From assembly GCA_029227055.1 (NCBI GenBank), contig JAQXZE010000041.1, forward strand, positions 1 through 59,311: a stretch of DNA of 59,311 bases. Direction: 5' to 3'. The translations under genes and the position numbers were made by a program. This DNA is from Oscillospiraceae bacterium. Lineage in GTDB: Bacteria > Bacillota > Clostridia > Oscillospirales > Acutalibacteraceae. Positions 1 through 59,311 of the stretch are shown in pieces (within the stretch, counting starts at the first letter, position 1; each line of letters opens with the position of its first letter). The notes beneath the pieces were generated by a model that saw only the letters and a program-made list of their open reading frames with translations, did no database searches and had not been told where the DNA came from.

Positions 1-121
1 TAATTTTTTCTCCTTTCAATAAACCAACACTTGTGTTTTTATTGCAGTTATAGTATAATTCGGAAAGAAAGTAAAAACAACCATCAAAATTGCAATAAGT
101 GTTGGAATATTGGAGAAAAAT
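1..121. promoter_or_regulatory. Divergent promoter/operator region of TetR gene
   Basis: Intergenic control region between the TetR gene on the right and a leftward gene whose start lies just outside the window. On the minus strand a GAAAGGAG ribosome binding site occupies about 8-15. CCAACACTT at 24-32 is matched in inverted orientation by AAGTGTTGG at 97-105, and ATTGCA at 41-46 by TGCAAT at 91-96, so two operator-like elements face each other. A TATAAT at 54-59 with TTGTGT at 31-36 (17-bp spacing) is a plausible rightward promoter overlapping the left element. Autoregulation and control of the outside gene are inferred from the layout. Confidence 0.5.
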
Positions 122-640
122 ATGAATACAAAGAACAATAAACGCAGAAGAGAGTCACAGGAAAAAACAGAAAGGGCCTTTGTAGAGCTGTTACAAAGCA
201 GAGAAATCAAGGAGATAACGGTATCCGATATTTGCAAAATAACAGGGCTTAACCGCAGTACATTTTACGCAAATTATATAGATATTTATGACCTTGCAGA
301 AAGGGTAAAGGAAAGGCTCGAAAAGGACTTTTCTGAAGAATTTGCCGATTACGATTACTATAATGAGCGCACGGGTGCCCTTAAAATGTTTAAGCATATA
401 AAGGAAAATCAGATATTTTATAAAACATATTTTAAATTATGCTATGACAGTGCGCATCAGGTGTCGGTTTATGATGTAAAGCGTGCAGAGCTTGAGCTTG
501 GCAACAAAAATATTAAATACCACATAGAATTTTTCAGAAACGGACTTAATGCAATAATTAAAATGTGGCTTGCGAGCGGTTGCGAGGAGTCTCCCGAAGA
601 AATGGCAGAGATACTTTCGCAGGAGTATAAGGGAAGATAG
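122..640 (+). CDS. TetR/AcrR family transcriptional regulator
   Basis: A 172-residue predicted DNA-binding repressor. The N-terminal 50 residues form the TetR helix-turn-helix, with the recognisable ITVSDICKITGLNRSTFYANY segment in which STFY is the family hallmark. The remainder is a helical ligand/dimerisation domain of the type with a conserved IKMWLASG near the C-terminus, as in DhaS-like and TetR_C_7 proteins. I start at ATG 122 because TGGAGA at 111-116 gives good spacing; a TTG at 110 overlaps that site. Inverted repeats upstream are probable operators. The ligand cannot be read from sequence; the likely target is the divergent gene off the left edge, with itself. Confidence 0.85.
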   Translation: MNTKNNKRRRESQEKTERAFVELLQSREIKEITVSDICKITGLNRSTFYANYIDIYDLAERVKERLEKDFSEEFADYDYYNERTGALKMFKHIKENQIFYKTYFKLCYDSAHQVSVYDVKRAELELGNKNIKYHIEFFRNGLNAIIKMWLASGCEESPEEMAEILSQEYKGR

Positions 641-669
641 ACAGAACAAAATAATTCGGGAGGTATGAT

Positions 670-1722
670 ATGGATAAGGATACTATTCTTTTGGTGCTTA
701 CGGGCGGTACGATTTGCTCCTTTTCGGACGAAAAGGGTGAGAAAAGCACCGATATCGAAAAGGCAAAAAGTCTGATTGTAGAAAATTTCAGAAAGACGGA
801 CAGCAAACATCGCGGTGTAGAGTTTGAAAACCGTATGCCGATTGATACATTGAGCGAGAATATGACGCTCGATAAGTGGAACACCCTGATATCAGCCCTT
901 AAAAGCTATGATTTATCCGTCTATAAGGGAGTAGTTATTCTCCACGGTACCGATACTCTTGCCTATACCGCTTCCTTGCTATCGTTACTTCTTACAAGCG
1001 CTACTGTTCCTATTTTTTTAGTATCAAGTCAGGAATCCTTAGAGAGCGAAACCGCTAACGGAAACGAGAATTTTAAAACAGCTGTTGAGCTTATAATGAA
1101 AGGGATAAAGCCCAATGTTTATGTGCCGTATAAAAATTCTGACGGTAAAATGTATCTCCATTTGGGAGCGCATTTAACACAGTGCGCCCCTTTATCAAAC
1201 GATTTTTACAGCTTGGATGCAAAGGAATTAGAAAACAATAAAAACGACGGCGTTTGCGGAGTAATTTTCGAGACAAACCAAAATATTTTAGAAAAAACAG
1301 GCAAACTCACTCCGAGCGTTTTAAAAATAACCCCTTATGTAGCGCTCGATTATTCGGTTTTTAACATGGATGGTATTAAGGCGGTGGTTCACGGAACATA
1401 TCATTCCCAAACCCTTTGCGCAGAGGAAGAAGCCTCTGGTTTTTCGGTTTTTGCCCTTTCTAAATGCTTTAAAGACCAAAAAACAGGCAAATCACCCGAA
1501 ATACCGCTTTTTATTGAGCCTTGCAATTATAAGGAAAATGAAAATAAGTCTTGCTACGAAACAACTGCGATTGCTGTAAAGCGAGGGGCGGTTTCGGTTT
1601 TTGGTATGACCTCTGAAATGGTATATGTAAAAGCGCTTGTAGGTGTAGCTCTCGGCAAAGAGGGAGAGGTTCTTGTAGATTTTATGCTAAACGAGAACAT
1701 AAACCACGAAAAGCATTATTAA
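670..1722 (+). CDS. Type I L-asparaginase-like amidohydrolase
   Basis: A 350-residue cytoplasmic protein of the asparaginase/glutaminase/GatD superfamily. It keeps the N-terminal TGGTI motif (residues 11-15) and the HGTDT motif (about residue 91), which supply the two Thr and the Asp of the active site, and the following SSQ segment. Aligned by eye with bacterial AnsA, the stretch GAHLTQCAPLSNDFYSLDA replaces one ending TTK...FDA, and the catalytic Lys appears to be Ser. The family hydrolyses Asn to Asp plus ammonia; activity here is uncertain. It follows the TetR gene by 29 bp and precedes the T-box of the amidotransferase operon. No signal peptide, so type I rather than periplasmic type II. 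Confidence 0.75.
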   Translation: MDKDTILLVLTGGTICSFSDEKGEKSTDIEKAKSLIVENFRKTDSKHRGVEFENRMPIDTLSENMTLDKWNTLISALKSYDLSVYKGVVILHGTDTLAYTASLLSLLLTSATVPIFLVSSQESLESETANGNENFKTAVELIMKGIKPNVYVPYKNSDGKMYLHLGAHLTQCAPLSNDFYSLDAKELENNKNDGVCGVIFETNQNILEKTGKLTPSVLKITPYVALDYSVFNMDGIKAVVHGTYHSQTLCAEEEASGFSVFALSKCFKDQKTGKSPEIPLFIEPCNYKENENKSCYETTAIAVKRGAVSVFGMTSEMVYVKALVGVALGKEGEVLVDFMLNENINHEKHY

Positions 1723-1790
1723 AGCTTTCACAATTTGTAAATTTTTGGAATAAAGTAAAAATAGAACAAAATTTAGTAAAATAAGATGTG

Positions 1791-1819
1791 TTGACAAATT
1801 AAAAAGAGTGTGTTAAACT
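1791..1819 (+). promoter_or_regulatory. SigmaA-type promoter of the T-box/aspS operon
   Basis: A perfect TTGACA at 1791-1796 is followed after 17 bp by TAAACT at 1814-1819. It sits just upstream of the T-box leader, which would start within a few bases downstream. Confidence 0.6.
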
Positions 1820-1824
1820 TATAC

Positions 1825-2053
1825 GCGTAAAGATTCCGTTTTTTGTGGAAAGTTCATTAGAGAGTATGCATCATGGGCTGAAAGTGCATTTGAACGAGTA
1901 GTAAGACGGGGAACACTTTATGCAAAATTTATTTTGCTACAATCTGATATGGGCTTCAAGTGGATGTGTAAATCACATCAATACGGGTGGCACCGCGGGT
2001 TAATTTTATTTACTCGTCCCGGAAATTCTTAATTGAATTTCCGGGATTTTTTT
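1825..2053 (+). promoter_or_regulatory. T-box riboswitch leader of aspS-gatC/gatA/gatB
   Basis: A tRNA-sensing transcription attenuator. GCGTAAAG (1825-1832) pairs with CTTTATGC (1916-1923) to form the base of Stem I. TTCC (1834-1837)/GGAA (1910-1913) and GTTCA (1852-1856)/TGAAC (1891-1895) flank an internal loop. AGAGAG (1859-1864) and GGCTG (1877-1881) are the usual distal Stem I motifs. The loop strand 1896-1909 contains GAC at 1905-1907 followed by a purine, the best candidate specifier (Asp). The T-box sequence GGGTGGCACCGCG is at 1985-1997, and the terminator CCCGGAAATTC/GAATTTCCGGG plus T-run is at 2018-2053. Uncharged tRNA should favour the antiterminator and raise expression of the whole operon. 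Confidence 0.93.
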
Positions 2054-2082
2054 GTAAAGAATTTTATAATAGGAGGAAGAAT

Positions 2083-4200
2083 ATGTACAGAACTCATTAT
2101 TGTAACGATATCAGAAAGAGTGATGTAGGCGCCGAAGTTGAGCTTGCGGGTTGGATACATTCTAAGCGTGACCACGGCGGCGTGTTGTTTATCGACCTTA
2201 GAGACTACACAGGCATTACTCAGCTTGTTGTTCACGACCCTAAAATGATTGAGGAATTAGACTCCAATAAAATAGAAACGGTGGTATCCGTAAAGGGTAC
2301 TGTTTCGCTTCGTGATATTGAGACTGTAAACGAAAAGATTGCAACGGGTGAGGTTGAGCTTATCGTAAGCAGCTACAAAATTCTCGGAAAATGTATTAAG
2401 GATTTACCCTTTGAGATTTTCGATTCTAAGGACAGTAAGGAGCAGCTTCGCTTAAAGCACAGATTTTTAGACCTTAGAAATCCGAAGGTATCATCGAGTA
2501 TCTATAAGCGCTCACAGATTATAAAGTATATGCGTGAGCTTATGGAAAACGAGGGCTTTTTGGAAATTCAAACCCCGATTTTAACTGCATCTTCCCCTGA
2601 GGGCGCTAGAGACTTCCTAGTTCCTAGCCGAAAGCACCCAGGAAAGTTCTATGCATTACCTCAGGCACCGCAGCAGTTTAAGCAGCTGCTTATGGTATCG
2701 GGATTTGACAGATACTTCCAGATAGCGCCCTGTTTTAGAGATGAGGACGCCAGAGCTGACCGTTCACCCGGTGAATTCTATCAGCTTGACTTTGAAATGG
2801 CTTTCGCAACACAGGAAGAGGTTCTCGGTGTTTGCGAGAGGGTTATCCGCTCGATTTTCGGTAAGTTTATAGGTCATCACGAGCCGCTCGATGAGGCGCC
2901 TTTCAGGCATATTTCCTTTGCAGAGTCAATGCTTAAATACGGCTCTGATAAGCCTGACCTTAGAAACCCCTTAGAGATTTGCGATTTAACCGAATTCTTT
3001 AAAACCGTTAACTTCCCCGTTTTTAAGGGCAAGGTTGTAAGAGCAATAGTAGCACCCTGTAAAAACGAGAGATGGTTCTTTGATAAATCCTTAAATTATG
3101 CAACTAAGAGTGTAGGAATGCAGGGCCTTGCCCACATTACCCTCTTAAACGAGAAAACCGCAGAGTTTAAGGATGACCCGATTGTAAAGAAATTAACCGA
3201 CGAGCAAAAGAGAGAGATTATTGAGTTAACAGGTCTTAAAGAGGGCGAAACAATCTTCTTTATCTGCGATATCGCAGAGGAAACCGCCGCTAAAAATGCG
3301 GGCGCTATCCGTAGTTGGCTTGGCGATGAGCTAGATCTTATTAATAAGAATAGATTTGAGTTTTGCTTTATCGTTGATTTCCCGATGTATGAGTATGACG
3401 AGACAAGCGGAAAGATTATATTTACCCATAACCCCTTCTCAATGCCGCAGGGCGGACTTGATGCTCTTCTTTCAAAGGACCCCACAGAAGTTTTAGCCTA
3501 TCAGTACGACCTTGTTTGTAACGGTATTGAGCTTGCTTCCGGTGCTGTTCGTAACCACGATGTTGAGATTATGAAAAAGGCATTTGAGATTGCAGGTTAT
3601 AGCGAAGAAGAGTTAGCTGCTAGATTTAGCGCTCTTTATGAGGCATTCCAGTTCGGTGCACCGCCACACGCAGGTATGGCGCCCGGTGTTGACAGAATGA
3701 TAATGCTTTTAGAGGATACCGAAACTATCAGAGATGTTATCGTATTCCCGCTTGACGGTCAGGCACAAGACCAGATGCTCGGCGCTCCGAGTACCGTTAG
3801 CGAGATGCAGTTGTTTGAAGCAAATGTATCTATCAGAGGCTCAGAAACAGGATTTTCGGGCGGCGGCGCTACAGTCGGCGGCGTAGGTTCTGCTAAAAAG
3901 AGCGAGAAAAAGGAATTAACAAAAGAAGAAAAGCTAAAGGCACTTGAAAGCGTTAACGAATTAAAGCTTTCGGATAACGAAGAGGGCACAATGCTCAAAC
4001 TTTTCGAGGATATGAAAGCCTTTGAAGAAAAATTAGACGCAATAGATACAGAGGCTACCGAGCCGATGATTTATGTTGCTCCCACAGTAAATGTGATAAG
4101 AGAAGATAAGAGGGTGCAGCCCTTCTCAAGAGAAAAGCTTTTAGAGGGTGCACCGCAGGCAAGCGAAGACAGTTGGATTGTTCCAAAGGTAGTAAAGTGA
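2083..4200 (+). CDS. aspS: AspRS-GatC fusion protein (non-discriminating type)
   Basis: A 705-residue protein, over 110 residues longer than ordinary bacterial AspRS. Residues 1 to about 590 are a complete class IIb synthetase: OB-fold anticodon domain, then catalytic core with FRDEDARADR (motif 2) and GAPPHAGMAPGVDR (motif 3). The RDHGG segment carries the His seen in enzymes that charge both tRNA-Asp and tRNA-Asn. A Gly-rich linker (about 591-603) and a charged stretch lead to a full GatC domain (about 620-705) with TEATEPM, VIREDKRV, REKLLEGAPQ and a terminal VPKVVK. I start at ATG 2083 after AGGAGGAAGAAT. The fusion joins Asp-tRNA formation to the amidotransferase encoded next; the gatA start overlaps the stop region. 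Confidence 0.95.
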   Translation: MYRTHYCNDIRKSDVGAEVELAGWIHSKRDHGGVLFIDLRDYTGITQLVVHDPKMIEELDSNKIETVVSVKGTVSLRDIETVNEKIATGEVELIVSSYKILGKCIKDLPFEIFDSKDSKEQLRLKHRFLDLRNPKVSSSIYKRSQIIKYMRELMENEGFLEIQTPILTASSPEGARDFLVPSRKHPGKFYALPQAPQQFKQLLMVSGFDRYFQIAPCFRDEDARADRSPGEFYQLDFEMAFATQEEVLGVCERVIRSIFGKFIGHHEPLDEAPFRHISFAESMLKYGSDKPDLRNPLEICDLTEFFKTVNFPVFKGKVVRAIVAPCKNERWFFDKSLNYATKSVGMQGLAHITLLNEKTAEFKDDPIVKKLTDEQKREIIELTGLKEGETIFFICDIAEETAAKNAGAIRSWLGDELDLINKNRFEFCFIVDFPMYEYDETSGKIIFTHNPFSMPQGGLDALLSKDPTEVLAYQYDLVCNGIELASGAVRNHDVEIMKKAFEIAGYSEEELAARFSALYEAFQFGAPPHAGMAPGVDRMIMLLEDTETIRDVIVFPLDGQAQDQMLGAPSTVSEMQLFEANVSIRGSETGFSGGGATVGGVGSAKKSEKKELTKEEKLKALESVNELKLSDNEEGTMLKLFEDMKAFEEKLDAIDTEATEPMIYVAPTVNVIREDKRVQPFSREKLLEGAPQASEDSWIVPKVVK

Positions 4201-4210
4201 GGTGTTGGCA

Positions 4211-5395
4211 GTGAAATTTATTACAAAACTTAATGTATCGGGCAAAATCGCGGTTGACGATAACATTCTCGTTGAAGGTGTTCTGTCCTCTGCCGGCTCT
4301 CATATTTTAGACGGCTTTAAGCCCCTTTTCAGCGCAGAGGCAGTTACCCGTCTTGAAAAAGCAGGCTATGCCGTTAGCGGCAAAACAAATGTAGGCGAAT
4401 TTGGTCTTGACCTTTTAGGCGAAACCTCTTATTACGGTGCAGTTACAGAAAACGGCGCTTTGAGAGGTGCCGCTGCTGCCTTAGTTGCAGACGGCACAGT
4501 AGAGGCTGCCCTTTGCGTAGATGTAAACGGCTACCCAAGAAGAGCTGCTGCCGCATCGGAGGTTGCTTTTCTTAAGCCCACATACAGTACAGTATCCCGC
4601 TACGGCGTTATTGCGGCGGCGTCTTCAGGCGAGCAAATCGGCGTTACTGCAAAAAATGTCGAAAAAATTGCCGAGGTTATGTCGGTTATCGCAGGTCACG
4701 ACGCAAAGGACGGCACTAGCGACAAGGTAGAAAGCTATACCTATTCTACAACCGAAGAGGTTAGCGGTAAAAAGGTTTGCCTTATTACAGAGCTTTACGA
4801 TGCGGTGTCAAGTGATGTAAAGGTAAAGATTGATAGCTATATTAAAAAGCTTGAGGCAAAGGGCGTTTCTGTGGAAAAGATATCCTTATCCCTCGTTTTA
4901 GAGGCAAAAACCGTATGGCAGATACTTTTATCGGCAGAAACCTGTAACAATGTTTCCCGTTTTGACGGTGTTAAGTACGGTCACCGAGCAGAAAAATACA
5001 GAAATATTGACGAGCTTTATGTAAACTCAAGAACAGAGGGCTTCGGCTTCCTTACAAAAGCTACCATTCTTTACGGCTCGGATGTTTTATCTAAAGGCAG
5101 ATACGAAAACTGCTACGATAAGGCAATGAGAGTTCGCCGTATTATAGCAGAGGAATTAAATAAAATTTTCGAAAAGTTTGATGCAGTTTTATTACCTGTT
5201 GCAAGTCAGGTAAATTATAGCGAATATGATTTAAAGGATGCGTTCAGCAAGGTGTTTGAGGAGTCGGTATTCACCGCCCTTCCAAACCTTACAGGTGCCC
5301 CTGCTTTAGTTACAAGCGGAGTTCAGTTAATGGCGGCTTCCTTTAAGGAAAGCACCCTTTTAAGTCTTGCAAAATCAGTAGAGGAGGATAAGTAA
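4211..5395 (+). CDS. gatA: GatA homologue lacking amidase catalytic residues
   Basis: A 394-residue amidase-family protein in the gatA position, against about 485 for typical GatA. It lacks the N-terminal 65 or so residues and part of the C-terminus. Fold and interface motifs survive: KTNVGEF, LKPTYSTVSRYGV, NVSRFDGVKYGH, SRTEGFG and the KAMRVRR helix. The Ser-cisSer-Lys triad does not: the IKDN lysine is Asp16 in AVDDNI, the GGSSGGS loop is NGALRG (81-86), and the nucleophile position of TGGSIRQPA is Tyr108 in NGYPRRAAA. The GTG at 4211 has GAGGTG upstream. An intact frame between aspS-gatC and gatB argues for a retained structural role; glutaminase activity is very unlikely. Confidence 0.85.
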   Translation: MKFITKLNVSGKIAVDDNILVEGVLSSAGSHILDGFKPLFSAEAVTRLEKAGYAVSGKTNVGEFGLDLLGETSYYGAVTENGALRGAAAALVADGTVEAALCVDVNGYPRRAAAASEVAFLKPTYSTVSRYGVIAAASSGEQIGVTAKNVEKIAEVMSVIAGHDAKDGTSDKVESYTYSTTEEVSGKKVCLITELYDAVSSDVKVKIDSYIKKLEAKGVSVEKISLSLVLEAKTVWQILLSAETCNNVSRFDGVKYGHRAEKYRNIDELYVNSRTEGFGFLTKATILYGSDVLSKGRYENCYDKAMRVRRIIAEELNKIFEKFDAVLLPVASQVNYSEYDLKDAFSKVFEESVFTALPNLTGAPALVTSGVQLMAASFKESTLLSLAKSVEEDK

Positions 5396-5397
5396 TT

Positions 5398-6819
5398 ATG
5401 GGTTATGAAGTAGTAATCGGTCTTGAAACCCACGTAGAGCTTTCAACAGAGTCTAAACTCTTTTGTTCCTGCGGCGGCCACTCTAGTGCCGACGAGCCTA
5501 ACGATTGCGTATGTCCTGCCTGCTGCGGAATGCCCGGTATGCTTCCCGTTGTAAACAAAAAGGCTATTGAGCTTGCCGTTAAAGCGGGACTTATGCTTAA
5601 CTGTAAAATCAACAAATACACAACCTTTGATAAAAAGAGTTATTATTATCCTGACCTTCCTGCCGCTTATCAGACAACGCAGTGGTTCCATCCTATCTGT
5701 GTTGAGGGTGCGGTTGAGGTAGAAACAAGTCAGGGAACAAGAACCATCGGCATTAAGCAAATTCACGTTGAGGAGGACGCAGGAAAGCTCGTTCACACAA
5801 ACGATTCTTCTCTTGTAGACTACAACAGAACAAGCGTGCCGCTTATCGAAATTGTTACAAAGCCTGATTTCAGGAGTGCTGAAGAGGTTATAACATATCT
5901 TAAAACCTTAAAATCAAAGCTTCAGTTCGCAGGAATTTCTGAATGTGAAGAGGGCGCTATGAGATGCGATATAAACATCTCGGTTCGCCCTGAGGGAACA
6001 GATGAGCTCGGTGTTCGTACCGAAATCAAGAATATGAGCTCGCTTACTTCCATTGAAGAGGCAATAAACAAAGAGGCTATCCGTCATATAGATGCCCTTG
6101 AGAGATTTACAGAGGAATTAGTTCAGGAAACTCGCCGTTGGGACGATGTTAAAAAGCGAACCTTCTCAATGAGAAACAAGGAAACGGCGGCAGATTACCG
6201 CTATTTCCCTGACCCGAATATAATGCCTGTTGTAATCAGCGACGAATGGCTTGAGGAAATTAAGGCAGATATGCCGGCTACAACCTCTGAGCAGGCGGCT
6301 AAATATGTGTCTCTAGGAATTCCCGAAAAGGAAGCGGCACAAATTGTAACAGAGCCTGTTTTAAGTCAGTTGCTTGATAGCGTAATAGCTCTCGGTGCCG
6401 ACGCTAAAACCGCATCAAGTTGGATAATTACCGACTGTGTAGGAATTTTGAGAAGAAACGGCAAGGTTGCAAAGGAGCTTGATATCGCACCCGAAACGCT
6501 ATTCTATATTATAAGCAAGGTTAGTGATAACGAGCTTACAAGAAAAGCCGGTAGAAATGTTTTGGTGGCAGTTATCAGCGATGGTGTGGACCCTAAAATA
6601 TACGCTAAGGAAAACAACCTCTTCTCTCAGAACGACAGCGCAGCGCTCGAAGAGGTTTGCAAGAAAATTGTTGAAGCAAATCCGCAGGCAGTTGAAGATT
6701 ACAAAAACGGAAAGACAAAAGCCATTCAGGCACTTTTTGGTGGAGTAATGAGAGAGCTTCGCGGAACAGGCGACCCCGCAGTTATCAACAAAATATTACT
6801 CGAAATGTTATCTAAATAA
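5398..6819 (+). CDS. gatB: Asp-tRNA(Asn)/Glu-tRNA(Gln) amidotransferase subunit B
   Basis: A 473-residue GatB of normal length. It phosphorylates the side-chain carboxylate of mischarged Asp-tRNA(Asn) or Glu-tRNA(Gln) and replaces the phosphate with ammonia. The start is VVIGLETHVEL, followed by the zinc-site cysteines (FCSCGG and CVCPACCGMPG), the ATP/Mg segment HVEEDAGKLVH, DYNRTSVPLIEIVTKPD and EGAMRCDINISV, then the C-terminal helical and YqeY-like tail domains (from about residue 295). All hallmark residues look intact, unlike the preceding GatA. It starts 2 bp after the gatA stop, with GAGGAGGATAAG as ribosome binding site, and ends at a strong terminator. Confidence 0.96.
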   Translation: MGYEVVIGLETHVELSTESKLFCSCGGHSSADEPNDCVCPACCGMPGMLPVVNKKAIELAVKAGLMLNCKINKYTTFDKKSYYYPDLPAAYQTTQWFHPICVEGAVEVETSQGTRTIGIKQIHVEEDAGKLVHTNDSSLVDYNRTSVPLIEIVTKPDFRSAEEVITYLKTLKSKLQFAGISECEEGAMRCDINISVRPEGTDELGVRTEIKNMSSLTSIEEAINKEAIRHIDALERFTEELVQETRRWDDVKKRTFSMRNKETAADYRYFPDPNIMPVVISDEWLEEIKADMPATTSEQAAKYVSLGIPEKEAAQIVTEPVLSQLLDSVIALGADAKTASSWIITDCVGILRRNGKVAKELDIAPETLFYIISKVSDNELTRKAGRNVLVAVISDGVDPKIYAKENNLFSQNDSAALEEVCKKIVEANPQAVEDYKNGKTKAIQALFGGVMRELRGTGDPAVINKILLEMLSK

Positions 6820-6828
6820 AAATAAAAA

Positions 6829-6857
6829 GGCTATCTCGAAAAGAGATAGCCTTTTTT
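6829..6857 (+). terminator. Rho-independent terminator after gatB
   Basis: GGCTATCTC/GAGATAGCC hairpin with a 5-nt loop and a run of six T. It closes the T-box operon. Confidence 0.9.
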
Positions 6858-6872
6858 CATTGATGTTTTTGT

Positions 6873-6929
6873 GTAGGGTTGATTTACGAATCAACCGCGT
6901 TTTTCGGGCAATTCGTGAATTGCCCCTAC
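6873..6929 (+). repeat. Paired-palindrome intergenic repeat, copy 1
   Basis: A 57-bp unit bounded by GTAGGG and CCCTAC that contains two palindromes, GGTTGATTTACGAATCAACC and GGGCAATTCGTGAATTGCCC. Near-identical units occur at 11828-11885 and, inverted, at 37209-37266; a single-palindrome version is at 20404-20431. All copies are intergenic. Confidence 0.85.
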
Positions 6930-6932
6930 AAC

Positions 6933-6960
6933 AAAAAAAGACGGCTAATGCCGTCTTTTT
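6933..6960. terminator. Bidirectional terminator between gatB and ABC gene
   Basis: GACGGC TAAT GCCGTC hairpin flanked by A-run and T-run, so it can act on both strands. It abuts the stop codon of the leftward ABC transporter gene. Confidence 0.85.
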
Positions 6961-8684
6961 TAGTCTTGTCTTAGCTGTAGGCGGTAAAGGGTTGCGTATT
7001 CGCCGTTTTGCTCCATCAGCTCGTCGTGAGTGCCTTCCTCTATTATCGTGCCGCCGCTTATAACGGCGATTCGGTCGGCATTTCTAACGGTTGAAAGTCG
7101 GTGGGCAACAACTAGGGTTGTTCTGCCTTGGCATAGCTCATCAAGAGCCGTTTGAATTAAAATTTCGGTGGTGTTATCAAGGGCGCTTGTTGCCTCGTCA
7201 AGAATTAAAATTGCGGGGTTTTTAAGGAAAACTCTAGCTATTGATAATCGCTGCTTTTGTCCGCCTGAGAGCTTAACGCCGCGTTCACCTATCGGTGTAT
7301 CATAGCCTTTTTCAAGGGTGTTTACATATTCGTCAATATTGGCTCGCTTTGCGGCTAACACCATTTCTTCATAGGTGGCGTCAGGCTTGCCGTATAAAAT
7401 GTTTTCACCGATTGTTCCTTCAAAAAGGAAAACATCTTGCTGAACAATACCGATGTTCTGACGAAGCGATTCAAGGGTAATATCCTTGATATCAACTCCG
7501 TCAATGGCGATTTTGCCCGATTCGTACTCATAAAAACGCGGAAGCAGATGGCAGATAGTTGTTTTGCCGCCGCCTGACGGACCTACAAGGGCAATCTTTT
7601 GTCCCTTTTTAATGCTGAGCGAGAAGTTTTGTATAATTTCTTTTGAGTCGTTATAAGAAAACTCAACATTTGAAAGCTCTATATTGCCGCTAACTTTTTC
7701 TATGGGTTTAGCACCCTCGCGGTCGGTTTCGGGGGCTTCGTCTAAAATTTCAAGGAAACGCTCAAAGCCCGTAACACCGTTTTGGTACTGCTCAACAAAT
7801 CCGATAAGGGTCATAATAGGATGAATAAACAGATTTATTGATACAATAAAGGTTGAATAATCGCCGAAGTTTATTCTGCCGGCATACAGGAAAAGTCCAC
7901 CCGCAATTAAAACCACAACATTGAAAATATCGGTTACAAAGGCGGTAGAGGAATGAAATCTCGCCATAACCTTATAGGCTTTTCTTCGAGCCTCAACAAA
8001 AAGCGAGTTGCCCCTTTCAAACTTTTCGGTTTCGGTATTAGTATTGGTAAAAGCCTTTGTAACTCTAATTCCTGAAATACTGCTTTCAAGCGCTGCATTT
8101 ATAACCGCGATACTCTTTCGGCTTTCCATAAAAGCCTCTCTCATTCGGCGTCGCAAAATTATCGAAACAGTAATAAGTATTGGCACACAGACAAAAACTA
8201 TCAAGGTTAAAATTTTATCTATGGAAAAAAGATAAAAGAACGAGAAAAAAATCATTACCGAACAAATGAAAACATTTTCGGGACCGTGGTGGGCAAGCTC
8301 GGAAATGTCCATAAGGTCGTTAGTCATTCGGGACATTATTTTTCCCGTCTCATTATTATCATAATAGGTAAAAGGCAGACTTTGAAGCTTTTTAAACATA
8401 TCGCTTCGCATCTCGGCTTGCATTTTTACGCCGATAATATGGCCGTAATACTGAACGAAAAACTGCAGTAGCATACGGATTACATATATAAACAAAAGAG
8501 AAATACCCGAAATTACAATAAATCGGTAATTTTTGTTAGGAATAAAATCGTTTAACATAACCCTTGTTATAACGGGATAAAACATTCCTACAAGCGATAT
8601 TAAAAATGACGCCAACATATCAAGTATAAACATCTTTTTATGCGGCTTATAATAGCTTATAAATCTTTTAAGCAAGTCTGTCAC
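6960..8684 (-). CDS. ABC exporter, fused membrane and ATPase domains
   Basis: A 574-residue half-transporter that would act as a dimer (homo- or heterodimer) in the cytoplasmic membrane. Six hydrophobic segments lie in residues 15-300. The C-terminal nucleotide-binding domain has Walker A GPSGGGKT at 368-375, Q-loop VQQDVF near 415, signature LSGGQKQR at 472-479, Walker B ILILDEATS at 492-500 and a switch His in VAHRLS. Organisation matches MsbA/LmrA-like multidrug or lipid exporters. It is transcribed alone, leftward, toward a bidirectional terminator, and no partner half-transporter or regulator is adjacent. Substrate unknown. Confidence 0.93.
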   Translation of the reverse strand: MTDLLKRFISYYKPHKKMFILDMLASFLISLVGMFYPVITRVMLNDFIPNKNYRFIVISGISLLFIYVIRMLLQFFVQYYGHIIGVKMQAEMRSDMFKKLQSLPFTYYDNNETGKIMSRMTNDLMDISELAHHGPENVFICSVMIFFSFFYLFSIDKILTLIVFVCVPILITVSIILRRRMREAFMESRKSIAVINAALESSISGIRVTKAFTNTNTETEKFERGNSLFVEARRKAYKVMARFHSSTAFVTDIFNVVVLIAGGLFLYAGRINFGDYSTFIVSINLFIHPIMTLIGFVEQYQNGVTGFERFLEILDEAPETDREGAKPIEKVSGNIELSNVEFSYNDSKEIIQNFSLSIKKGQKIALVGPSGGGKTTICHLLPRFYEYESGKIAIDGVDIKDITLESLRQNIGIVQQDVFLFEGTIGENILYGKPDATYEEMVLAAKRANIDEYVNTLEKGYDTPIGERGVKLSGGQKQRLSIARVFLKNPAILILDEATSALDNTTEILIQTALDELCQGRTTLVVAHRLSTVRNADRIAVISGGTIIEEGTHDELMEQNGEYATLYRLQLRQD

Positions 8685-8856
8685 CTCTTCTAGATATTAT
8701 ATTATAGTTAGTTAATTCAAGTCAAGAAAAAGACTAATTTTTCCAAAAAGAAAATTAAATTTTGGAAAAAAGATTTTTTTCGATAAAATCTCTTGCGAAA
8801 TTAACAGTTTCGTGATAAAGTAAATGTACAACAAAAAACTGTAGAGAGGAAAAGTT

Positions 8857-10332
8857 ATGAGCATCGTTGAAGTAAGACCTGAAAAAAGGAAAAAAAATAT
8901 CATAATAAGTCTTGCGATAGCAGTAGCGGTTATAGTAGCAGTAGGAATAACTGTTGCCGCTTTTCTCGGTGCGTTCAAAAGTGATAAGCCCTCTCTGTCT
9001 TTGATAGGTAAAAGCCGAGTTGAGCTTGAAGTTCTCACTGAATATGAGGATGCGGGAATAAAGGCAACTATAGGCAAAGAAGATATCACAGATAAGGTTT
9101 CTTGCAAAAATGATGTTGACACTAAAAAAGTCGGCGAATACGAGGTTATTTATTCCTATGAGCATAAAGGTGAGGTTTATAGTCAAAAGAGAACGGTAAA
9201 GGTTGTTGATAAAACCGCCCCGAAGCTAACCCTTAACGGAAAATCAGAAATTACAGTTTCGCTCTTAAAGTTTTATAAGGAGCCGGGCTTTAAGGCAACC
9301 GACACTTATGACGGTGACCTTACCAAAAGTGTTAAAACAACTCAGACAAAGATAAACAAAGAGACATACGAAATAACCTATACCGTAGCCGATAAAAGCG
9401 GAAACGAAACGGTAAAAACGAGAACTCTTATAGTTCGGGATAAGGTAAAGCCTGTCATTTCCTTAAACGGACAGGAATATGTTTACATTGAGCTTGGCGG
9501 CAAATATACCGATAAGGGAGCTAGAGCCTCCGACGATGTAGACGGAGATATTACTCAGAAAATTTCAAAGTCAGGCAGTGTTGACACAAATGCCGAGGGT
9601 ACATATTATATAAAATATTCGGCAACCGATAAAAACGGAAACAAGGCAACAGCAACTCGAAAGGTAATTGTATTTAATTATAATCCGTCTAATAAAAACC
9701 GCGTTTTCTTAACATTTGATGACGGTCCGTCCTCGAATGTTACCCCAAAGGTGCTCGATGTTTTAAAGGAAAATGATATTAAGGCAACCTTTTTTATCTG
9801 CAACTATGCCGATGATAAAAAGCCGCTTATTCAAAGAATGATAAACGAGGGACACACAATAGGTATTCACGGCTACTCCCACGATTATGCGAAAATTTAT
9901 AAGTCGGACGATGCCTTTATGAAGAATATTTACCGACTTCGCGATAAGCTCAAAGCCGATTTTGGATATGAGGCAACCCTTATCCGTTTCCCCGGCGGCA
10001 GCTCTAACAGCATAAGTAAAAATTATAACAACGGAATTATGGGAAGACTTGTAAAGCGGGTTGAAGCGGAAGGCTTTATTTATCACGATTGGAATGTTTC
10101 AAGTAATGATGCTACGGGTACAACCGTTAAGACCAAAATCATAATAAACGCTACGATTAACACCCTTGTTAAAAAGCGTAATAATGTAGTGCTTATGCAC
10201 GATAGCTCTTCAAAGACTACCACTGCTGCGGCACTCCCCGAAATAATAGTTAGGGCAAAGCAAAAGGGATATATTTTCTTGCCCCTTACCCCCGATGTTC
10301 CGCCCTGCCATCACTCAGTTACAAACAAATAA
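8857..10332 (+). CDS. Membrane-anchored polysaccharide deacetylase with Ig-like repeats
   Basis: A 491-residue surface enzyme. After a short basic N-terminus comes one transmembrane helix (about 14-38), then three bacterial Ig-like/DUF5011 repeats (about 45-118, 120-195, 197-273), each with the DGD(I/L)T and DKSGN or DKNGN pattern. A NodB deacetylase domain spans about 282-480. Catalytic motifs are TFDDG (286-290), HGYSH (338-342), FPGGSSN and LMHDS, so the metal-binding Asp-His-His and the catalytic Asp are present. It probably deacetylates peptidoglycan or another surface glycan outside the cell. Strong AGAGAGGAAAAG ribosome binding site; monocistronic between its own promoter region and a terminator. 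Confidence 0.93.
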   Translation: MSIVEVRPEKRKKNIIISLAIAVAVIVAVGITVAAFLGAFKSDKPSLSLIGKSRVELEVLTEYEDAGIKATIGKEDITDKVSCKNDVDTKKVGEYEVIYSYEHKGEVYSQKRTVKVVDKTAPKLTLNGKSEITVSLLKFYKEPGFKATDTYDGDLTKSVKTTQTKINKETYEITYTVADKSGNETVKTRTLIVRDKVKPVISLNGQEYVYIELGGKYTDKGARASDDVDGDITQKISKSGSVDTNAEGTYYIKYSATDKNGNKATATRKVIVFNYNPSNKNRVFLTFDDGPSSNVTPKVLDVLKENDIKATFFICNYADDKKPLIQRMINEGHTIGIHGYSHDYAKIYKSDDAFMKNIYRLRDKLKADFGYEATLIRFPGGSSNSISKNYNNGIMGRLVKRVEAEGFIYHDWNVSSNDATGTTVKTKIIINATINTLVKKRNNVVLMHDSSSKTTTAAALPEIIVRAKQKGYIFLPLTPDVPPCHHSVTNK

Positions 10333-10344
10333 AAACTTTAAGCC

Positions 10345-10373
10345 AAAGCCTACTTGAAAAAAGTAGGCTTTTA
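10345..10373 (+). terminator. Terminator after polysaccharide deacetylase gene
   Basis: AAAGCCTACTT/AAGTAGGCTTT hairpin with a short A-rich loop and TTTT tail. Confidence 0.85.
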
Positions 10374-10394
10374 TGTTAAACTTTTTTTGTGTAA

Positions 10395-10545
10395 AAAGGA
10401 AGTCGGGTGAAAATCCCGCACGAGCCCGTCGCCGTGAGGCACAAAAGGGGGCTTTTTCTCTACCTGATGCCGCAAATCAGGGACAAGCCATTGATTTTTT
10501 CGAGAAGGCGAGAAAAAGCGGTGCCGCAGTCGGAATATTTTTTAC
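10395..10545 (+). promoter_or_regulatory. Cobalamin riboswitch
   Basis: The conserved core appears as GGAAGTCGGGTGAAAATCCC followed by GCACGAGCCCGTCGCCGTGAG (10398-10439), matching the B12-box pattern GGTGAAAATCC...GCCC. Downstream is a CCTGAT/ATCAGG hairpin (10463-10481) and a GGTGCCGCAGTCGGA segment. It lies just upstream of a lipoprotein and an ECF S-component gene, a context typical for corrinoid uptake. I could not place the expression platform with confidence; no obvious terminator precedes the start codon, so translational control is possible. Confidence 0.8.
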
Positions 10546-10617
10546 AATATAAAGTCTAAATAAAAAGTTGCGAGCGCCAACGAAATAGGACTTAAAAAAT
10601 TTAAAGGAGAAAAACTT

Positions 10618-11049
10618 ATGAAAATGACAAGCTTTAAAAAGATTTTGTCATTACTCCTAGCAGTTTTGTTTATTGCGGCTATGGCAACACTCGTTTGTGG
10701 ATGTGATGATAAGAAAAACGGTTCCGAAATATCTTCGGGACAAGTGGTGCAAACCGAACTCGGAAATGGTGCCACAACAATTTTTGTAGAGGTAACAGAC
10801 CTCGATGCAAATGTTGCTAAATTTACCGTTAAGACCGACAAAACCACCGTAGGCGCGGCACTTGTTGAAGTCGGAATACTAGGGGAAGCCGATAACGGAC
10901 TTTACAACACTGTAAACGGCAAAACCATAAAGTATGAAGAAACGGGTAAATATTGGGCGTTTTATGTAGACGGCGCTTATGCAATGGAGGGCGCTGACAC
11001 AACCAAAATCGAAGCGGGAAAGACCTACGCGTTTAAGGCAGAGGGATGA
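10618..11049 (+). CDS. DUF4430 lipoprotein, predicted cobalamin-binding
   Basis: A 143-residue lipoprotein. A basic, hydrophobic signal sequence ends in a lipobox at LVCGC (about residues 26-30), after which a charged linker leads into a compact beta-rich domain with GAALVEVGILGEADNGLYNT and KYWAFYVDGAYAMEGADTT. This is the DUF4430 domain, related in fold to the cobalamin-contacting C-terminal domain of transcobalamin and intrinsic factor. The upstream cobalamin riboswitch and overlap (ATGA) with an ECF S component suggest extracellular capture of a corrinoid and hand-off to the transporter. The binding role is inferred from family and context. Confidence 0.8.
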   Translation: MKMTSFKKILSLLLAVLFIAAMATLVCGCDDKKNGSEISSGQVVQTELGNGATTIFVEVTDLDANVAKFTVKTDKTTVGAALVEVGILGEADNGLYNTVNGKTIKYEETGKYWAFYVDGAYAMEGADTTKIEAGKTYAFKAEG

Positions 11050-11546
11050 AGATAAAGGTTAAGGAAATAGCGCTCTTTGGAATGCTTGGCGCTTTAATGT
11101 ATGCTTCAAAGCTGTTAATGGAATTTCTTCCTAACATTCATCTGCTCGGTACATTTATGGTGGCATTTACCGTTTTGTTTAGAAGAAAAGCGCTTTGGAT
11201 AATATACATATATGTTTTCATTTTAGGTATAATTTCGGGGTTTGCTACCTTTTGGGTAATGCATCTTTATGTATGGACTGTGCTTTGGGCGGTAGTTATG
11301 CTTTTGCCTAAGAATATGTCACCCAAAATAGCACCGATAGTGTATATGATAGTAGCGTCTCTTCACGGATTTTTGTACGGAGTTTTATGCTCACCCGTTC
11401 AGGCTCTTTTTTTCGGGCTTGATTTTAAAGGAACGCTTCTTTGGATTATAAACGGAATACCCTTTGATTTAATACACGGAGTAAGCAACTTTATTTGTGG
11501 AATACTTATCTATCCAATAATTAAAGCGCTGCGAAGAATAGTATAA
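11046..11546 (+). CDS. ECF transporter S component, probable corrinoid uptake
   Basis: A 166-residue integral membrane protein with five or six hydrophobic helices and a basic C-terminal IIKALRRIV. Size, helix pattern and the short N-terminal KEIALFGMLGALMYASKLL resemble substrate-binding S components of energy-coupling-factor transporters. The start codon overlaps the lipoprotein stop by 4 bp, so the two are translationally coupled under the same cobalamin riboswitch. Shared EcfA/A'/T energising subunits are not in the window and must be encoded elsewhere. Substrate assignment rests on the riboswitch. Confidence 0.75.
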   Translation: MKIKVKEIALFGMLGALMYASKLLMEFLPNIHLLGTFMVAFTVLFRRKALWIIYIYVFILGIISGFATFWVMHLYVWTVLWAVVMLLPKNMSPKIAPIVYMIVASLHGFLYGVLCSPVQALFFGLDFKGTLLWIINGIPFDLIHGVSNFICGILIYPIIKALRRIV

Positions 11547-11551
11547 AAAAT

Positions 11552-11777
11552 GGGGGCTGTCTCACTAAGGTTAAAATGCACAAATTAACGGCATAGATAT
11601 CACCGTTGGCTCCCTCTGACGAGGGAGCTGTCGAGTGAAACGAGACAGAGGGAGAGAAAAAACTGCATTTCTGCAGAATTTTCATATTTTCTCTCCCTCC
11701 GTCACGGCTATGCCGTGCCACCTCCCTCGTCAGAGGGAGGCACAGGTTGTGCAAATTGCCTTTAGTGAGACAACCCC
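11552..11777. mobile_element. MITE-like inverted-repeat element
   Basis: A 226-bp non-coding element. Its ends are about 30-bp imperfect terminal inverted repeats: GGGGCTGTCTCACTAAGG on the left and, in reverse complement, GGGGTTGTCTCACTAAAGG on the right. Internally CTCCCTCTGACGAGGGAG is a palindrome whose sequence recurs inverted near the right end, and GGGAGAGAAAA near 11650 faces TTTTCTCTCCCTCC near 11690, so the whole single strand would fold into a long branched hairpin. No protein is encoded. No clear target-site duplication was seen. Confidence 0.65.
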
Positions 11778-11827
11778 TTTTGTAATGTTTAGTTACTTGC
11801 AAAGCAAATAAGTTGCTTTTTGGGTTT

Positions 11828-11885
11828 GTAGGGTTGATTCACGAATCAACCGCAAAATTTCGGGCAATTCGTGAATTGCCCCTAC
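11828..11885 (+). repeat. Paired-palindrome intergenic repeat, copy 2
   Basis: A 58-bp unit with GTAGGG and CCCTAC ends, GGTTGATTCACGAATCAACC and GGGCAATTCGTGAATTGCCC; the same order and orientation as the copy at 6873. It lies downstream of a leftward hydrolase gene and may also terminate its transcript. Confidence 0.85.
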
Positions 11886-11926
11886 GAAAACCAAAGCGAA
11901 CTATATATAGACAGATTTCTATATGT

Positions 11927-12856
11927 TTAGTTGGTTATAAAATCTAAAATATCATCAAGCACTTCTTCTCGGCAGGTATCGTTTAAAATTTCATGTCGGG
12001 CATTTTTGTATAAGAACATATTTGTATCCTTTTGCCCAAAGGCGCGAAGCTTTTTATAAACCTCGCTTACTCCCCGTCCAAAGTTTCCTACGGGGTCTAA
12101 TTTACCCGAAATTAAAAGTATCGGCAAATAAGGGTTCTCCTTTGCCATACCCTCATACCATTTATCAGCGTTACAGTTTTTGATAAGTCGCATAAGGTCT
12201 GCCATTGCAGATACGGTAAAATTAAAATTACAAAATTTATCCTGCTCGTATTTTTCTATAATACTTCTGTCGGTAGTGAGCCAATCGTATTCCGATAGTT
12301 TTTCAAAGCGGTTGTTATATGAGCCGAAAGCGATTTTTTGCAAAAGCTCTGAACGGTGGGTTTCCCCTTTGATTTTTGCAATAATTTTGCAAAGGCAAAG
12401 CCCGATAGCAGCAAAAGGATTTTTGCCCGCTGTACCGCAGATTATAAGGGCATCAACCAAATGACTGAATTTTTCTGCCGTAAGTCTTGCAATAAATGAG
12501 CCCATACTGTGTCCCATTAAAATATAACGCGGAGCGGGATATTTATGCTTTACGGCTCTGTAAAATTCGATAACATCGTATACTAAAAATTCGTCACCGC
12601 CGCGCTCAGCAATAAATCCGAGCTCGGCATCGTTTTCGGCGGTATTGCCGTGACCTAAATTATCAAAGCCGAAGCAGATATATCCGCTTTCTGCAATTTT
12701 TCGCATAAACTCGTCATATCTGCCGATGTGTTCTGTCATACCGTGAACGATTTGAAAGTGACCCAGGGGTTTGCCCTCAGGGATATAAACCTTTCCTTTA
12801 AGGGTGTGTAGATTGTCGGTGCTTTTAACCGAAAAAGGTGTTACTGTAATTCCCAT
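11927..12856 (-). CDS. Alpha/beta hydrolase, monoacylglycerol lipase-like
   Basis: A 309-residue cytoplasmic serine hydrolase of the Hydrolase_4 (serine aminopeptidase S33/lysophospholipase) type. The oxyanion region is IVHGMTEHIGRYDEF (about 39-53), followed by FDNLGHG, the nucleophile elbow GHSMGS (about 114-119), an acidic residue in SGKLDPVG and a C-terminal His in YKNARHEILND. The triad is complete. A cap domain lies in between (about 140-230). It starts 2 bp after the end of glpK on the same strand, suggesting cotranscription and a link between acylglycerol cleavage and glycerol phosphorylation. Confidence 0.88.
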   Translation of the reverse strand: MGITVTPFSVKSTDNLHTLKGKVYIPEGKPLGHFQIVHGMTEHIGRYDEFMRKIAESGYICFGFDNLGHGNTAENDAELGFIAERGGDEFLVYDVIEFYRAVKHKYPAPRYILMGHSMGSFIARLTAEKFSHLVDALIICGTAGKNPFAAIGLCLCKIIAKIKGETHRSELLQKIAFGSYNNRFEKLSEYDWLTTDRSIIEKYEQDKFCNFNFTVSAMADLMRLIKNCNADKWYEGMAKENPYLPILLISGKLDPVGNFGRGVSEVYKKLRAFGQKDTNMFLYKNARHEILNDTCREEVLDDILDFITN

Positions 12857-12858
12857 AA

Positions 12859-14352
12859 CTACTCCTGACTGTTAAAAATCTGTGCGGCTTTAACTGCCTT
12901 TTGCCAACCCGAAAGAAGCTTATCTCTTTTTGAAGCATCTATCTGTGAGAAATATCTTTCGCCGCCCGATAAAAGCTCTTTTATTGCCGACCTATCCTTA
13001 AAGAAGCCAACGGTTAGTCCTGCTAAAAAGGCGGCTCCGAGAGCGGTAGCCTCAGGGGATGCAGGGCAGGCTACCTCAATATCGGCAATATCTGCCTGAA
13101 ACTGCATTAAAAATCTGTTTTTAGATGCGCCGCCGTCTGCCTTTAAGGATTTTAAATCTATTCCTGTATCAGCCTTCATAGCGGATAAAAGGTCAGCACT
13201 TTGGTATGCGATTGCCTCAAGGGCGGATCTTATAATTTCTTTTTTGCCGCTACCTCTTGTTAGTCCGCAGATAGTGCCTCTTGCCCTCATATCCCAATAG
13301 GGTGCGCCAAGACCTGCAAAGGCAGGAACTATGTAAACCCCCTTGTTGTCCTCAATCGAGGTTGCAAATTTTTCGCTTTCAGGGGCGGATTTTATAAGAC
13401 CTAGCTCATCACGAAGCCACTGAATTACAGCTCCCCCTACAAACACGCTGCCCTCAAGGGCGTACTGCGGCTTTTCTCCACTAAGGGTGCAGGCAAGTGT
13501 TGATAAAAGACCGTTTTTGCTATCAAAAGCCTCTTCACCTGTATTCATAAGCAAAAAGCAGCCTGTACCGTAGGTGTTTTTAATTTCACCGCTTTTAAAA
13601 CAGCCCTGACCGAAAAGGGCGGACTGTTGGTCGCCCGCAATACTGCAAACGGGGATCTCTTCGCCTAAAACAGATACATTTCCAAAATTGTTTCCGCTTG
13701 GAAAAACTTCGGGCAGCATACTCTCGGGTATACCGAATAATTCTAAAAGCTTTTTATCCCAACAAAGCTTATGTATATCAAAAAGCATAGTGCGAGCGGC
13801 GTTTGTATAGTCGGTAGCGTGAATTTTGCCACCCGATAGCTTCCATAAAAGCCAAGTGTCAATAGTGCCGAATAAAAGCTCGCCTTTAAGTGCCTTTTCT
13901 TTTGCGCCCTCAACATTATTTAAAATCCAATGTATTTTGGTGGCGCTAAAATATGCATCAATTTTAAGTCCTGTGGTTTTTGATATGTATTCGTCGTACC
14001 CTGCCTTTTTGAGCGCCTCGCAAAATTCTGTTGTTCTGCGGCACTGCCACACTATCGCATTATAAACAGGCTCGCCCGTAATTTTATTCCAAACAACAGT
14101 AGTTTCCCTTTGGTTTGTAATACCGATAGCGGCTATTTCTTTAGGGTCGATTTCCGCTTTAATAACAGCTTCGGTTAATGCGGTATACTGCCTTGTATAA
14201 ATCTCTAACGGGTCGTGCTCAACAAAAGAGGGCTGTGGATATATTTGGGTAAATTCATACTGTGTGGTGCTTATGGGAGTGGCTGATTTATCAAAAATTA
14301 TGGCTCTGGCACTAGTGGTGCCCTCGTCTAAAGTCAGAATATATTTTTTCAA
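12859..14352 (-). CDS. glpK: Glycerol kinase
   Basis: A 497-residue FGGY-family kinase, the usual GlpK length, converting glycerol plus ATP to glycerol-3-phosphate. The N-terminal [18 protein letters not shown] is the phosphate-binding motif; AIVWQCRRT, the signature [11 protein letters not shown] and the FGGY motif region [22 protein letters not shown] are all present. I prefer the TTG start at 14352 (KKYILTL follows) over a GTG four codons upstream that overlaps the AAAGGAG ribosome binding site. The adjacent lipase-like gene would supply glycerol. No glpF or glpD is nearby. Confidence 0.95.
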
Positions 14353-14387
14353 AATAAAAAGCACTCCTTTACTTTTAAAAATTTACA

Positions 14388-14414
14388 GTCGCCACCCGAA
14401 TTTTCGGGAGCGAC
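14388..14414 (-). terminator. Hairpin between alr and glpK
   Basis: GTCGC..CCCGAA facing TTCGGG.GCGAC forms a stem directly after the leftward alr stop. The T-rich sequence following on the minus strand is interrupted, so termination may be partial. Confidence 0.5.
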
Positions 14415-14420
14415 CGCAAT

Positions 14421-15566
14421 TTAGTCAGATATAACAACCCTCGGAACTCTCGCCGAAATGCCGCAAACTATTTCATAATTTATGGTACCGCAAAGCTCTG
14501 CTAAAACCTCTACGGGTAAATCCTTGCCGAAAAGCACCGCCTCGCTACCCTGACGGCAGTTTTCAATATCGGTTACATCTACGCACATCTGGTCCATACA
14601 AACTCTGCCTACAATATTAGCTCTTTTGCCGTTTATAAGAACATAACCTTTATTTGATAGCAGACGGGGATATCCGTCTGCATAGCCAACAGCCAATGTT
14701 GCGATTTTGCGCGGTTTTTCGGCTTTGTATGTTCTGCCGTAGCTGACAGTATCACCCTTTGCTATTTCCTTAACCTGTGTAACAACAGTTTTAAAGGACA
14801 TTACAGGCAAAAGCTTTTCGCTGATAGTTAAAGCTGTATTGGGGGTAAGTCCGTAAAGGGAAATACCAACCCTTACCATATTGTGATGCTTATCGCTGTC
14901 AAACAATGTTGCGGCAGAATTTGCACAGTGAATGCATAAATTATTAAAGCCTTCTTTTTCAAAAACCTCTACCGCCTTCATAAAGCGGTTGTGCTGCATA
15001 TCGGTAAAGCCGTCGTCAGAGGCTTTATCTCTGTCGGCGTCTGCAAAATGGGTAAAAATCCCCAAAACTTCAAAATGTTCGCTTTTTGCAGCTAAAACAG
15101 CTTCGTTTACACCGCAAAGATTATCGTTTCGGCAGTCAAAGCCTATTCTGCCCATACCTGTATCAAGCTTTATATGTACCTTTATTTTAATGCCTTTTTC
15201 TTTAGCGGCGTTGTTCAAAGCGGAGGCATATTCTGATGAAAAAACAGTCTGAATAATATCGTTTTCATATAAAAGGTCAATAGCGTCAACGGGGGTGTAG
15301 CCCAAAATCAAAATCGGGAGTTTAACATTTTCTCGTCTAAGCTCAATCGCTTCGTTAAGGTTTGAAACGGCAAAGCAGGAAACGCCGCTCTCTTCCTTTG
15401 CCAATACAGAACAAACAGCGTCGGAAGTGTGTCCGTAAGCGTTTGCCTTTACTACTGCCATTATGTCGCAATTAGGACAGAGAGCGCGGAAAACCTCAAT
15501 ATTATGCTTTAGAGCAGAAAGAGAAATTTCTGCCCAGGTTTTTCTGATAAAATTCACCTTTATCAC
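14421..15566 (-). CDS. alr: Alanine racemase
   Basis: A 381-residue PLP enzyme that interconverts L- and D-alanine for peptidoglycan. The PLP lysine is in AVVKANAYGHT (about residue 39), DTGMGRIGF and the NSAATLF segment follow, and the catalytic Tyr of the other protomer lies in VRVGISLYGL (active-site entry) with VGRVCMDQMCVD further on. The beta-barrel and C-terminal beta domains are complete. The start codon overlaps the stop of the upstream membrane-protein gene by 4 bp, so the two form a coupled pair. Confidence 0.96.
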   Translation of the reverse strand: MIKVNFIRKTWAEISLSALKHNIEVFRALCPNCDIMAVVKANAYGHTSDAVCSVLAKEESGVSCFAVSNLNEAIELRRENVKLPILILGYTPVDAIDLLYENDIIQTVFSSEYASALNNAAKEKGIKIKVHIKLDTGMGRIGFDCRNDNLCGVNEAVLAAKSEHFEVLGIFTHFADADRDKASDDGFTDMQHNRFMKAVEVFEKEGFNNLCIHCANSAATLFDSDKHHNMVRVGISLYGLTPNTALTISEKLLPVMSFKTVVTQVKEIAKGDTVSYGRTYKAEKPRKIATLAVGYADGYPRLLSNKGYVLINGKRANIVGRVCMDQMCVDVTDIENCRQGSEAVLFGKDLPVEVLAELCGTINYEIVCGISARVPRVVISD

Positions 15567-15955
15567 CCGATTTTTCTTTTTATCAATTTATTAAGAGCCT
15601 TTAAAAACGGCAGTGATACAAAACTTAATGCCACCCAAAAAAACGAATAAAGGGCGCACACCTGACCGCCTAAATTAAGGGGCATTTTACTGTAATCCCA
15701 AACATTTTTATGGAGGAAGACATTAAAAATTATGCCGTATATAAATTCTATCGCCGTTATAAGCGCACCGCCTATTATCGCCTTAAAAAACAACTTTAAA
15801 TTTTTAAAGCGCTCGGAGATAGCCGAAAGTCCCATAAACGAGACCCCGCCTGCAGTAAGCATAGACCAATGGGTATGACCTCGCCAGATAATCTCGATAA
15901 GTCCGTACCCTATAGCCCCGATAGAAAAAATCATAAAATTTCGCTTTGCCCACAT
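15563..15955 (-). CDS. CmpB-family (ABC_trans_CmpB-like) membrane protein
   Basis: A small polytopic membrane protein of about 130 residues with four hydrophobic segments. The KNVWDYSKMPLNLGGQVC motif followed by a long helix is characteristic of the putative type IV ABC permease/CmpB family (formerly DUF1113). I favour ATG 15955 (WAKRNFM follows) over a GTG four codons earlier. It overlaps alr by 4 bp on the same strand. No ATPase is adjacent, and the transport function suggested by the family name is unproven. Confidence 0.7.
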   Translation of the reverse strand: MWAKRNFMIFSIGAIGYGLIEIIWRGHTHWSMLTAGGVSFMGLSAISERFKNLKLFFKAIIGGALITAIEFIYGIIFNVFLHKNVWDYSKMPLNLGGQVCALYSFFWVALSFVSLPFLKALNKLIKRKIG

Positions 15956-16006
15956 TAGAAAAATCACCCGAGAATAGTATTCTCAAATGATTAGCGGCTA
16001 TGCAGA

Positions 16007-17107
16007 TTAAACATTAAATCTAAAGAGAACGATATCGCCGTCGTTCATAACATATTCCTTGCCCTCGCTTCGAACAAGACCTTTTTCTTTTGCCGTTACC
16101 ATATTAGAGCCGCAGGCTACAAAGTCGTCAAAGGAGATGACTTCGGCTCTGATAAAGCCGCGCTCAAAGTCGGTATGGATTTTACCTGCCGCCCCTGGTG
16201 CCTTTGTGCCCTTTTTAATAGTCCAAGCGCGAACTTCGGGCTTTCCTGCGGTAAGGTATGAAATAAGACCTAAAAGGCTGTAGCATTTTTGTATCATACG
16301 GTCAAGACCTGAGCGCTCGATTGAAAGCTCTTCTAAGAAAAGCTGTTTTTCGTCGTCGTCAAGACCTGAAATTTCAGCTTCAAGTGCTGCGCATATAGGG
16401 AGAATTTCGGCATTTTCTCTTGCCGCTATTTCCTTTACGGTTTTATAATGCTCGTTATCCTCAATGCCACTCATAAAATCGTCCTCGCTCATATTGCAAG
16501 CGTAGATTACGGGCTTATAAGATAAAAGAGCTGTAGTTTCTAAAATTTCTATCTGCGCATCGTCGTCAATAGCTACAGAACGAGCAGGAAGCCCCTGCTC
16601 TAAATGAGCATAAAGTCTCTTTAAGAAATCGACTTCGGCAGCCAAGGTTTTATCTCCCTTCATAGCCTTTTGCGCTCTGTCAAGACGGCGCTGAACAATT
16701 TCCATATCTGATAAAATAAGCTCGATATTAATAGTTTCGATATCTCTTGCGGGGTCAACCGAGCCCTCAACGTGAATAATATCGTCACTCTCAAAGCATC
16801 TTACAACATGAACTACCGCATCAACCTCGCGGATATTTGAGAGGAATTTATTTCCAAGTCCCTCGCCCTTAGATGCGCCCTTTACAAGACCTGCAATATC
16901 AACAAATTCAATAACTGCAGGGGTAAATTTATCGGGCTCGTAAACCTTTGCCAATGCTTCAAGACGCTCGTCAGGAACGCTTACCATACCAACATTTGGC
17001 TCAATGGTACAAAAGGGGTAGTTTGCAGACTGCGCGCCCGCATTTGTAATAGCATTAAAAAGAGTAGACTTACCTACATTCGGAAGACCGACCATACCGA
17101 GTTTCAT
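16007..17107 (-). CDS. ychF: Redox-regulated ATPase/GTPase YchF
   Basis: A 366-residue Obg-like P-loop NTPase (OLA1/YchF). The G1 motif GLPNVGKST is at residues 6-14, G3 is DIAGLVKG, and the NKxD equivalent is modified to ACNMSEDD, consistent with the family's preference for ATP. A coiled-coil insertion lies at about 130-165 and the TGS domain at the C-terminus (from about 280), ending ...DIVLFRFNV. Ribosome-associated, implicated in translation and stress. Monocistronic, divergent from lepA. Confidence 0.95.
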
Positions 17108-17262
17108 AAGATTTAATCATTCCTTTAAATTATGTATATTTTATTATATAATTATATACCCATTTCAAGTTATTATCAAGTATATTTATTAAAGGCAAGT
17201 CTTGTATTATAAAGTTTTTTGTGTTAAAATGAAATGTAATCAACTTAAAAAGGAGAATATTT

Positions 17263-19068
17263 GTGTCTTTTCCCCTTGAAAACATACGAAATTTTTGCAT
17301 TGTGGCGCATATCGATCACGGAAAATCCACTTTGGCTGACCGCTTGCTTGAAGCTACGCAGTCGGTAGCAGAGCGCGATATGGAGGAGCAAATCCTTGAC
17401 AGTATGGATTTAGAGCGTGAGCGCGGAATAACAATTAAAGCCCACGCCGTAACCCTTTACTATAATGCAAAAGACGGAAAACAGTACGAGTTAAATTTAA
17501 TAGATACTCCCGGACATGTTGACTTTAACTATGAGGTATCAAGGTCCCTTGCCGCTTGTGAGGGCGCCCTTTTGGTTGTTGACGCATCTCAGGGAATTGA
17601 AGCGCAGACATTGGCAAACACCTACTTAGCAGTTGACCACGGTCTTGAAATTCTGCCCGTTATCAATAAAATAGATTTACCCTCGGCAGAGCCCGAAAGG
17701 ATAAAACAGGAAATCGAGGATGTAATCGGTATTCCTGCCGACGAAGCGCCCCTTATTTCTGCTAAAACAGGTCTTAATATTGAGGAAGTTTTAGAGCTTA
17801 TCGTAAAGGGTGTGCCCGCCCCAAAGGCTGATAGAGAAGCTCCCTTAAAAGCTTTAATTTTCGACTCTTATTATGACGCTTATAAGGGTGTAATCGTTTA
17901 TTTCAGGGTGGTTTCAGGCAAAATCAAGGTTGGAGACACCATCAAAATGATGGCAACGGGAGCCGAATTCAATGTTGTTGAATTGGGCCGTAAAAGAGCG
18001 ATTGCCTTTGAAACCTGTGACTGTTTAGAGGCGGGCGAGGTAGGATATCTTGCCGCATCAATAAAAACTGTTTCGGAGGCTAGAGTCGGTGATACAATTA
18101 CCTCTGTTGAGCGACCTGCAGACGAGGCGCTTGAGGGCTATCGCAAGGTAAACCCTGTAGTTTTCTGCGGTATCTACCCTGCCGACGGCGCAAAATATCC
18201 TGACCTTAGAGAAGCTCTCGAAAAGCTACAGCTAAACGACGCTTCCCTTATGTTCGAGCCCGAGACCTCGAATGCTTTGGGCTTCGGTTTCAGGTGCGGA
18301 TTTTTAGGACTTTTGCACATGGAGATTATCGAGGAGCGACTTGAGCGCGAATACAATCTCGATATCATAACAACGGCACCGAGCGTTGAGTATAAGTTTG
18401 AGCTTACCGACGGCACAACCGTATCGGTAGACAACCCCACAAATTATCCCGACCCTGCGACTATTTCATCGGCGTTAGAGCCTGTTGCAGATGTAAATAT
18501 ATATAGTCCGAGCGATTATGTAGGTACAATTATGCAGCTTTGCGAGGAGCGTCGCGGTGTTTATATTGATATGAAGTATATGGGCGACAGGGTTGATATC
18601 CACTATATTCTTCCTATGGGAGAGATTGTTTATGACTTCTTTGATGCCCTGAAATCCCGTACAAAAGGATATGCAAGCTATGACTATGAGCCTAAGGGCT
18701 ACGAAAAATCAAAGCTTGTAAAGCTTGATGTTATGCTTGCAGGCGACTCGGTAGACGCTCTTTCCTTTATTGTACATTCGGACAATGCGTACACAAGGGC
18801 TCGCAGAATTGCCGAAAAGCTTAAGGAATTTATCCCCCGTCAGCTGTTCGAAATAGCGGTTCAGGTAGCGGTAGGCGGTAAAATTATTGCCAGAGAAACC
18901 GTTAAGGCTATGCGAAAGGATGTACTTGCAAAGTGCTACGGCGGTGATATCACCCGTAAAAAGAAGCTTCTTGAAAAGCAAAAAGAAGGTAAAAAGAAAA
19001 TGCGCCGTTTAGGCTCGGTTGAGGTTCCGAAGGACGCATTTATGGCAGTACTAAAGCTTGATGAATAG
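17263..19068 (+). CDS. lepA: Elongation factor 4 (LepA)
   Basis: A 601-residue translational GTPase with the normal LepA domain order: G domain with [10 protein letters not shown] (G1), the RGITIKA effector region, DTPGHVDF (G3) and NKIDLP (G4), then domains II, III and V and the LepA-specific C-terminal domain ending [21 protein letters not shown]. It acts on stalled or mistranslocated ribosomes. GTG start at 17263, preceded by AAAGGAGAA. It is followed 12 bp later by the VanY-like gene. Confidence 0.97.
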
Positions 19069-19080
19069 GAGATTTTAAAA

Positions 19081-19962
19081 ATGGCTAACAGAACCAAACG
19101 CCAAAAGGCGATTTTAAAACGAAATCTGTTTGTTGGTGGCTTGATTGCCTTTTTAGTAGCGGTTATTGTAGGGATTGCAGTTTTGATGCCCTCTATTATC
19201 GGCGCTATTAAGGGTAACAATTCGAGTGATCAGACAAGCGGCAGCAATACCCCGTCAAGCTCGGATGCTTCTTCTGCTTCAAGCGATACTTCTTCAAAGG
19301 CGGACACCTCTTCGGCGCCCTCTTCAAGCACCGTTAGCAAGCCTGAAAATGTTCCGAGTGGCGAGCTTGACCCCAATTTTTCCTGTCTGCTTTTAGTAAA
19401 CGGAGAAAATCCTCTGCCCGACAGTTACGATAGTGAAGTCAGAGCATCTCTTGTAACTATAGATAAGAAGTACCGAAACAACGACTATGTAACCCAAATA
19501 CACAAGGATGTTTACCCCTATATCACCGCAATGGTGGCAGCAGCTCAAAAAGAGGGTGTTGACCTTAGGGTGTGGTCGCCATTCCGTTCTTATGCTATAC
19601 AAAACGACCTTTTCCAAAAGCAAGTAGAACGAATGAAAAATCGGGGCTACAAGGGAAAAGAGGCAGAAGATAAGGCTGCGACTGTAGTTGCACGCCCCGG
19701 AACGAGTGAGCATAACACAGGTCTTTGCGCCGACTTTAATATGGCAAGCGATTCCTTTGCAAACACAAAAATGTACACTTGGATGACCAAAAACGCCGAA
19801 AATTACGGCTTTATTATGCGATACGACGCCAAAAAGCAGAGCATCACAGGAGTTATCCATGAATCTTGGCACTGGCGTTTTGTAGGAATTAACGCCGCAA
19901 AGGAAATGAACGACCTTGATATGTGCCTTGAAGAGTATGTAGAATATTTAAAAACAAAATAA
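19081..19962 (+). CDS. VanY-type D-alanyl-D-alanine carboxypeptidase
   Basis: A 293-residue membrane-anchored wall enzyme. One N-terminal transmembrane helix (about 17-42) is followed by a low-complexity Ser/Asp/Thr linker (about 48-90) and a C-terminal M15B peptidase domain. The zinc motif SEHNTGLCADF (His and Asp ligands) and EsWHWRFVG (catalytic Glu and third His ligand) are both intact. It probably trims D-Ala from stem peptides. The short gap after lepA suggests cotranscription; no vancomycin-resistance genes are nearby, so a housekeeping role is more likely. Confidence 0.92.
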   Translation: MANRTKRQKAILKRNLFVGGLIAFLVAVIVGIAVLMPSIIGAIKGNNSSDQTSGSNTPSSSDASSASSDTSSKADTSSAPSSSTVSKPENVPSGELDPNFSCLLLVNGENPLPDSYDSEVRASLVTIDKKYRNNDYVTQIHKDVYPYITAMVAAAQKEGVDLRVWSPFRSYAIQNDLFQKQVERMKNRGYKGKEAEDKAATVVARPGTSEHNTGLCADFNMASDSFANTKMYTWMTKNAENYGFIMRYDAKKQSITGVIHESWHWRFVGINAAKEMNDLDMCLEEYVEYLKTK

Positions 19963-19975
19963 TTCGCTAAAATAA

Positions 19976-20008
19976 CAGCACCGCAGAATTTTCTGCGGTG
20001 CTGTTTTT
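19976..20008 (+). terminator. Terminator after VanY-like gene
   Basis: Perfect 13-bp stem CAGCACCGCAGAA/TTCTGCGGTGCTG with TT loop and five T. Confidence 0.93.
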
Positions 20009-20023
20009 ATAAATCAGGCTTTT

Positions 20024-20048
20024 GTAGGGGAGGGGCTTGCTCCTCCCG
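20024..20048. repeat. Single-palindrome GTAGGGG repeat (GGAGGGG type)
   Basis: GTAGGGGAGGGGCTTGCTCC followed by TCCCG forms a short palindrome with the same GTAGGG start as the other intergenic repeats but a different core. It sits between the VanY-like terminator and the leftward XRE gene. Confidence 0.5.
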
Positions 20049-20051
20049 TTT

Positions 20052-20264
20052 TTATTTATAGGGCGTTGGGTTATCTGTAATTCCAACAAGAAAATCTATA
20101 CTTGTATTATAAAACTTTGCAAGTTTTATCAAAACATCAACGGGAACATTTAAATTGCCGATTTCATAATCCGAATATGTTGTTTGATGAATTTTAAGAA
20201 AATCTGCCATTTGAGCTTGGGTTAAATCTTTGTCTTCTCGCATATCTCTAAGTCTTTGGAACAT
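20052..20264 (-). CDS. Small XRE-family helix-turn-helix regulator
   Basis: A 70-residue protein that is essentially one Cro/CI-type HTH: FQRLRDMREDKDLTQAQMAD, then FLKIHQTTYSDYEIG as the recognition helix, and a family-typical C-terminus PVDVLIKLAKFYNTSIDFLVG. ATG 20264 or the adjacent ATG 20267 follows GAGGTGATT; a GTG further upstream overlaps that site. A near-perfect palindrome upstream is the probable operator. The target beyond itself is unknown; a very short divergent frame lies on the other side of the operator. Confidence 0.8.
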   Translation of the reverse strand: MFQRLRDMREDKDLTQAQMADFLKIHQTTYSDYEIGNLNVPVDVLIKLAKFYNTSIDFLVGITDNPTPYK

Positions 20265-20290
20265 CATAATCACCTCATAGGTTAAATTAT

Positions 20291-20339
20291 GCCTTAAGGG
20301 AATATGCCTTATTGACTTTTAAGGGAAATTCCCTTAAAA
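20291..20339. promoter_or_regulatory. Operator sites upstream of XRE gene
   Basis: TTTTAAGGGAA, a single A, then TTCCCTTAAAA at 20317-20339 is an 11-bp-arm palindrome. A half-site TTAAGGGAA is repeated at 20294-20302. The spacing and position between divergent reading frames suggest autoregulation by the adjacent XRE protein. Confidence 0.6.
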
Positions 20340-20363
20340 TAATCTCCAAAAGGAGATGAGAAT

Positions 20364-20420
20364 ATGCAAAGTTTCAGTTTTATAGGGCATAAAAATTGTA
20401 TTTGTAGGGGCGATTCGTGA
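20364..20420 (+). pseudogene. 18-codon frame with strong RBS, perhaps a truncated gene
   Basis: ATG 20364 is preceded by AAAAGGAGATGAGAAT, a near-ideal ribosome binding site, and is divergent from the XRE gene across its operator. The frame runs 18 codons (MQSFSFIGHKNC...) and stops inside the palindromic repeat at 20404-20431. It could be the stub of a regulated gene whose remainder was lost when the repeat inserted, or a leader peptide. I see no homologous continuation downstream. Confidence 0.2.
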
Positions 20421-20431
20421 ATCGCCCCTAC
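20404..20431. repeat. Single-palindrome GTAGGGGCGATTC repeat
   Basis: GTAGGGGCGATT, CGTG, AATCGCCCCTAC: 12-bp arms with a 4-nt loop. It has the same ends and the same TTCGTGAA-type core as the paired repeats at 6873, 11828 and 37209 but only one palindrome. Confidence 0.75.
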
Positions 20432-20454
20432 AATGTAATTTTATATTGTAAAAA

Positions 20455-20489
20455 CAAAAAAACGCGCCATAGATTTTTATCTATGGCGC
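20455..20489 (-). terminator. Terminator of serS
   Basis: GCGCCATAGAT/ATCTATGGCGC hairpin with TTTT loop; on the minus strand it is followed by a run of seven T. It lies 12 bp beyond the serS stop. Confidence 0.9.
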
Positions 20490-20500
20490 ATTTAGGCTTT

Positions 20501-21799
20501 TTATTGTACAGATTTAATTTCTGTTTTTCCGCCCATATAAGGCTGAAGTGCTTTCGGGATTTTTAGTGTGTAGGTTTCGCCGTCGAAAGAAAGGTTGTTT
20601 TCAAGAAGAGCAATAAGCATACGGGGCGGTGCTACAACGGTGTTGTTGAGGGTGTGTGCAAGGTACTTCTTGCCGTCCTCGCCGCGAACTCTAATGCCTA
20701 GTCTTCTTGCCTGAGCATCACCTAAATTAGAACAGGAACAAACCTCAAAATACTTTTGCTGTTTGGGTGACCAAGCCTCAATATCAAAGGATTTAACCTT
20801 AAGGTCTGCAAGGTCGCCTGTGCAGCACTCAAGTGTTCTGACAGGTACATCAAGGCTACGGAAAAGCTCAACAGAATAGCTCCACATTTTATTAAACCAA
20901 TCCATACTCTCTTCAGGCTTACAGATAACTATCATTTCCTGCTTTTCAAACTGATGGATACGGTAAATACCGCGCTCTTCAATACCGTGAGCGCCCTTTT
21001 CTTTTCTAAAACAAGGTGAATAGCTTGTAAGGGTTAAGGGGAGCTTTGCTTCCTCTGTAATAGTGTCAATAAACTTGCCTATCATAGAATGCTCGGATGT
21101 ACCGATAAGGTAAAGGTCTTCCCCCTCGATTTTGTACATCATAGCGTCCATCTCTTCAAAGCTCATAACGCCTGTTACAACATTACTTCTTATCATAAAG
21201 GGCGGAATACAATAGGTAAAGCCCTTATCAATCATAAAATCACGGGCATAGGATAAAACTGCAGAGTGAAGTCTCGCAATGTCACCCATAAGATAGTAAA
21301 AGCCTTCGCCTGCAACTCTGCCTGCAGCCTCTTTATCAATGCCTGCAAAGTGCTGCATAATGTCTGTATGATAGGGAATTTCAAAATTGGGAACAGTCTT
21401 TTCGCCGAACTGCTGAACCTCAACATTTTCGCTGTCGTCTTTACCTACGGGTACCGAATCGTCAACAATATTCGGTATTTTCATCTGTATATCAAGCACC
21501 TTTGCTGCAAGCTCGTCCTCACGGGCTTCGAGTGCTTTAAGCTCTTCTGCCTGCTCACTTACAAGGCGCTTCATCTCTTCAGCTTCCTCGCGTTTGCCCT
21601 GACCCATAAGAGCACCGATTTGTTTACTTATTTTGTTGCGGTTTGCACGAAGCTCGTTAGCGCGGCTGTTTGTCTTGCATTTTTCGTCATAAAGAGAAAT
21701 AATCTCGTCTACAAGGGGTAATTTTGAATCCTTGAATTTTTTCTTTATGTTTTCTTTTACGAGCTCGGGATTATCGCAAATAAAGCGAATATCTAACAT
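20501..21799 (-). CDS. serS: Seryl-tRNA synthetase
   Basis: A 432-residue class II synthetase of typical length. An N-terminal antiparallel coiled coil (about residues 30-100) that grips the long variable arm of tRNA-Ser is followed by the catalytic core with motif 2 CFRKEKGAHGIEERGIYRIH and motif 3 in the LNNTVVAPPRMLIALLEN region. I start at ATG 21799 (LDIRFICDNP) because GGAGG lies 8 bp upstream; a longer in-frame extension lacks one. Monocistronic with its own terminator. No T-box was seen upstream. Confidence 0.96.
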   Translation of the reverse strand: MLDIRFICDNPELVKENIKKKFKDSKLPLVDEIISLYDEKCKTNSRANELRANRNKISKQIGALMGQGKREEAEEMKRLVSEQAEELKALEAREDELAAKVLDIQMKIPNIVDDSVPVGKDDSENVEVQQFGEKTVPNFEIPYHTDIMQHFAGIDKEAAGRVAGEGFYYLMGDIARLHSAVLSYARDFMIDKGFTYCIPPFMIRSNVVTGVMSFEEMDAMMYKIEGEDLYLIGTSEHSMIGKFIDTITEEAKLPLTLTSYSPCFRKEKGAHGIEERGIYRIHQFEKQEMIVICKPEESMDWFNKMWSYSVELFRSLDVPVRTLECCTGDLADLKVKSFDIEAWSPKQQKYFEVCSCSNLGDAQARRLGIRVRGEDGKKYLAHTLNNTVVAPPRMLIALLENNLSFDGETYTLKIPKALQPYMGGKTEIKSVQ

Positions 21800-21916
21800 G
21801 CTAATTCCTCCGTTACGGAAATATTTTACTGTGAATAGTATATCACACGGACAATGTACTGTCAAACGAATTATGTATATAAAAAGGGTATAATATTCTT
21901 AGAAAGGAGCGAAAAA

Positions 21917-22129
21917 ATGAAAAAGCCAAAATTTGATAATAAGGTTCCGCTTGAAATCGCGTCAGAGTCTGTACAAAGTCAGCCCGAAAACGCTTTTGAG
22001 CAGGTAAACAAATACGGAACCTACGAAATTCAGCCGACAGCAGAAGCAGACCAACGCTTTCCAGAAATTGCCCAAGGTCTCCCCAAAAAGAAACAGGACA
22101 GAGGGCACGGCAAATGGGGCAGAGAATAA
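21917..22129 (+). CDS. Small hypothetical protein
   Basis: A 70-residue hydrophilic protein with no signal peptide or membrane segment, ending in a basic, Gly-rich tail KKKQDRGHGKWGRE. ATG 21917 is preceded by AGAAAGGAGCGAAAAA, an excellent ribosome binding site. It runs divergently from serS and converges on immA with only a few bases between the stops. I do not recognise a family. Its strong start signal and charged composition support it being real. Confidence 0.6.
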   Translation: MKKPKFDNKVPLEIASESVQSQPENAFEQVNKYGTYEIQPTAEADQRFPEIAQGLPKKKQDRGHGKWGRE

Positions 22130-22543
22130 TTATGTCCTGGCGTTTTTGGTTTTCTGACTGTAATAGTTTACGGTTTTTCGCATAAAGTCCTCGGTTACCC
22201 CGAAATACTCGGCAAGGGTGTAAATTTCGGTGTAGCCGAGTTTTATTGCTTTTATGTAGATTTGATAAGGAATCATGGCTTTTATTGCCCAGATGTCCGC
22301 GCGGCGCTCGTGCTTTTCCCTTATATCAAAGGGTGAATGTATGTTGTAAAAGCTCATAGTTTCGCAGTGCCCTATCTCGTGGGCTAAGCAAACACGCTCT
22401 TCCGCTCCGCTTACATCAACATCAAGACCTATATAAAGCTTATCATTATACTTAATTGCCACCGAGCGATTGCGCCGTAAATCAAAATGGTCAATTTCAA
22501 TCCCCGCCTTATCTGCAATATCATATAATTCATTTGTTTTCAT
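22130..22543 (-). CDS. ImmA/IrrE-type metallopeptidase
   Basis: A 137-residue zinc protease of the ImmA/IrrE (DUF955) family. The HEIGH zinc motif (about residues 54-58) lies in ERVCLAHEIGHCE, and ERRADIWAIKAMIP supplies the third ligand region. In ICEBs1 and related phages ImmA cleaves the partner repressor ImmR after DNA damage. Here it is encoded downstream of, and overlapping by 14 bp, an XRE repressor, the canonical order. The pair is expected to act as an anti-repressor/repressor switch; the trigger is inferred. Confidence 0.88.
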   Translation of the reverse strand: MKTNELYDIADKAGIEIDHFDLRRNRSVAIKYNDKLYIGLDVDVSGAEERVCLAHEIGHCETMSFYNIHSPFDIREKHERRADIWAIKAMIPYQIYIKAIKLGYTEIYTLAEYFGVTEDFMRKTVNYYSQKTKNART

Positions 22544-22862
22544 TGCGTCTCTCCATTATAAATTTTGCATACTGTTTAACCTCGTTGAGCATTTCGTCGT
22601 CCACATTCTCGCTGCCGCCGAAAAGGGCTACTTTCAGACTGTTATTATCAAGAGGGGCAGTTTCTCCGCCGTAAAGATAGTCTACCGAAACGCCGAAATA
22701 CTCGGCAATTTTCGCAAGAGTTGAGGCAGAAAGAGTTTTCTTTCGTCCGCTTTTATAGTCCGAAAGGGAGGCTCTCGGTATCCCACAGGCAGAGCAAAGA
22801 AAGGTGACATTTATCCCCTTTGTTCGACAAAGTTGTTGGATTCTGTTGTAAATTTCTGTCAT
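22530..22862 (-). CDS. ImmR-like XRE repressor
   Basis: A 110-residue repressor: N-terminal HTH with VTFLCSACGIPRASLSDYKSG, then the STLAKIAEYFGVSVDYLYGG motif frequent in phage and ICE immunity repressors, and a C-terminal helical tail. It overlaps immA and is divergent from a zinc-ribbon gene. Several TACGA...TCGTA operators lie in the divergent region. By analogy with ICEBs1 it should silence the rightward genes until cleaved by ImmA. Confidence 0.88.
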   Translation of the reverse strand: MTEIYNRIQQLCRTKGINVTFLCSACGIPRASLSDYKSGRKKTLSASTLAKIAEYFGVSVDYLYGGETAPLDNNSLKVALFGGSENVDDEMLNEVKQYAKFIMERRNENK

Positions 22863-23048
22863 AAAATTCTCTCCTTTTTTGTGCAGCCATACGAATTACG
22901 AAATTTCGTACAACTTGTCCTTGACAGTTACGAAAAACGGTAATAAAATAAACACGGAATACGAAAAGTCGTAATTTGTTATCTGTTAAAGACAATTATA
23001 TTACACAATTTCGTAAAAGTCAATCAAAATTAGCAAGGAGAAAAAGCA
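22863..23048. promoter_or_regulatory. Divergent immR operator/promoter region
   Basis: TACGAAATTTCGTA at 22897-22910 is a perfect 14-bp palindrome. Related sites are TTACGAAAAACGGTAA (22928-22943), ATACGAAAAGTCGTAAT (22959-22975) and TTTCGTAA (about 23009-23016). A rightward promoter TTGACA (22921-22926), 17 bp, TAAAAT (22944-22949) has the second operator exactly between its two boxes, so repressor binding should block it. Confidence 0.75.
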
Positions 23049-23426
23049 ATGTACTGTTGTAAGGACTGTGGACATGAATTTACATATTGTGATTACATAG
23101 AAGAGGACCACACAAAAGAAGGAATAGCCTACGAAAAGATACGGGTTTGCCCTAACTGCAAAAGCAGCAATTTTACCGAACAGGAGGCTCAGCACTGCCG
23201 CTGCTGCGGAAGAAAGCTGCCGCACGGCACACAGGAATACTGCAACAGTCTTTGCAGACGCCGAGGCGAGCTTATGTGGCAGGAGCAGGCAAAACGGCGA
23301 AACATTAAATATAAAAGTCCGATAGAGCTAATAATTCGTGAAATTGAGGAATACAACAAGGCGCATAACACAAACTATTCATACGGATTTTATGTTGGAA
23401 ATATTTTAAAAAGGAGAAAAAAATGA
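23049..23426 (+). CDS. Zinc-ribbon protein of phage-like module
   Basis: A 125-residue cytoplasmic protein rich in Cys pairs: CCKDCGHEF, CPNCKSSNF and CRCCGRK followed by YCNSLCRRRG, enough for two zinc ribbons in the first 80 residues. The C-terminal part is basic and helical (NILKRRKK). It is the first rightward gene under the ImmR-type operators and overlaps the next gene by 4 bp. DNA or RNA binding is likely but not shown. I know no named family for it. Confidence 0.75.
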   Translation: MYCCKDCGHEFTYCDYIEEDHTKEGIAYEKIRVCPNCKSSNFTEQEAQHCRCCGRKLPHGTQEYCNSLCRRRGELMWQEQAKRRNIKYKSPIELIIREIEEYNKAHNTNYSYGFYVGNILKRRKK

Positions 23427-23743
23427 CAGTAGAAGAAACTAAAAATTACCTTAATACATATCGTGTAAATCAGGCGAAAATAAGACGCTTTAGCGAGGAA
23501 ATTGCCCTCTATCCCGAATGTGCTACCGAGCTTCGCCAAAAACTGAATCGTGCAAAGCGTGAGCGAGAGACGATTGAAAAGGAAATAGAAAATGTTGAGG
23601 ACCCGATTTTAAGGGAGCTTTTATCACAAAAATACGAGTGCGGCAAAACAATTGAGGAGATAGCTTATAATCTTAATTACAGCTATCGACACACAGCAAG
23701 ACTTCACTTAAAGGCTTTAAGGGAGTTTAAAAGGATAGCCTGA
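23423..23743 (+). CDS. ArpU/sigma-70 region 4-like phage regulator
   Basis: A 106-residue protein with an N-terminal coiled coil and a C-terminal helix-turn-helix resembling sigma region 4: GKTIEEIAYNLNYSYRHTARLHLKALREF. This layout matches DUF1492/ArpU/RinA-type late transcription regulators found in phages of Gram-positive bacteria. It overlaps the zinc-ribbon gene by 4 bp (ATGA). No structural or packaging genes follow, so it may now act on chromosomal targets. Confidence 0.75.
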   Translation: MTVEETKNYLNTYRVNQAKIRRFSEEIALYPECATELRQKLNRAKRERETIEKEIENVEDPILRELLSQKYECGKTIEEIAYNLNYSYRHTARLHLKALREFKRIA

Positions 23744-23763
23744 GAAAAGAGAAAATTATCCGC

Positions 23764-23812
23764 TTTACAATTTTTAAAAACAGTTATATAATGCATTTGG
23801 AACATTTGTTTG
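23764..23812 (+). promoter_or_regulatory. Promoter with LexA-like box of Y-family polymerase gene
   Basis: TTTACA (23764-23769), 17 bp, TATAAT (23787-23792). Immediately downstream is GAACATTTGTTT (23800-23811), which fits the Gram-positive LexA box GAAC-N4-GTTC at seven of eight fixed positions and is followed by the ribosome binding site. The position just past the -10 suits repression by LexA. Confidence 0.5.
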
Positions 23813-23824
23813 GAGGTGAGCGCT

Positions 23825-25006
23825 ATTAAAGACAGAAAAATACTGCACTGTGACCTGAATAATTTTTTCGCGTCGGTTTCTCTGCTTTTCAACCCCACCC
23901 TTTATGATATGCCTGTTGCTATCTGCGGAAGCACAGAGGAGCGTCACGGCATAGTGCTTGCCAAAAACGAGGCGGCTAAAGCCTACGGGGTAAAAACGGC
24001 TGAGGCGGTGTGGGAGGCAAAAGCGAAATGCCCGTCTCTTATAACACTCCCTCCCCTTTACGATAAATATCACGAGTATTCGAAACTTGCACAGAAGATA
24101 TATGCGAGATATACAGACCTTATAGAGCCTTTCGGAATAGACGAATGTTGGCTTGATGTAACGGGAAGTACACTGCTTTTCGGAAGTGAAGAGGAAATAG
24201 CCGAGCGCATACGAAACGATATAAAACGGGAGCTTGGAATTACGGTTTCAATCGGTGTTAGCTTTAACAAGGTTTTTGCAAAACTAGGCTCTGATATGAA
24301 AAAGCCTGACGCCATAACCGTTATAACAAGAGAAAACTTCAAGGAAAAGGTTTGGCCGCTTCCTGTATCGGACCTGCTTTTTGTAGGAAAAAGCACCGCC
24401 GAAAAGCTTAAAAGTTCGGGAATTTTTAAAATTGGCGATGTTTCCCTTTGCAGCAAAGAGACCTTAGGGAAGCTCCTCGGCAAAAACGGGGAAACACTTT
24501 ATCGCTACGCTATGGGTGAGGACAATTCTCCTGTACATCCCATTACAAAAGAGGACAAGCCGAAAAGCATTGGACGCTCTGTTACTCCGCCCAGCGACAT
24601 AACCGATGAAGAGACGGTATGGAGGATATTTGTAGAGATAGCCGAGGATATTGCGGCAAATCTTTACAAGCACGGCCTTTATGCAGGCGGACTTCAGGTG
24701 CATACAAGAACCACCACCCTAGAGATAAAGGAATACAGCCGCGCTCTAAAAAGCCCCCTTAACATATCCTTTTTGATTGCAAAAAAGGGAATGGAACTTT
24801 TTAAAGAAAGCTACAATTGGTCATTACCGCTCCGCTCGGTAGGGCTTCGCGCTATTCACCTTAAAGGCGAGGGCTTTGCCGTTCAGCAGGATATTTTCGG
24901 CGAAACCGCTGACGATGGGCGCGAAGAAAAAATTGAGGACTCTATAAGAAATGTACGAAACAAATTCGGTACAGAGAGCCTAAAACGCGGCAGAACAATA
25001 AAATAA
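23825..25006 (+). CDS. dinB: Y-family DNA polymerase (DinB/Pol IV-like)
   Basis: A translesion polymerase of about 393 residues. The palm carries ILHCDLNNFFASV with the first catalytic Asp and a Phe at the steric-gate position, and GIDECWLDVT with the Asp-Glu pair. Thumb and little-finger domains follow, and QQDIF near the C-terminus resembles a sliding-clamp-binding motif. GGAGGTGAG at 23812-23820 points to the in-frame ATT at 23825 as initiator; TTG 23810 and GTG 23816 overlap that site. A LexA-like box precedes it, so SOS control is likely. It may be chromosomal rather than part of the neighbouring phage-type genes. Confidence 0.9.
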   Translation: MKDRKILHCDLNNFFASVSLLFNPTLYDMPVAICGSTEERHGIVLAKNEAAKAYGVKTAEAVWEAKAKCPSLITLPPLYDKYHEYSKLAQKIYARYTDLIEPFGIDECWLDVTGSTLLFGSEEEIAERIRNDIKRELGITVSIGVSFNKVFAKLGSDMKKPDAITVITRENFKEKVWPLPVSDLLFVGKSTAEKLKSSGIFKIGDVSLCSKETLGKLLGKNGETLYRYAMGEDNSPVHPITKEDKPKSIGRSVTPPSDITDEETVWRIFVEIAEDIAANLYKHGLYAGGLQVHTRTTTLEIKEYSRALKSPLNISFLIAKKGMELFKESYNWSLPLRSVGLRAIHLKGEGFAVQQDIFGETADDGREEKIEDSIRNVRNKFGTESLKRGRTIK

Positions 25007-25015
25007 GCACAAAAA

Positions 25016-25055
25016 AACACCCTTTACACAGATATCTGTATAAAGGGTGTTTTAT
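25016..25055. terminator. Bidirectional terminator between dinB and rny
   Basis: AACACCCTTTA...TAAAGGGTGTT with an ACAGAT/ATCTGT inner stem; A-run on the left and T-rich sequence on the right. Both flanking genes converge on it. Confidence 0.88.
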
Positions 25056-25056
25056 T

Positions 25057-26610
25057 TTATTTAGCGTAATCAACAACTCGGTTTTCTCTGATAAGATTAA
25101 CCTTAATCTGTCCGGGATATTCGAGTTCGTTTTCGATACGGTTTGCAATATCGCGTGCAATAATAACCATATTATCGTCAGACACAGCCTCAGGTTTTAC
25201 TACGATACGAATCTCGCGGCCTGCCTGAATTGCGAATGAATCCTGAACTCCGCTAAAGGAATTGGCGATTTCCTCAAGCTTTTCAAGACGCTTAATGTAA
25301 TTTTCAATGTTCTCGCGACGAGCGCCCGGACGAGCTGCCGAGATAGCGTCTGCCGCCTGAACGATACAAGCAATAACGGTTTTAGCTTCAACATCACCGT
25401 GGTGAGCGTGGATAGCGTGGATAACTGCTTCGTTCTCCTTATAGCGCTTAGCAACCTCAACACCGAGCTGAATATGAGAGCCCTCTTGCTCGTGGTCAAT
25501 AGCCTTACCGATATCGTGGAGAAGACCTGCCCTCTTAGCAAGGGTAACATCTGCGCCCATTTCAGCAGCCAAAAGACCTGCAAGGTGGCAAACCTCTAAA
25601 GAGTGATTTAATACATTCTGACCGTAGCTTGTACGATAATGGAGCTTACCAAGAAGCTTGATAAGCTCAGGATGAAGGTTATGAACGCCTGCCTCAATCA
25701 TTGCGCGTTCACCCTCACGCTTGATGGTTGCCTCAACCTCGTTACGAGCCTTTTCAACCATCTCTTCAATTCTTGCGGGATGAATTCTGCCGTCAAGAAT
25801 TAACTTTTCAAGGGTTACACGGGCGATTTCACGGCGTACAGGCTCAAAGCTTGATACGGTGATAGCCTCGGGAGTGTCGTCAATAATAAGGTCAACACCT
25901 GTGGCATTTTCGATAGCACGAATGTTACGACCCTCTCTACCGATGATTCTGCCCTTCATTTCGTCGTTAGGCAACTGAACAACAGAAACGGTGATTTCTG
26001 AAGAATGGTCAGCAGCACAACGCTGAATTGCGTGGGCAAGAATTTCTCTTGCCATTGTGTCGGACTCTTCTCTAGTGCGCTGTTCACAGTCTTTAATACG
26101 AACTGCTTTTTCGTGAGCAAGCTCACCCTCAAGCATTTCAAGAAGCAAGGATTTTGCCTGCTCTTTTGAGAAGCCTGAAATACGCTCTAAAATCTCTAAC
26201 TGACTGCGCTTTAACTGTTCGCACTCTTCGAGCTTTTCGTCAATCTGTTTTGCGCGAACCTCAAGCTTTTCTTCCTTGCCTTCTAAAACATCCATTTTTC
26301 TGTCAAGGGTTTCTTCCTTTTGCTGTAAACGGTGTTCCTGACGCTGAATTTCACTTCTGCGTTCGCGAAGGTCTTTTTCGGTTTCCTGTCTTAGATGATA
26401 AATTTCATCTTTTGCTTCTAAAAGCGATTCTTTTTTCTTTGTTTCGGCATTCTTGATAGCCTCGCTTAAAATGCGGCGAGCCTCTTCCTTAGCAGAGCCT
26501 ATGGTCTTTTTAGAGGACTTGTTACGGTAAACCATACCGATTACAAAACCTACTATACCTAAAACAACAGCCAAGGCGCCGAAGATTACATACATTGTGG
26601 TTGTGGGCAT
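25057..26610 (-). CDS. rny: Ribonuclease Y
   Basis: A 517-residue membrane-anchored endoribonuclease that starts mRNA decay. An N-terminal transmembrane helix (about 5-28) is followed by a long coiled coil (about 35-195), a KH domain with [15 protein letters not shown] (about 215-229) and an HD domain with [10 protein letters not shown] (about 365). All domains and metal ligands are in order. The start is ATG 26610 after TAGGAGGTGCAT. It is preceded by a 276-bp leader region. Confidence 0.97.
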
Positions 26611-26886
26611 AAAGTAAATGCACCTCCTATATAGCTAAACACGGAATTGAAAGGGTGAGCTAAAAAAGCTCTGTCGGGGTCCGTGATTTGCCCCGAGATA
26701 TAATTATGCAATAAGGTAAGACAGGCTTTACGATTCGCCATCATCGTAAATTCATAGCACTGTCTCCATATTTACAATAACATCCATAAATTAAAAAGGA
26801 TATTAATATAGCATTAATCTATCTATATTATTTTAACACTTATAATACCCTCTGTCAAGAATTACCTAACGGTAATTTGCTTTATA
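26611..26886 (-). other. 276-bp leader region between trmB and rny
   Basis: No gene is visible. On the minus strand it has a GAGCT/AGCTC hairpin with a U-rich loop (about 26657-26671) and a CGGGG...CCCCG stem (about 26677-26697) before the rny ribosome binding site. This may be a structured 5' leader of rny, whose transcript is autoregulated in some bacteria. I cannot match it to a known riboswitch. Confidence 0.3.
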
Positions 26887-27570
26887 TTACTCGGCTTTTT
26901 GGGGAAGATATGCCTCAAGTCTGTAAATCGGCTGACCGAGGTCCAAAAACTTCTGCTCATATTCTGTAACGATATTGCCCTCAAAACCGCTGTTATGAAG
27001 GTCTAAAGTAAGATTTTTAATAGCAAAGCCCGACGCCGAAAACTGCTCTAGCGAAAACTCGAAAAAGTGCATATTATCGGTCTTTTGATGGATTTCTCCG
27101 CCCTGTGCTAAAAGCCTTTTATATCGGTTTAAAAAGCTGTTGTGGGTAAGACGGTGGGCAGCATAGGTTTTCTTAGGATAAGGGCAAGAAAAATTAAGAA
27201 AAATTCTCTCAACACTATCCGCTTTTATGTAGCGCTCAAGATATTCTGCCGAGCCCTGTATAAACTTTAAATTTTTAACGCCGCTTGAAAGGGCTGCCTC
27301 TGCTGCAGCTACGATTACATTAGCATCCTTTTCGAGTGCAATAAGGTTAATTTCAGGGTGGCTTTTTGCGTATTCTACCGCAAATCTGCCCTTTCCGCAT
27401 CCAATTTCAAGATAAAGAGGTGCGGGTTTTTCAAACCAAGCATCAAGGTCCATATAATCGGTGTTTTCTTCCCAATTGTTAAAATTTCTGTCCTCGCAAT
27501 TTATAACAAAAATAAGGTCTGAAACGGCCGAAAGGCGCTCACCCAAATGCTTTTTCTTGCGCATTCTCAT
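26887..27570 (-). CDS. trmB: tRNA (guanine-N7-)-methyltransferase
   Basis: A 227-residue Rossmann methyltransferase that makes m7G46 in tRNA. The SAM motif LEIGCGKGRFAVEYA (about 53-67) and ALEKD are clear, and the C-terminal TEYEQKF is the family hallmark. The motif normally read as LNFSDPWPK is LNFSCPYPK here (about 129-137), so the conserved Asp is Cys. The rest, including KKTYAAHRLTH and HQKTDNMHFFEF, fits TrmB. The start is 3 bp from the upstream secreted-protein gene, indicating one transcript. Confidence 0.92.
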   Translation of the reverse strand: MRMRKKKHLGERLSAVSDLIFVINCEDRNFNNWEENTDYMDLDAWFEKPAPLYLEIGCGKGRFAVEYAKSHPEINLIALEKDANVIVAAAEAALSSGVKNLKFIQGSAEYLERYIKADSVERIFLNFSCPYPKKTYAAHRLTHNSFLNRYKRLLAQGGEIHQKTDNMHFFEFSLEQFSASGFAIKNLTLDLHNSGFEGNIVTEYEQKFLDLGQPIYRLEAYLPQKAE

Positions 27571-27572
27571 AA

Positions 27573-27962
27573 TCAGTCTGCCTCCAAAATGGTTACTCGG
27601 TAAACAATGTTTATCTGTCCCGGATAGCTTTTTAATACTATGCCGTTGTGGGCAATAAGAAGCTTGCTTCCTACCTTTATATCGGTAACAGTTGCTGTTT
27701 TACTGCCTTTAAAAATCTCGGTATCGTCGGTTACGGTGGTGTAAAGTGGACCGCCGTTATCCGTGTTTATAAGAAAGCGGTTTCCCTCTATCTCCTCTAC
27801 TGCTCCGAACATTTCTACCGAGTCTTTGGGTAAATCGGAACTTTCTGTTTGATTGTCTGTTTTTTGCGCCTTGGCTTCACTAAACAGATTGTTTGAAACA
27901 AAAGCTACAGACAGCACCAAACAAAGCGCTAAAATTAAAATAAGGCAATTTTTTGTTTTCAT
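27573..27962 (-). CDS. Small secreted protein, unknown function
   Basis: A 129-residue protein with a hydrophobic signal or anchor sequence (about residues 5-26), an acidic Ser/Thr linker, and a small beta-rich domain with EMFGAVEEIEGNRFLINTDN and VGSKLLIAHNGIVLKSYPGQ. The domain resembles DUF3221-type OB-fold secreted proteins. It lacks a lipobox Cys. It is translated just ahead of trmB, with no obvious functional connection. Confidence 0.7.
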   Translation of the reverse strand: MKTKNCLILILALCLVLSVAFVSNNLFSEAKAQKTDNQTESSDLPKDSVEMFGAVEEIEGNRFLINTDNGGPLYTTVTDDTEIFKGSKTATVTDIKVGSKLLIAHNGIVLKSYPGQINIVYRVTILEAD

Positions 27963-28187
27963 TTTAAAAAAATCCTCTAAAAAACAATTTATTCGGTTAT
28001 TTTATCATAAAACGGGGTATTTTGCAAGAGCCACACTTCGAACCTTGAAAAAAGTTTTACATAAAATGTAACAAAAGTATTTTGCTGTGATTAAACCGAG
28101 TGTATTACGGTAAAAATATAAATGTAGCCAAAGCATTAGGCATTAATGCAAACCATAATGTGAAATTTTTCGGAGAGTGAAAGGCAA

Positions 28188-28541
28188 ATGAACATAAAAC
28201 GAGGAGAAATTTATTACGCCGATTTAAGTCCCGTTGTCGGTTCCGAGCAAGGCGGAATACGACCTGTACTTATAGTGCAAAACGATATCGGAAACCGCTA
28301 CAGTCCTACTGTTATAGCGGCGGCGATAACTAGTCAGCGGGATAAAACAAATCTTCCCACCCACATAAGAGTAGACGCCGATAACTGCGGTCTTGCAAAG
28401 GACTCAATAGTTCTGCTCGAACAGGTAAGAACTATTGATAAAAGGCGCCTTAAGGAGCGTATGGGAAGTCTTGATATAAATTCTATGGATATGGTAGACA
28501 GGGCGCTGAGCGTCAGCTTCGGCCTTGCTTTAGAAAATTAA
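28188..28541 (+). CDS. mazF: MazF/EndoA-type mRNA endoribonuclease toxin
   Basis: A 117-residue PemK/MazF-family protein very like Bacillus EndoA. The N-terminal IKRGEIYYADLSPVVGSEQGG with the catalytic Arg in GGIRPVLIVQND, the TSQRDKTNLPTHI segment and the EQVRTIDKRRL stretch are all intact. It cleaves single-stranded mRNA at short motifs. No antitoxin gene is visible in the 225 bp upstream or directly downstream, and it is not next to alr as in bacilli. It ends at a strong terminator. Confidence 0.92.
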   Translation: MNIKRGEIYYADLSPVVGSEQGGIRPVLIVQNDIGNRYSPTVIAAAITSQRDKTNLPTHIRVDADNCGLAKDSIVLLEQVRTIDKRRLKERMGSLDINSMDMVDRALSVSFGLALEN

Positions 28542-28570
28542 AAGGGATAGCTAAAAGCTATCCCTTTTTT
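28541..28570. terminator. Terminator after mazF
   Basis: AAAGGGATAGCT/AGCTATCCCTTT hairpin with AAA loop and T-run; A-rich on the other side, so it may serve the convergent gene too. Confidence 0.9.
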
Positions 28571-28575
28571 CTTGC

Positions 28576-29244
28576 TTATATTTTGTAAAGTCCTGACTGC
28601 ATAACTACAAATTCGCTATCCTTTACCTTTGTATAGGAATATACCGGTTCGGAGAAGGTTTTGTAATCAAAAACCTCGAAGTTATTCAGGTTTACTCGCA
28701 AAAGCTTGTTTATATCGGGGTTTGAAATTATAGCGTTATTTTCGATTACAAAAATATCCCTTGGGTTTTTAAAGGGAGAGACCTTTCCGCCTATTCGAAG
28801 CTCAGGCTTCATCGTAACCATATTATATCTAAGAAGAACATCGTTCTCTGCAAACGACGCCCAAATAGCCCCTTTAAAAAAGGCAATATCACTTGGCGGA
28901 TTTCCTCTGTAGAGCATAACTCCATCCCAAATGCGCTCTCCGTCTGACCCGAAGAGAGCCGCTTTTCCGTTATCGTAAAGGGCAAAAACCTTACCGTTTG
29001 AGAAAACGATAGAACGGGCGGTTATGTGATTTTCAAAACCCTCGGTTATGTTGCGGTAATTGCTGCCGAATTTTGATAACAAATATATGTTCTTTGCAAC
29101 ATCGGTCATACGGTTGTTTTCAAAAGAGAGCATTTTATATGATACTAAAATGTGTTTTTCTCCCTTTTCCTTGCAGTATGAAAAAACAATACCGTTTGGT
29201 TGAGGTAAAACATCATAGACCTCGCCGGCAAAAATTCTTTCCAT
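28576..29244 (-). CDS. Hypothetical protein, possible beta-propeller
   Basis: A 222-residue protein without signal peptide. Short repeated blades such as FSNGKVFALYDNGKAALFG, FFKGAIWASFAEND and FVIENNAIISNP suggest a WD40/NHL-like propeller fold. It is the last gene of the leftward series beginning at murD, 33 bp beyond the YnbB-type gene, with GGAGGGTGAATA before ATG 29244. I do not recognise a named family and assign no function. Confidence 0.6.
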   Translation of the reverse strand: MERIFAGEVYDVLPQPNGIVFSYCKEKGEKHILVSYKMLSFENNRMTDVAKNIYLLSKFGSNYRNITEGFENHITARSIVFSNGKVFALYDNGKAALFGSDGERIWDGVMLYRGNPPSDIAFFKGAIWASFAENDVLLRYNMVTMKPELRIGGKVSPFKNPRDIFVIENNAIISNPDINKLLRVNLNNFEVFDYKTFSEPVYSYTKVKDSEFVVMQSGLYKI

Positions 29245-29277
29245 TATTCACCCTCCCAACTTCATATAGATAAATTT

Positions 29278-30546
29278 CTATATAGATAAAGCGCCTTTGT
29301 CAAGCATACTCTGAAGTGCCAATAAAACACCCGTTTTTCCGCTATGGAAATTGATAGCACCCTGCATCCAAACGGCATAGGGCTCTCTGAGAGGAGCGTC
29401 TGCCGAAAGCTCAATAGATGCGCCTAAGGTAAATGCACCTGCCGCCATAATTACGGGGTCGTCGTATCCCGGCATATCCCAAGGCTCAGGCACTACAAAG
29501 GAGTCAACGGGGGCTCCCGACTGCATACCCTGACAAAAAGCAATTAAAGCCTCCCTGTTGCCTAGGGTTACGCTTTCTATAATATCGCCGCGCGGCTCAT
29601 CAAATTTTGGAGTTGCCTCGTATCCGAGCTCTTCAAAAACTGCTGCGGCATAAACTGCGGTTTTTAGCGCTTCGCCAACAACATGAGGTGCTGAGAAAAG
29701 TCCCATAAACAGCTCTCTATTGTGGCCTAGAGTAGCGCCTACCTCTCTGCCGACACCCGCACAGGTCATTCTGTATGAGCATTTTTCAACAAGGTCGGCT
29801 CTGCCTGCGATATATCCGCCTGTGGGGGCAATAGCGCCACCCGGATTTTTTATAAGGGAGCCTGCAACAAGGTCTGCTCCAACCTCACAGGGTTCTCTAT
29901 CCTCAACAAATTCACCGTAGCAGTTATCCACCATTATATATGTATCGTTGTCAACTTCCCTGACGGCTTTGCAGATTTTTTCTATGTCGGCTATCAGAAG
30001 ACTTGGTCGCAAGCTGTAGCCACGGGAACGCTGAATATATACAACCTTATATTTCCGAGCCGAAAGCTCTGCCTTCATAGCCTCGATATCAACCGTGCCG
30101 TCAGGCTTTAGGGCTACTTCATTATACTTAACACCGAAATCGGCAAGAGAGCCGTCGGGTACATTATCTATACCGAAAACGCCTGTTATAGTGTCATAAG
30201 GGCGGCCTGTTACTACAAGAACGCTGTCGTTAGGGCGAAGAAGACCGAAAAGAGCAACCGCTAAGGTGTGGGTGCCTGATGCAAAGCTATGCCTTATAAG
30301 GCTATCTTCGGCGCCCATACATTCTGCCATTATTCTTTCCAAGGTTTCTCTGCCAGAGTCTCCGTAGCCGTAACCTGTAGAAATGCCGAGGTCAGTTTCG
30401 CTCACCCTGTTTTTTATAAAGGCGGCAAGCACCTTTTGCTGATTGTACTCGGTTGTCATATCGATAGATTTGAATATGTTTTCAACCTTTCCCATTACTC
30501 TTTTGTCAAGCTCGGTGAGCTTTGGCGCAATTTCAAAAAAACTCAT
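29278..30546 (-). CDS. YnbB-type PLP-dependent lyase (methionine gamma-lyase family)
   Basis: A 422-residue fold-type I PLP enzyme of the COG4100 family, often labelled aluminium resistance or methionine gamma-lyase-like. The N-terminal GYGYGDSGRETLERIMAE and HSFASGTHTLAVALFG bind cofactor phosphate, MVDNCYGEF contains the PLP-pairing Asp, and AGSLIKNPGG the Schiff-base Lys. The real substrate of this family is unsettled. I start at ATG 30546 (SFFEIAPKLT), which overlaps the stop of the preceding GNAT gene by 4 bp. Confidence 0.88.
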   Translation of the reverse strand: MSFFEIAPKLTELDKRVMGKVENIFKSIDMTTEYNQQKVLAAFIKNRVSETDLGISTGYGYGDSGRETLERIMAECMGAEDSLIRHSFASGTHTLAVALFGLLRPNDSVLVVTGRPYDTITGVFGIDNVPDGSLADFGVKYNEVALKPDGTVDIEAMKAELSARKYKVVYIQRSRGYSLRPSLLIADIEKICKAVREVDNDTYIMVDNCYGEFVEDREPCEVGADLVAGSLIKNPGGAIAPTGGYIAGRADLVEKCSYRMTCAGVGREVGATLGHNRELFMGLFSAPHVVGEALKTAVYAAAVFEELGYEATPKFDEPRGDIIESVTLGNREALIAFCQGMQSGAPVDSFVVPEPWDMPGYDDPVIMAAGAFTLGASIELSADAPLREPYAVWMQGAINFHSGKTGVLLALQSMLDKGALSI

Positions 30547-31220
30547 AAATTTTTCACCCAATATCCTGATTTGTAAAGTTCTTTAAATCCGTTTTTCTCA
30601 TAAAAGCCTTTGATTTTGTTTCGGCAGCAAACTAAAAACTCTCTGCCATAATTTTTAGCAAGAATATTTCTAAGCGCTATACTGCCGTAGCCCTTTTGGT
30701 GACTTGCAATTCCGTTCATTATAGCATATTTTCCTGTATGAAAGGAAATGGCGGCACACTTGTTCAAGAGGGCAAAGTATTCGGCGTTCTTATGATTAAG
30801 GCGGTAGCAGATATCAACTGCAAAGTGGGGATAATCGGGGAGGGATAGCCCGTCCACATTCAAAAGCTCATAGAGCCTATCGCTTGTGAGGGTGTCGCTC
30901 TCCTGAGATTTTTCCTCGTTAGCAGTTTTGTGCATTACATATATTTCTTCTTTTGGTAGACGGCCGATAGCCTTTAAGGTTTCGATATCCGAGAAAATAC
31001 AGGCGGGATTTAAAACCGACACAAACTCCTGTAGCTCCTCGGTATCTCCATTACAGTTGTAGATAATCATATTGCCGTCAACCATACTGATATATGCCCG
31101 ATTTTCGTCCTGAACCCAAAAGAGAGCGTCCTCGCTGTAGGACTCAAAAAGGCATTTGATTTTTATGTATTCTGCCCGTAAGGCTTCGGGCAAATAAAGG
31201 GCCTTTGTCAGCGCTATCAT
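30543..31220 (-). CDS. GNAT-family N-acetyltransferase
   Basis: A 225-residue protein with an N-terminal alpha/beta half and a C-terminal acetyltransferase half. The acetyl-CoA loop is in ASHQKGYGSIALRNIL (about 165-180), and the C-terminal FYEKNGFKEL is a GNAT hallmark. The substrate is unknown. It overlaps the M42 peptidase stop upstream and the YnbB-type start downstream, each by 4 bp, so it is firmly inside the murD operon. Confidence 0.8.
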   Translation of the reverse strand: MIALTKALYLPEALRAEYIKIKCLFESYSEDALFWVQDENRAYISMVDGNMIIYNCNGDTEELQEFVSVLNPACIFSDIETLKAIGRLPKEEIYVMHKTANEEKSQESDTLTSDRLYELLNVDGLSLPDYPHFAVDICYRLNHKNAEYFALLNKCAAISFHTGKYAIMNGIASHQKGYGSIALRNILAKNYGREFLVCCRNKIKGFYEKNGFKELYKSGYWVKNL

Positions 31221-32227
31221 ACGATTTTACCACTGCAGATGCCGTCAATCATATACTCTGCAAGAGCCTTGGCTGAGTTTATATCATTTATATCGGCAAC
31301 GCAGGAAGCAGAGTGTATATAGCGGCAGGGAACAGAAATTGCGAGGGTGCGAACTCCCTCTTTTGTCAGGTGAATAGCACCCGAATTGTTGCCGCCTGCA
31401 ACGGCGCGCTTTGGCTGAACGGCAAGACCGCTCCCTAGCGCCGCATCATAATAAGGCTTATCGTAAAGGGTTGCCTTATCCATAAAGGAAACGGCAGCGC
31501 CCTCGCCTAAAACACAAACCCGATTTTCAGGGGGCACGCCCATAATATCCGACGCTGTAGTAGCCTCTAATACTAAAGCCGACTCAGGCTCAACCGCAAA
31601 GGCTGCTGTTTTAACACCCCTGAGGCCTACCTCCTCCTGAACGGTAAAGGTTGCATAAAAATCATATTCAGCGTCAGCCTTTAAAAGCGAAACCAAAACA
31701 GCGCAACCAATTCTGTCGTCCAAAGCCTTGGCTAAAATTTTAGACTCGGCTATTGTAAAGTCACTTAAAATAACCGCTCTATCACCTACAGAAACAACGG
31801 CTTCCGCCTCTGTTTTGCCAGATAGACCGATATCTATATATAAATCTTTTGCATCGGGAAGATTTGTTTTTGCATCTCCTTTAAGAAGATGTATTGGCTT
31901 TGAAGAGATTACGCCGATAATATTTCCGTTTATACGAACTCTTCTTGAAAGTAAAACCTCGGTGTTTATACCGCCAACTGTTGTAAAATTCAAAAAGCCG
32001 TCCGAGGTTATATCGGTTATGATAAGACCTACCTCGTCGGTATGTGCATCTATAACAAGGCGGCGCTTTGAGGGCTTTTTACCCTTTTTAAATGCTATAA
32101 TATTTCCGAGATTATCGAGGTGCCAATCACAGTGTCCGTCTATTTCGGATATTATGGCAGAGGAAACATTTTCTTCATTTCCCGAAACACCGTCAAGAAG
32201 GCATAGCTTTTTAAGAAGTTCAGTCAT
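31217..32227 (-). CDS. M42 family metallopeptidase, first paralogue
   Basis: A 336-residue aminopeptidase/endoglucanase-like enzyme of family M42. Metal ligands are recognisable: IDAHTDEVG (His, Asp), KALDDRIG (bridging Asp), VQEEVGLRG (catalytic Glu pair) and RYIHSA (last His). It should form large tetrahedral cytoplasmic complexes that cut N-terminal residues from peptides. The start overlaps the end of the second M42 gene by 8 bp. The two copies are clearly divergent, so different specificities are likely. Confidence 0.92.
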   Translation of the reverse strand: MTELLKKLCLLDGVSGNEENVSSAIISEIDGHCDWHLDNLGNIIAFKKGKKPSKRRLVIDAHTDEVGLIITDITSDGFLNFTTVGGINTEVLLSRRVRINGNIIGVISSKPIHLLKGDAKTNLPDAKDLYIDIGLSGKTEAEAVVSVGDRAVILSDFTIAESKILAKALDDRIGCAVLVSLLKADAEYDFYATFTVQEEVGLRGVKTAAFAVEPESALVLEATTASDIMGVPPENRVCVLGEGAAVSFMDKATLYDKPYYDAALGSGLAVQPKRAVAGGNNSGAIHLTKEGVRTLAISVPCRYIHSASCVADINDINSAKALAEYMIDGICSGKIV

Positions 32228-33233
32228 TCATAATACCTCCCGACAAAATATAAGCTTCGAGTATATCGCAAACCGATATAATATCCTTTGTGTTTACAAC
32301 TTCAACCTCTGTATGCATATTGCGAAGAGGGATTGATACAAGCCCCGTTTTAACGCCCCCTCTAGTTACCGAGATTATATCGGCATTAGTTGAGGTAGTA
32401 CCGCCGAGTACTTCCTTTTGACAGGGGATATTTTCATTGTCGGCGATAGCGATTAGCTTTTTAGATATGCGGCTGTCAATAACAGGCGATACGCCTATCA
32501 TAGCGCCACCGCCTAGCTTTCCGCATTCTAAGTGGGAAATGTCAGGTCCGTCACCAAAGCTTACATCTATTGCAATAGCTTCATCAGGGTTAATCTTATA
32601 AGCAGCGGTTTTAGCGCCTCTAAGTCCCAATTCCTCCATATCGCTGATGAGAAAAACAACATTTATCGGTAAATTTTTACCCGACAAACGACGGGCAAGC
32701 TCTAAAAGAACGGCAACACCTGCTCTGTCATCAAGAGATTTTCCTGTAATGCAGTTTCCTAAAAGCTCTGTAGGCTCACAGCAGAAAGTCACATAGTCAC
32801 CTATCGATATGATATCTTTGGCTTTTTCGCCGAGCATTGTATCAAGCTTGATTTCCGATATGTTTTTGTATTCTTTTTTATCAGAGGATAAATGAGGCGG
32901 CGTAGAACAGAACACGGCTGTGATATCTTTTTTGCCGTGCACGGTAACAGGTCTTGCAGGAAGGGTTTTTAAATCTATTCCGCCGCAATTTGAAACTGTT
33001 AAAAAGCCGTCGTCACTGATATCGGTTACAATCATTGCAATTTGGTCTATGTGAGCATCAAGCATAAGGGTGTAATCGGCGTTTCCGTTCATTTTTCCTA
33101 TTACTGTAAGATTGCTCATTCTTTCGACCTTAGCAAACTTAGAAAGCTCATTATAGGCGTAATCGGCAGCTTCGGTGATGCTGCCTACAGCATTAAGTTT
33201 TGATAAATTCAGAAGATTTTCTTTTAAGTTCAT
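32220..33233 (-). CDS. M42 family metallopeptidase, second paralogue
   Basis: A 337-residue paralogue of the next gene. LDAHIDQIA, KSLDDRAGVAVL, SDMEELGLRG and LRNMHTEVEV supply the expected metal and catalytic residues, although DEVG has become DQIA. The ATG overlaps the murD stop (TAATG). The murD-M42-M42 arrangement suggests peptide recycling alongside wall-precursor synthesis, but that link is inference. Confidence 0.92.
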   Translation of the reverse strand: MNLKENLLNLSKLNAVGSITEAADYAYNELSKFAKVERMSNLTVIGKMNGNADYTLMLDAHIDQIAMIVTDISDDGFLTVSNCGGIDLKTLPARPVTVHGKKDITAVFCSTPPHLSSDKKEYKNISEIKLDTMLGEKAKDIISIGDYVTFCCEPTELLGNCITGKSLDDRAGVAVLLELARRLSGKNLPINVVFLISDMEELGLRGAKTAAYKINPDEAIAIDVSFGDGPDISHLECGKLGGGAMIGVSPVIDSRISKKLIAIADNENIPCQKEVLGGTTSTNADIISVTRGGVKTGLVSIPLRNMHTEVEVVNTKDIISVCDILEAYILSGGIMND

Positions 33234-34612
33234 TAAAGCTTTGCAACCTCTTCCTTATAGAAATTACCTCTTGCCGCAAAGTTTACAAAGGCATCGAAGC
33301 TAGCACAGGCAGGGCTTAAGGTTACGATATCGCCCGAAACAGCATTTTGGTGGGCTACCTTTACCGATTCGGCTAGATTTGCGGTTTTGATTATCTTAAG
33401 GTCGCTATTATAACCCTCGTATTCCTTTACTGCTTTTTCGATTTTATCTGCTGTGTCACCGCAAAGAATTAAAAGCTTTACCTTTTCGGCAACGGCGGGT
33501 CCTAGCGGTTCAAAGGGAATATGCTTATCGTATCCGCCTGCAAGTAAAATTACCTTTTGTTTAAAGGCGTTAAGTCCCGCTATTGTTCTGGTTGGACTTG
33601 ATGCGATAGAGTCGTTATAATACTTAACGCCGTCAACATCTCTTACAAACTCAATTCTATGCTCAACACCTGCAAATTCCTTTGCAACCTTTAATATATC
33701 TTCATTTGAAACAAAGCCCTTTACGGCAGAAATTGCGGCTAAATAGTTTGCAACATTATGGTCGCCTAATATGGTTATGTCGTCCCTGTGGAGAACCTTT
33801 TCGGTTTTTCCCATATATGATACATTTATATAGCCCTCATCATCAAGCCAAGCTCCGTTTTCAGTAGGTCTTACCATACTGAAATTCATCTGCTGACCTC
33901 TTACCAAATCCTCAAAGGAGGCGGTAATTTCGTTATCTAAATTTAAAACAGTACGAGAAAAGGCATTTTGATGGAGAAGAACATTCTTTTTAGCCTCAAC
34001 ATATTCGTCCATATCCTTATGAACATCTAAGTGGTTCGGAGCAACATTGGTAACCACCGCAACATCGGGACCTTTTCTCATGGAGATAAGCTGAAAAGAG
34101 GAAAGTTCAACAACAACAAAATCATCGCTTTTAATATTTTCGATTTCGGGGAGAAGAGGGCGACCTATGTTTCCGCCTACAAACACCTTTTTGCCTGATG
34201 CTTCAAGCATTTTTGCGATAAGGGTTGTGGTAGTGGTTTTTCCGTCAGAGCCTGTTACTGCAAAAACGGTAGCAGGGCAAAGGTCAAAAAAGACTTCCAT
34301 CTCACTTGTTACCGCAACACCTCTTTTTCGAGCGTCAACAAGCTCGGGCAGATTAAAGTTCATACCAGGTGTTCTGAAGATTATATCAACATCAAGATTT
34401 TCGAGATATCGGTCGCCGAGCTGTAGCTTTCCGCCTGCATTTTCAATTTTTTCTGCAAGCTCGCCCAAAGCCTCACGACTTCTGCGGTCACAAGCTGTAA
34501 CAATGGCGCCGTTATTTAAAAAGTTTAAGATTAGCGGTGTATTGCTGATGCCTATTCCGCATACCGCAATTCTTTTACCCTTAATCTGCTCAAAAAATTG
34601 TTTGCAATCCAT
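33233..34612 (-). CDS. murD: UDP-N-acetylmuramoyl-L-alanine:D-glutamate ligase
   Basis: A 459-residue Mur ligase adding D-Glu to UDP-MurNAc-L-Ala. It has the N-terminal Rossmann domain (CGIGISNTPLI), the ATP loop VTGSDGKTTTT (about 112-122), the Mg/substrate segment and HRIEFV in the C-terminal domain with NDSIASSPTRT, and ends LSPACASFDAFVNFAARGNFYK. I start at ATG 34612 (DCKQFFEQ) with AGGGAGAGGAAAA upstream. It heads the leftward six-gene operon and is not in a dcw cluster. Confidence 0.95.
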   Translation of the reverse strand: MDCKQFFEQIKGKRIAVCGIGISNTPLILNFLNNGAIVTACDRRSREALGELAEKIENAGGKLQLGDRYLENLDVDIIFRTPGMNFNLPELVDARKRGVAVTSEMEVFFDLCPATVFAVTGSDGKTTTTTLIAKMLEASGKKVFVGGNIGRPLLPEIENIKSDDFVVVELSSFQLISMRKGPDVAVVTNVAPNHLDVHKDMDEYVEAKKNVLLHQNAFSRTVLNLDNEITASFEDLVRGQQMNFSMVRPTENGAWLDDEGYINVSYMGKTEKVLHRDDITILGDHNVANYLAAISAVKGFVSNEDILKVAKEFAGVEHRIEFVRDVDGVKYYNDSIASSPTRTIAGLNAFKQKVILLAGGYDKHIPFEPLGPAVAEKVKLLILCGDTADKIEKAVKEYEGYNSDLKIIKTANLAESVKVAHQNAVSGDIVTLSPACASFDAFVNFAARGNFYKEEVAKL

Positions 34613-34737
34613 TTTTCCTCTCCCTTTCAAGACTGTGGGTTTGCTTTCGGCAATATTTAGCCATACTTATTTATATTATACTTATTACCTGCAAAAATAT
34701 CAACATAAAGATTTGCCTTGAAAAAGTAAAACGAATG

Positions 34738-34951
34738 TGGTATAATGATTGCAGTTTGTCGAAACGTCTTTCTACGTTTCGACAAGCCGATTTTATCGGC
34801 TTTGAACAATTGAATTGTTGAAATTCAATTGTTCACGACATTCATTGAAATGGCTGTAGTCAAATTTTCTTTGAAAATTTGCTACCAAATCAGAGATTTG
34901 GTGTCGAAACAGAAATAAAATTTGCTGTTTCGACTACCTACAACCATTATA
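34738..34951. repeat. Cluster of consecutive perfect hairpins
   Basis: About 210 bp of back-to-back palindromes with no coding potential: GTCGAAACG/CGTTTCGAC (34758-34783), AAGCCGAT/ATCGGCTT (34784-34802), TGAACAATTGAA/TTCAATTGTTCA (34803-34835), a weaker CATT..AATG, CAAATTTTC/GAAAATTTG (34861-34881), ACCAAATC/GATTTGGT (34884-34902) and GTCGAAACAG/CTGTTTCGAC (34903-34934). Outside them TGGTATAATGATTG and CAACCATTATAATCCA form degenerate terminal inverted repeats. It lies between divergent murD and nahK. It could be a MITE-like element or a structured RNA. Confidence 0.7.
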
Positions 34952-35013
34952 ATCCATTTGCTATGTTATAATTGTATTCTTGCGCCATAAAACATATTGA
35001 AAGGTGATAGGTA

Positions 35014-36105
35014 ATGCAACTATCCAATGATGCAGTACTAAGTATTGCAAAAAACTTTAAACTAAACGGCGAAATTGTAGACTATGCTCCTTATGGCAAC
35101 GGTCATATAAACAGTACATATTGTTTAAAGACCGAGTTTGAGGGGACTACTCTTCGTTACATTTTACAGCGTGTAAACGGGAATGTTTTCAAAAAGCCTA
35201 AAGAGGTTATGAAAAACATACTTAATGTAACCTCTTTTTTAAGAGATAAAACAGATAATCCTGCAGGTGTTATGTCCCTTGTAGAAACGGTAAACGGAAA
35301 ACCGTATTTTATTGATGAAGAGGGAACTTGTTGGAGAATTTATACCTTTGTTGAAAATGCGGTTTGTCTGGAAGCTGCTGAAACTCCTGAAGATTTTTAT
35401 AATTCAGCGTTGGCTTTTGGTCAGTTCCAGAATCAGCTTACCGATTTTCCTGTTGAAAAGCTTTATGAAACTATCCCTGACTTCCATAATACCCCCAAGC
35501 GTTTTGGTGACTTTTTAGAGGCAGTAAATGCCGATACTTGCGGCAGAGCCGAGGGTGTTTTAGAGGAGATTGAGTTTGTAAAGGCACGCAGAGATTTTAT
35601 GGATGTGCTTTATGACGCTAATAAGAAGGGCGAGCTCCCCATTAGAGTTACCCATAATGACACGAAGATTAACAATGTTATGTTAAGCGCCGATACTAAA
35701 GAGCCTCTTTGTGTTATCGACCTTGATACTATAATGCCTGGATTTTCTGTTAACGACTTTGGTGATTCTATTCGTTTTGGTGCAAGTACTGCGGCTGAGG
35801 ACGAAAAGGATTTAGGTAAAGTATGGCTTGATTTAGACCTTTTTGAAGCTTACACAAAGGGCTTTTTAGAGGGCTGCGCCGGTCTTTTAGAGAAAAGCGA
35901 GATTATGCTTATGCCTGAGGGTGCTAAGATGATGACTCTTGAGTGCGGTATGCGCTTTTTGACAGACTATCTAAGCGGCGATACATACTTTAAAACAAAA
36001 TATCCCGAGCATAATTTAGTTAGAGCAAGAACACAGTTTAAGCTCGTTGCTGATATGGAAAAGCATTGGGATGAAATGAAGCAAATCGTTGAAAAATACA
36101 TTTAA
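35014..36105 (+). CDS. nahK: N-acetylhexosamine 1-kinase (NahK-like)
   Basis: A 363-residue kinase of the aminoglycoside-phosphotransferase fold. It resembles bifidobacterial NahK closely from end to end: GDGHIN-like PYGNGHINSTY, YILQRVNGNVF, the catalytic loop VTHNDTKINNVM, IDLDTIMPG with the Mg-binding Asp, DFGDSIRFGAST, ECGMRFLTDYL and the terminal KYPEHNLVRARTQFKLV. NahK phosphorylates GlcNAc and GalNAc at C1 in salvage of galacto-N-biose and lacto-N-biose from mucin or milk glycans. The phosphorylase and uridylyltransferase partners are not in the window. AAAGGTGA precedes the ATG. Confidence 0.88.
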   Translation: MQLSNDAVLSIAKNFKLNGEIVDYAPYGNGHINSTYCLKTEFEGTTLRYILQRVNGNVFKKPKEVMKNILNVTSFLRDKTDNPAGVMSLVETVNGKPYFIDEEGTCWRIYTFVENAVCLEAAETPEDFYNSALAFGQFQNQLTDFPVEKLYETIPDFHNTPKRFGDFLEAVNADTCGRAEGVLEEIEFVKARRDFMDVLYDANKKGELPIRVTHNDTKINNVMLSADTKEPLCVIDLDTIMPGFSVNDFGDSIRFGASTAAEDEKDLGKVWLDLDLFEAYTKGFLEGCAGLLEKSEIMLMPEGAKMMTLECGMRFLTDYLSGDTYFKTKYPEHNLVRARTQFKLVADMEKHWDEMKQIVEKYI

Positions 36106-36165
36106 TTTTGCGGCTGACTTACAATAAAAGGTATGTCAGCCGTTTTTTAAAAAGGAGACAGCAGT

Positions 36166-37086
36166 ATGGAGTTTTTGCGATTATTAGAGGGAATTCGGAC
36201 ACCCCTTTTAGATAGCATAATGCTTTTTATCACTAAATTTGGTGAAGAGACGGTCTTTATGCTTGTAGCGATGTTTGTTTTATGGTGTGTAGATAAATAT
36301 GAGGGATATTATCTGCTCTTTGTGGGTTTTTTAGGCACCCAAATAAATCAGCTTTTAAAGGTTACCTTTAGAGTAGAGCGCCCGTGGGTACGAGACCCCG
36401 ATTTTAATGCAGTAAAGGCGGCTATCCCTGAGGCTACGGGCTACTCTTTTCCGAGCGGACACACTCAAAGCTCGGTAGGAACATTTTTGTCCCTTGCTAT
36501 TTGGAATAAAAATAAAATTTTAAGGGCGGTTTGCATTGCCCTTTGCCTTTTGGTGCCTTTTTCGAGAATGTATTTAGGGGTGCATACCCCTGCCGATGTT
36601 TTGGTGTCTGTCGGTATAGCGGTTGTGCTTTCCTTTGCTCTTTATCCTCTTATAAATCGTATAAAAGACAATCCAAAGGGTATGAGAATACTCATTAGCG
36701 TAATGCTTTTATGGTGCGTGGCACAGGTTTTGTTTATGGAATTTTTTCCGTTTCCGCAAAGCGCTGATACAGATCAGCTTTTTAGCGGACTTAAAAATGC
36801 ATATAAAATGCTCGGCGCAGTAGCGGCGGTATTTGTGGTTTATGAGCTTGATTTAAGATATATAAAGTTTGAGACTAAGGCGGTATGGTGGGCGCAAGCT
36901 TTAAAGCTTGTTTTTGGAATAGCCCTTACTTTGCTTGTAAAATTGCTTTGTTATGAGATTTTTGCATTTATACCGAGCGAAGCGGTATCCCGAGCCTTTT
37001 CCTATTTTGTAATGGTGATTTTTGCAGGGGCTATATGGCCGATGACCTTTAAATTCTTCTCAAAGCTTGGAAACAAAAAAGCATAA
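36166..37086 (+). CDS. PAP2-family membrane phosphatase
   Basis: A 306-residue polytopic membrane protein with about eight helices. The three PAP2 signature motifs are KVTFRVERP (65-73), FPSGH (95-99) and SRMYLGVH (133-140), the last with the catalytic His-containing segment, and all are intact. It probably dephosphorylates a lipid phosphate such as undecaprenyl pyrophosphate or phosphatidate on the outer face. The C-terminal half has extra helices beyond the minimal PAP2 domain. It follows nahK by 60 bp with AAAGGAGAC, and a terminator ends the pair. Confidence 0.9.
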   Translation: MEFLRLLEGIRTPLLDSIMLFITKFGEETVFMLVAMFVLWCVDKYEGYYLLFVGFLGTQINQLLKVTFRVERPWVRDPDFNAVKAAIPEATGYSFPSGHTQSSVGTFLSLAIWNKNKILRAVCIALCLLVPFSRMYLGVHTPADVLVSVGIAVVLSFALYPLINRIKDNPKGMRILISVMLLWCVAQVLFMEFFPFPQSADTDQLFSGLKNAYKMLGAVAAVFVVYELDLRYIKFETKAVWWAQALKLVFGIALTLLVKLLCYEIFAFIPSEAVSRAFSYFVMVIFAGAIWPMTFKFFSKLGNKKA

Positions 37087-37089
37087 AAC

Positions 37090-37119
37090 AAAAACCGACG
37101 GAAAATCCGTCGGTTTTTT
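37090..37119 (+). terminator. Terminator after PAP2 gene
   Basis: AAAAACCGACGGA AAA TCCGTCGG followed by six T. Confidence 0.92.
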
Positions 37120-37208
37120 ATGTAATAATGTAAAAGGGTATGTTGTGGGTGTGCCGATAGGTCTCTTGACACACCGCAAATATTCGATAGATTTAAATGG
37201 GAGTGTCA

Positions 37209-37266
37209 TAGGGGCAATTCACGAATTGCCCGTAAAAACCGCGGTTGATTCGTGAATCAACCCTAC
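37209..37266 (-). repeat. Paired-palindrome intergenic repeat, copy 3 (inverted)
   Basis: TAGGGGCAATTCACGAATTG...GGTTGATTCGTGAATCAACC...CTAC: the same unit as at 6873 and 11828 in the opposite orientation. It lies between convergent PAP2 and malQ genes. Confidence 0.85.
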
Positions 37267-37346
37267 ACAAACTTAAATTCGCTCCGTATATTGCACAAAT
37301 AATGGGTGTACATAAAAGCACACCTTACAGAAAACAGGCAATTACC

Positions 37347-38846
37347 TTATTTGTCTTGCTTGCGGGTGGGTTTTGGTGTTCTGCCGTAAAGGTCTGTTAA
37401 ATCAAATATGATTTTTGCGAGCCAGTCGTTAGTACAAGCGGCGTCTATTCGCCAACCCCAGTTTCCGCCGAGGGTAGAGGGGGTGTTAATTCGAGCGTCA
37501 CTTGAAAGTCCTAAAAAGTCCTGCATCATAAAAACGGCGGTATCGGCGTTTGATGACATAGCGGTTTTTATCATCGACCAATTAAAGCCCTCATCATTGT
37601 TTGCACGAGCGTATTTTTTTGCAAGAGAAACTTCGCTAGTATCTCCGCTCTCGCACCAACCGATTACGGTATCGTTATCGTGGGTTCCGATATAAACTAC
37701 CGAATTTTGTGTGTGATTATGGGGAAGATAGGGGTTTTTAGTGTCCCCGTCAAAAGCGAACTGAAGTACCTTCATACCGGGGAAAGCGGTTTTCTTTAAA
37801 AGACGTCTGACTTCAGGAGTAATATGTCCCAAATCCTCTGCGATTATGGGAAGATTCTTGCCGAGTTCGGCGGTTATCTCTTTAAAGAAATCAAGGTCGG
37901 GGCCCTTTATCCATTTGCCGCCTTTGGCGGTCTTATCGCCGTAGGGGATAGCGTAAAATGCCTCAAAGGCTCTGAAATGGTCTATTCGTACAATGTCGTA
38001 AATTTTAAGGGCATATCCTATGCGCCTTTTCCACCATGAATAGCCGTCTTTCTTCATATAATCCCAATTATAAAGGGGGTTGCCCCAAAGCTGACCGTCG
38101 TCCGAAAAAGCGTCGGGCGGACAGCCTGCTGCTAGAGTAGGCTTTTTGTCTTGGTCGAGAAGAAACATTTCGGGATGCGCCCAACATTCGCTACTGTCAA
38201 GGGCTACATATATCGGTATATCACCGATGATTTTAATTCCCTTTTGGTTTGCGTATTCTTTAAGGGCAGTCCACTGTTCTGCAAATTTAAACTGTAAAAA
38301 TTTCTGAAATTCGATTTCCTCTGATAATTCGAGCTTTAAAGCAGTCACTTTTTTAGAAGTAGGGCTTTTAAACTCTTTTGGAAAATCCATAAAGGATATA
38401 TCTCCGAATTTTTTCTTTATTGCTAAAAACAAGGCGTACTCATCAAGCCACCAACCGTTTTCTTTGCAAAAGGCTTCATATTCTGCAGAGGGCGAAAAGC
38501 GGTCAAAGGCTAATTTTAAAAGGGTAAAGCGGTTCTTATACAGCTTTTCATAATCGATTTTAAAGGGGGTCTTTCCAAAATCAAAGTTATCGGCTTGCGG
38601 CTTTGTTATTAGACCTTCTTCAATAAGCGTTTCAATATCTATAAAATACGGGTTGCCCGCAAAGGAAGAAAAGGACTGATAGGGCGAGTCTCCGTAATTA
38701 GTAGGATTAAGTGGAAGTATCTGCCAAAGGGTTTGACCTGATTTTTCGAGAAAGTCAACAAACTTGTAGGCTTCCTTCCCGAAAGTGCCTATGCCGTAGG
38801 GCGAGGGCAGAGAAAAAATGGGCATTAAAATACCGCTGCGTCTCAT
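37347..38846 (-). CDS. malQ: 4-alpha-glucanotransferase (amylomaltase)
   Basis: A 499-residue GH77 enzyme transferring maltooligosaccharide units between alpha-1,4-glucans. The N-terminal RRSGILMPIFSLPSPYGIG and QILPLNPT are standard. Catalytic motifs VRIDHFRAFEAF (nucleophile Asp), IAEDLG (acid/base Glu) and YIGTHDNDTV (transition-state Asp) are present, with NTPSTLGGNWGWR near the end. Cytoplasmic, single-gene unit transcribed leftward. No glycogen phosphorylase or maltose transporter is adjacent. Confidence 0.96.
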   Translation of the reverse strand: MRRSGILMPIFSLPSPYGIGTFGKEAYKFVDFLEKSGQTLWQILPLNPTNYGDSPYQSFSSFAGNPYFIDIETLIEEGLITKPQADNFDFGKTPFKIDYEKLYKNRFTLLKLAFDRFSPSAEYEAFCKENGWWLDEYALFLAIKKKFGDISFMDFPKEFKSPTSKKVTALKLELSEEIEFQKFLQFKFAEQWTALKEYANQKGIKIIGDIPIYVALDSSECWAHPEMFLLDQDKKPTLAAGCPPDAFSDDGQLWGNPLYNWDYMKKDGYSWWKRRIGYALKIYDIVRIDHFRAFEAFYAIPYGDKTAKGGKWIKGPDLDFFKEITAELGKNLPIIAEDLGHITPEVRRLLKKTAFPGMKVLQFAFDGDTKNPYLPHNHTQNSVVYIGTHDNDTVIGWCESGDTSEVSLAKKYARANNDEGFNWSMIKTAMSSNADTAVFMMQDFLGLSSDARINTPSTLGGNWGWRIDAACTNDWLAKIIFDLTDLYGRTPKPTRKQDK

Positions 38847-38910
38847 AAATGCGCTCCTTAAAAATAATATGCTACTATTTTAACAGAAAGATAGTAAAAT
38901 TACAATAAAA

Positions 38911-38950
38911 ACAAAAAAGCACCGACTTAAAATAAGTCGGTGCAAAAAAG
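38911..38950. terminator. Terminator of the symporter gene
   Basis: GCACCGACTTA AAA TAAGTCGGTGC flanked by A-runs and, on the minus strand, T-runs. It lies 12 bp past the stop of the leftward symporter gene. Confidence 0.9.
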
Positions 38951-38961
38951 TATGTTTACAA

Positions 38962-40500
38962 TTATTCTTCTTCGAGCTTTGCGCCAGTTTCTGCCTGAAT
39001 ATCAGGGTCGTAGGAAAGAAGCGGCTCGATATCCTTGTTTTTTGCTTTGCGGTCAACAAAGTTTTTAGTAATTTTCATAACTAGCGGGAAGAGAACTACA
39101 ACACCAATAAGGTTTGGAATCATCATAAGGCCGTTGAAGGTATCGGAGATGTCCCAAGCAAGAGAGGATGTCATAATAGCGCCGAAGATAACGGTGCAAA
39201 CATGAATAATCTTAAATATGATGGTTGTCTTTGTGCCGAAGAGGTATTCCCAAGCCTTTGAGCCGTAATGTGACCAACCAAGAACGGTAGTAAACGCAAA
39301 GAGGAACATTGCAATAGCAACGAATTTCTGACCGATATTTCCCCAAGAAAATACGCTGTTGAAGGCGCCTGCAACAAGAGTTGCATCGGTAAGACCGTCG
39401 GCTAAAGCGCCGGTTTTAGCATCAAATACGCCTGAGGTAAGCACAACAAGAGCGGTCATTGTGCAGACTACCATAGTATCTGCAAACACCTCAAAGATAC
39501 CCCACATACCCTGTTTTACGGGCTCTTTAACATTTGAGTTTGAGTGAACCATAACAGAAGAACCGAGACCTGCTTCGTTTGAGAAAACACCGCGCTTAAA
39601 GCCCTGAGTAACGGCAGCGCTTATAGCGGCACCCAAGGTTCCGCCTACAAAGGCTTCGGGGCGGAAGGCGTTTGCAAAAATTGCCTTTAAAGCAGGTCCT
39701 ACCTGTGCATAGTTTACACCAATTATTACAAGGCTTCCTGCAACGAAAAGCACCACCATGAATGGCACGATTTTTTCCGCAACAGAGGCAATTCTCTTAA
39801 GACCGCCAAGTGTTATAAGGGCAACGAGAAGCATAATTACAATGCCTAAAATAAGATTGTAAAGGCTAACTTCTCCAAAAACATTCACTGAAGAAAGGGC
39901 GCTAACATCAAAGGCGCTTGCAACATTGGCAACGATTTTGTTAACCTGACCCATACTTCCTATACCGAAGGAAGCGAGCATAGTGAATATACAGAAAAGA
40001 ACAGCTAAAACTTTTCCGATATGCTTGCAGCCCTTTTTGCTGCCAAGACCTTCTGCAAGGTAGTACATAGCGCCTCCCGACCATTCACCGTCTTTATTGC
40101 GGCGACGGTAGAAGATACCAAGTACATTTTCGGAAAAGTTGGTCATCATACCAAAGAAGGCGGCAACCCACATCCAAAATACAGCGCCCGCACCGCCGAC
40201 AACAATAGCAGCAGCAACACCGGCGATATTACCTGTACCTACAGTAGCAGCAAGAGCAGTACAAAGCGCTTGGAAGGGAGAAATAGCTCCTTTTTCCTTT
40301 GTATGACCGATAACATCTTTCTTAAAAAGACTTCCTATAGTGTTCTTCCACCACATACCAAGGTGTGAAATCTGAAAGAACTTTGTGCAGAAGGTTACGA
40401 GAATGCCTGTTCCAATTAAAAGGAACAAACCGAATTTCCCCCACACAACCTCATTTACCGCTTTGTTAATTTCGGTAATTTTGTTTAATAAAGCTTCCAT
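38962..40500 (-). CDS. Sodium:alanine/glycine symporter (AGCS family)
   Basis: A 512-residue membrane transporter with about ten helices. Family segments include AICTALAATVGTGNIAGVA-like ALCTALAATVGTGNIAGVAA (substrate and sodium site), WMWVAAFFGMMTNFSENVL, and FKRGVFSNEAGLGSS. I start at ATG 40500 (EALLNKITEI) after GGAGGTATAAA. A tandem glycine riboswitch lies directly upstream, so it is probably a glycine (or glycine/alanine) importer or exporter whose expression responds to glycine. Confidence 0.94.
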   Translation of the reverse strand: MEALLNKITEINKAVNEVVWGKFGLFLLIGTGILVTFCTKFFQISHLGMWWKNTIGSLFKKDVIGHTKEKGAISPFQALCTALAATVGTGNIAGVAAAIVVGGAGAVFWMWVAAFFGMMTNFSENVLGIFYRRRNKDGEWSGGAMYYLAEGLGSKKGCKHIGKVLAVLFCIFTMLASFGIGSMGQVNKIVANVASAFDVSALSSVNVFGEVSLYNLILGIVIMLLVALITLGGLKRIASVAEKIVPFMVVLFVAGSLVIIGVNYAQVGPALKAIFANAFRPEAFVGGTLGAAISAAVTQGFKRGVFSNEAGLGSSVMVHSNSNVKEPVKQGMWGIFEVFADTMVVCTMTALVVLTSGVFDAKTGALADGLTDATLVAGAFNSVFSWGNIGQKFVAIAMFLFAFTTVLGWSHYGSKAWEYLFGTKTTIIFKIIHVCTVIFGAIMTSSLAWDISDTFNGLMMIPNLIGVVVLFPLVMKITKNFVDRKAKNKDIEPLLSYDPDIQAETGAKLEEE

Positions 40501-40589
40501 TTTATACCTCCTGAAACTTAATATAAAAAATAAAAAAGTCGGATTGTAGGGCACAATCCGACAAAAAGAAACAATTTTTCCCTCTAAAA

Positions 40590-40765
40590 AAGGTGAATAG
40601 CTTTGTCCTTTTGCCTGAGAGATTAGCAAAAAATTGCTTTGCCCCTTCGGCCCTCAACTTAATGAGCTTCTCCAAAGTAATGTCCGTTTGCAGTCCCTTT
40701 CCCGATTGGGAAGCCTGAGAGCGTTACTCCTTCGGCAGCATATAGCTTCTTCTGCAAATTTCATA
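40590..40765 (-). promoter_or_regulatory. Tandem glycine riboswitch
   Basis: Read on the minus strand, two glycine aptamers follow each other. The first has GCCGAAGGAGTAACGCTCTC then AGGC...GGGACTGCAAACGGAC; the second has GGAGAAGC, GCCGAAGGGGCAAAGC and CTCTCAGGCAAAAGGAC. The second is canonical, the first slightly degenerate at its 5' stem. It controls the AGCS symporter 90 bp downstream. On/off sense is not certain; a U-rich stretch follows the second aptamer. Confidence 0.95.
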
Positions 40766-40786
40766 CATAAATATTTAGTTTTCAGT

Positions 40787-40815
40787 ATTATATCACCAAC
40801 AATTACAAATTGCAA
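40787..40815 (-). promoter_or_regulatory. Promoter of glycine riboswitch transcript
   Basis: On the minus strand TTGCAA (40815-40810), 17 bp, TATAAT (40792-40787), just upstream of the first glycine aptamer. Confidence 0.6.
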
Positions 40816-40826
40816 CAGTTTTTTTA

Positions 40827-41345
40827 TTAATCACATTTTACGGTTTTTGCATAGCCTTTAATTTCGGGGTAAAATTCTTCGTAATCGGAAGAACTGACGC
40901 CGAAGCCTAAAATCCAAAAGCAGTCGCTAGCCTTATAGAACATTAAAATTATTGTCTGTTCTTCGCCGTCCTCGGTAGATGCATACTGCATAGACGGAAT
41001 GCCCTCAACTTCAGCTACCTCCGTAGGGTTGTCCTCACTCATCAAATCGCGGAAATACTTTGCAAATTCGAGTGCTGAATAATTGCTAAGGTCGCTCTCC
41101 TCAAAATCTATCTTCATACCGAAAATGGCGATGTTTTCGTCTCCTACAACGAATTCGTAGTCCTCGCTAACAAAGTCCATTCGAAGAAAATCGGTAGTAA
41201 GCTCCATTGATATTCCCTCAAACTCAAAGGTTTTTTTGACAGCCTTGTCGCTCGCCGCCATATCGGCAATATCCTTTACAAAATTACAAGCGCAAAGCGA
41301 TAGCGCTAAGCATAGAGCCAATAAAACAGCTAAAACTTTTTTCAT
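40827..41345 (-). CDS. Lipoprotein of unknown function
   Basis: A 172-residue secreted lipoprotein. The signal ends in the lipobox SLCAC (Cys at about residue 20). The mature part has FEFEGISMELTTDFLRMDF and FWILGFGVSSSDYEEFYPEI, a small alpha/beta domain I cannot name. I start at the second ATG (41345), 9 bp after GGGAG; an ATG three codons upstream overlaps the site. Monocistronic. Confidence 0.75.
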   Translation of the reverse strand: MKKVLAVLLALCLALSLCACNFVKDIADMAASDKAVKKTFEFEGISMELTTDFLRMDFVSEDYEFVVGDENIAIFGMKIDFEESDLSNYSALEFAKYFRDLMSEDNPTEVAEVEGIPSMQYASTEDGEEQTIILMFYKASDCFWILGFGVSSSDYEEFYPEIKGYAKTVKCD

Positions 41346-41408
41346 ATATCTCATCTCCCTAGAACGATTTTAATTGATGGTTTAGGGAAAGTCAAGACAA
41401 GAAAAAAC

Positions 41409-41888
41409 TTACCAACTTCTAACACCGTCTATGTGGATAAATCGGGCGGTTTCATAAGAGTAAGACGAAAGCGGACGGTCAAGAGCATCAAAGGTGTGAG
41501 CGGCTACTAAAATAGTAGGCGATACAGAGGTTATAACGGGCGAATGATAAAAGCCGCTAGAGTTTCCGAGCTGTACTATATCACCAATCTCGGCGTCTCG
41601 CTCTAAAACCGTATGCCCAAAGGGCCCTACAGAGCGGTTATTTACAAGAAATCTGTAAAGATAATCTACTCCCGTCCAAGAGGCTGTGCGGTCAGAGGAT
41701 GAGCGGTAAAACCACCCCGTAACAGCGGTAAAATTCATCACACCTGCCCCTGCAAAAATGCACTGAGACGCAAAGTTTGTACAGTCTCCGCCAAGCTTTT
41801 CAAAATCGTAGTATCGGGGGTTTCTATCTAGCGCCCATCTTCGCGCGTAAGCAACCGCTGTCGCCCTGTTATACGGTATTTCTCGCAT
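41409..41888 (-). CDS. Amidase_6-domain protein (putative cysteine amidase)
   Basis: A 159-residue single-domain protein of the putative amidase family (PF12671-like). YNRATAVAYARRWALDRNP is the typical start, GGDCTNFASQCIFAG carries the predicted catalytic Cys, and GDIVQLGN...HSPVI holds the likely His. These NlpC/CHAP-like domains usually sit on secreted wall hydrolases, yet this one has no signal peptide or repeats. Either it acts in the cytosol or leaves by another route. Monocistronic. Confidence 0.85.
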   Translation of the reverse strand: MREIPYNRATAVAYARRWALDRNPRYYDFEKLGGDCTNFASQCIFAGAGVMNFTAVTGWFYRSSSDRTASWTGVDYLYRFLVNNRSVGPFGHTVLERDAEIGDIVQLGNSSGFYHSPVITSVSPTILVAAHTFDALDRPLSSYSYETARFIHIDGVRSW

Positions 41889-41963
41889 AAAAAATCTCCC
41901 CTTTGTTTATTCTATGAAACAAGGGGGAGGATGTGCAGAGTAATGGTTTTGGATTATGAGGTG

Positions 41964-42608
41964 TTATTTTAGGGCTTCTACTAATTCGCGGCATTTTGCT
42001 TCAATATAATTAAAATCGTTTTGGCTGATGGCTTTTTTGTCGTTATCGTTTAATCCCATACCAACACCGCAAGCGCCGAGCCTTAGATAATCGAGCATAT
42101 TTTTACGCTTTACGCCACCTACTGCTAAAAAGCGGATATGCGAGAGCGGAGCAGAGAGAGCTTTTACATATTCTGCTCCCATCTGACTTATTGGGAACAG
42201 CTTGACAAAATCAGCTCCCGCACGGTGTGCAACGGTAGCCTCGCTGGGTGTCAGCGCTCCGGGAATGGATATAAGCCCCTGCCTTTTTGTTTCTGTTATG
42301 ACATCCGTATTTGTGTCGGGGGATATTATAAATTTACCTCCCGCCGATTTTGTAAGCTCAACTTGGCTTTTTTTCAAAACCGTACCTGTGCCGATTAACA
42401 TTCTTCCTTCAAATTGCTTTGATAAAAGGGATATACCCTCCGCAATCTCTTCGTCGGAAATTTTACCGGACGCATCGTAGGTACATTCCATTAAACGAAT
42501 GCCCCCTCGCCACATAGCTTCAGCAAGCTCTGCAAGCTTATTTGTCGGCACGCCCCTGACAATCATTATTATCTTATTTTTTAAAATGATATCAATTGTT
42601 TTATCCAT
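41964..42608 (-). CDS. eda: KDPG/KHG aldolase
   Basis: A 214-residue TIM-barrel aldolase of normal length. IMIVRGVPT at the N-terminus and the LMECTYDASG region fit the fold; RMLIGTGTVL and GGKFIISPDTN line the active site, and VKLFPISQMGAEYVKAL contains the Schiff-base Lys. It cleaves 2-keto-3-deoxy-6-phosphogluconate or hydroxyketoglutarate. I start at ATG 42608 (DKTIDIIL) with AAAGGAA upstream. No kdgK or uronate genes are adjacent. Confidence 0.9.
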   Translation of the reverse strand: MDKTIDIILKNKIIMIVRGVPTNKLAELAEAMWRGGIRLMECTYDASGKISDEEIAEGISLLSKQFEGRMLIGTGTVLKKSQVELTKSAGGKFIISPDTNTDVITETKRQGLISIPGALTPSEATVAHRAGADFVKLFPISQMGAEYVKALSAPLSHIRFLAVGGVKRKNMLDYLRLGACGVGMGLNDNDKKAISQNDFNYIEAKCRELVEALK

Positions 42609-42800
42609 AATCACAGCCGTTCCTTTCTTGTTGTTCTTTTGCGGAAAGTCTTTTGGCATCATATTTATATTTTAATGCTATGATAAAGGAAAATAAACGG
42701 AAAAAATTGCGAAACACTTTAAAAATATTGCTATAGAGGGATGTTTGTTAATGCTGTTACTTTGTTGCTTTATCCTTGACGGGATACTCTGCGCCTCTTG

Positions 42801-42882
42801 ATTTTTCGACCGCTCCGAGCGGTTGCGAAAAATCTGCGTTGCTCGAGACTACACAGTCTGCAAAGGCTATCGTGCCTTTGCA
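42801..42882. repeat. Consecutive hairpins downstream of tRNA-Gln
   Basis: ATTTTTCG-ACCGCTCCGAGCGGTT-GCGAAAAAT (42801-42833) is a near-perfect 16-bp stem, followed by AGACT/AGTCT (42846-42859) and TGCAAAGGC/GCCTTTGCA (42859-42882). This 646-bp gap between eda and the lipoprotein gene holds no convincing protein gene; long frames across it arise from the repeats and tRNA. Confidence 0.6.
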
Positions 42883-42921
42883 GCTGCTTCGACGAACCTT
42901 TTTGCCTGACGGCAAAAACTG

Positions 42922-43006
42922 TTCAAATCCCAACCTATTCCCCAGCCAAAACAAAAAAACCACCCGAAAGGGTGGTTTTGTTTTGGCTGGGGAATAGGGA
43001 TTCGAA
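42922..43006. repeat. Inverted duplication of the tRNA-Gln 3' end
   Basis: The plus strand from 42922 reads TTCAAATCCC, then CTATTCCCCAGCCAAAAC, then CCACCC; after a GAAA loop (42966-42969) the complement follows through the tRNA T-arm to about 43006. One arm is the true tRNA 3' end, the other a detached copy of T-stem, acceptor strand and CCA. The tip doubles as the tRNA terminator. Confidence 0.75.
42951..42983 (-). terminator. Terminator of tRNA-Gln
   Basis: CCACCC GAAA GGGTGG hairpin, followed on the minus strand by seven T; it starts a few bases after the tRNA CCA end. Confidence 0.85.
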
Positions 43007-43057
43007 CCCCAACAAACAGAGTCAGAGTCTGTCGTGCTACCGTTACACAATTCCCCA
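42984..43057 (-). tRNA. tRNA-Gln (anticodon CTG)
   Basis: On the minus strand TGGGGAA pairs with TTCCCCA (acceptor), with G discriminator and encoded CCA. The D-arm includes AACGGTAGC, the anticodon stem ACAGA/TCTGT encloses loop CTCTGAC with anticodon CTG, and the T-arm is GGGTTCGAATCCC. In organisms that use GatCAB this tRNA is first charged with Glu and then amidated, which connects it with the gatA/gatB operon in this window. A strong terminator follows. Confidence 0.97.
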
Positions 43058-43254
43058 ATATTTTTTTACAACAATAACATTATAACCAATTTTTCGGCGA
43101 TGTCAAGGTTTTTTTGAAATTATTTCTTCTAAAATTTTGTGAAATTTCTCTATAATATGTAATTTTATATAAAAATATATAAAATACTTTATTTTTTAAG
43201 AGAGTTGTGATATAATCCAAAATGTATGTTTATGCTTAAAAGGAGGAAAGGCGA

Positions 43255-44586
43255 ATGCGTTTGAAAAGAGTTTTGTCTGTGGCGCTGTCGGTGCTTATAG
43301 CAATTAGTCTTTGCGGTTGTGATATCTTTACCGCCGAAACAGAGCAACTCATTATGCCTCCTGCTTTAACGGGTGATATGAAGCCTATCGGCGAGGCGTT
43401 GTCTTCAAGCATTGAAGGAGAATACACCCTTAAATATCCATTGGGCGGTGCGCACCGTTCCCCCGTTATTCTAAACGATATTAACGGTGATAACATTTTC
43501 GAAGCCTTTGCCTTTTACTCTCAGAACGACGGCGAGATGGACTGTATGCACTTAAATGTTATCTGCCGAAAGGGTGAAAGATGGGAGTCTGTGTTTGACC
43601 AAAAGGTTCAGGCAGGCGGAGTTGACAGAATTGATTTTTGCGATTTAAACGGTGACGGAACCTTAGAAATAATCGTCGGTTGGACGGTTTATGCAAGCAG
43701 TGAAAAACAGCTTGCGGTATATTCTTTAGAGAACGGAGTTTTGTCTCAGCGTTTTGTGCACGAGTATGCAAACTTCATTTGCTGTGATTTAGACGGAAAC
43801 CGTGAAAACGAATTATTTATCCACCGTTTTGATGCGGTAAATTCGATAAACGAGGCGTTGCTCTTTACGCTAGAGGATGCGGGCGTTTTAGAGCTTTCGG
43901 GTTGCGGTATGGATAAGACGGCGAGAACGGCAAGTGTGCCTTTGTTATCCGTTTTGTCTGACGGTACCCCTGCTATATATATCGACGAGATCAAAGATGC
44001 AGGTATGATAACCGAGGTTATCTACTATTCAAAGGGCGCTCTTGTAAACCCGTTGCTCGAAGCCGAGAGCGGAGAAAACATAAAAACGCTTCGTGCAAAC
44101 GCTTTGCCCTCTTCCGATATAAACAACGACGAAATTATAGAAATTCCCGTATCGGAAATTATGAAGGCGTCGGAGGGTATGCAGAATGCCGAAAAGGTTT
44201 ACTATACAAAGTGGTGCTCCTTTAACGGAAAGGCGCTTACTTCAAAGCTTGTTACTCTTTTCAACACCTCTGAATACTACTTTTTGCGTGTGCCTGAAAA
44301 ATGGATTGGAAATATAGCGCTTATAAGGGATAACGAAAACCGTGTCCGTACCGTTTATGAGTATAATGCTAAAAAGAATAAGGTCGGCAAAAAGCTTGTC
44401 TACTTTGAGGCGGTGCCGATAGGAGACTTTGAGGACTTTAAGGCGGAAAACGCCCCTGCAATAGAAATTTCAAGAAACACCAAATATGTTTTTGTGGGTG
44501 AAGTGCAAAACACGAAAAGTGCTCTTGCGATAACCGAGAAAGAGCTTAAAGAAATGTTCTTCCTATACGACGGGGCACCGGTTTAA
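43255..44586 (+). CDS. VCBS/FG-GAP-like lipoprotein linked to two-component system
   Basis: A 443-residue lipoprotein: lipobox SLCGC (Cys at about residue 22), then repeated beta segments carrying calcium-loop-like DxNxDx motifs (DINGDNIFEAF, DLNGDGTLEII, DLDGNRENELF, DINNDEIIEI), the pattern of FG-GAP/VCBS propellers. It probably sits on the outer membrane face and binds a ligand or calcium. It is followed by a response regulator 26 bp downstream and then a sensor kinase, so it may be a sensory accessory. No enzyme motif was seen. Confidence 0.8.
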   Translation: MRLKRVLSVALSVLIAISLCGCDIFTAETEQLIMPPALTGDMKPIGEALSSSIEGEYTLKYPLGGAHRSPVILNDINGDNIFEAFAFYSQNDGEMDCMHLNVICRKGERWESVFDQKVQAGGVDRIDFCDLNGDGTLEIIVGWTVYASSEKQLAVYSLENGVLSQRFVHEYANFICCDLDGNRENELFIHRFDAVNSINEALLFTLEDAGVLELSGCGMDKTARTASVPLLSVLSDGTPAIYIDEIKDAGMITEVIYYSKGALVNPLLEAESGENIKTLRANALPSSDINNDEIIEIPVSEIMKASEGMQNAEKVYYTKWCSFNGKALTSKLVTLFNTSEYYFLRVPEKWIGNIALIRDNENRVRTVYEYNAKKNKVGKKLVYFEAVPIGDFEDFKAENAPAIEISRNTKYVFVGEVQNTKSALAITEKELKEMFFLYDGAPV

Positions 44587-44611
44587 TTCGGGGCTCGAAA
44601 GGAGATTTTAT

Positions 44612-45313
44612 ATGAAACGAATTTTAATTGTTGAAGACGAGGTTGCCATTCGTGAATTTGAGGCGATAAATTTAAAGAGGGTAGGCTACGAGACAGTAGA
44701 GGCAGGCTCAGGCGAAGAGGCGCTCGATATTTATGATAATGACCCGCAGGGTTTTGATATCGCCCTTTGCGATGTTATGATGCCAGGAATGGACGGCTTT
44801 GAGCTTTGCAAGGCGCTTCGTCAGAGAAGTACCGAGATCGGCATTATTATGCTCACCGCAAAATCTCAGGAGATGGATAAGATAAGCGGTCTTATGCTCG
44901 GGGCTGACGATTATATAACAAAGCCTTTTAGCCCAACAGAGCTTCTTGCCCGTGTAGACTCGCTTTACAGAAGAGTTAACAACACAAAGGCGGTTCCTGT
45001 CTCCTCGGATGAGATTAAGCTCGGAGAGTTTATACTTAATCTTCGCAGAAGAACACTTACTAAAAACGATAAAAACATTGAGCTTACTCAGGTAGAGTTT
45101 CAGATGATGGAATACTTCTTCACAAACCCCGATACCGCTTTAGGCAGAAGCGAAATCTTAAACAAAGTATGGGGAGAAAGCTATTACGGAGAAGAAAAGA
45201 TAGTGGATGTTAATATAAGGCGTCTTCGTATGAAGATAGAGGACGACGCATCGGTTCCAAAGCATCTCGTTACCGTTTGGGGTATGGGATATAAGTGGAA
45301 CACGGCACAGTAA
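44612..45313 (+). CDS. OmpR/PhoB-family response regulator
   Basis: A 233-residue regulator. The receiver domain has the acidic VEDE pocket (8-10), phosphorylatable Asp54 in CDVMMPG, Thr in MLTAKS and Lys in ITKPFSP. The C-terminal winged helix carries LTQVEFQMMEYFFTNP and VDVNIRRLRMKIEDD plus TVWGMGYKW. Transcribed with the lipoprotein upstream and its cognate kinase 39 bp downstream. Confidence 0.95.
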   Translation: MKRILIVEDEVAIREFEAINLKRVGYETVEAGSGEEALDIYDNDPQGFDIALCDVMMPGMDGFELCKALRQRSTEIGIIMLTAKSQEMDKISGLMLGADDYITKPFSPTELLARVDSLYRRVNNTKAVPVSSDEIKLGEFILNLRRRTLTKNDKNIELTQVEFQMMEYFFTNPDTALGRSEILNKVWGESYYGEEKIVDVNIRRLRMKIEDDASVPKHLVTVWGMGYKWNTAQ

Positions 45314-45351
45314 TTTAGAAAGCATCAATTTTTCAGAGAGGGGGAAATCGA

Positions 45352-46866
45352 GTGAAATTAGAGCAAAAGTTCAAAAGCATCGGCTTTAGATGGGTAATTA
45401 ACATTTTTTTGCCTGTTTTAATAATTGTAGCGGTTGTAACCGTTGCGGTTTCGATAATATACAGCTCGCTTTGCGTTGAAAGAGTTCGCGCTCTTTGTGA
45501 AGACTATACAAACGATTTTTCCTTCCTTGAAAGTGCCACTCCCGAAACATTTGAGAATATGGCGTTTGACCTGATTGAAAATTATCAGTATAAGTCAAAG
45601 CTTGAGGTGCAGATTTTAGACAGCGAGGGAAGACCTGTAGCGTCTACCACCGCTTTCAGCGATACAGATGCTGATATCCCCGATTATAAAACTGCGATAT
45701 CAACAAATAAAAACACCGCTGTTTTCAGAGGAGAAAACTCAAGCGGAGAAAAAATCCTTGCCTGTACAAACCTAGTTTTTGATATAAATGGAAACAGGAT
45801 AGGCGCATACAGATGGATAACCTCAATGGAAAAGGCAAACACGCAAATAACACAGGTGGTTTTGCTTGTAATCGGAATGGGAATGCTTGTTATAATCTTT
45901 TCCGCCGTTTCGGGTGCCTTTTTTATAAAATCAATTTTAAGACCGATAAAGGATGCAGGTAATACCGCAAGAAAAATAGCGCTCGGCGATTTTCAGTCCC
46001 GTATTGAAATCAAAAATCACGATGAAATCGGTGAGCTTTGTAACAGTATAAACTATATGGCGACGGAGCTTCGTCAGGCCGAGACAATGAAAAACGACTT
46101 TATATCCTCAGTGTCTCACGAGCTCAGAACCCCCCTTACAGCAATCAGAGGTTGGGGAGAAACGGCAAAGATGTCGGTAGGAACCGACGAGGAGCTTGTA
46201 AACAGAGGACTTGAGGTAGTGCTGAGCGAGGCTGAGCGACTTGGAAATTTAGTAGAAGAACTGCTTGATTTTTCAAGAATGCAGAGCGGAAGGCTTACAG
46301 TTAACACAAGACCGATTAATTTGTCCGAGCTTTTAAGCCTCACCGCAGATATGTATACCGAGCTTGCGCGTCAGCAGGGAATAGAGCTTTCTTATGCAAG
46401 GCCCTTAGAAACAGCAACTGTTATGGGCGACCCCGACCGCTTAAAGCAGGTTTTTGTAAATGTTATTGATAACGCGGTGAAATATACCGAAAAGGGCGGT
46501 CTTGTTCTTATAACTCAGAGCATAGAGGAAGCCTGTGTCCGTATTCTTGTAAAGGATACGGGTGTGGGAATTCCCGCTCAGGATATTGATAAGGTTAAGG
46601 AGAAATTCTTTAAATCGAATAAAACTATAAGGGGTTCGGGAATAGGTCTTGCTGTTGCCGATGAGATTATAAAACAGCATCAGGGACTTTTGTTTTTAGA
46701 AAGTACCGAGGGGGTAGGAACTACCGTTACGATAGTTTTACCGCTTTACGAGGAGGAAGCTGTTATCGAGGAAGAAACTGTCTTGCTTGAGGAATTAACT
46801 CAGGTTACAGAGCTTCCAGAAGAAGAAACACTTGATACAACCACAGATACGGAGGAAAATTCATAA
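45352..46866 (+). CDS. Sensor histidine kinase
   Basis: A 504-residue membrane kinase. Transmembrane helices near residues 14-36 and 165-188 flank an extracellular sensor domain, followed by HAMP, then the dimerisation H-box SVSHELRTPLTAIRG (phospho-His about 248), and the ATPase with VIDNAVKYT (N), KDTGVGIP (G1), FFKSNKTIRGSGIGLAVA (F/G2). A very acidic tail of about 35 residues (EEEAVIEEETVLLEE...) ends the protein. GTG start at 45352. It pairs with the response regulator upstream; the DUF1385 gene begins directly at its stop. Confidence 0.94.
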   Translation: MKLEQKFKSIGFRWVINIFLPVLIIVAVVTVAVSIIYSSLCVERVRALCEDYTNDFSFLESATPETFENMAFDLIENYQYKSKLEVQILDSEGRPVASTTAFSDTDADIPDYKTAISTNKNTAVFRGENSSGEKILACTNLVFDINGNRIGAYRWITSMEKANTQITQVVLLVIGMGMLVIIFSAVSGAFFIKSILRPIKDAGNTARKIALGDFQSRIEIKNHDEIGELCNSINYMATELRQAETMKNDFISSVSHELRTPLTAIRGWGETAKMSVGTDEELVNRGLEVVLSEAERLGNLVEELLDFSRMQSGRLTVNTRPINLSELLSLTADMYTELARQQGIELSYARPLETATVMGDPDRLKQVFVNVIDNAVKYTEKGGLVLITQSIEEACVRILVKDTGVGIPAQDIDKVKEKFFKSNKTIRGSGIGLAVADEIIKQHQGLLFLESTEGVGTTVTIVLPLYEEEAVIEEETVLLEELTQVTELPEEETLDTTTDTEENS

Positions 46867-47871
46867 ATGGGTAAATACACCGCAATAGGCGGACAGGCAC
46901 TTATAGAGGGCATTATGATGAAGAGCCCTGAAAAAACGGCGCTTTGTGTCCGCACACCTGATAAATCCATAGACACGATTTATTTAGAGGACAATTCTTT
47001 AAGAAAAAAATATAAGATTTTAAATCTTCCCATCATCAGAGGCGTTATTGCTTTTGTAGAATCAATGGTTCAGGGCTATAAGGCAATGATGATTTCTGCT
47101 GATAAGTCGGGCTTTACCGATTTAGAGGAGGAAAAGAAAAGGGAAGAAATAAAAGACGAGGATAATAAAGAGGAGAAAAAACAAAGTCCGCTTATCACCG
47201 CTGTTATGGCTATAGGAACAGTGCTAGGCGTGGTGCTTTCGGTAGTGCTCTTTATGCTTTTGCCGAGACTTGCTGTTGAAGGACTTGAAAAGCTTTTCTC
47301 TACCGCCTTTAGTACGGTTGTCCGTGCAAGTATAGAGCAGATTATCAAGCTTGCGGTTTTCGTGCTTTATGTTTACCTTGTATCCTTAATGGAGGATATA
47401 AAGCGAGTGTTTATGTATCACGGGGCAGAGCATAAAACAATTTTCTGCTATGAAAAGGGATTAGAGCTTAATATTGAAAATGTAAGAGCGCAAAAGCGGT
47501 TTCATCCTAGATGCGGTACATCCTTTATGATTTTGATGATACTTATAAGCATTATCTTTTCAACTATAGTGCAGATAATTTTTCCGTCTGTTTACAGTGT
47601 AAGATGGCTTTGGGTTGTAATTAAAATTTTGTTGGTACCTTTAACCTGCGGTGCAGGCTTTGAGGTGCTTCGTCTAACAGGCAGATTTGATAATATTGTA
47701 ACCCGAATTATCGCAGCTCCGGGCACTTGGCTTCAGAGAATTACCACTAAAGAGCCTACAGACGATATGATTGAAATCGCAATTGCGGCACTTAAGGCGT
47801 GCGAGCCCCAAAACCCAGATGTAGACAGAAGTGTAGATAAAGAGGAAAATAACGAGGCAGAAAATGGCTGA
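46867..47871 (+). CDS. DUF1385 membrane protein
   Basis: A 334-residue protein of the conserved DUF1385 family. The cytoplasmic N-terminus GGQALIEGIMMKSPEKTALCVR and the HGAEHKTIFCYEKG and HPRCGTSF motifs are diagnostic, with four or five membrane helices in between and after, and a charged loop at about 78-98. Its function is unknown but the gene is usually beside prmC in Clostridia, as here, where it overlaps prmC by 8 bp. The usual neighbour prfA is missing from this location. Confidence 0.92.
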   Translation: MGKYTAIGGQALIEGIMMKSPEKTALCVRTPDKSIDTIYLEDNSLRKKYKILNLPIIRGVIAFVESMVQGYKAMMISADKSGFTDLEEEKKREEIKDEDNKEEKKQSPLITAVMAIGTVLGVVLSVVLFMLLPRLAVEGLEKLFSTAFSTVVRASIEQIIKLAVFVLYVYLVSLMEDIKRVFMYHGAEHKTIFCYEKGLELNIENVRAQKRFHPRCGTSFMILMILISIIFSTIVQIIFPSVYSVRWLWVVIKILLVPLTCGAGFEVLRLTGRFDNIVTRIIAAPGTWLQRITTKEPTDDMIEIAIAALKACEPQNPDVDRSVDKEENNEAENG

Positions 47872-48712
47872 TACAATATTCGAAGCGTATAACAAAACTA
47901 AAAAGGAACTTCAAAAAATCGGTATAGAGGACTTTATGTTTGAAGCAAAGCAGATTATAAAGCATATAACGGGTTATTCAAATGCCGAGATTTTAAGCCG
48001 ATACAATACAAGGCTAACTGAATTTCAGCAGAATAATCTTACCGCAATATTAAAGCAACGCGCTATAAGATACCCGCTTCAGTACATACTTTGCAGTTGG
48101 GGCTTTTACGGCAGAGAGTATAGTGTGGGTCCGGGTGTTTTAATACCGAGAGCCGATACCGAAACTCTGATTGATACCGCAAAAGAGCTTATAAAGGATA
48201 AAAAATCCCCTAAAATTATAGATTTGTGTACAGGAAGCGGTTGTATAGGAATAACCTTAGCGCTAGAGCGAAAAGACGCTGAGGTTGACCTTTTAGAAAA
48301 ATATCCCGAGGCTATGCGCTATGCCTATAAGAATATAGTTGATAACGGGGCAGAAAATGTTCTGCTTTTTGAGGGAGATGTGCTAAAAGGTGATAAATCG
48401 GAAGAAAAGTATGACCTTATAGTCAGTAATCCCCCCTATATTTCGGATAGCAAAATGGAAATAATTTCGCCCGAGGTTCACTTTGAGCCTGAAACAGCCC
48501 TCAGGGGCGGTGCGGACGGACTTGATTTTTATAGAGCAATAATTGAAAACTATACAAAGTCGCTAAACGACGGCGGTAGTATTGCTTTTGAGGTAGGAAT
48601 AGGTCAGGCAGAGAGCGTTGCCGCGCTTTTAAGAGATGCGGGCTTTGTAAAAGTATCCACCGCAAAGGATTTAAACGGAACTGACAGGGTGGTTTTTGGT
48701 ACACTGAGTTAA
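47864..48712 (+). CDS. prmC: Peptide chain release factor N5-glutamine methyltransferase
   Basis: A 282-residue HemK/PrmC enzyme methylating the GGQ Gln of release factors. The N-terminal helical domain (about 1-80, YPLQYILCSWGFYG) is followed by the SAM domain with LIPRADTETLID, DLCTGSGCIGI (motif I) and the diagnostic VSNPPYIS catalytic loop. Complete and of normal length. It overlaps DUF1385 upstream and is 57 bp from recA. Confidence 0.94.
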   Translation: MADTIFEAYNKTKKELQKIGIEDFMFEAKQIIKHITGYSNAEILSRYNTRLTEFQQNNLTAILKQRAIRYPLQYILCSWGFYGREYSVGPGVLIPRADTETLIDTAKELIKDKKSPKIIDLCTGSGCIGITLALERKDAEVDLLEKYPEAMRYAYKNIVDNGAENVLLFEGDVLKGDKSEEKYDLIVSNPPYISDSKMEIISPEVHFEPETALRGGADGLDFYRAIIENYTKSLNDGGSIAFEVGIGQAESVAALLRDAGFVKVSTAKDLNGTDRVVFGTLS

Positions 48713-48769
48713 ATAGAATTAGAGTAAAGGCGAAAGGCCTTGAATTCTGATATTACGGAGGAAAGAAAA

Positions 48770-49921
48770 ATGGCAGAAAAGGTTAAGGTAACTGCAAAGA
48801 TGGCAGAAAACGAAGGAAGAGAAAAAGCGCTTGCTACCGCTATGGCGCAGATAGAAAAGCAGTACGGCAAGGGCGCCGTTATGCGCCTTGGAGAGAATGT
48901 TGCTATGTCGGTTGAGCATATAAGCACAGGATCATTAGCCCTTAATTTAGCGCTCGGTATAGGCGGTATTCCGAAGGGCAGAATTGTAGAAATTTACGGT
49001 CCTGAATCATCAGGTAAAACCACCGTTGCGCTTCACTGTGTAGCGGAGGCTCAAAAAGCAGGAGGTACTGCCGCATTTATAGATGTTGAGCACGCGCTTG
49101 ACCCTGTTTATGCATCTCACTTAGGCGTTGATATTGATAGCCTTTTGGTTTCTCAGCCCGATTCGGGCGAGCAGGCTCTCGAGATTGCCGAGGCGCTTGT
49201 ACGCTCAGGCGCTATTGATATTATTGTTATCGACTCGGTTGCAGCTCTTGTTACAAGAGCCGAAATCGAGGGCGAGATGGGAGACGCCCATGTGGGTCAG
49301 CTTGCCCGTCTTATGTCACAGGCATTAAGAAAGCTTACAGGCGCACTTTCAAAATCAAACTGCGCCGCAATATTTATAAATCAGCTTCGTGATAAAATCG
49401 GTGTAATTTACGGAAGCAGTGAAACTACTACGGGAGGCAGAGCGCTTAAGTTCTATTCGAGTGTTCGTATCGATGTAAGACGCGCTGAAACCCTCAAGGT
49501 TGACGGTGAGTCGGTAGGGGCTCGTACAAGAGCAAAGGTTGTTAAAAACAAGGTGGCTCCTCCCTTTAGAGAGGCAGAGTTTGATATCCTTTACGGCAAG
49601 GGCATTTCCCACGAGGGCGAAATCGTTGATATGGGATTAAAGCTTGAGGTATTAAAGCGTTCGGGCGCTTGGTTCTACTATGGAGAAACAAGACTCGGTC
49701 AGGGCAGAGATAATGTTAAACAGCTGTTCCTAGACAACCCCGAGTTTGCAAAAGAAATAGAAACCAAGATTATGGAAAAATATAATAAGGCGCTTAATAT
49801 GTCGGCAGAGGATGCAGAAAATGCAGAAACAGACGAGCCCAAGATTATGCCTGTAGATACTGCAGATTTACCTGCCCGTCCTCGCAAAAAGGTTGATATC
49901 GATATAGCGGTTGATGACTAA
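48770..49921 (+). CDS. recA: Recombinase A
   Basis: A 383-residue RecA. Walker [19 protein letters not shown], Walker [11 protein letters not shown], loop L1/L2 region with [10 protein letters not shown] and [13 protein letters not shown], and [15 protein letters not shown] are all present. An acidic C-terminal tail ends in [10 protein letters not shown] start at ATG 48770 (AEKVKVTAK) after ACGGAGGAAAGAAAA rather than an in-frame ATG ten codons earlier. I saw no clear LexA box upstream. The stop overlaps the recX start by 1 bp. Confidence 0.97.
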
Positions 49922-50550
49922 TGACTGTAAAGACGGTAGCGAGGGATAAAAAGCATCAGGTAAGGGTTAAATTTGCCGACGACAGCTTTGTGCTTTTAGA
50001 CCTTGATGTTTACAATGCGTCGCCCATAAAAGAGGGGGACGAAATAAGCGAAGACTTATTAAAAGAGCTTAAGGCGCGCTCTGATTATGAGCGCGCTCGT
50101 CAGAGGGCGCTATGGTATCTAGACCAAAAGGCATATACCGAAAAAGCCCTCTTTGATAAGCTTAAAACGGCGGGCTTTAAAGAAGCGTCGGCGGCAGCTG
50201 TAATATGCCGTTTTAAAGAGTTAGCTCTGCTTGATGATAGGCGTTATGCCTTGGATTTTGCCGAAAGGGCGGCAGAGAGTAACATCTCAAAGCGTGAAAT
50301 TTCCCAAAAATTATATTTAAAGGGTGTTCACAGAGATATAATAAAAGAAACTTTAGATTCGGTTTTTGTAGACGAAAACGAACAAATTCAAAATCTTATA
50401 GAAAAAAAGTATAAAAGAAAGCTCGAAAATCCCGATAAGGTGCAAAGCGTTTATGCCGCCCTTATAAGAAAAGGATTTTCATACTCTGCTGTGAGAGATG
50501 CCCTAAAGGCATACAGCGAGGAACTTTTATATAAAAGCGAGGAATTTTAA
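49921..50550 (+). CDS. recX: Regulatory protein RecX
   Basis: A 209-residue RecX, which limits RecA filament growth. Three-helix repeats are clear: ARQRALWYLDQKAYTEKALFDKL, CRFKELALLDDRRYALDFA and KGVHRDIIKETLD. An extra N-terminal beta segment (about 1-50) is common in Gram-positive RecX. Coupled to recA (TAATG-type overlap) and to rimO. Confidence 0.93.
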   Translation: MTVKTVARDKKHQVRVKFADDSFVLLDLDVYNASPIKEGDEISEDLLKELKARSDYERARQRALWYLDQKAYTEKALFDKLKTAGFKEASAAAVICRFKELALLDDRRYALDFAERAAESNISKREISQKLYLKGVHRDIIKETLDSVFVDENEQIQNLIEKKYKRKLENPDKVQSVYAALIRKGFSYSAVRDALKAYSEELLYKSEEF

Positions 50551-51872
50551 TGTACAAGGTTAGTATGGTGTCCCTGGGATGCCCTAAAAATCAGGTTGAT
50601 GCAGAGGCGATGCTTTATTCCTTAAAGGAAGCGGGTTTTGAAATCGGAATACCCGAGGCTGATGCTGATGCAATCATAATAAACACCTGCGGATTTATAG
50701 CAGACGCTAAACAAGAGGCGATTGAAAACATACTCGAAGCCGCAGAATATAAAAAGGAAGGTAACTGTAAGGCGCTTATAGTAACGGGCTGTCTTGCAGA
50801 GAGATATAAAGACGATGTAACAGAGGAAATTCCCGAGGTAGATGTTTGCGTAGGAATTGGCTCGAATAAGGATATAGCCGAAATCGTGAAAGCCGCTATT
50901 GAGGGAAAATGTGAAAACACTTACGGCGAAAAGGATGCCCTCGATTTAAACGCAAAGCGTATTTTGGGCGGATATCCTTTCTCGGCATATTTAAAGGTAG
51001 CTGACGGCTGCGATAACTGTTGCACCTATTGTGCAATTCCGAAAATCAGAGGAAAAATGCGAAGCCGAAAGCTAGAGGATTGTGTAAGCGAGGCTAGACA
51101 CCTTGCCGAAAACGGAGTGACCGAGCTTATCGTTGTAGCGCAGGATACTACCGCCTACGGTACCGATATCTACGGAAAACCGATGCTATGTGAGCTTCTC
51201 GCCGAGCTTTGCAAAATAGAGGGACTTCATTGGATAAGAACCCTTTATACATACCCCGAGCGTATTACCGACGAGCTTTTGGATTTAATAGCAAAAGAAG
51301 AAAAGTTAGTACCTTATCTTGATATCCCCATTCAGCATATAGATAAGGATATCTTAAAGCGTATGAACAGAAAGGGCGATAGCGATAGCATATCGGCGCT
51401 TGTTTCTAAAATCAGAGCAAAAATTCCTGAGGCCACAATAAGAACAACTTTAATTACAGGCTTCCCAGGTGAAACCGAAGAGCAGTTTGCCGCTATGGAC
51501 GAATTTGTAAAGAACACACGCTTTGATAGACTTGGCTGTTTTGCATATTCCGCAGAAGAGGATACCATAGCCGCCTCCTTTGATGACCAAGTTGCCGAGC
51601 AGACAAAGGTCGACAGAGCCGAGCATATTATGGAAACTCAGCTCGATGTTGTAAGAGAGAAGAACGAGGAAAAAATCGGCAAGGAAACAGAAGTATTAAT
51701 CGAAGGCTTTGACGATTATATCAAATGCTATTTCGGAAGAACACCTGCAGATGCTCCCGAAGTGGACGGAAAAATCTTCTTTTTAGCCGACCGTCCACTA
51801 GTTATCGGAGATTATGTTAAGGTTCAGATTAATGATACACTAGAATATGATTTGTTAGGAGAACTGATTTAA
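50550..51872 (+). CDS. rimO: Ribosomal protein uS12 methylthiotransferase
   Basis: A 440-residue radical-SAM methylthiotransferase. The N-terminal UPF0004 domain supplies cysteines in SLGCPKNQVDAE, NTCGF and TGCLAERY for one 4Fe-4S cluster. The radical-SAM site is CDNCCTYC with AIPKIRGKMRSR (about 150-169). A C-terminal TRAM domain (from about 375) binds the target. It modifies Asp of ribosomal protein S12. Sits between recX and pgsA, two bases before pgsA. Confidence 0.95.
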   Translation: MYKVSMVSLGCPKNQVDAEAMLYSLKEAGFEIGIPEADADAIIINTCGFIADAKQEAIENILEAAEYKKEGNCKALIVTGCLAERYKDDVTEEIPEVDVCVGIGSNKDIAEIVKAAIEGKCENTYGEKDALDLNAKRILGGYPFSAYLKVADGCDNCCTYCAIPKIRGKMRSRKLEDCVSEARHLAENGVTELIVVAQDTTAYGTDIYGKPMLCELLAELCKIEGLHWIRTLYTYPERITDELLDLIAKEEKLVPYLDIPIQHIDKDILKRMNRKGDSDSISALVSKIRAKIPEATIRTTLITGFPGETEEQFAAMDEFVKNTRFDRLGCFAYSAEEDTIAASFDDQVAEQTKVDRAEHIMETQLDVVREKNEEKIGKETEVLIEGFDDYIKCYFGRTPADAPEVDGKIFFLADRPLVIGDYVKVQINDTLEYDLLGELI

Positions 51873-51873
51873 A

Positions 51874-52470
51874 ATGAGTATGAACACACCGAACAAGCTT
51901 ACAATAGGCCGTATGATTGCAACCCCCATCTTTATGGCGGTAATGCTTATAGAAGCTCTGCCCTACAGATTTTTGATATCCCTTATTTTGTTTGCCGCCG
52001 CATCCCTTACTGATATGATAGACGGCAAAATGGCAAGAAAATATAATCTTGTTACCGATTTCGGTAAGTTTCTAGACCCTCTTGCCGATAAAATGCTCAC
52101 AACCGCCGCATATTTAGGCTTTATCTTTGTGTTTAAGGATACTAAATACGCTTGGCATATGGTAGCTATCGTATTTATCGTTTTATTCAGAGAGTTTATG
52201 GTGTCGTCTTTACGCCTTGTAACCGTTTCTTCGGGCGGTAAGGTGGTTGCCGCTAATATGTGGGGCAAGGCAAAAACCGTATCTCAGATGGTAGGTATAG
52301 TGTTAGCTCTTTTCGGATATGTTTTGATTAAAGACTTCGGTCTTTTATCAGTAAAACCCGTTTTTGATATCGTTATAGTAGCACTCTTTTGGTTGTCGGC
52401 TCTGCTTTGTGTGATTTCAGGCGTTATCTATTTAAACGGCTGTAAGGAGCATATCGACCCCTCAAAATAA
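51874..52470 (+). CDS. pgsA: CDP-diacylglycerol-glycerol-3-phosphate phosphatidyltransferase
   Basis: A 198-residue integral membrane enzyme making phosphatidylglycerol-phosphate. The CDP-alcohol phosphotransferase signature is complete: DMIDGKMAR...G...D...D within residues 49-75 (DFGKFLDPLADKM). Five or six helices. The start MNTPNKLTIGRMIATPIF is typical of PgsA. rimO-pgsA adjacency is frequent in Firmicutes. Confidence 0.94.
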   Translation: MSMNTPNKLTIGRMIATPIFMAVMLIEALPYRFLISLILFAAASLTDMIDGKMARKYNLVTDFGKFLDPLADKMLTTAAYLGFIFVFKDTKYAWHMVAIVFIVLFREFMVSSLRLVTVSSGGKVVAANMWGKAKTVSQMVGIVLALFGYVLIKDFGLLSVKPVFDIVIVALFWLSALLCVISGVIYLNGCKEHIDPSK

Positions 52471-52495
52471 TTTTTAATTTCGGAGTGAAATAATA

Positions 52496-53140
52496 GTGTT
52501 TGACCGTATAAGAGAAGATGTACGGGCAGTAATGGAGAGAGACCCTGCCGCCCGTAACTTTTGGGAAATATTCTTTTTGTATCCGGGTGTAAAGGCTATA
52601 AGAATGCATAGAAGAGCGCATTTTTATTATAAGCATAAGCTTTATTTTCTCGCCCGTCTCGTATCGCAAAGAGCGGTAAGAAAAACGGGTATCGAAATAC
52701 ACCCCGGGGCAACCATCGGCCGCCGTCTTGTAATAGACCACGGCACAGGTATAGTTATAGGTGAGACCGCCGAGATTGGCGACGATGTACTGATATATCA
52801 GGGCGTTACCTTGGGCGGTACAGGTAAGGATGTCGGAAAGCGCCACCCAACTATTGGCAATAATGTTATGATTAGTGCGGGAGCTAAGGTGCTAGGCCCC
52901 TTTAAAATCGGGGATAATTCCCGAGTGGCTGCAGGTGCCGTTGTTTTAAGCGAGGTGCCGCCTAATTCTACGGTTGTGGGCGTGCCTGCAAAGGTTGTCC
53001 GTCAGGACGGTAAAAAAATCGAGCGTGCCCCCCTCGACCAAATCCATATTCAAAACCCCGTTCAGCAAGAAATTGACCGTTTAGAAAAACAGATTGCTGA
53101 GCTTAATGAGAAAATTTCGGCTCTAACAGATAAGGAGTAA
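52496..53140 (+). CDS. cysE: Serine O-acetyltransferase
   Basis: A 214-residue enzyme for the first step of cysteine synthesis, acetylating L-Ser. A short N-terminal helical domain precedes a left-handed beta-helix of hexapeptide repeats (about 65-160) with HPGATIGRR, DHGTGIVIGETA, and RHPTIGNNV, which contain the catalytic His and Asp. A C-terminal coiled coil (about 183-212) is present. GTG start at 52496 with CGGAG upstream. It is 4 bp before cysS, a common pairing linking Cys synthesis to charging. Confidence 0.94.
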   Translation: MFDRIREDVRAVMERDPAARNFWEIFFLYPGVKAIRMHRRAHFYYKHKLYFLARLVSQRAVRKTGIEIHPGATIGRRLVIDHGTGIVIGETAEIGDDVLIYQGVTLGGTGKDVGKRHPTIGNNVMISAGAKVLGPFKIGDNSRVAAGAVVLSEVPPNSTVVGVPAKVVRQDGKKIERAPLDQIHIQNPVQQEIDRLEKQIAELNEKISALTDKE

Positions 53141-53144
53141 TTTT

Positions 53145-54524
53145 ATGAAAATTTTTAATACCCTCACAAGAAACAAGGACGAGTTTAAACCCATAAACGA
53201 AGGCGTTGTAAAAATTTATGCCTGCGGTCCTACCGTTTATAACTTTATTCATATAGGAAATGCGCGTCCCTTATGCGTGTTTGATGTATTGCGCCGTTAT
53301 CTTGAGTGGCGCGGCTATAAGGTAGAGTTTGTTCAGAACTTTACCGATATTGACGATAAGCTTATAAAGAAAGCAAACGAAGAGGGTATAACTGTACCCG
53401 AGGTTGCAGAGCGCTTTATTAAGGAGTTCTGGGTAGACGCTAAAGGCCTTAATGTAAGAGAGGCTACCTACCATCCGAGAGCTACCGAGAATATCAACGA
53501 AATTCAGCGTATAATTTCAGAGCTTGTAGAAAAAGGCTTTGCCTATGAATCGGGCGGAGATGTATATTTCAGAGCTAAGAAATTCGACGAATACGGCAAG
53601 CTTTCTCATCAGCCTTTAGAGGATTTAGAGGCGGGCGCTCGTATAGGTGTTGCAGAAATTAAGGAAGACCCGATGGATTTCTGTCTTTGGAAAGGCGCCA
53701 AACCCGGTGAGCCGTTTTGGGATTCGCCTTGGGGTAAGGGTAGACCCGGTTGGCATATTGAGTGCTCTGCTATGGCAGAAAGATATCTCGGTAAAACTAT
53801 TGATATCCATTGCGGCGGTCTTGATTTAATCTTCCCCCACCACGAAAATGAAATTGCTCAAAGTGAGTGCGCAAACGGTTGCGAGTTTGCTCATTATTGG
53901 ATGCATAACGGATTTATCAATGTTGATAACCATAAGATGTCTAAATCGTTAAACAACTTCTTTACGGTAAGAGATGTTGCAAATATTTACGGTTATGAGC
54001 CGATTCGTTATCTTATGATTTCTTCTCAGTACAGAAGTCCTATAAACTACTCTGTTGATATTATTGAACAGGGCAAAAATGCGCTTGAGCGTCTTTATAC
54101 CTGCCGCGATAATCTTGACTTTGCACTAAAATCTGCAGAAGAGGGCGGAAGCGCACCTGAATTTATAGAAAAGCGCAAAAATGAATTTATTGATGCTATG
54201 GAAGACGACCTTAACACTGCAGACGCAATCGGCGTATTCTTCAATCTTGTAAGAGATATAAATACAACTGTTGCTGCAGGCGCTAAAAAGGACACTTTAA
54301 ATGCAATGGCAGAAATTTTTGATGAATTTGCATTTGTTTTAGGTCTTGTATATAACCGCAAGAGCGAAGATTTAGATGCAGAGGTTGAGGCGCTAATTGA
54401 AGAGCGTACCGCCGCTAGAAAGGCAAAGGACTTCAAAACTGCTGATGCTATAAGAGATAAATTAAAGGAAATGGGTATCACACTTGAGGATACTCCGCAG
54501 GGTGTAAAATGGAGCCGCAGTTAA
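53145..54524 (+). CDS. cysS: Cysteinyl-tRNA synthetase
   Basis: A 459-residue class I synthetase. Signature motifs: IHIGNARP (HIGH), zinc ligands in YACGPTVYN and HIECSAM with CGGLDLIFPHHENE, and HKMSKSLNN (KMSKS). The C-terminal anticodon and helical domain ends VKWSRS. Preceded by AAGGAGTAATTTT. The last 16 bp overlap the next methyltransferase gene. Confidence 0.97.
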   Translation: MKIFNTLTRNKDEFKPINEGVVKIYACGPTVYNFIHIGNARPLCVFDVLRRYLEWRGYKVEFVQNFTDIDDKLIKKANEEGITVPEVAERFIKEFWVDAKGLNVREATYHPRATENINEIQRIISELVEKGFAYESGGDVYFRAKKFDEYGKLSHQPLEDLEAGARIGVAEIKEDPMDFCLWKGAKPGEPFWDSPWGKGRPGWHIECSAMAERYLGKTIDIHCGGLDLIFPHHENEIAQSECANGCEFAHYWMHNGFINVDNHKMSKSLNNFFTVRDVANIYGYEPIRYLMISSQYRSPINYSVDIIEQGKNALERLYTCRDNLDFALKSAEEGGSAPEFIEKRKNEFIDAMEDDLNTADAIGVFFNLVRDINTTVAAGAKKDTLNAMAEIFDEFAFVLGLVYNRKSEDLDAEVEALIEERTAARKAKDFKTADAIRDKLKEMGITLEDTPQGVKWSRS

Positions 54525-55243
54525 TAAAGCGCGAACCTTTAGGTAACGGCTTTTATGTAAATGTGTCGGCGCATCATACCTTTGGCACCGATGCGATATT
54601 ACTTGCTGACTTTGCAAAGGCAAAGACTGCGGATATTCTTTGCGACCTTGGAACAGGCTGCGGCATAATCCCCCTTTTAATGCTTAGAAATAAAAAGCTT
54701 AAAAGTGCTGTTGGGGTTGATATAAGTGCTGAAGCGGCAACGCTTGCAAGGCAGACTATCGCAGAATTAGGCATAGAAAATTTTAGTATAATAGAGGGGA
54801 ATTTGACCGATTTAAAGGGCAAAGTCCCCTTTGGCGTACATACGCTTGTTACCTGTAATCCGCCATATAAGGCAAGCGGTGCAGGAATTAAAAACAATGA
54901 TAAAACCATTATGACCGCAAGGCACGAAATCGAGTGCACGCTCGAGGATATAGTGTCTGTAGGGGCGAGACTTTTGCAGACCTCGGGCAGACTTTGTATG
55001 TGCCACCGCCCTGAGAGAGCGGCAGAGCTAATGCGTCTGATGTCGCAGTATGGCGTAGAGCCAAAAAGGCTAAGACTTGTCTGTCAGCGCAAGGGCGAAG
55101 AGCCGTGGCTTATTCTTTTAGAGGGCAGACGCGGCGGAAAAACAGGGCTTCGCATAGAGCCCACCCTCTATGTAGAGGAAAATGGGGCTTTAAGTGATGA
55201 AATGATTAAAATTTACGGCGCATATAAGGAGGCGTATCTGTAA
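54509..55243 (+). CDS. TrmN6-like SAM-dependent methyltransferase
   Basis: A 244-residue Rossmann methyltransferase of the YfiC/TrmN6 type. CDLGTGCGIIPLLML is the SAM motif (about 46-60), GVDISAEAA the acidic second strand, and TCNPPYKASG the N6-adenine catalytic NPPY. The family modifies A37 of tRNA-Val, but Firmicute members are not all characterised. It starts inside cysS and ends 1 bp before rsmI. Confidence 0.88.
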   Translation: MEPQLIKREPLGNGFYVNVSAHHTFGTDAILLADFAKAKTADILCDLGTGCGIIPLLMLRNKKLKSAVGVDISAEAATLARQTIAELGIENFSIIEGNLTDLKGKVPFGVHTLVTCNPPYKASGAGIKNNDKTIMTARHEIECTLEDIVSVGARLLQTSGRLCMCHRPERAAELMRLMSQYGVEPKRLRLVCQRKGEEPWLILLEGRRGGKTGLRIEPTLYVEENGALSDEMIKIYGAYKEAYL

Positions 55244-56068
55244 ATGTCGGGAAAACTTTATGTTGTAGGTACGCCTATCGGCAACCTTTCGGATTTTAGT
55301 CCGAGAGGGATAAAAACGCTCGAAGAGGTCGACTTCATAGCGGCAGAGGACACAAGAGTTACCTTAAAGCTTTTAAATCATTTTGAAATTAAAAAAGAGC
55401 TTGTTTCCTATTTCGAGCATAATAAAAAGGGAAAAGGCGAATTTATAATAAACCGCATTTTAAGTGGTGAGTCGGCGGCGGTGGTATCGGACGCGGGTAT
55501 GCCCGCTATTTCCGACCCCGGCGAAGAGCTTGTGGCTTTAGCTCATCAAAACGGAATAGAGGTAGAGTCGGTACCGGGACCGAGCGCTTTTGTAACGGCG
55601 CTCAGTATTTCAGGAATGGACTGCCGAAGATTTTGCTTTGAGGGATTTTTGCCAATAGATAAGTCAGAGCGCAAAGAGGCGCTATCAAGGCTTCGGAAAG
55701 AAACGAGAACAATGGTCTTTTATGAAGCGCCCCATAAACTAAAGCAAACCCTAAAGGATTTTTCCGATATATTTGAAGAAACACGGGAAATCGCAATTGT
55801 AAAAGAGATTACAAAGCTGCACGAAACTGTTTTAAAAACAACACTTTTTGAGGCTTTAAAATATTTTGAGGAAAACACACCCAGAGGCGAATATGTAATA
55901 ATTTTAGCGGGAGCAAAGGAAGAAAAAAGAGAAGAAATTTCGGTAGAGAGTGCTGTTTTGCTCGCAAAGAAATTTATAGAAGAAGGAATGTCGGTATCTG
56001 CGGCGGCTAAGGCGGCGGCAGAGGAGACGGGGATCAGGAAAAACGAGATATATCGAAGCCTGATATAA
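55244..56068 (+). CDS. rsmI: 16S rRNA 2'-O-ribose C1402 methyltransferase
   Basis: A 274-residue tetrapyrrole-methylase-fold enzyme. LYVVGTPIGNLSDFSPRGI, AAEDTRVT, VVSDAGMPAISDPG and VPGPSAFVTALSISG are the classic RsmI motifs, and a C-terminal HTH-like segment (VSAAAKAAAEETGIRKNEIYR) is present. Directly follows the TrmN6-like gene, a frequent order. Confidence 0.96.
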   Translation: MSGKLYVVGTPIGNLSDFSPRGIKTLEEVDFIAAEDTRVTLKLLNHFEIKKELVSYFEHNKKGKGEFIINRILSGESAAVVSDAGMPAISDPGEELVALAHQNGIEVESVPGPSAFVTALSISGMDCRRFCFEGFLPIDKSERKEALSRLRKETRTMVFYEAPHKLKQTLKDFSDIFEETREIAIVKEITKLHETVLKTTLFEALKYFEENTPRGEYVIILAGAKEEKREEISVESAVLLAKKFIEEGMSVSAAAKAAAEETGIRKNEIYRSLI

Positions 56069-56094
56069 ATCGGTGCTTTAAGAGGGAGTTAAAA

Positions 56095-57588
56095 ATGGAA
56101 GAAAAAAACAACAATTTTAACAATGACGAAAAATTTGAGGACATAGTTTCCAATTCAAAAAAACCCAAGGCAAGCGACTTTGTTTTTGAGGATTTCTATA
56201 GCTATTCAAATGAAAAGCATTTCAAGAAAAACCGCCGAGGGATAAGAAAGATTTTATGTATCGGGGATTGGTGGAAAGAGAGAAAGCGTTGGCAGAAGGC
56301 AGTTATGCTGACTATGATTTCTCTTGTGTTAGTCCTCGCAATACTTATAGGCGTTATAATTAATGTGTTTGATTATAATTACAATGATATTACCTCAAAG
56401 CCTGAGGATTTGGGCTTTGAACAGGTAATTGACGAAGGGGTTACCAATGTCGCCCTTTTCGGTATTGATACAAGAAATTCAAAATCCTTTAAGGGTCTTT
56501 CTGACAGTATAATGATTTTAAGTCTTAATCACAAAACCAAAAAGGTTAAGATTATTTCTGTTTTAAGAGACACCTTAGCCCCCATTACCTATAACGGCAA
56601 AACCATTTATACAAAAATAAACAGCGCTTATTCGAGAGGCGGCCCAGAGCTTGCGATAAAGACCTTGAACAAGATTTTTGGCCTTGATATTTCGGAGTAT
56701 GCTACAGTAAACTTCTTCGGAATGGCAGAGATTATAGATGCGGTAGGCGGCATTGATGCCGAGCTTACCGAGGATGAGGTTATCTCTACAGGCAACTACA
56801 ACGGCAAGCACGGTATTAACGATATGATTCGTGAGGTTTGTCACCAAATGGGTATCGGCAGCTCTAAATATATTGTTAAGAAAAGCGGAAAGCAGCATTT
56901 AAACGGAATTCAGGCGGTTGCCTATTCCCGTATAAGATACTGCCGCAATATTTGGGGCACTAATAACGACCACGGCAGAACCGACCGGCAGCGTTATGTT
57001 ATGGAGCAACTTTTCAACAAGGCATTAAAGATTGAAAAAACGAAGTATTTAAAACTCATAAAGGAGCTTATTCCCTATACTGAAACATCTTTTTCGCCAA
57101 CAGAGGCTTTAAATCTTGCAACCTCAATTCTTCTCCATTCTCCAACCTTTGACCAAACAAGAGTTCCTATGTACGAGTATCAGATGACAGCGCCCTCAAT
57201 ACAGGGTGTCGGCTCTTGCACATATTATGATTTGGATTATGCCGCAAAGATTATAAAGGCATTTATTTACGAGGATATTTCTCCCGAGGATTATATGGAG
57301 CAAAACGGTATCGAGAAAAACAACTGGTATACAGGACCCACATATAAGCCGAGCAGTTCTGGCAGTCAGAGTAGCTCGTCGAGCGGAACCGGCAGCGGTA
57401 CTGAAAGCAAGCCGCAAAATCCGGAAACACCTGAAAACCCCGAAAATCCCGAAAACCCTGAAAATCCGGAAACACCTGAAAATCCCGAAAACCCCGAAAA
57501 CCCCGAAAACCCAGAGACACCTGAAAACCCCGAAAATCCTCAAACCCCCGGCGGTGACGGCGGCGAGGTTCCACCTGCTACGGAGTAA
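56095..57588 (+). CDS. LCP-family cell wall polymer ligase with PENPE tail
   Basis: A 497-residue LytR-CpsA-Psr protein that would attach wall teichoic acid or another polymer to peptidoglycan. A cytoplasmic N-terminus (about 1-75), one transmembrane helix (about 76-98), and the extracellular LCP domain with FGIDTRNSKS, LSDSIMILSLN, SVLRDTLAPI, KINSAYSRGG and the Arg-rich RTDRQR region. The tail from about residue 420 is Ser-rich, then roughly a dozen PEN/PET triplets (codons mostly CCNGAAAAN), a probable wall-spanning spacer. The antisense strand has a long but spurious open frame here. Confidence 0.93.
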   Translation: MEEKNNNFNNDEKFEDIVSNSKKPKASDFVFEDFYSYSNEKHFKKNRRGIRKILCIGDWWKERKRWQKAVMLTMISLVLVLAILIGVIINVFDYNYNDITSKPEDLGFEQVIDEGVTNVALFGIDTRNSKSFKGLSDSIMILSLNHKTKKVKIISVLRDTLAPITYNGKTIYTKINSAYSRGGPELAIKTLNKIFGLDISEYATVNFFGMAEIIDAVGGIDAELTEDEVISTGNYNGKHGINDMIREVCHQMGIGSSKYIVKKSGKQHLNGIQAVAYSRIRYCRNIWGTNNDHGRTDRQRYVMEQLFNKALKIEKTKYLKLIKELIPYTETSFSPTEALNLATSILLHSPTFDQTRVPMYEYQMTAPSIQGVGSCTYYDLDYAAKIIKAFIYEDISPEDYMEQNGIEKNNWYTGPTYKPSSSGSQSSSSSGTGSGTESKPQNPETPENPENPENPENPETPENPENPENPENPETPENPENPQTPGGDGGEVPPATE

Positions 57589-57595
57589 ATAGGTT

Positions 57596-57769
57596 ATGAC
57601 AAAATGTGATACTTGCGCAAACTATATTTATGACGATGAATACGGGGAGTATTTTTGCGATATAAATCTTGATGAGGATGAAATGGTTCGATTTTTAAAG
57701 AGCGAGACTAAAAATTGCCCGTATTATAACCCCTTTGACGAATACAAAATCGTAAGAAAACAAAATTAG
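57596..57769 (+). CDS. Small four-Cys protein, DUF6472-like
   Basis: A 57-residue protein: MTKCDTCANYIYDDEYGEYF then CDINLDEDEMVRFL, a CPYYNPFDEYKIVRKQN end. Two CxxC-like features (KCDTC and the later single Cys residues) suggest metal binding. It matches the short DUF6472 pattern common in Clostridia. It lies between the LCP and plsC genes on the same strand, with TAGGTT as a weak ribosome binding site 7 bp after the LCP stop. Confidence 0.8.
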   Translation: MTKCDTCANYIYDDEYGEYFCDINLDEDEMVRFLKSETKNCPYYNPFDEYKIVRKQN

Positions 57770-57782
57770 GAGAAAACCTTTA

Positions 57783-58616
57783 ATGTTATATGTTTATTTA
57801 GTGGCGGCGGCGGTAAGTATACCTGTCTTGGATAGCTTTGTAAATATCCTCCATAATGAGAATTCTTGGTGGACAACTCCGCTTTTGTTTATAGGAATTT
57901 TTCTAGGTCTTATAATTCTTCATTTCGGCGTTGTTTTAACCTCGATAACGCTTATAAGGATGGATAGCGACCCCGATAAATTTTCAGGTTATATAAGAAA
58001 AATTATAAGTCTTACATTGCCTATCTTTTTCAAATTAGCGCGTGTAAGGATTGATACAAGCGGACTTGAAAAGGTGCCCGAGGACACAAGATTTTTGCTC
58101 GTTTCAAATCATTTGGATAATTTTGACCCTGCGGTGATACTGAATGTTTTGCCTGAGGCTGAGCTTGGATTTGTCGGTAAAAAGGAAATATATGAAACAA
58201 TGCCGATAGTCGCCCGTGCTATGCATAAATTGCACGGACTGCCGATAGACCGCGAAAACAATCGCGAGGCGGCAAAAACCATAATCAAAGCTACTCAGAT
58301 TATCAAAGAGGATAAAGCTTCAATCGGTATTTTCCCCGAGGGCTATGTAAGCAAAACGGGAGAAATTTTGCCGATGCGAAACGGTGCATTTAAAATTGCA
58401 TACAAGGCAAAGGTGCCTGTAGTTGTATGTGTAATAGGCGGTACAGCCGAAATTTTCAAGAATATGTTCAGACGCAGAACAAATGTCTATTTTGATGTTG
58501 TACATACCTTCTCGGCAGAGGACTTGGAAGAAATGTCAACACAGGAGCTAGGCGAAAAGGTAACCGATCTTATGAAAGCGGCAAAAGCAAAAAGAGAAAA
58601 AGAAAAATCTTGTTAA
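57783..58616 (+). CDS. plsC: 1-acyl-sn-glycerol-3-phosphate acyltransferase
   Basis: A 277-residue lysophosphatidate acyltransferase. Two N-terminal hydrophobic segments (about 1-15 and 35-58) anchor it. Block I is VSNHLDNFDPA (HX4D), block III FPEGYVSKTGEI, and VPVVVCVIGG block IV. It converts lysophosphatidate to phosphatidate. Preceded by AGGAGAAAACC. Last gene of the long rightward series; a terminator follows immediately. Confidence 0.93.
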   Translation: MLYVYLVAAAVSIPVLDSFVNILHNENSWWTTPLLFIGIFLGLIILHFGVVLTSITLIRMDSDPDKFSGYIRKIISLTLPIFFKLARVRIDTSGLEKVPEDTRFLLVSNHLDNFDPAVILNVLPEAELGFVGKKEIYETMPIVARAMHKLHGLPIDRENNREAAKTIIKATQIIKEDKASIGIFPEGYVSKTGEILPMRNGAFKIAYKAKVPVVVCVIGGTAEIFKNMFRRRTNVYFDVVHTFSAEDLEEMSTQELGEKVTDLMKAAKAKREKEKSC

Positions 58617-58621
58617 AATAA

Positions 58622-58657
58622 AAAAACACAGCATACCTTGAAAGTATGCTGTGTTTT
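58622..58657. terminator. Bidirectional terminator after plsC
   Basis: AAAAACACAGCATAC/GTATGCTGTGTTTTT stem with a 7-nt loop, A-run and T-run on both sides, between convergent plsC and the S-component gene. Confidence 0.92.
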
Positions 58658-58669
58658 TCTATCTAATTA

Positions 58670-59182
58670 TTAAAATGAAATTTTTGCTTTTTTAAAAACC
58701 TTAATAAGAAGAATACCGAGTATTAGTCCTGCAACGCCCTGAACGGCATTGGCGGGTATATTAACAATTGAGGGGATAAAGCCGTAAAGTGCGCCCTCAA
58801 AGGTAAAGTAACCGAGTACCATAAAGCTCTCGGCTATTCCGCCGCCTATAATTCTAGATGCTAAATCGCTGAGTTTTCGGGTTGCAAATTTGAATGTGTA
58901 AAAAGCGATTACTGCCATTAGGCCCTTAATTATAAAGGTTGCAGGGGCGTATAGAAGATACCCCGAAAAGATATCGGCAAGGGCAGAGCCTATACCTGCG
59001 GCAAGAAATGCATAGAGGGGAGATAGTGTCCAACCTGCAAGCAAAACAACGCAGTCACCTAAATTTAGATACCCTTTAAGAGGCGAGGGTATTTTTATAA
59101 GCATCGTTGCCACGCAAACGAGAGCGGCAAGGAGAGATGCAATTACAATTTTTTGCAGTGTGTTTTTTGGGTTATTTTTCAT
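58670..59182 (-). CDS. ECF transporter S component, unassigned substrate
   Basis: A 170-residue membrane protein with about six helices. The N-terminal IVIASLLAALVCVATMLIKIP and the SPLKGYLNLGDCVVLLAGW segment with ALADIFSGYL are typical of ECF S components for vitamins or related compounds. It is preceded by a Nudix hydrolase gene on the same strand. No riboswitch is visible upstream within the window, so substrate is open; pantothenate, hydroxymethylpyrimidine or a similar molecule are guesses from family. Confidence 0.82.
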   Translation of the reverse strand: MKNNPKNTLQKIVIASLLAALVCVATMLIKIPSPLKGYLNLGDCVVLLAGWTLSPLYAFLAAGIGSALADIFSGYLLYAPATFIIKGLMAVIAFYTFKFATRKLSDLASRIIGGGIAESFMVLGYFTFEGALYGFIPSIVNIPANAVQGVAGLILGILLIKVFKKAKISF

Positions 59183-59208
59183 ATTTTTCCTCTTTTCCTT
59201 TTAATTTG

Positions 59209-59311
59209 TTACTTTTTTAGTATCTGTGCCGCCTTTAAAACGGCGGTTTGGGTTTTAGCGTCCTTAATTTCGCCCGATAAAACCTTTTTTAAAACCTCGT
59301 CAAAGGTATAT
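59209..59311 (-). CDS. Nudix hydrolase C-terminus (partial)
   Basis: The last 33 codons of a leftward gene whose 5' part lies beyond the right edge. The tail YTFDEVLKKVLSGEIKDAKT and QTAVLKAAQILKK is characteristic of ADP-ribose pyrophosphatase-type Nudix proteins. It ends 27 bp before the S-component start, suggesting one transcript. The Nudix box itself is outside the window. Confidence 0.65.
   Translation of the reverse strand, partial: YTFDEVLKKVLSGEIKDAKTQTAVLKAAQILKK

Follow-up and report, generated by a model that had tools for sequence, protein, structure and literature searches.

A GatA homologue lacking the Ser-cisSer-Lys triad, encoded with AspRS, GatC and GatB, and its probable reliance on free ammonia

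The locus and its products

The window, by which we mean the whole 59,311-nucleotide stretch of DNA that was analyzed, carries on a single strand, in this order, genes for an asparaginase-fold protein, an AspRS fused to GatC, a GatA homologue and GatB (Table 1). The start of the GatA homologue was set at the GTG at 4211; the mechanically called open reading frame (ORF) begins at a GTG at 4202. An earlier note on this DNA was right about the GatA site but silent on the AspRS-GatC fusion and the asparaginase-fold gene. The window also contains a cobalamin riboswitch (10360-10560, + strand), a glycine riboswitch (40593-40685, - strand) and a tRNA-Gln with anticodon CTG (42984-43057, - strand). 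A defense-gene reading was dropped, as PADLOC gave no match.

Table 1. Features of the operon region, in window coordinates
Feature	Position	Strand	Remarks
Asparaginase-fold protein (type I asparaginase/GatD-like)	670..1722	+	operon-linked; role uncertain
AspRS with C-terminal GatC fusion	1987..4200	+	likely start ATG 2083; GatC portion ~3925-4194
Triad-less GatA (GatA fold, no Ser-cisSer-Lys triad)	4211..5395	+	394 aa
Asp16 codon, position of the catalytic Lys	4256..4258	+	alignment, residue columns
NGALRG, shorter loop replacing GGSSGGS, cis-Ser gone	4451..4468	+	alignment, residue columns
Tyr108 codon, position of the nucleophilic Ser	4532..4534	+	alignment, residue columns
GatB, intact amidotransferase subunit	5398..6819	+	NF004012, TIGR00133, motifs

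The earlier note had placed Asp16 at the catalytic lysine, NGALRG at the GGSSGGS loop and Tyr108 at the nucleophilic serine. All three placements were reproduced when the protein was aligned with GatAs of solved structure and the residue columns were read out: AVKD has become AVDD, GGSSGGS a shortened loop, and SDTGGSxRQP has become VDVNGYPRR. The frame is open from 4211, as had been stated, and the shortfall of about 90 residues also held up (394 aa, whereas 20 canonical GatAs from this family measure 467 to 507 aa). One motif, previously given as SEGFG, in fact reads TEGFG.

We then compared the protein and its relatives, hereafter called triad-less GatAs, with the canonical proteins. The full triad was found in none of 46 triad-less rows and in all 20 canonical rows. 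The lysine column holds Asp in all 45 triad-less rows that reach it and Lys in 20/20 canonical rows, and the cis-Ser is missing from 46/46. The nucleophile column holds Ala in 30 rows, Ser in 11, Thr in 3 and Tyr in 2; the earlier claim that the whole triad is lost thus stands for every row, whereas the absence of Ser from this column is true of 35 of the 46 only. No triad was seen at other alignment positions, which leaves this reading standing. These counts include one chain that runs off a contig end (L098, 314 aa), which alignments A4 and A5 leave out. In yeast GatA, glutamine-binding residues are given as E330, R334 and D418 (PMC4027206). The presumed counterparts Glu, Arg and Asp, whose columns were placed by motif in the canonical rows rather than by direct alignment with yeast GatA, are gone from 46/46 triad-less rows, while the 20 canonical GatAs keep Lys (20), cis-Ser (20), Glu (20), Arg (20) and Asp (19). 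Of 119 positions fixed in canonical GatAs, triad-less GatAs keep 47 and lose 42, and 18 of the lost ones are fixed to a different residue.

The amidase-signature fold nevertheless spans the whole chain. The window protein passes the Pfam Amidase cut-off (PF01425) and scores 272 bits on TIGR00132, under the curated cut-off of 481.1; L134, a canonical GatA from this family, scores 565. Because the Pfam cut-off and GatA-type models are matched in this way, glutamine-dependent amidation could be wrongly annotated. As read from its sequence, triad-less GatA is a remodelled protein that has lost the catalytic and presumed glutamine-binding residues, and on both it falls outside what defines a glutaminase GatA.

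In contrast to GatA, the window's GatB passed its curated cut-offs (NF004012, 559 bits against 338; TIGR00133, 493 against 314.8) and did not reach those of GatE models (121 to 155 bits against 320 to 456). The motifs GLExH, HxEEDAGK and RCDxNxS are kept in 57/57 GatB rows, the window's protein having been aligned with 3h0l_B, and 92 of 122 canonical-fixed positions are retained. The earlier view that GatB looks functional is consistent with its sequence.

The AspRS part of the fusion scores 742 bits on NF001750, with a PF02686 match, and the GatC part scores 48.1 bits on TIGR00135 (gatC; cut-off, 47.1). ORF lengths point to an AspRS-GatC fusion in 43 of 56 AspRS rows (one locus being counted twice); in the other 13, GatC stands apart. 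The window AspRS has the motif RDHGG, which puts His at a marker position that we take, from Pseudomonas AspRS, to separate nondiscriminating from discriminating enzymes. Operon AspRSs have His there in all 54 readable rows (of the same 56). Genus carriers hold two AspRSs, one His type and one Leu type; the second, stand-alone enzyme has Leu in 5/5 genus carriers checked (L195, L196, L197, L198 and L200). By this marker the operon AspRS would be of the nondiscriminating type. His was also found in 4/5 bacterial-type AspRSs near canonical gatA, so that the signature marks indirect Asn-tRNA formation generally and not triad-less GatA alone. In three family genomes an archaeal-type nondiscriminating AspRS lies beside canonical gatCAB (L135, 865-2238; L142, 6452-7825; L151, 6129-7454), which is another solution to the same task.

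Distribution of the operon and its relation to AsnRS

Triad-less GatA was found in 7 of 61 genomes of a genus sample (the window's own and six at 61 to 66% identity), and every copy was open and full length. Four weak matches (G008, G050, G047 and G030; E values of 6e-11 to 4e-4; 28 to 38% identity; open frames of 492 to 936 aa) were classed as other proteins. A family sample yielded 40 carriers among 349 genomes, spread over 26 genus codes and scoring at least 392 bits; the next-best matches, at most 296 bits, come from canonical GatAs whose frames run to about 490 aa. An in-match stop codon occurs in 2 of the 40 (G327 and G116), yet ORFs of 394 and 382 aa are called there. Of the 391 genomes in a class sample, 13 carried the gene, the window's included, with a score gap of 546 to 326 bits; the other 12 belong to seven further family codes outside the window's order. 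A single-protein scan of named genomes returned one relative, 69% identical, in the metagenome-assembled genome Oscillospiraceae bacterium SIG572.

At 58 distinct loci, aspS, gatC, triad-less gatA and gatB stand together wherever the contig reaches; a contig edge cuts five of these loci (L017, L069, L098, L187 and L190), and L065, a second copy of L019, was excluded from all counts except the AspRS rows. Values of dN/dS over 12 pairs were 0.07 to 0.24; triad-less GatA is under purifying selection, and so is GatB. This check on relatives, which the earlier note had proposed, gave no sign of pseudogene-like drift, and a pseudogene is ruled out by the open frames, the dN/dS values and the conservation across the family.

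GatBs from these operons form one group (57 rows, support of 100) against 20 canonical GatBs, and the triad-less GatAs do likewise (58 rows against 20). On the GatB tree the label of the window's genus takes 2 changes, that of its family versus other families 9, and AsnRS presence 9; on the GatA tree the genus label takes 4. The GatB counts suggest transfer of the operon between lineages, on trees that were quick, made without bootstrap and with long canonical GatB branches, so that their deep order is not trustworthy.

The earlier note had also proposed a search of the same genome for a second GatA, GlnRS and AsnRS. No second GatA was found in the window's 1.5-Mb, 97%-complete genome, where the window gene is the sole PF01425 match. 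GlnRS was found, and AsnRS was missing, in all seven genus carriers, including the window's. Among the other 54 genus genomes AsnRS was present in 49 (48 of 61 above the cut-off, plus G026, whose gene is split over two contigs). The noncarriers in which it was not found are G005, G012, G014, G030 and G049, and only G049 is more than 90% complete. This genome, 94% complete, yielded neither AsnRS nor triad-less GatA, which may mean that the assembly has a gap or that Asn-tRNA is made in yet another way.

In the family sample, AsnRS was missing from 27 of the 40 carriers and present in 13, where the operon is accordingly not the sole route; 20 of the 27 had no second GatA match. AsnRS was called at E values below 1e-80 (214 of 226 listed matches). 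Three of the "AsnRS" matches at about 1e-65 to 1e-76 were checked (G340, G276 and G195) and proved to be archaeal-type nondiscriminating AspRSs; all 12 family genomes with matches in this range, four of them carriers, were counted as AsnRS negative. GlnRS was found in 45 of 46 genus and family carriers (7/7 in the genus and 38/39 others in the family, in G327 as two fragments) and was not found in G124, which is 71% complete. AsnA was found in 0/46 carriers and in 0/14 AsnRS-less controls that have canonical GatA; it was found in 11/14 AsnRS-bearing controls without GatA, adjoining AsnRS in 6, and in 4/4 genus noncarriers examined. The AsnRS, AsnA and GlnRS counts cover the genus and family carriers, and absence calls rest on draft genomes. 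The window's genome has AsnB, for which 14/46 carriers gave no match; since most carriers have it, dependence on ammonia is no general feature of their asparagine metabolism.

Taken from gene content, the operon looks needed in most carriers, and the module seems capable of taking over from AsnRS and AsnA together and of passing from one lineage to another. The near-universal GlnRS, the aspS gene within the operon and the His-type AspRS beside a Leu-type second AspRS argue that the target is Asn rather than Gln. The triad-less GatA complex most likely works as an Asn-transamidosome.

Neighboring genes and the source of ammonia

The asparaginase-fold gene adjoins the operon in 21 or 22 of 58 loci (21 by clustering), with varying order and strand, compared with 2/20 canonical gatA loci. 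The fold of its product matches asparaginase I and GatD. The first Thr, the Ser and the Asp of the active site are kept in 31/31 rows, the second Thr is Ser in 12/31, and the Lys is replaced in all 31 by Gln, Glu, Pro or Ser; this residue pattern suggests that the protein possibly has a different chemistry or substrate. On GatD models the 670-1722 protein scores 79 to 81 bits, and with its relatives the range is about 79 to 87, against cut-offs of 310 to 324. A Tyr-His-Ser motif is nearly fixed in these rows (second His, 31/31) and is missing from the matched PDB asparaginases.

A separate observation concerns an AlaX-like tRNA-editing protein of about 385 aa, encoded 3' of gatB on the same strand in 12/58 loci (L066, L067, L071, L072, L077, L091, L095, L097, L183, L184, L185 and L188). 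Its gene, which would place a trans-editing factor in a transamidosome operon, is at most 164 nt from gatB at 8 loci and lies past the asparaginase-fold gene at the other 4.

We consider it probable that the operon encodes a dedicated Asn-transamidosome in which triad-less GatA serves as a scaffold and which amidates with free ammonia. AspRS, here fused to GatC, would charge tRNA(Asn) with aspartate and keep the mischarged tRNA on the amidotransferase, and GatB would activate the aspartyl side chain and then amidate Asp-tRNA(Asn). Triad-less GatA would split no glutamine; it would hold GatC and GatB and line the ammonia channel and form its mouth. Nitrogen for the amide would come from free cytosolic ammonia or ammonium, which the rebuilt pocket would let in, perhaps acting as an intake. 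Amidation of Asp-tRNA(Asn), use of free ammonia and entry of ammonium through the pocket are all three steps that we infer; with the glutamine-splitting parts lost, the complex probably runs on free ammonia. Bacterial GatCAB can use ammonium. Yeast GatFAB can take its nitrogen from ammonium chloride, and does so more readily after its glutaminase scaffold has been trimmed (PMC4027206). The earlier proposal of an ammonia-dependent or remodelled transamidosome is supported by the comparative evidence, the remodelling being evident in the alignments and free ammonia being the predicted donor.

Archaeal GatD supplies ammonia to GatE, and the asparaginase-fold neighbor might by convergence have replaced GatA as the ammonia maker, hydrolyzing Gln or Asn and feeding GatB. 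Its fold, its retained Thr, Ser and Asp and its linkage to the operon agree with this, and in the genus sample the gene occurs in exactly the 7 carriers (7/7 against 0/54). Such a distribution looked strong for an obligatory ammonia donor, but it was weakened by the family sample, in which asparaginase-like genes were called at 140 bits or more (79 genomes; the 60 with lower matches only were treated as having other asparaginases). AsnRS-negative family genomes have the gene in 25/27 cases with triad-less GatA against 49/108 without. Across all 349 genomes, however, it is present in 5/214 AsnRS-positive and 74/135 AsnRS-negative genomes, the same split is seen where triad-less GatA is absent (4/201 and 49/108), and 12 of the 13 AsnRS-positive carriers lack it. 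On the GatB tree, about 7 of the 8 independent pairs show it tracking AsnRS absence. The gene follows AsnRS absence and not triad-less GatA, and so is probably not obligatory; with the catalytic Lys replaced throughout and the GatD cut-offs not reached, we regard a convergent GatD as unlikely. A broader scheme is tentative and, in our view, falls well short of an even chance of being right: a horizontally spread amidotransferase lineage working without glutamine, in which a GatA pocket with fixed Asp, Asn, Arg and Glu would be the ammonium intake feeding the GatB channel and, in AsnRS-less genomes, the asparaginase-fold protein would turn free Asn that cannot be charged into Asp and ammonia for the operon.

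That triad-less GatA still splits glutamine through new residues (e.g., the fixed Asp16, Asn106, Arg111 and Glu141) would fit a pocket in which new residues have become fixed instead of decaying, and the Ser that 11 of 46 rows keep at the nucleophile column; the old site is nonetheless without an invariant nucleophile and the presumed glutamine-binding residues are gone from every row, which makes this quite improbable. We give slightly less credence still to ammonia brought by another cellular glutamine amidotransferase or glutaminase docking on the complex: the kept GatA fold and GatC/GatB context could preserve a docking site, but beyond the core genes only the asparaginase-fold and AlaX-like genes recur beside the operon, although a partner encoded elsewhere would escape notice. 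Least probable of all is a complex that does not amidate, being a relic or serving another purpose while Asn-tRNA(Asn) arises by an unseen route. The AsnRS of 13 family carriers and the draft state of the genomes leave some room for it; the purifying selection, the intact GatB motifs and the loss of AsnRS in 27/40 family and 7/7 genus carriers weigh against it.

Comparison with known systems

GatCAB is a textbook case of glutamine-derived ammonia channelling. If our preferred reading of a free-ammonia transamidosome is true, a conserved and apparently needed GatCAB without glutaminase would be a scaffold that outlives its own chemistry, would make the formation of Asn-tRNA dependent on ambient ammonia, and would provide a natural experiment on the role of GatA beyond supplying ammonia. 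We found no report of a GatCAB with a triad-less GatA in the open-access full-text literature, as judged from titles and the beginnings of abstracts. A survey of 547 bacterial genera for GatCAB, AsnRS, GlnRS and AsnA/B does not mention a triad-less GatA in the part of its text available to us (PMC4206432).

AsnA, termed an ammonia-dependent Asn synthetase in the same survey (PMC4206432), offers with AsnRS a route that is not tRNA dependent; it is absent from the 46 carriers, and the genus noncarriers have AsnRS. With archaeal GatDE the locus shares the proximity of genes for an asparaginase-fold protein and a GatB-family amidotransferase; here, the amidotransferase is GatB and not GatE, a GatA is kept, and the asparaginase-fold protein has lost its active-site Lys and is not tied to triad-less GatA in all genomes. 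Yeast GatFAB with a trimmed GatF is similar in that it uses ammonium chloride when its glutaminase function is impaired (PMC4027206), but its GatA keeps the triad and the trimming was made in the laboratory. The AspRS-GatC fusion model NF009460/PRK12820 has the same domain order as the window's protein, which scores 425 bits where 1379 are required, and such a fusion also occurs beside a canonical GatA in this family (L141). The closest comparison is with the bacterial GatCAB and Asn-transamidosome (solved structures 3kfu, 4wj3, 2df4 and 3h0l). As there, AspRS, GatC and GatB are encoded together with a GatA homologue, in the window and at the 58 loci as far as their contigs extend; unlike there, this GatA is without the triad and the presumed glutamine-binding residues and is about 90 residues shorter, and GatC is mostly fused to AspRS.
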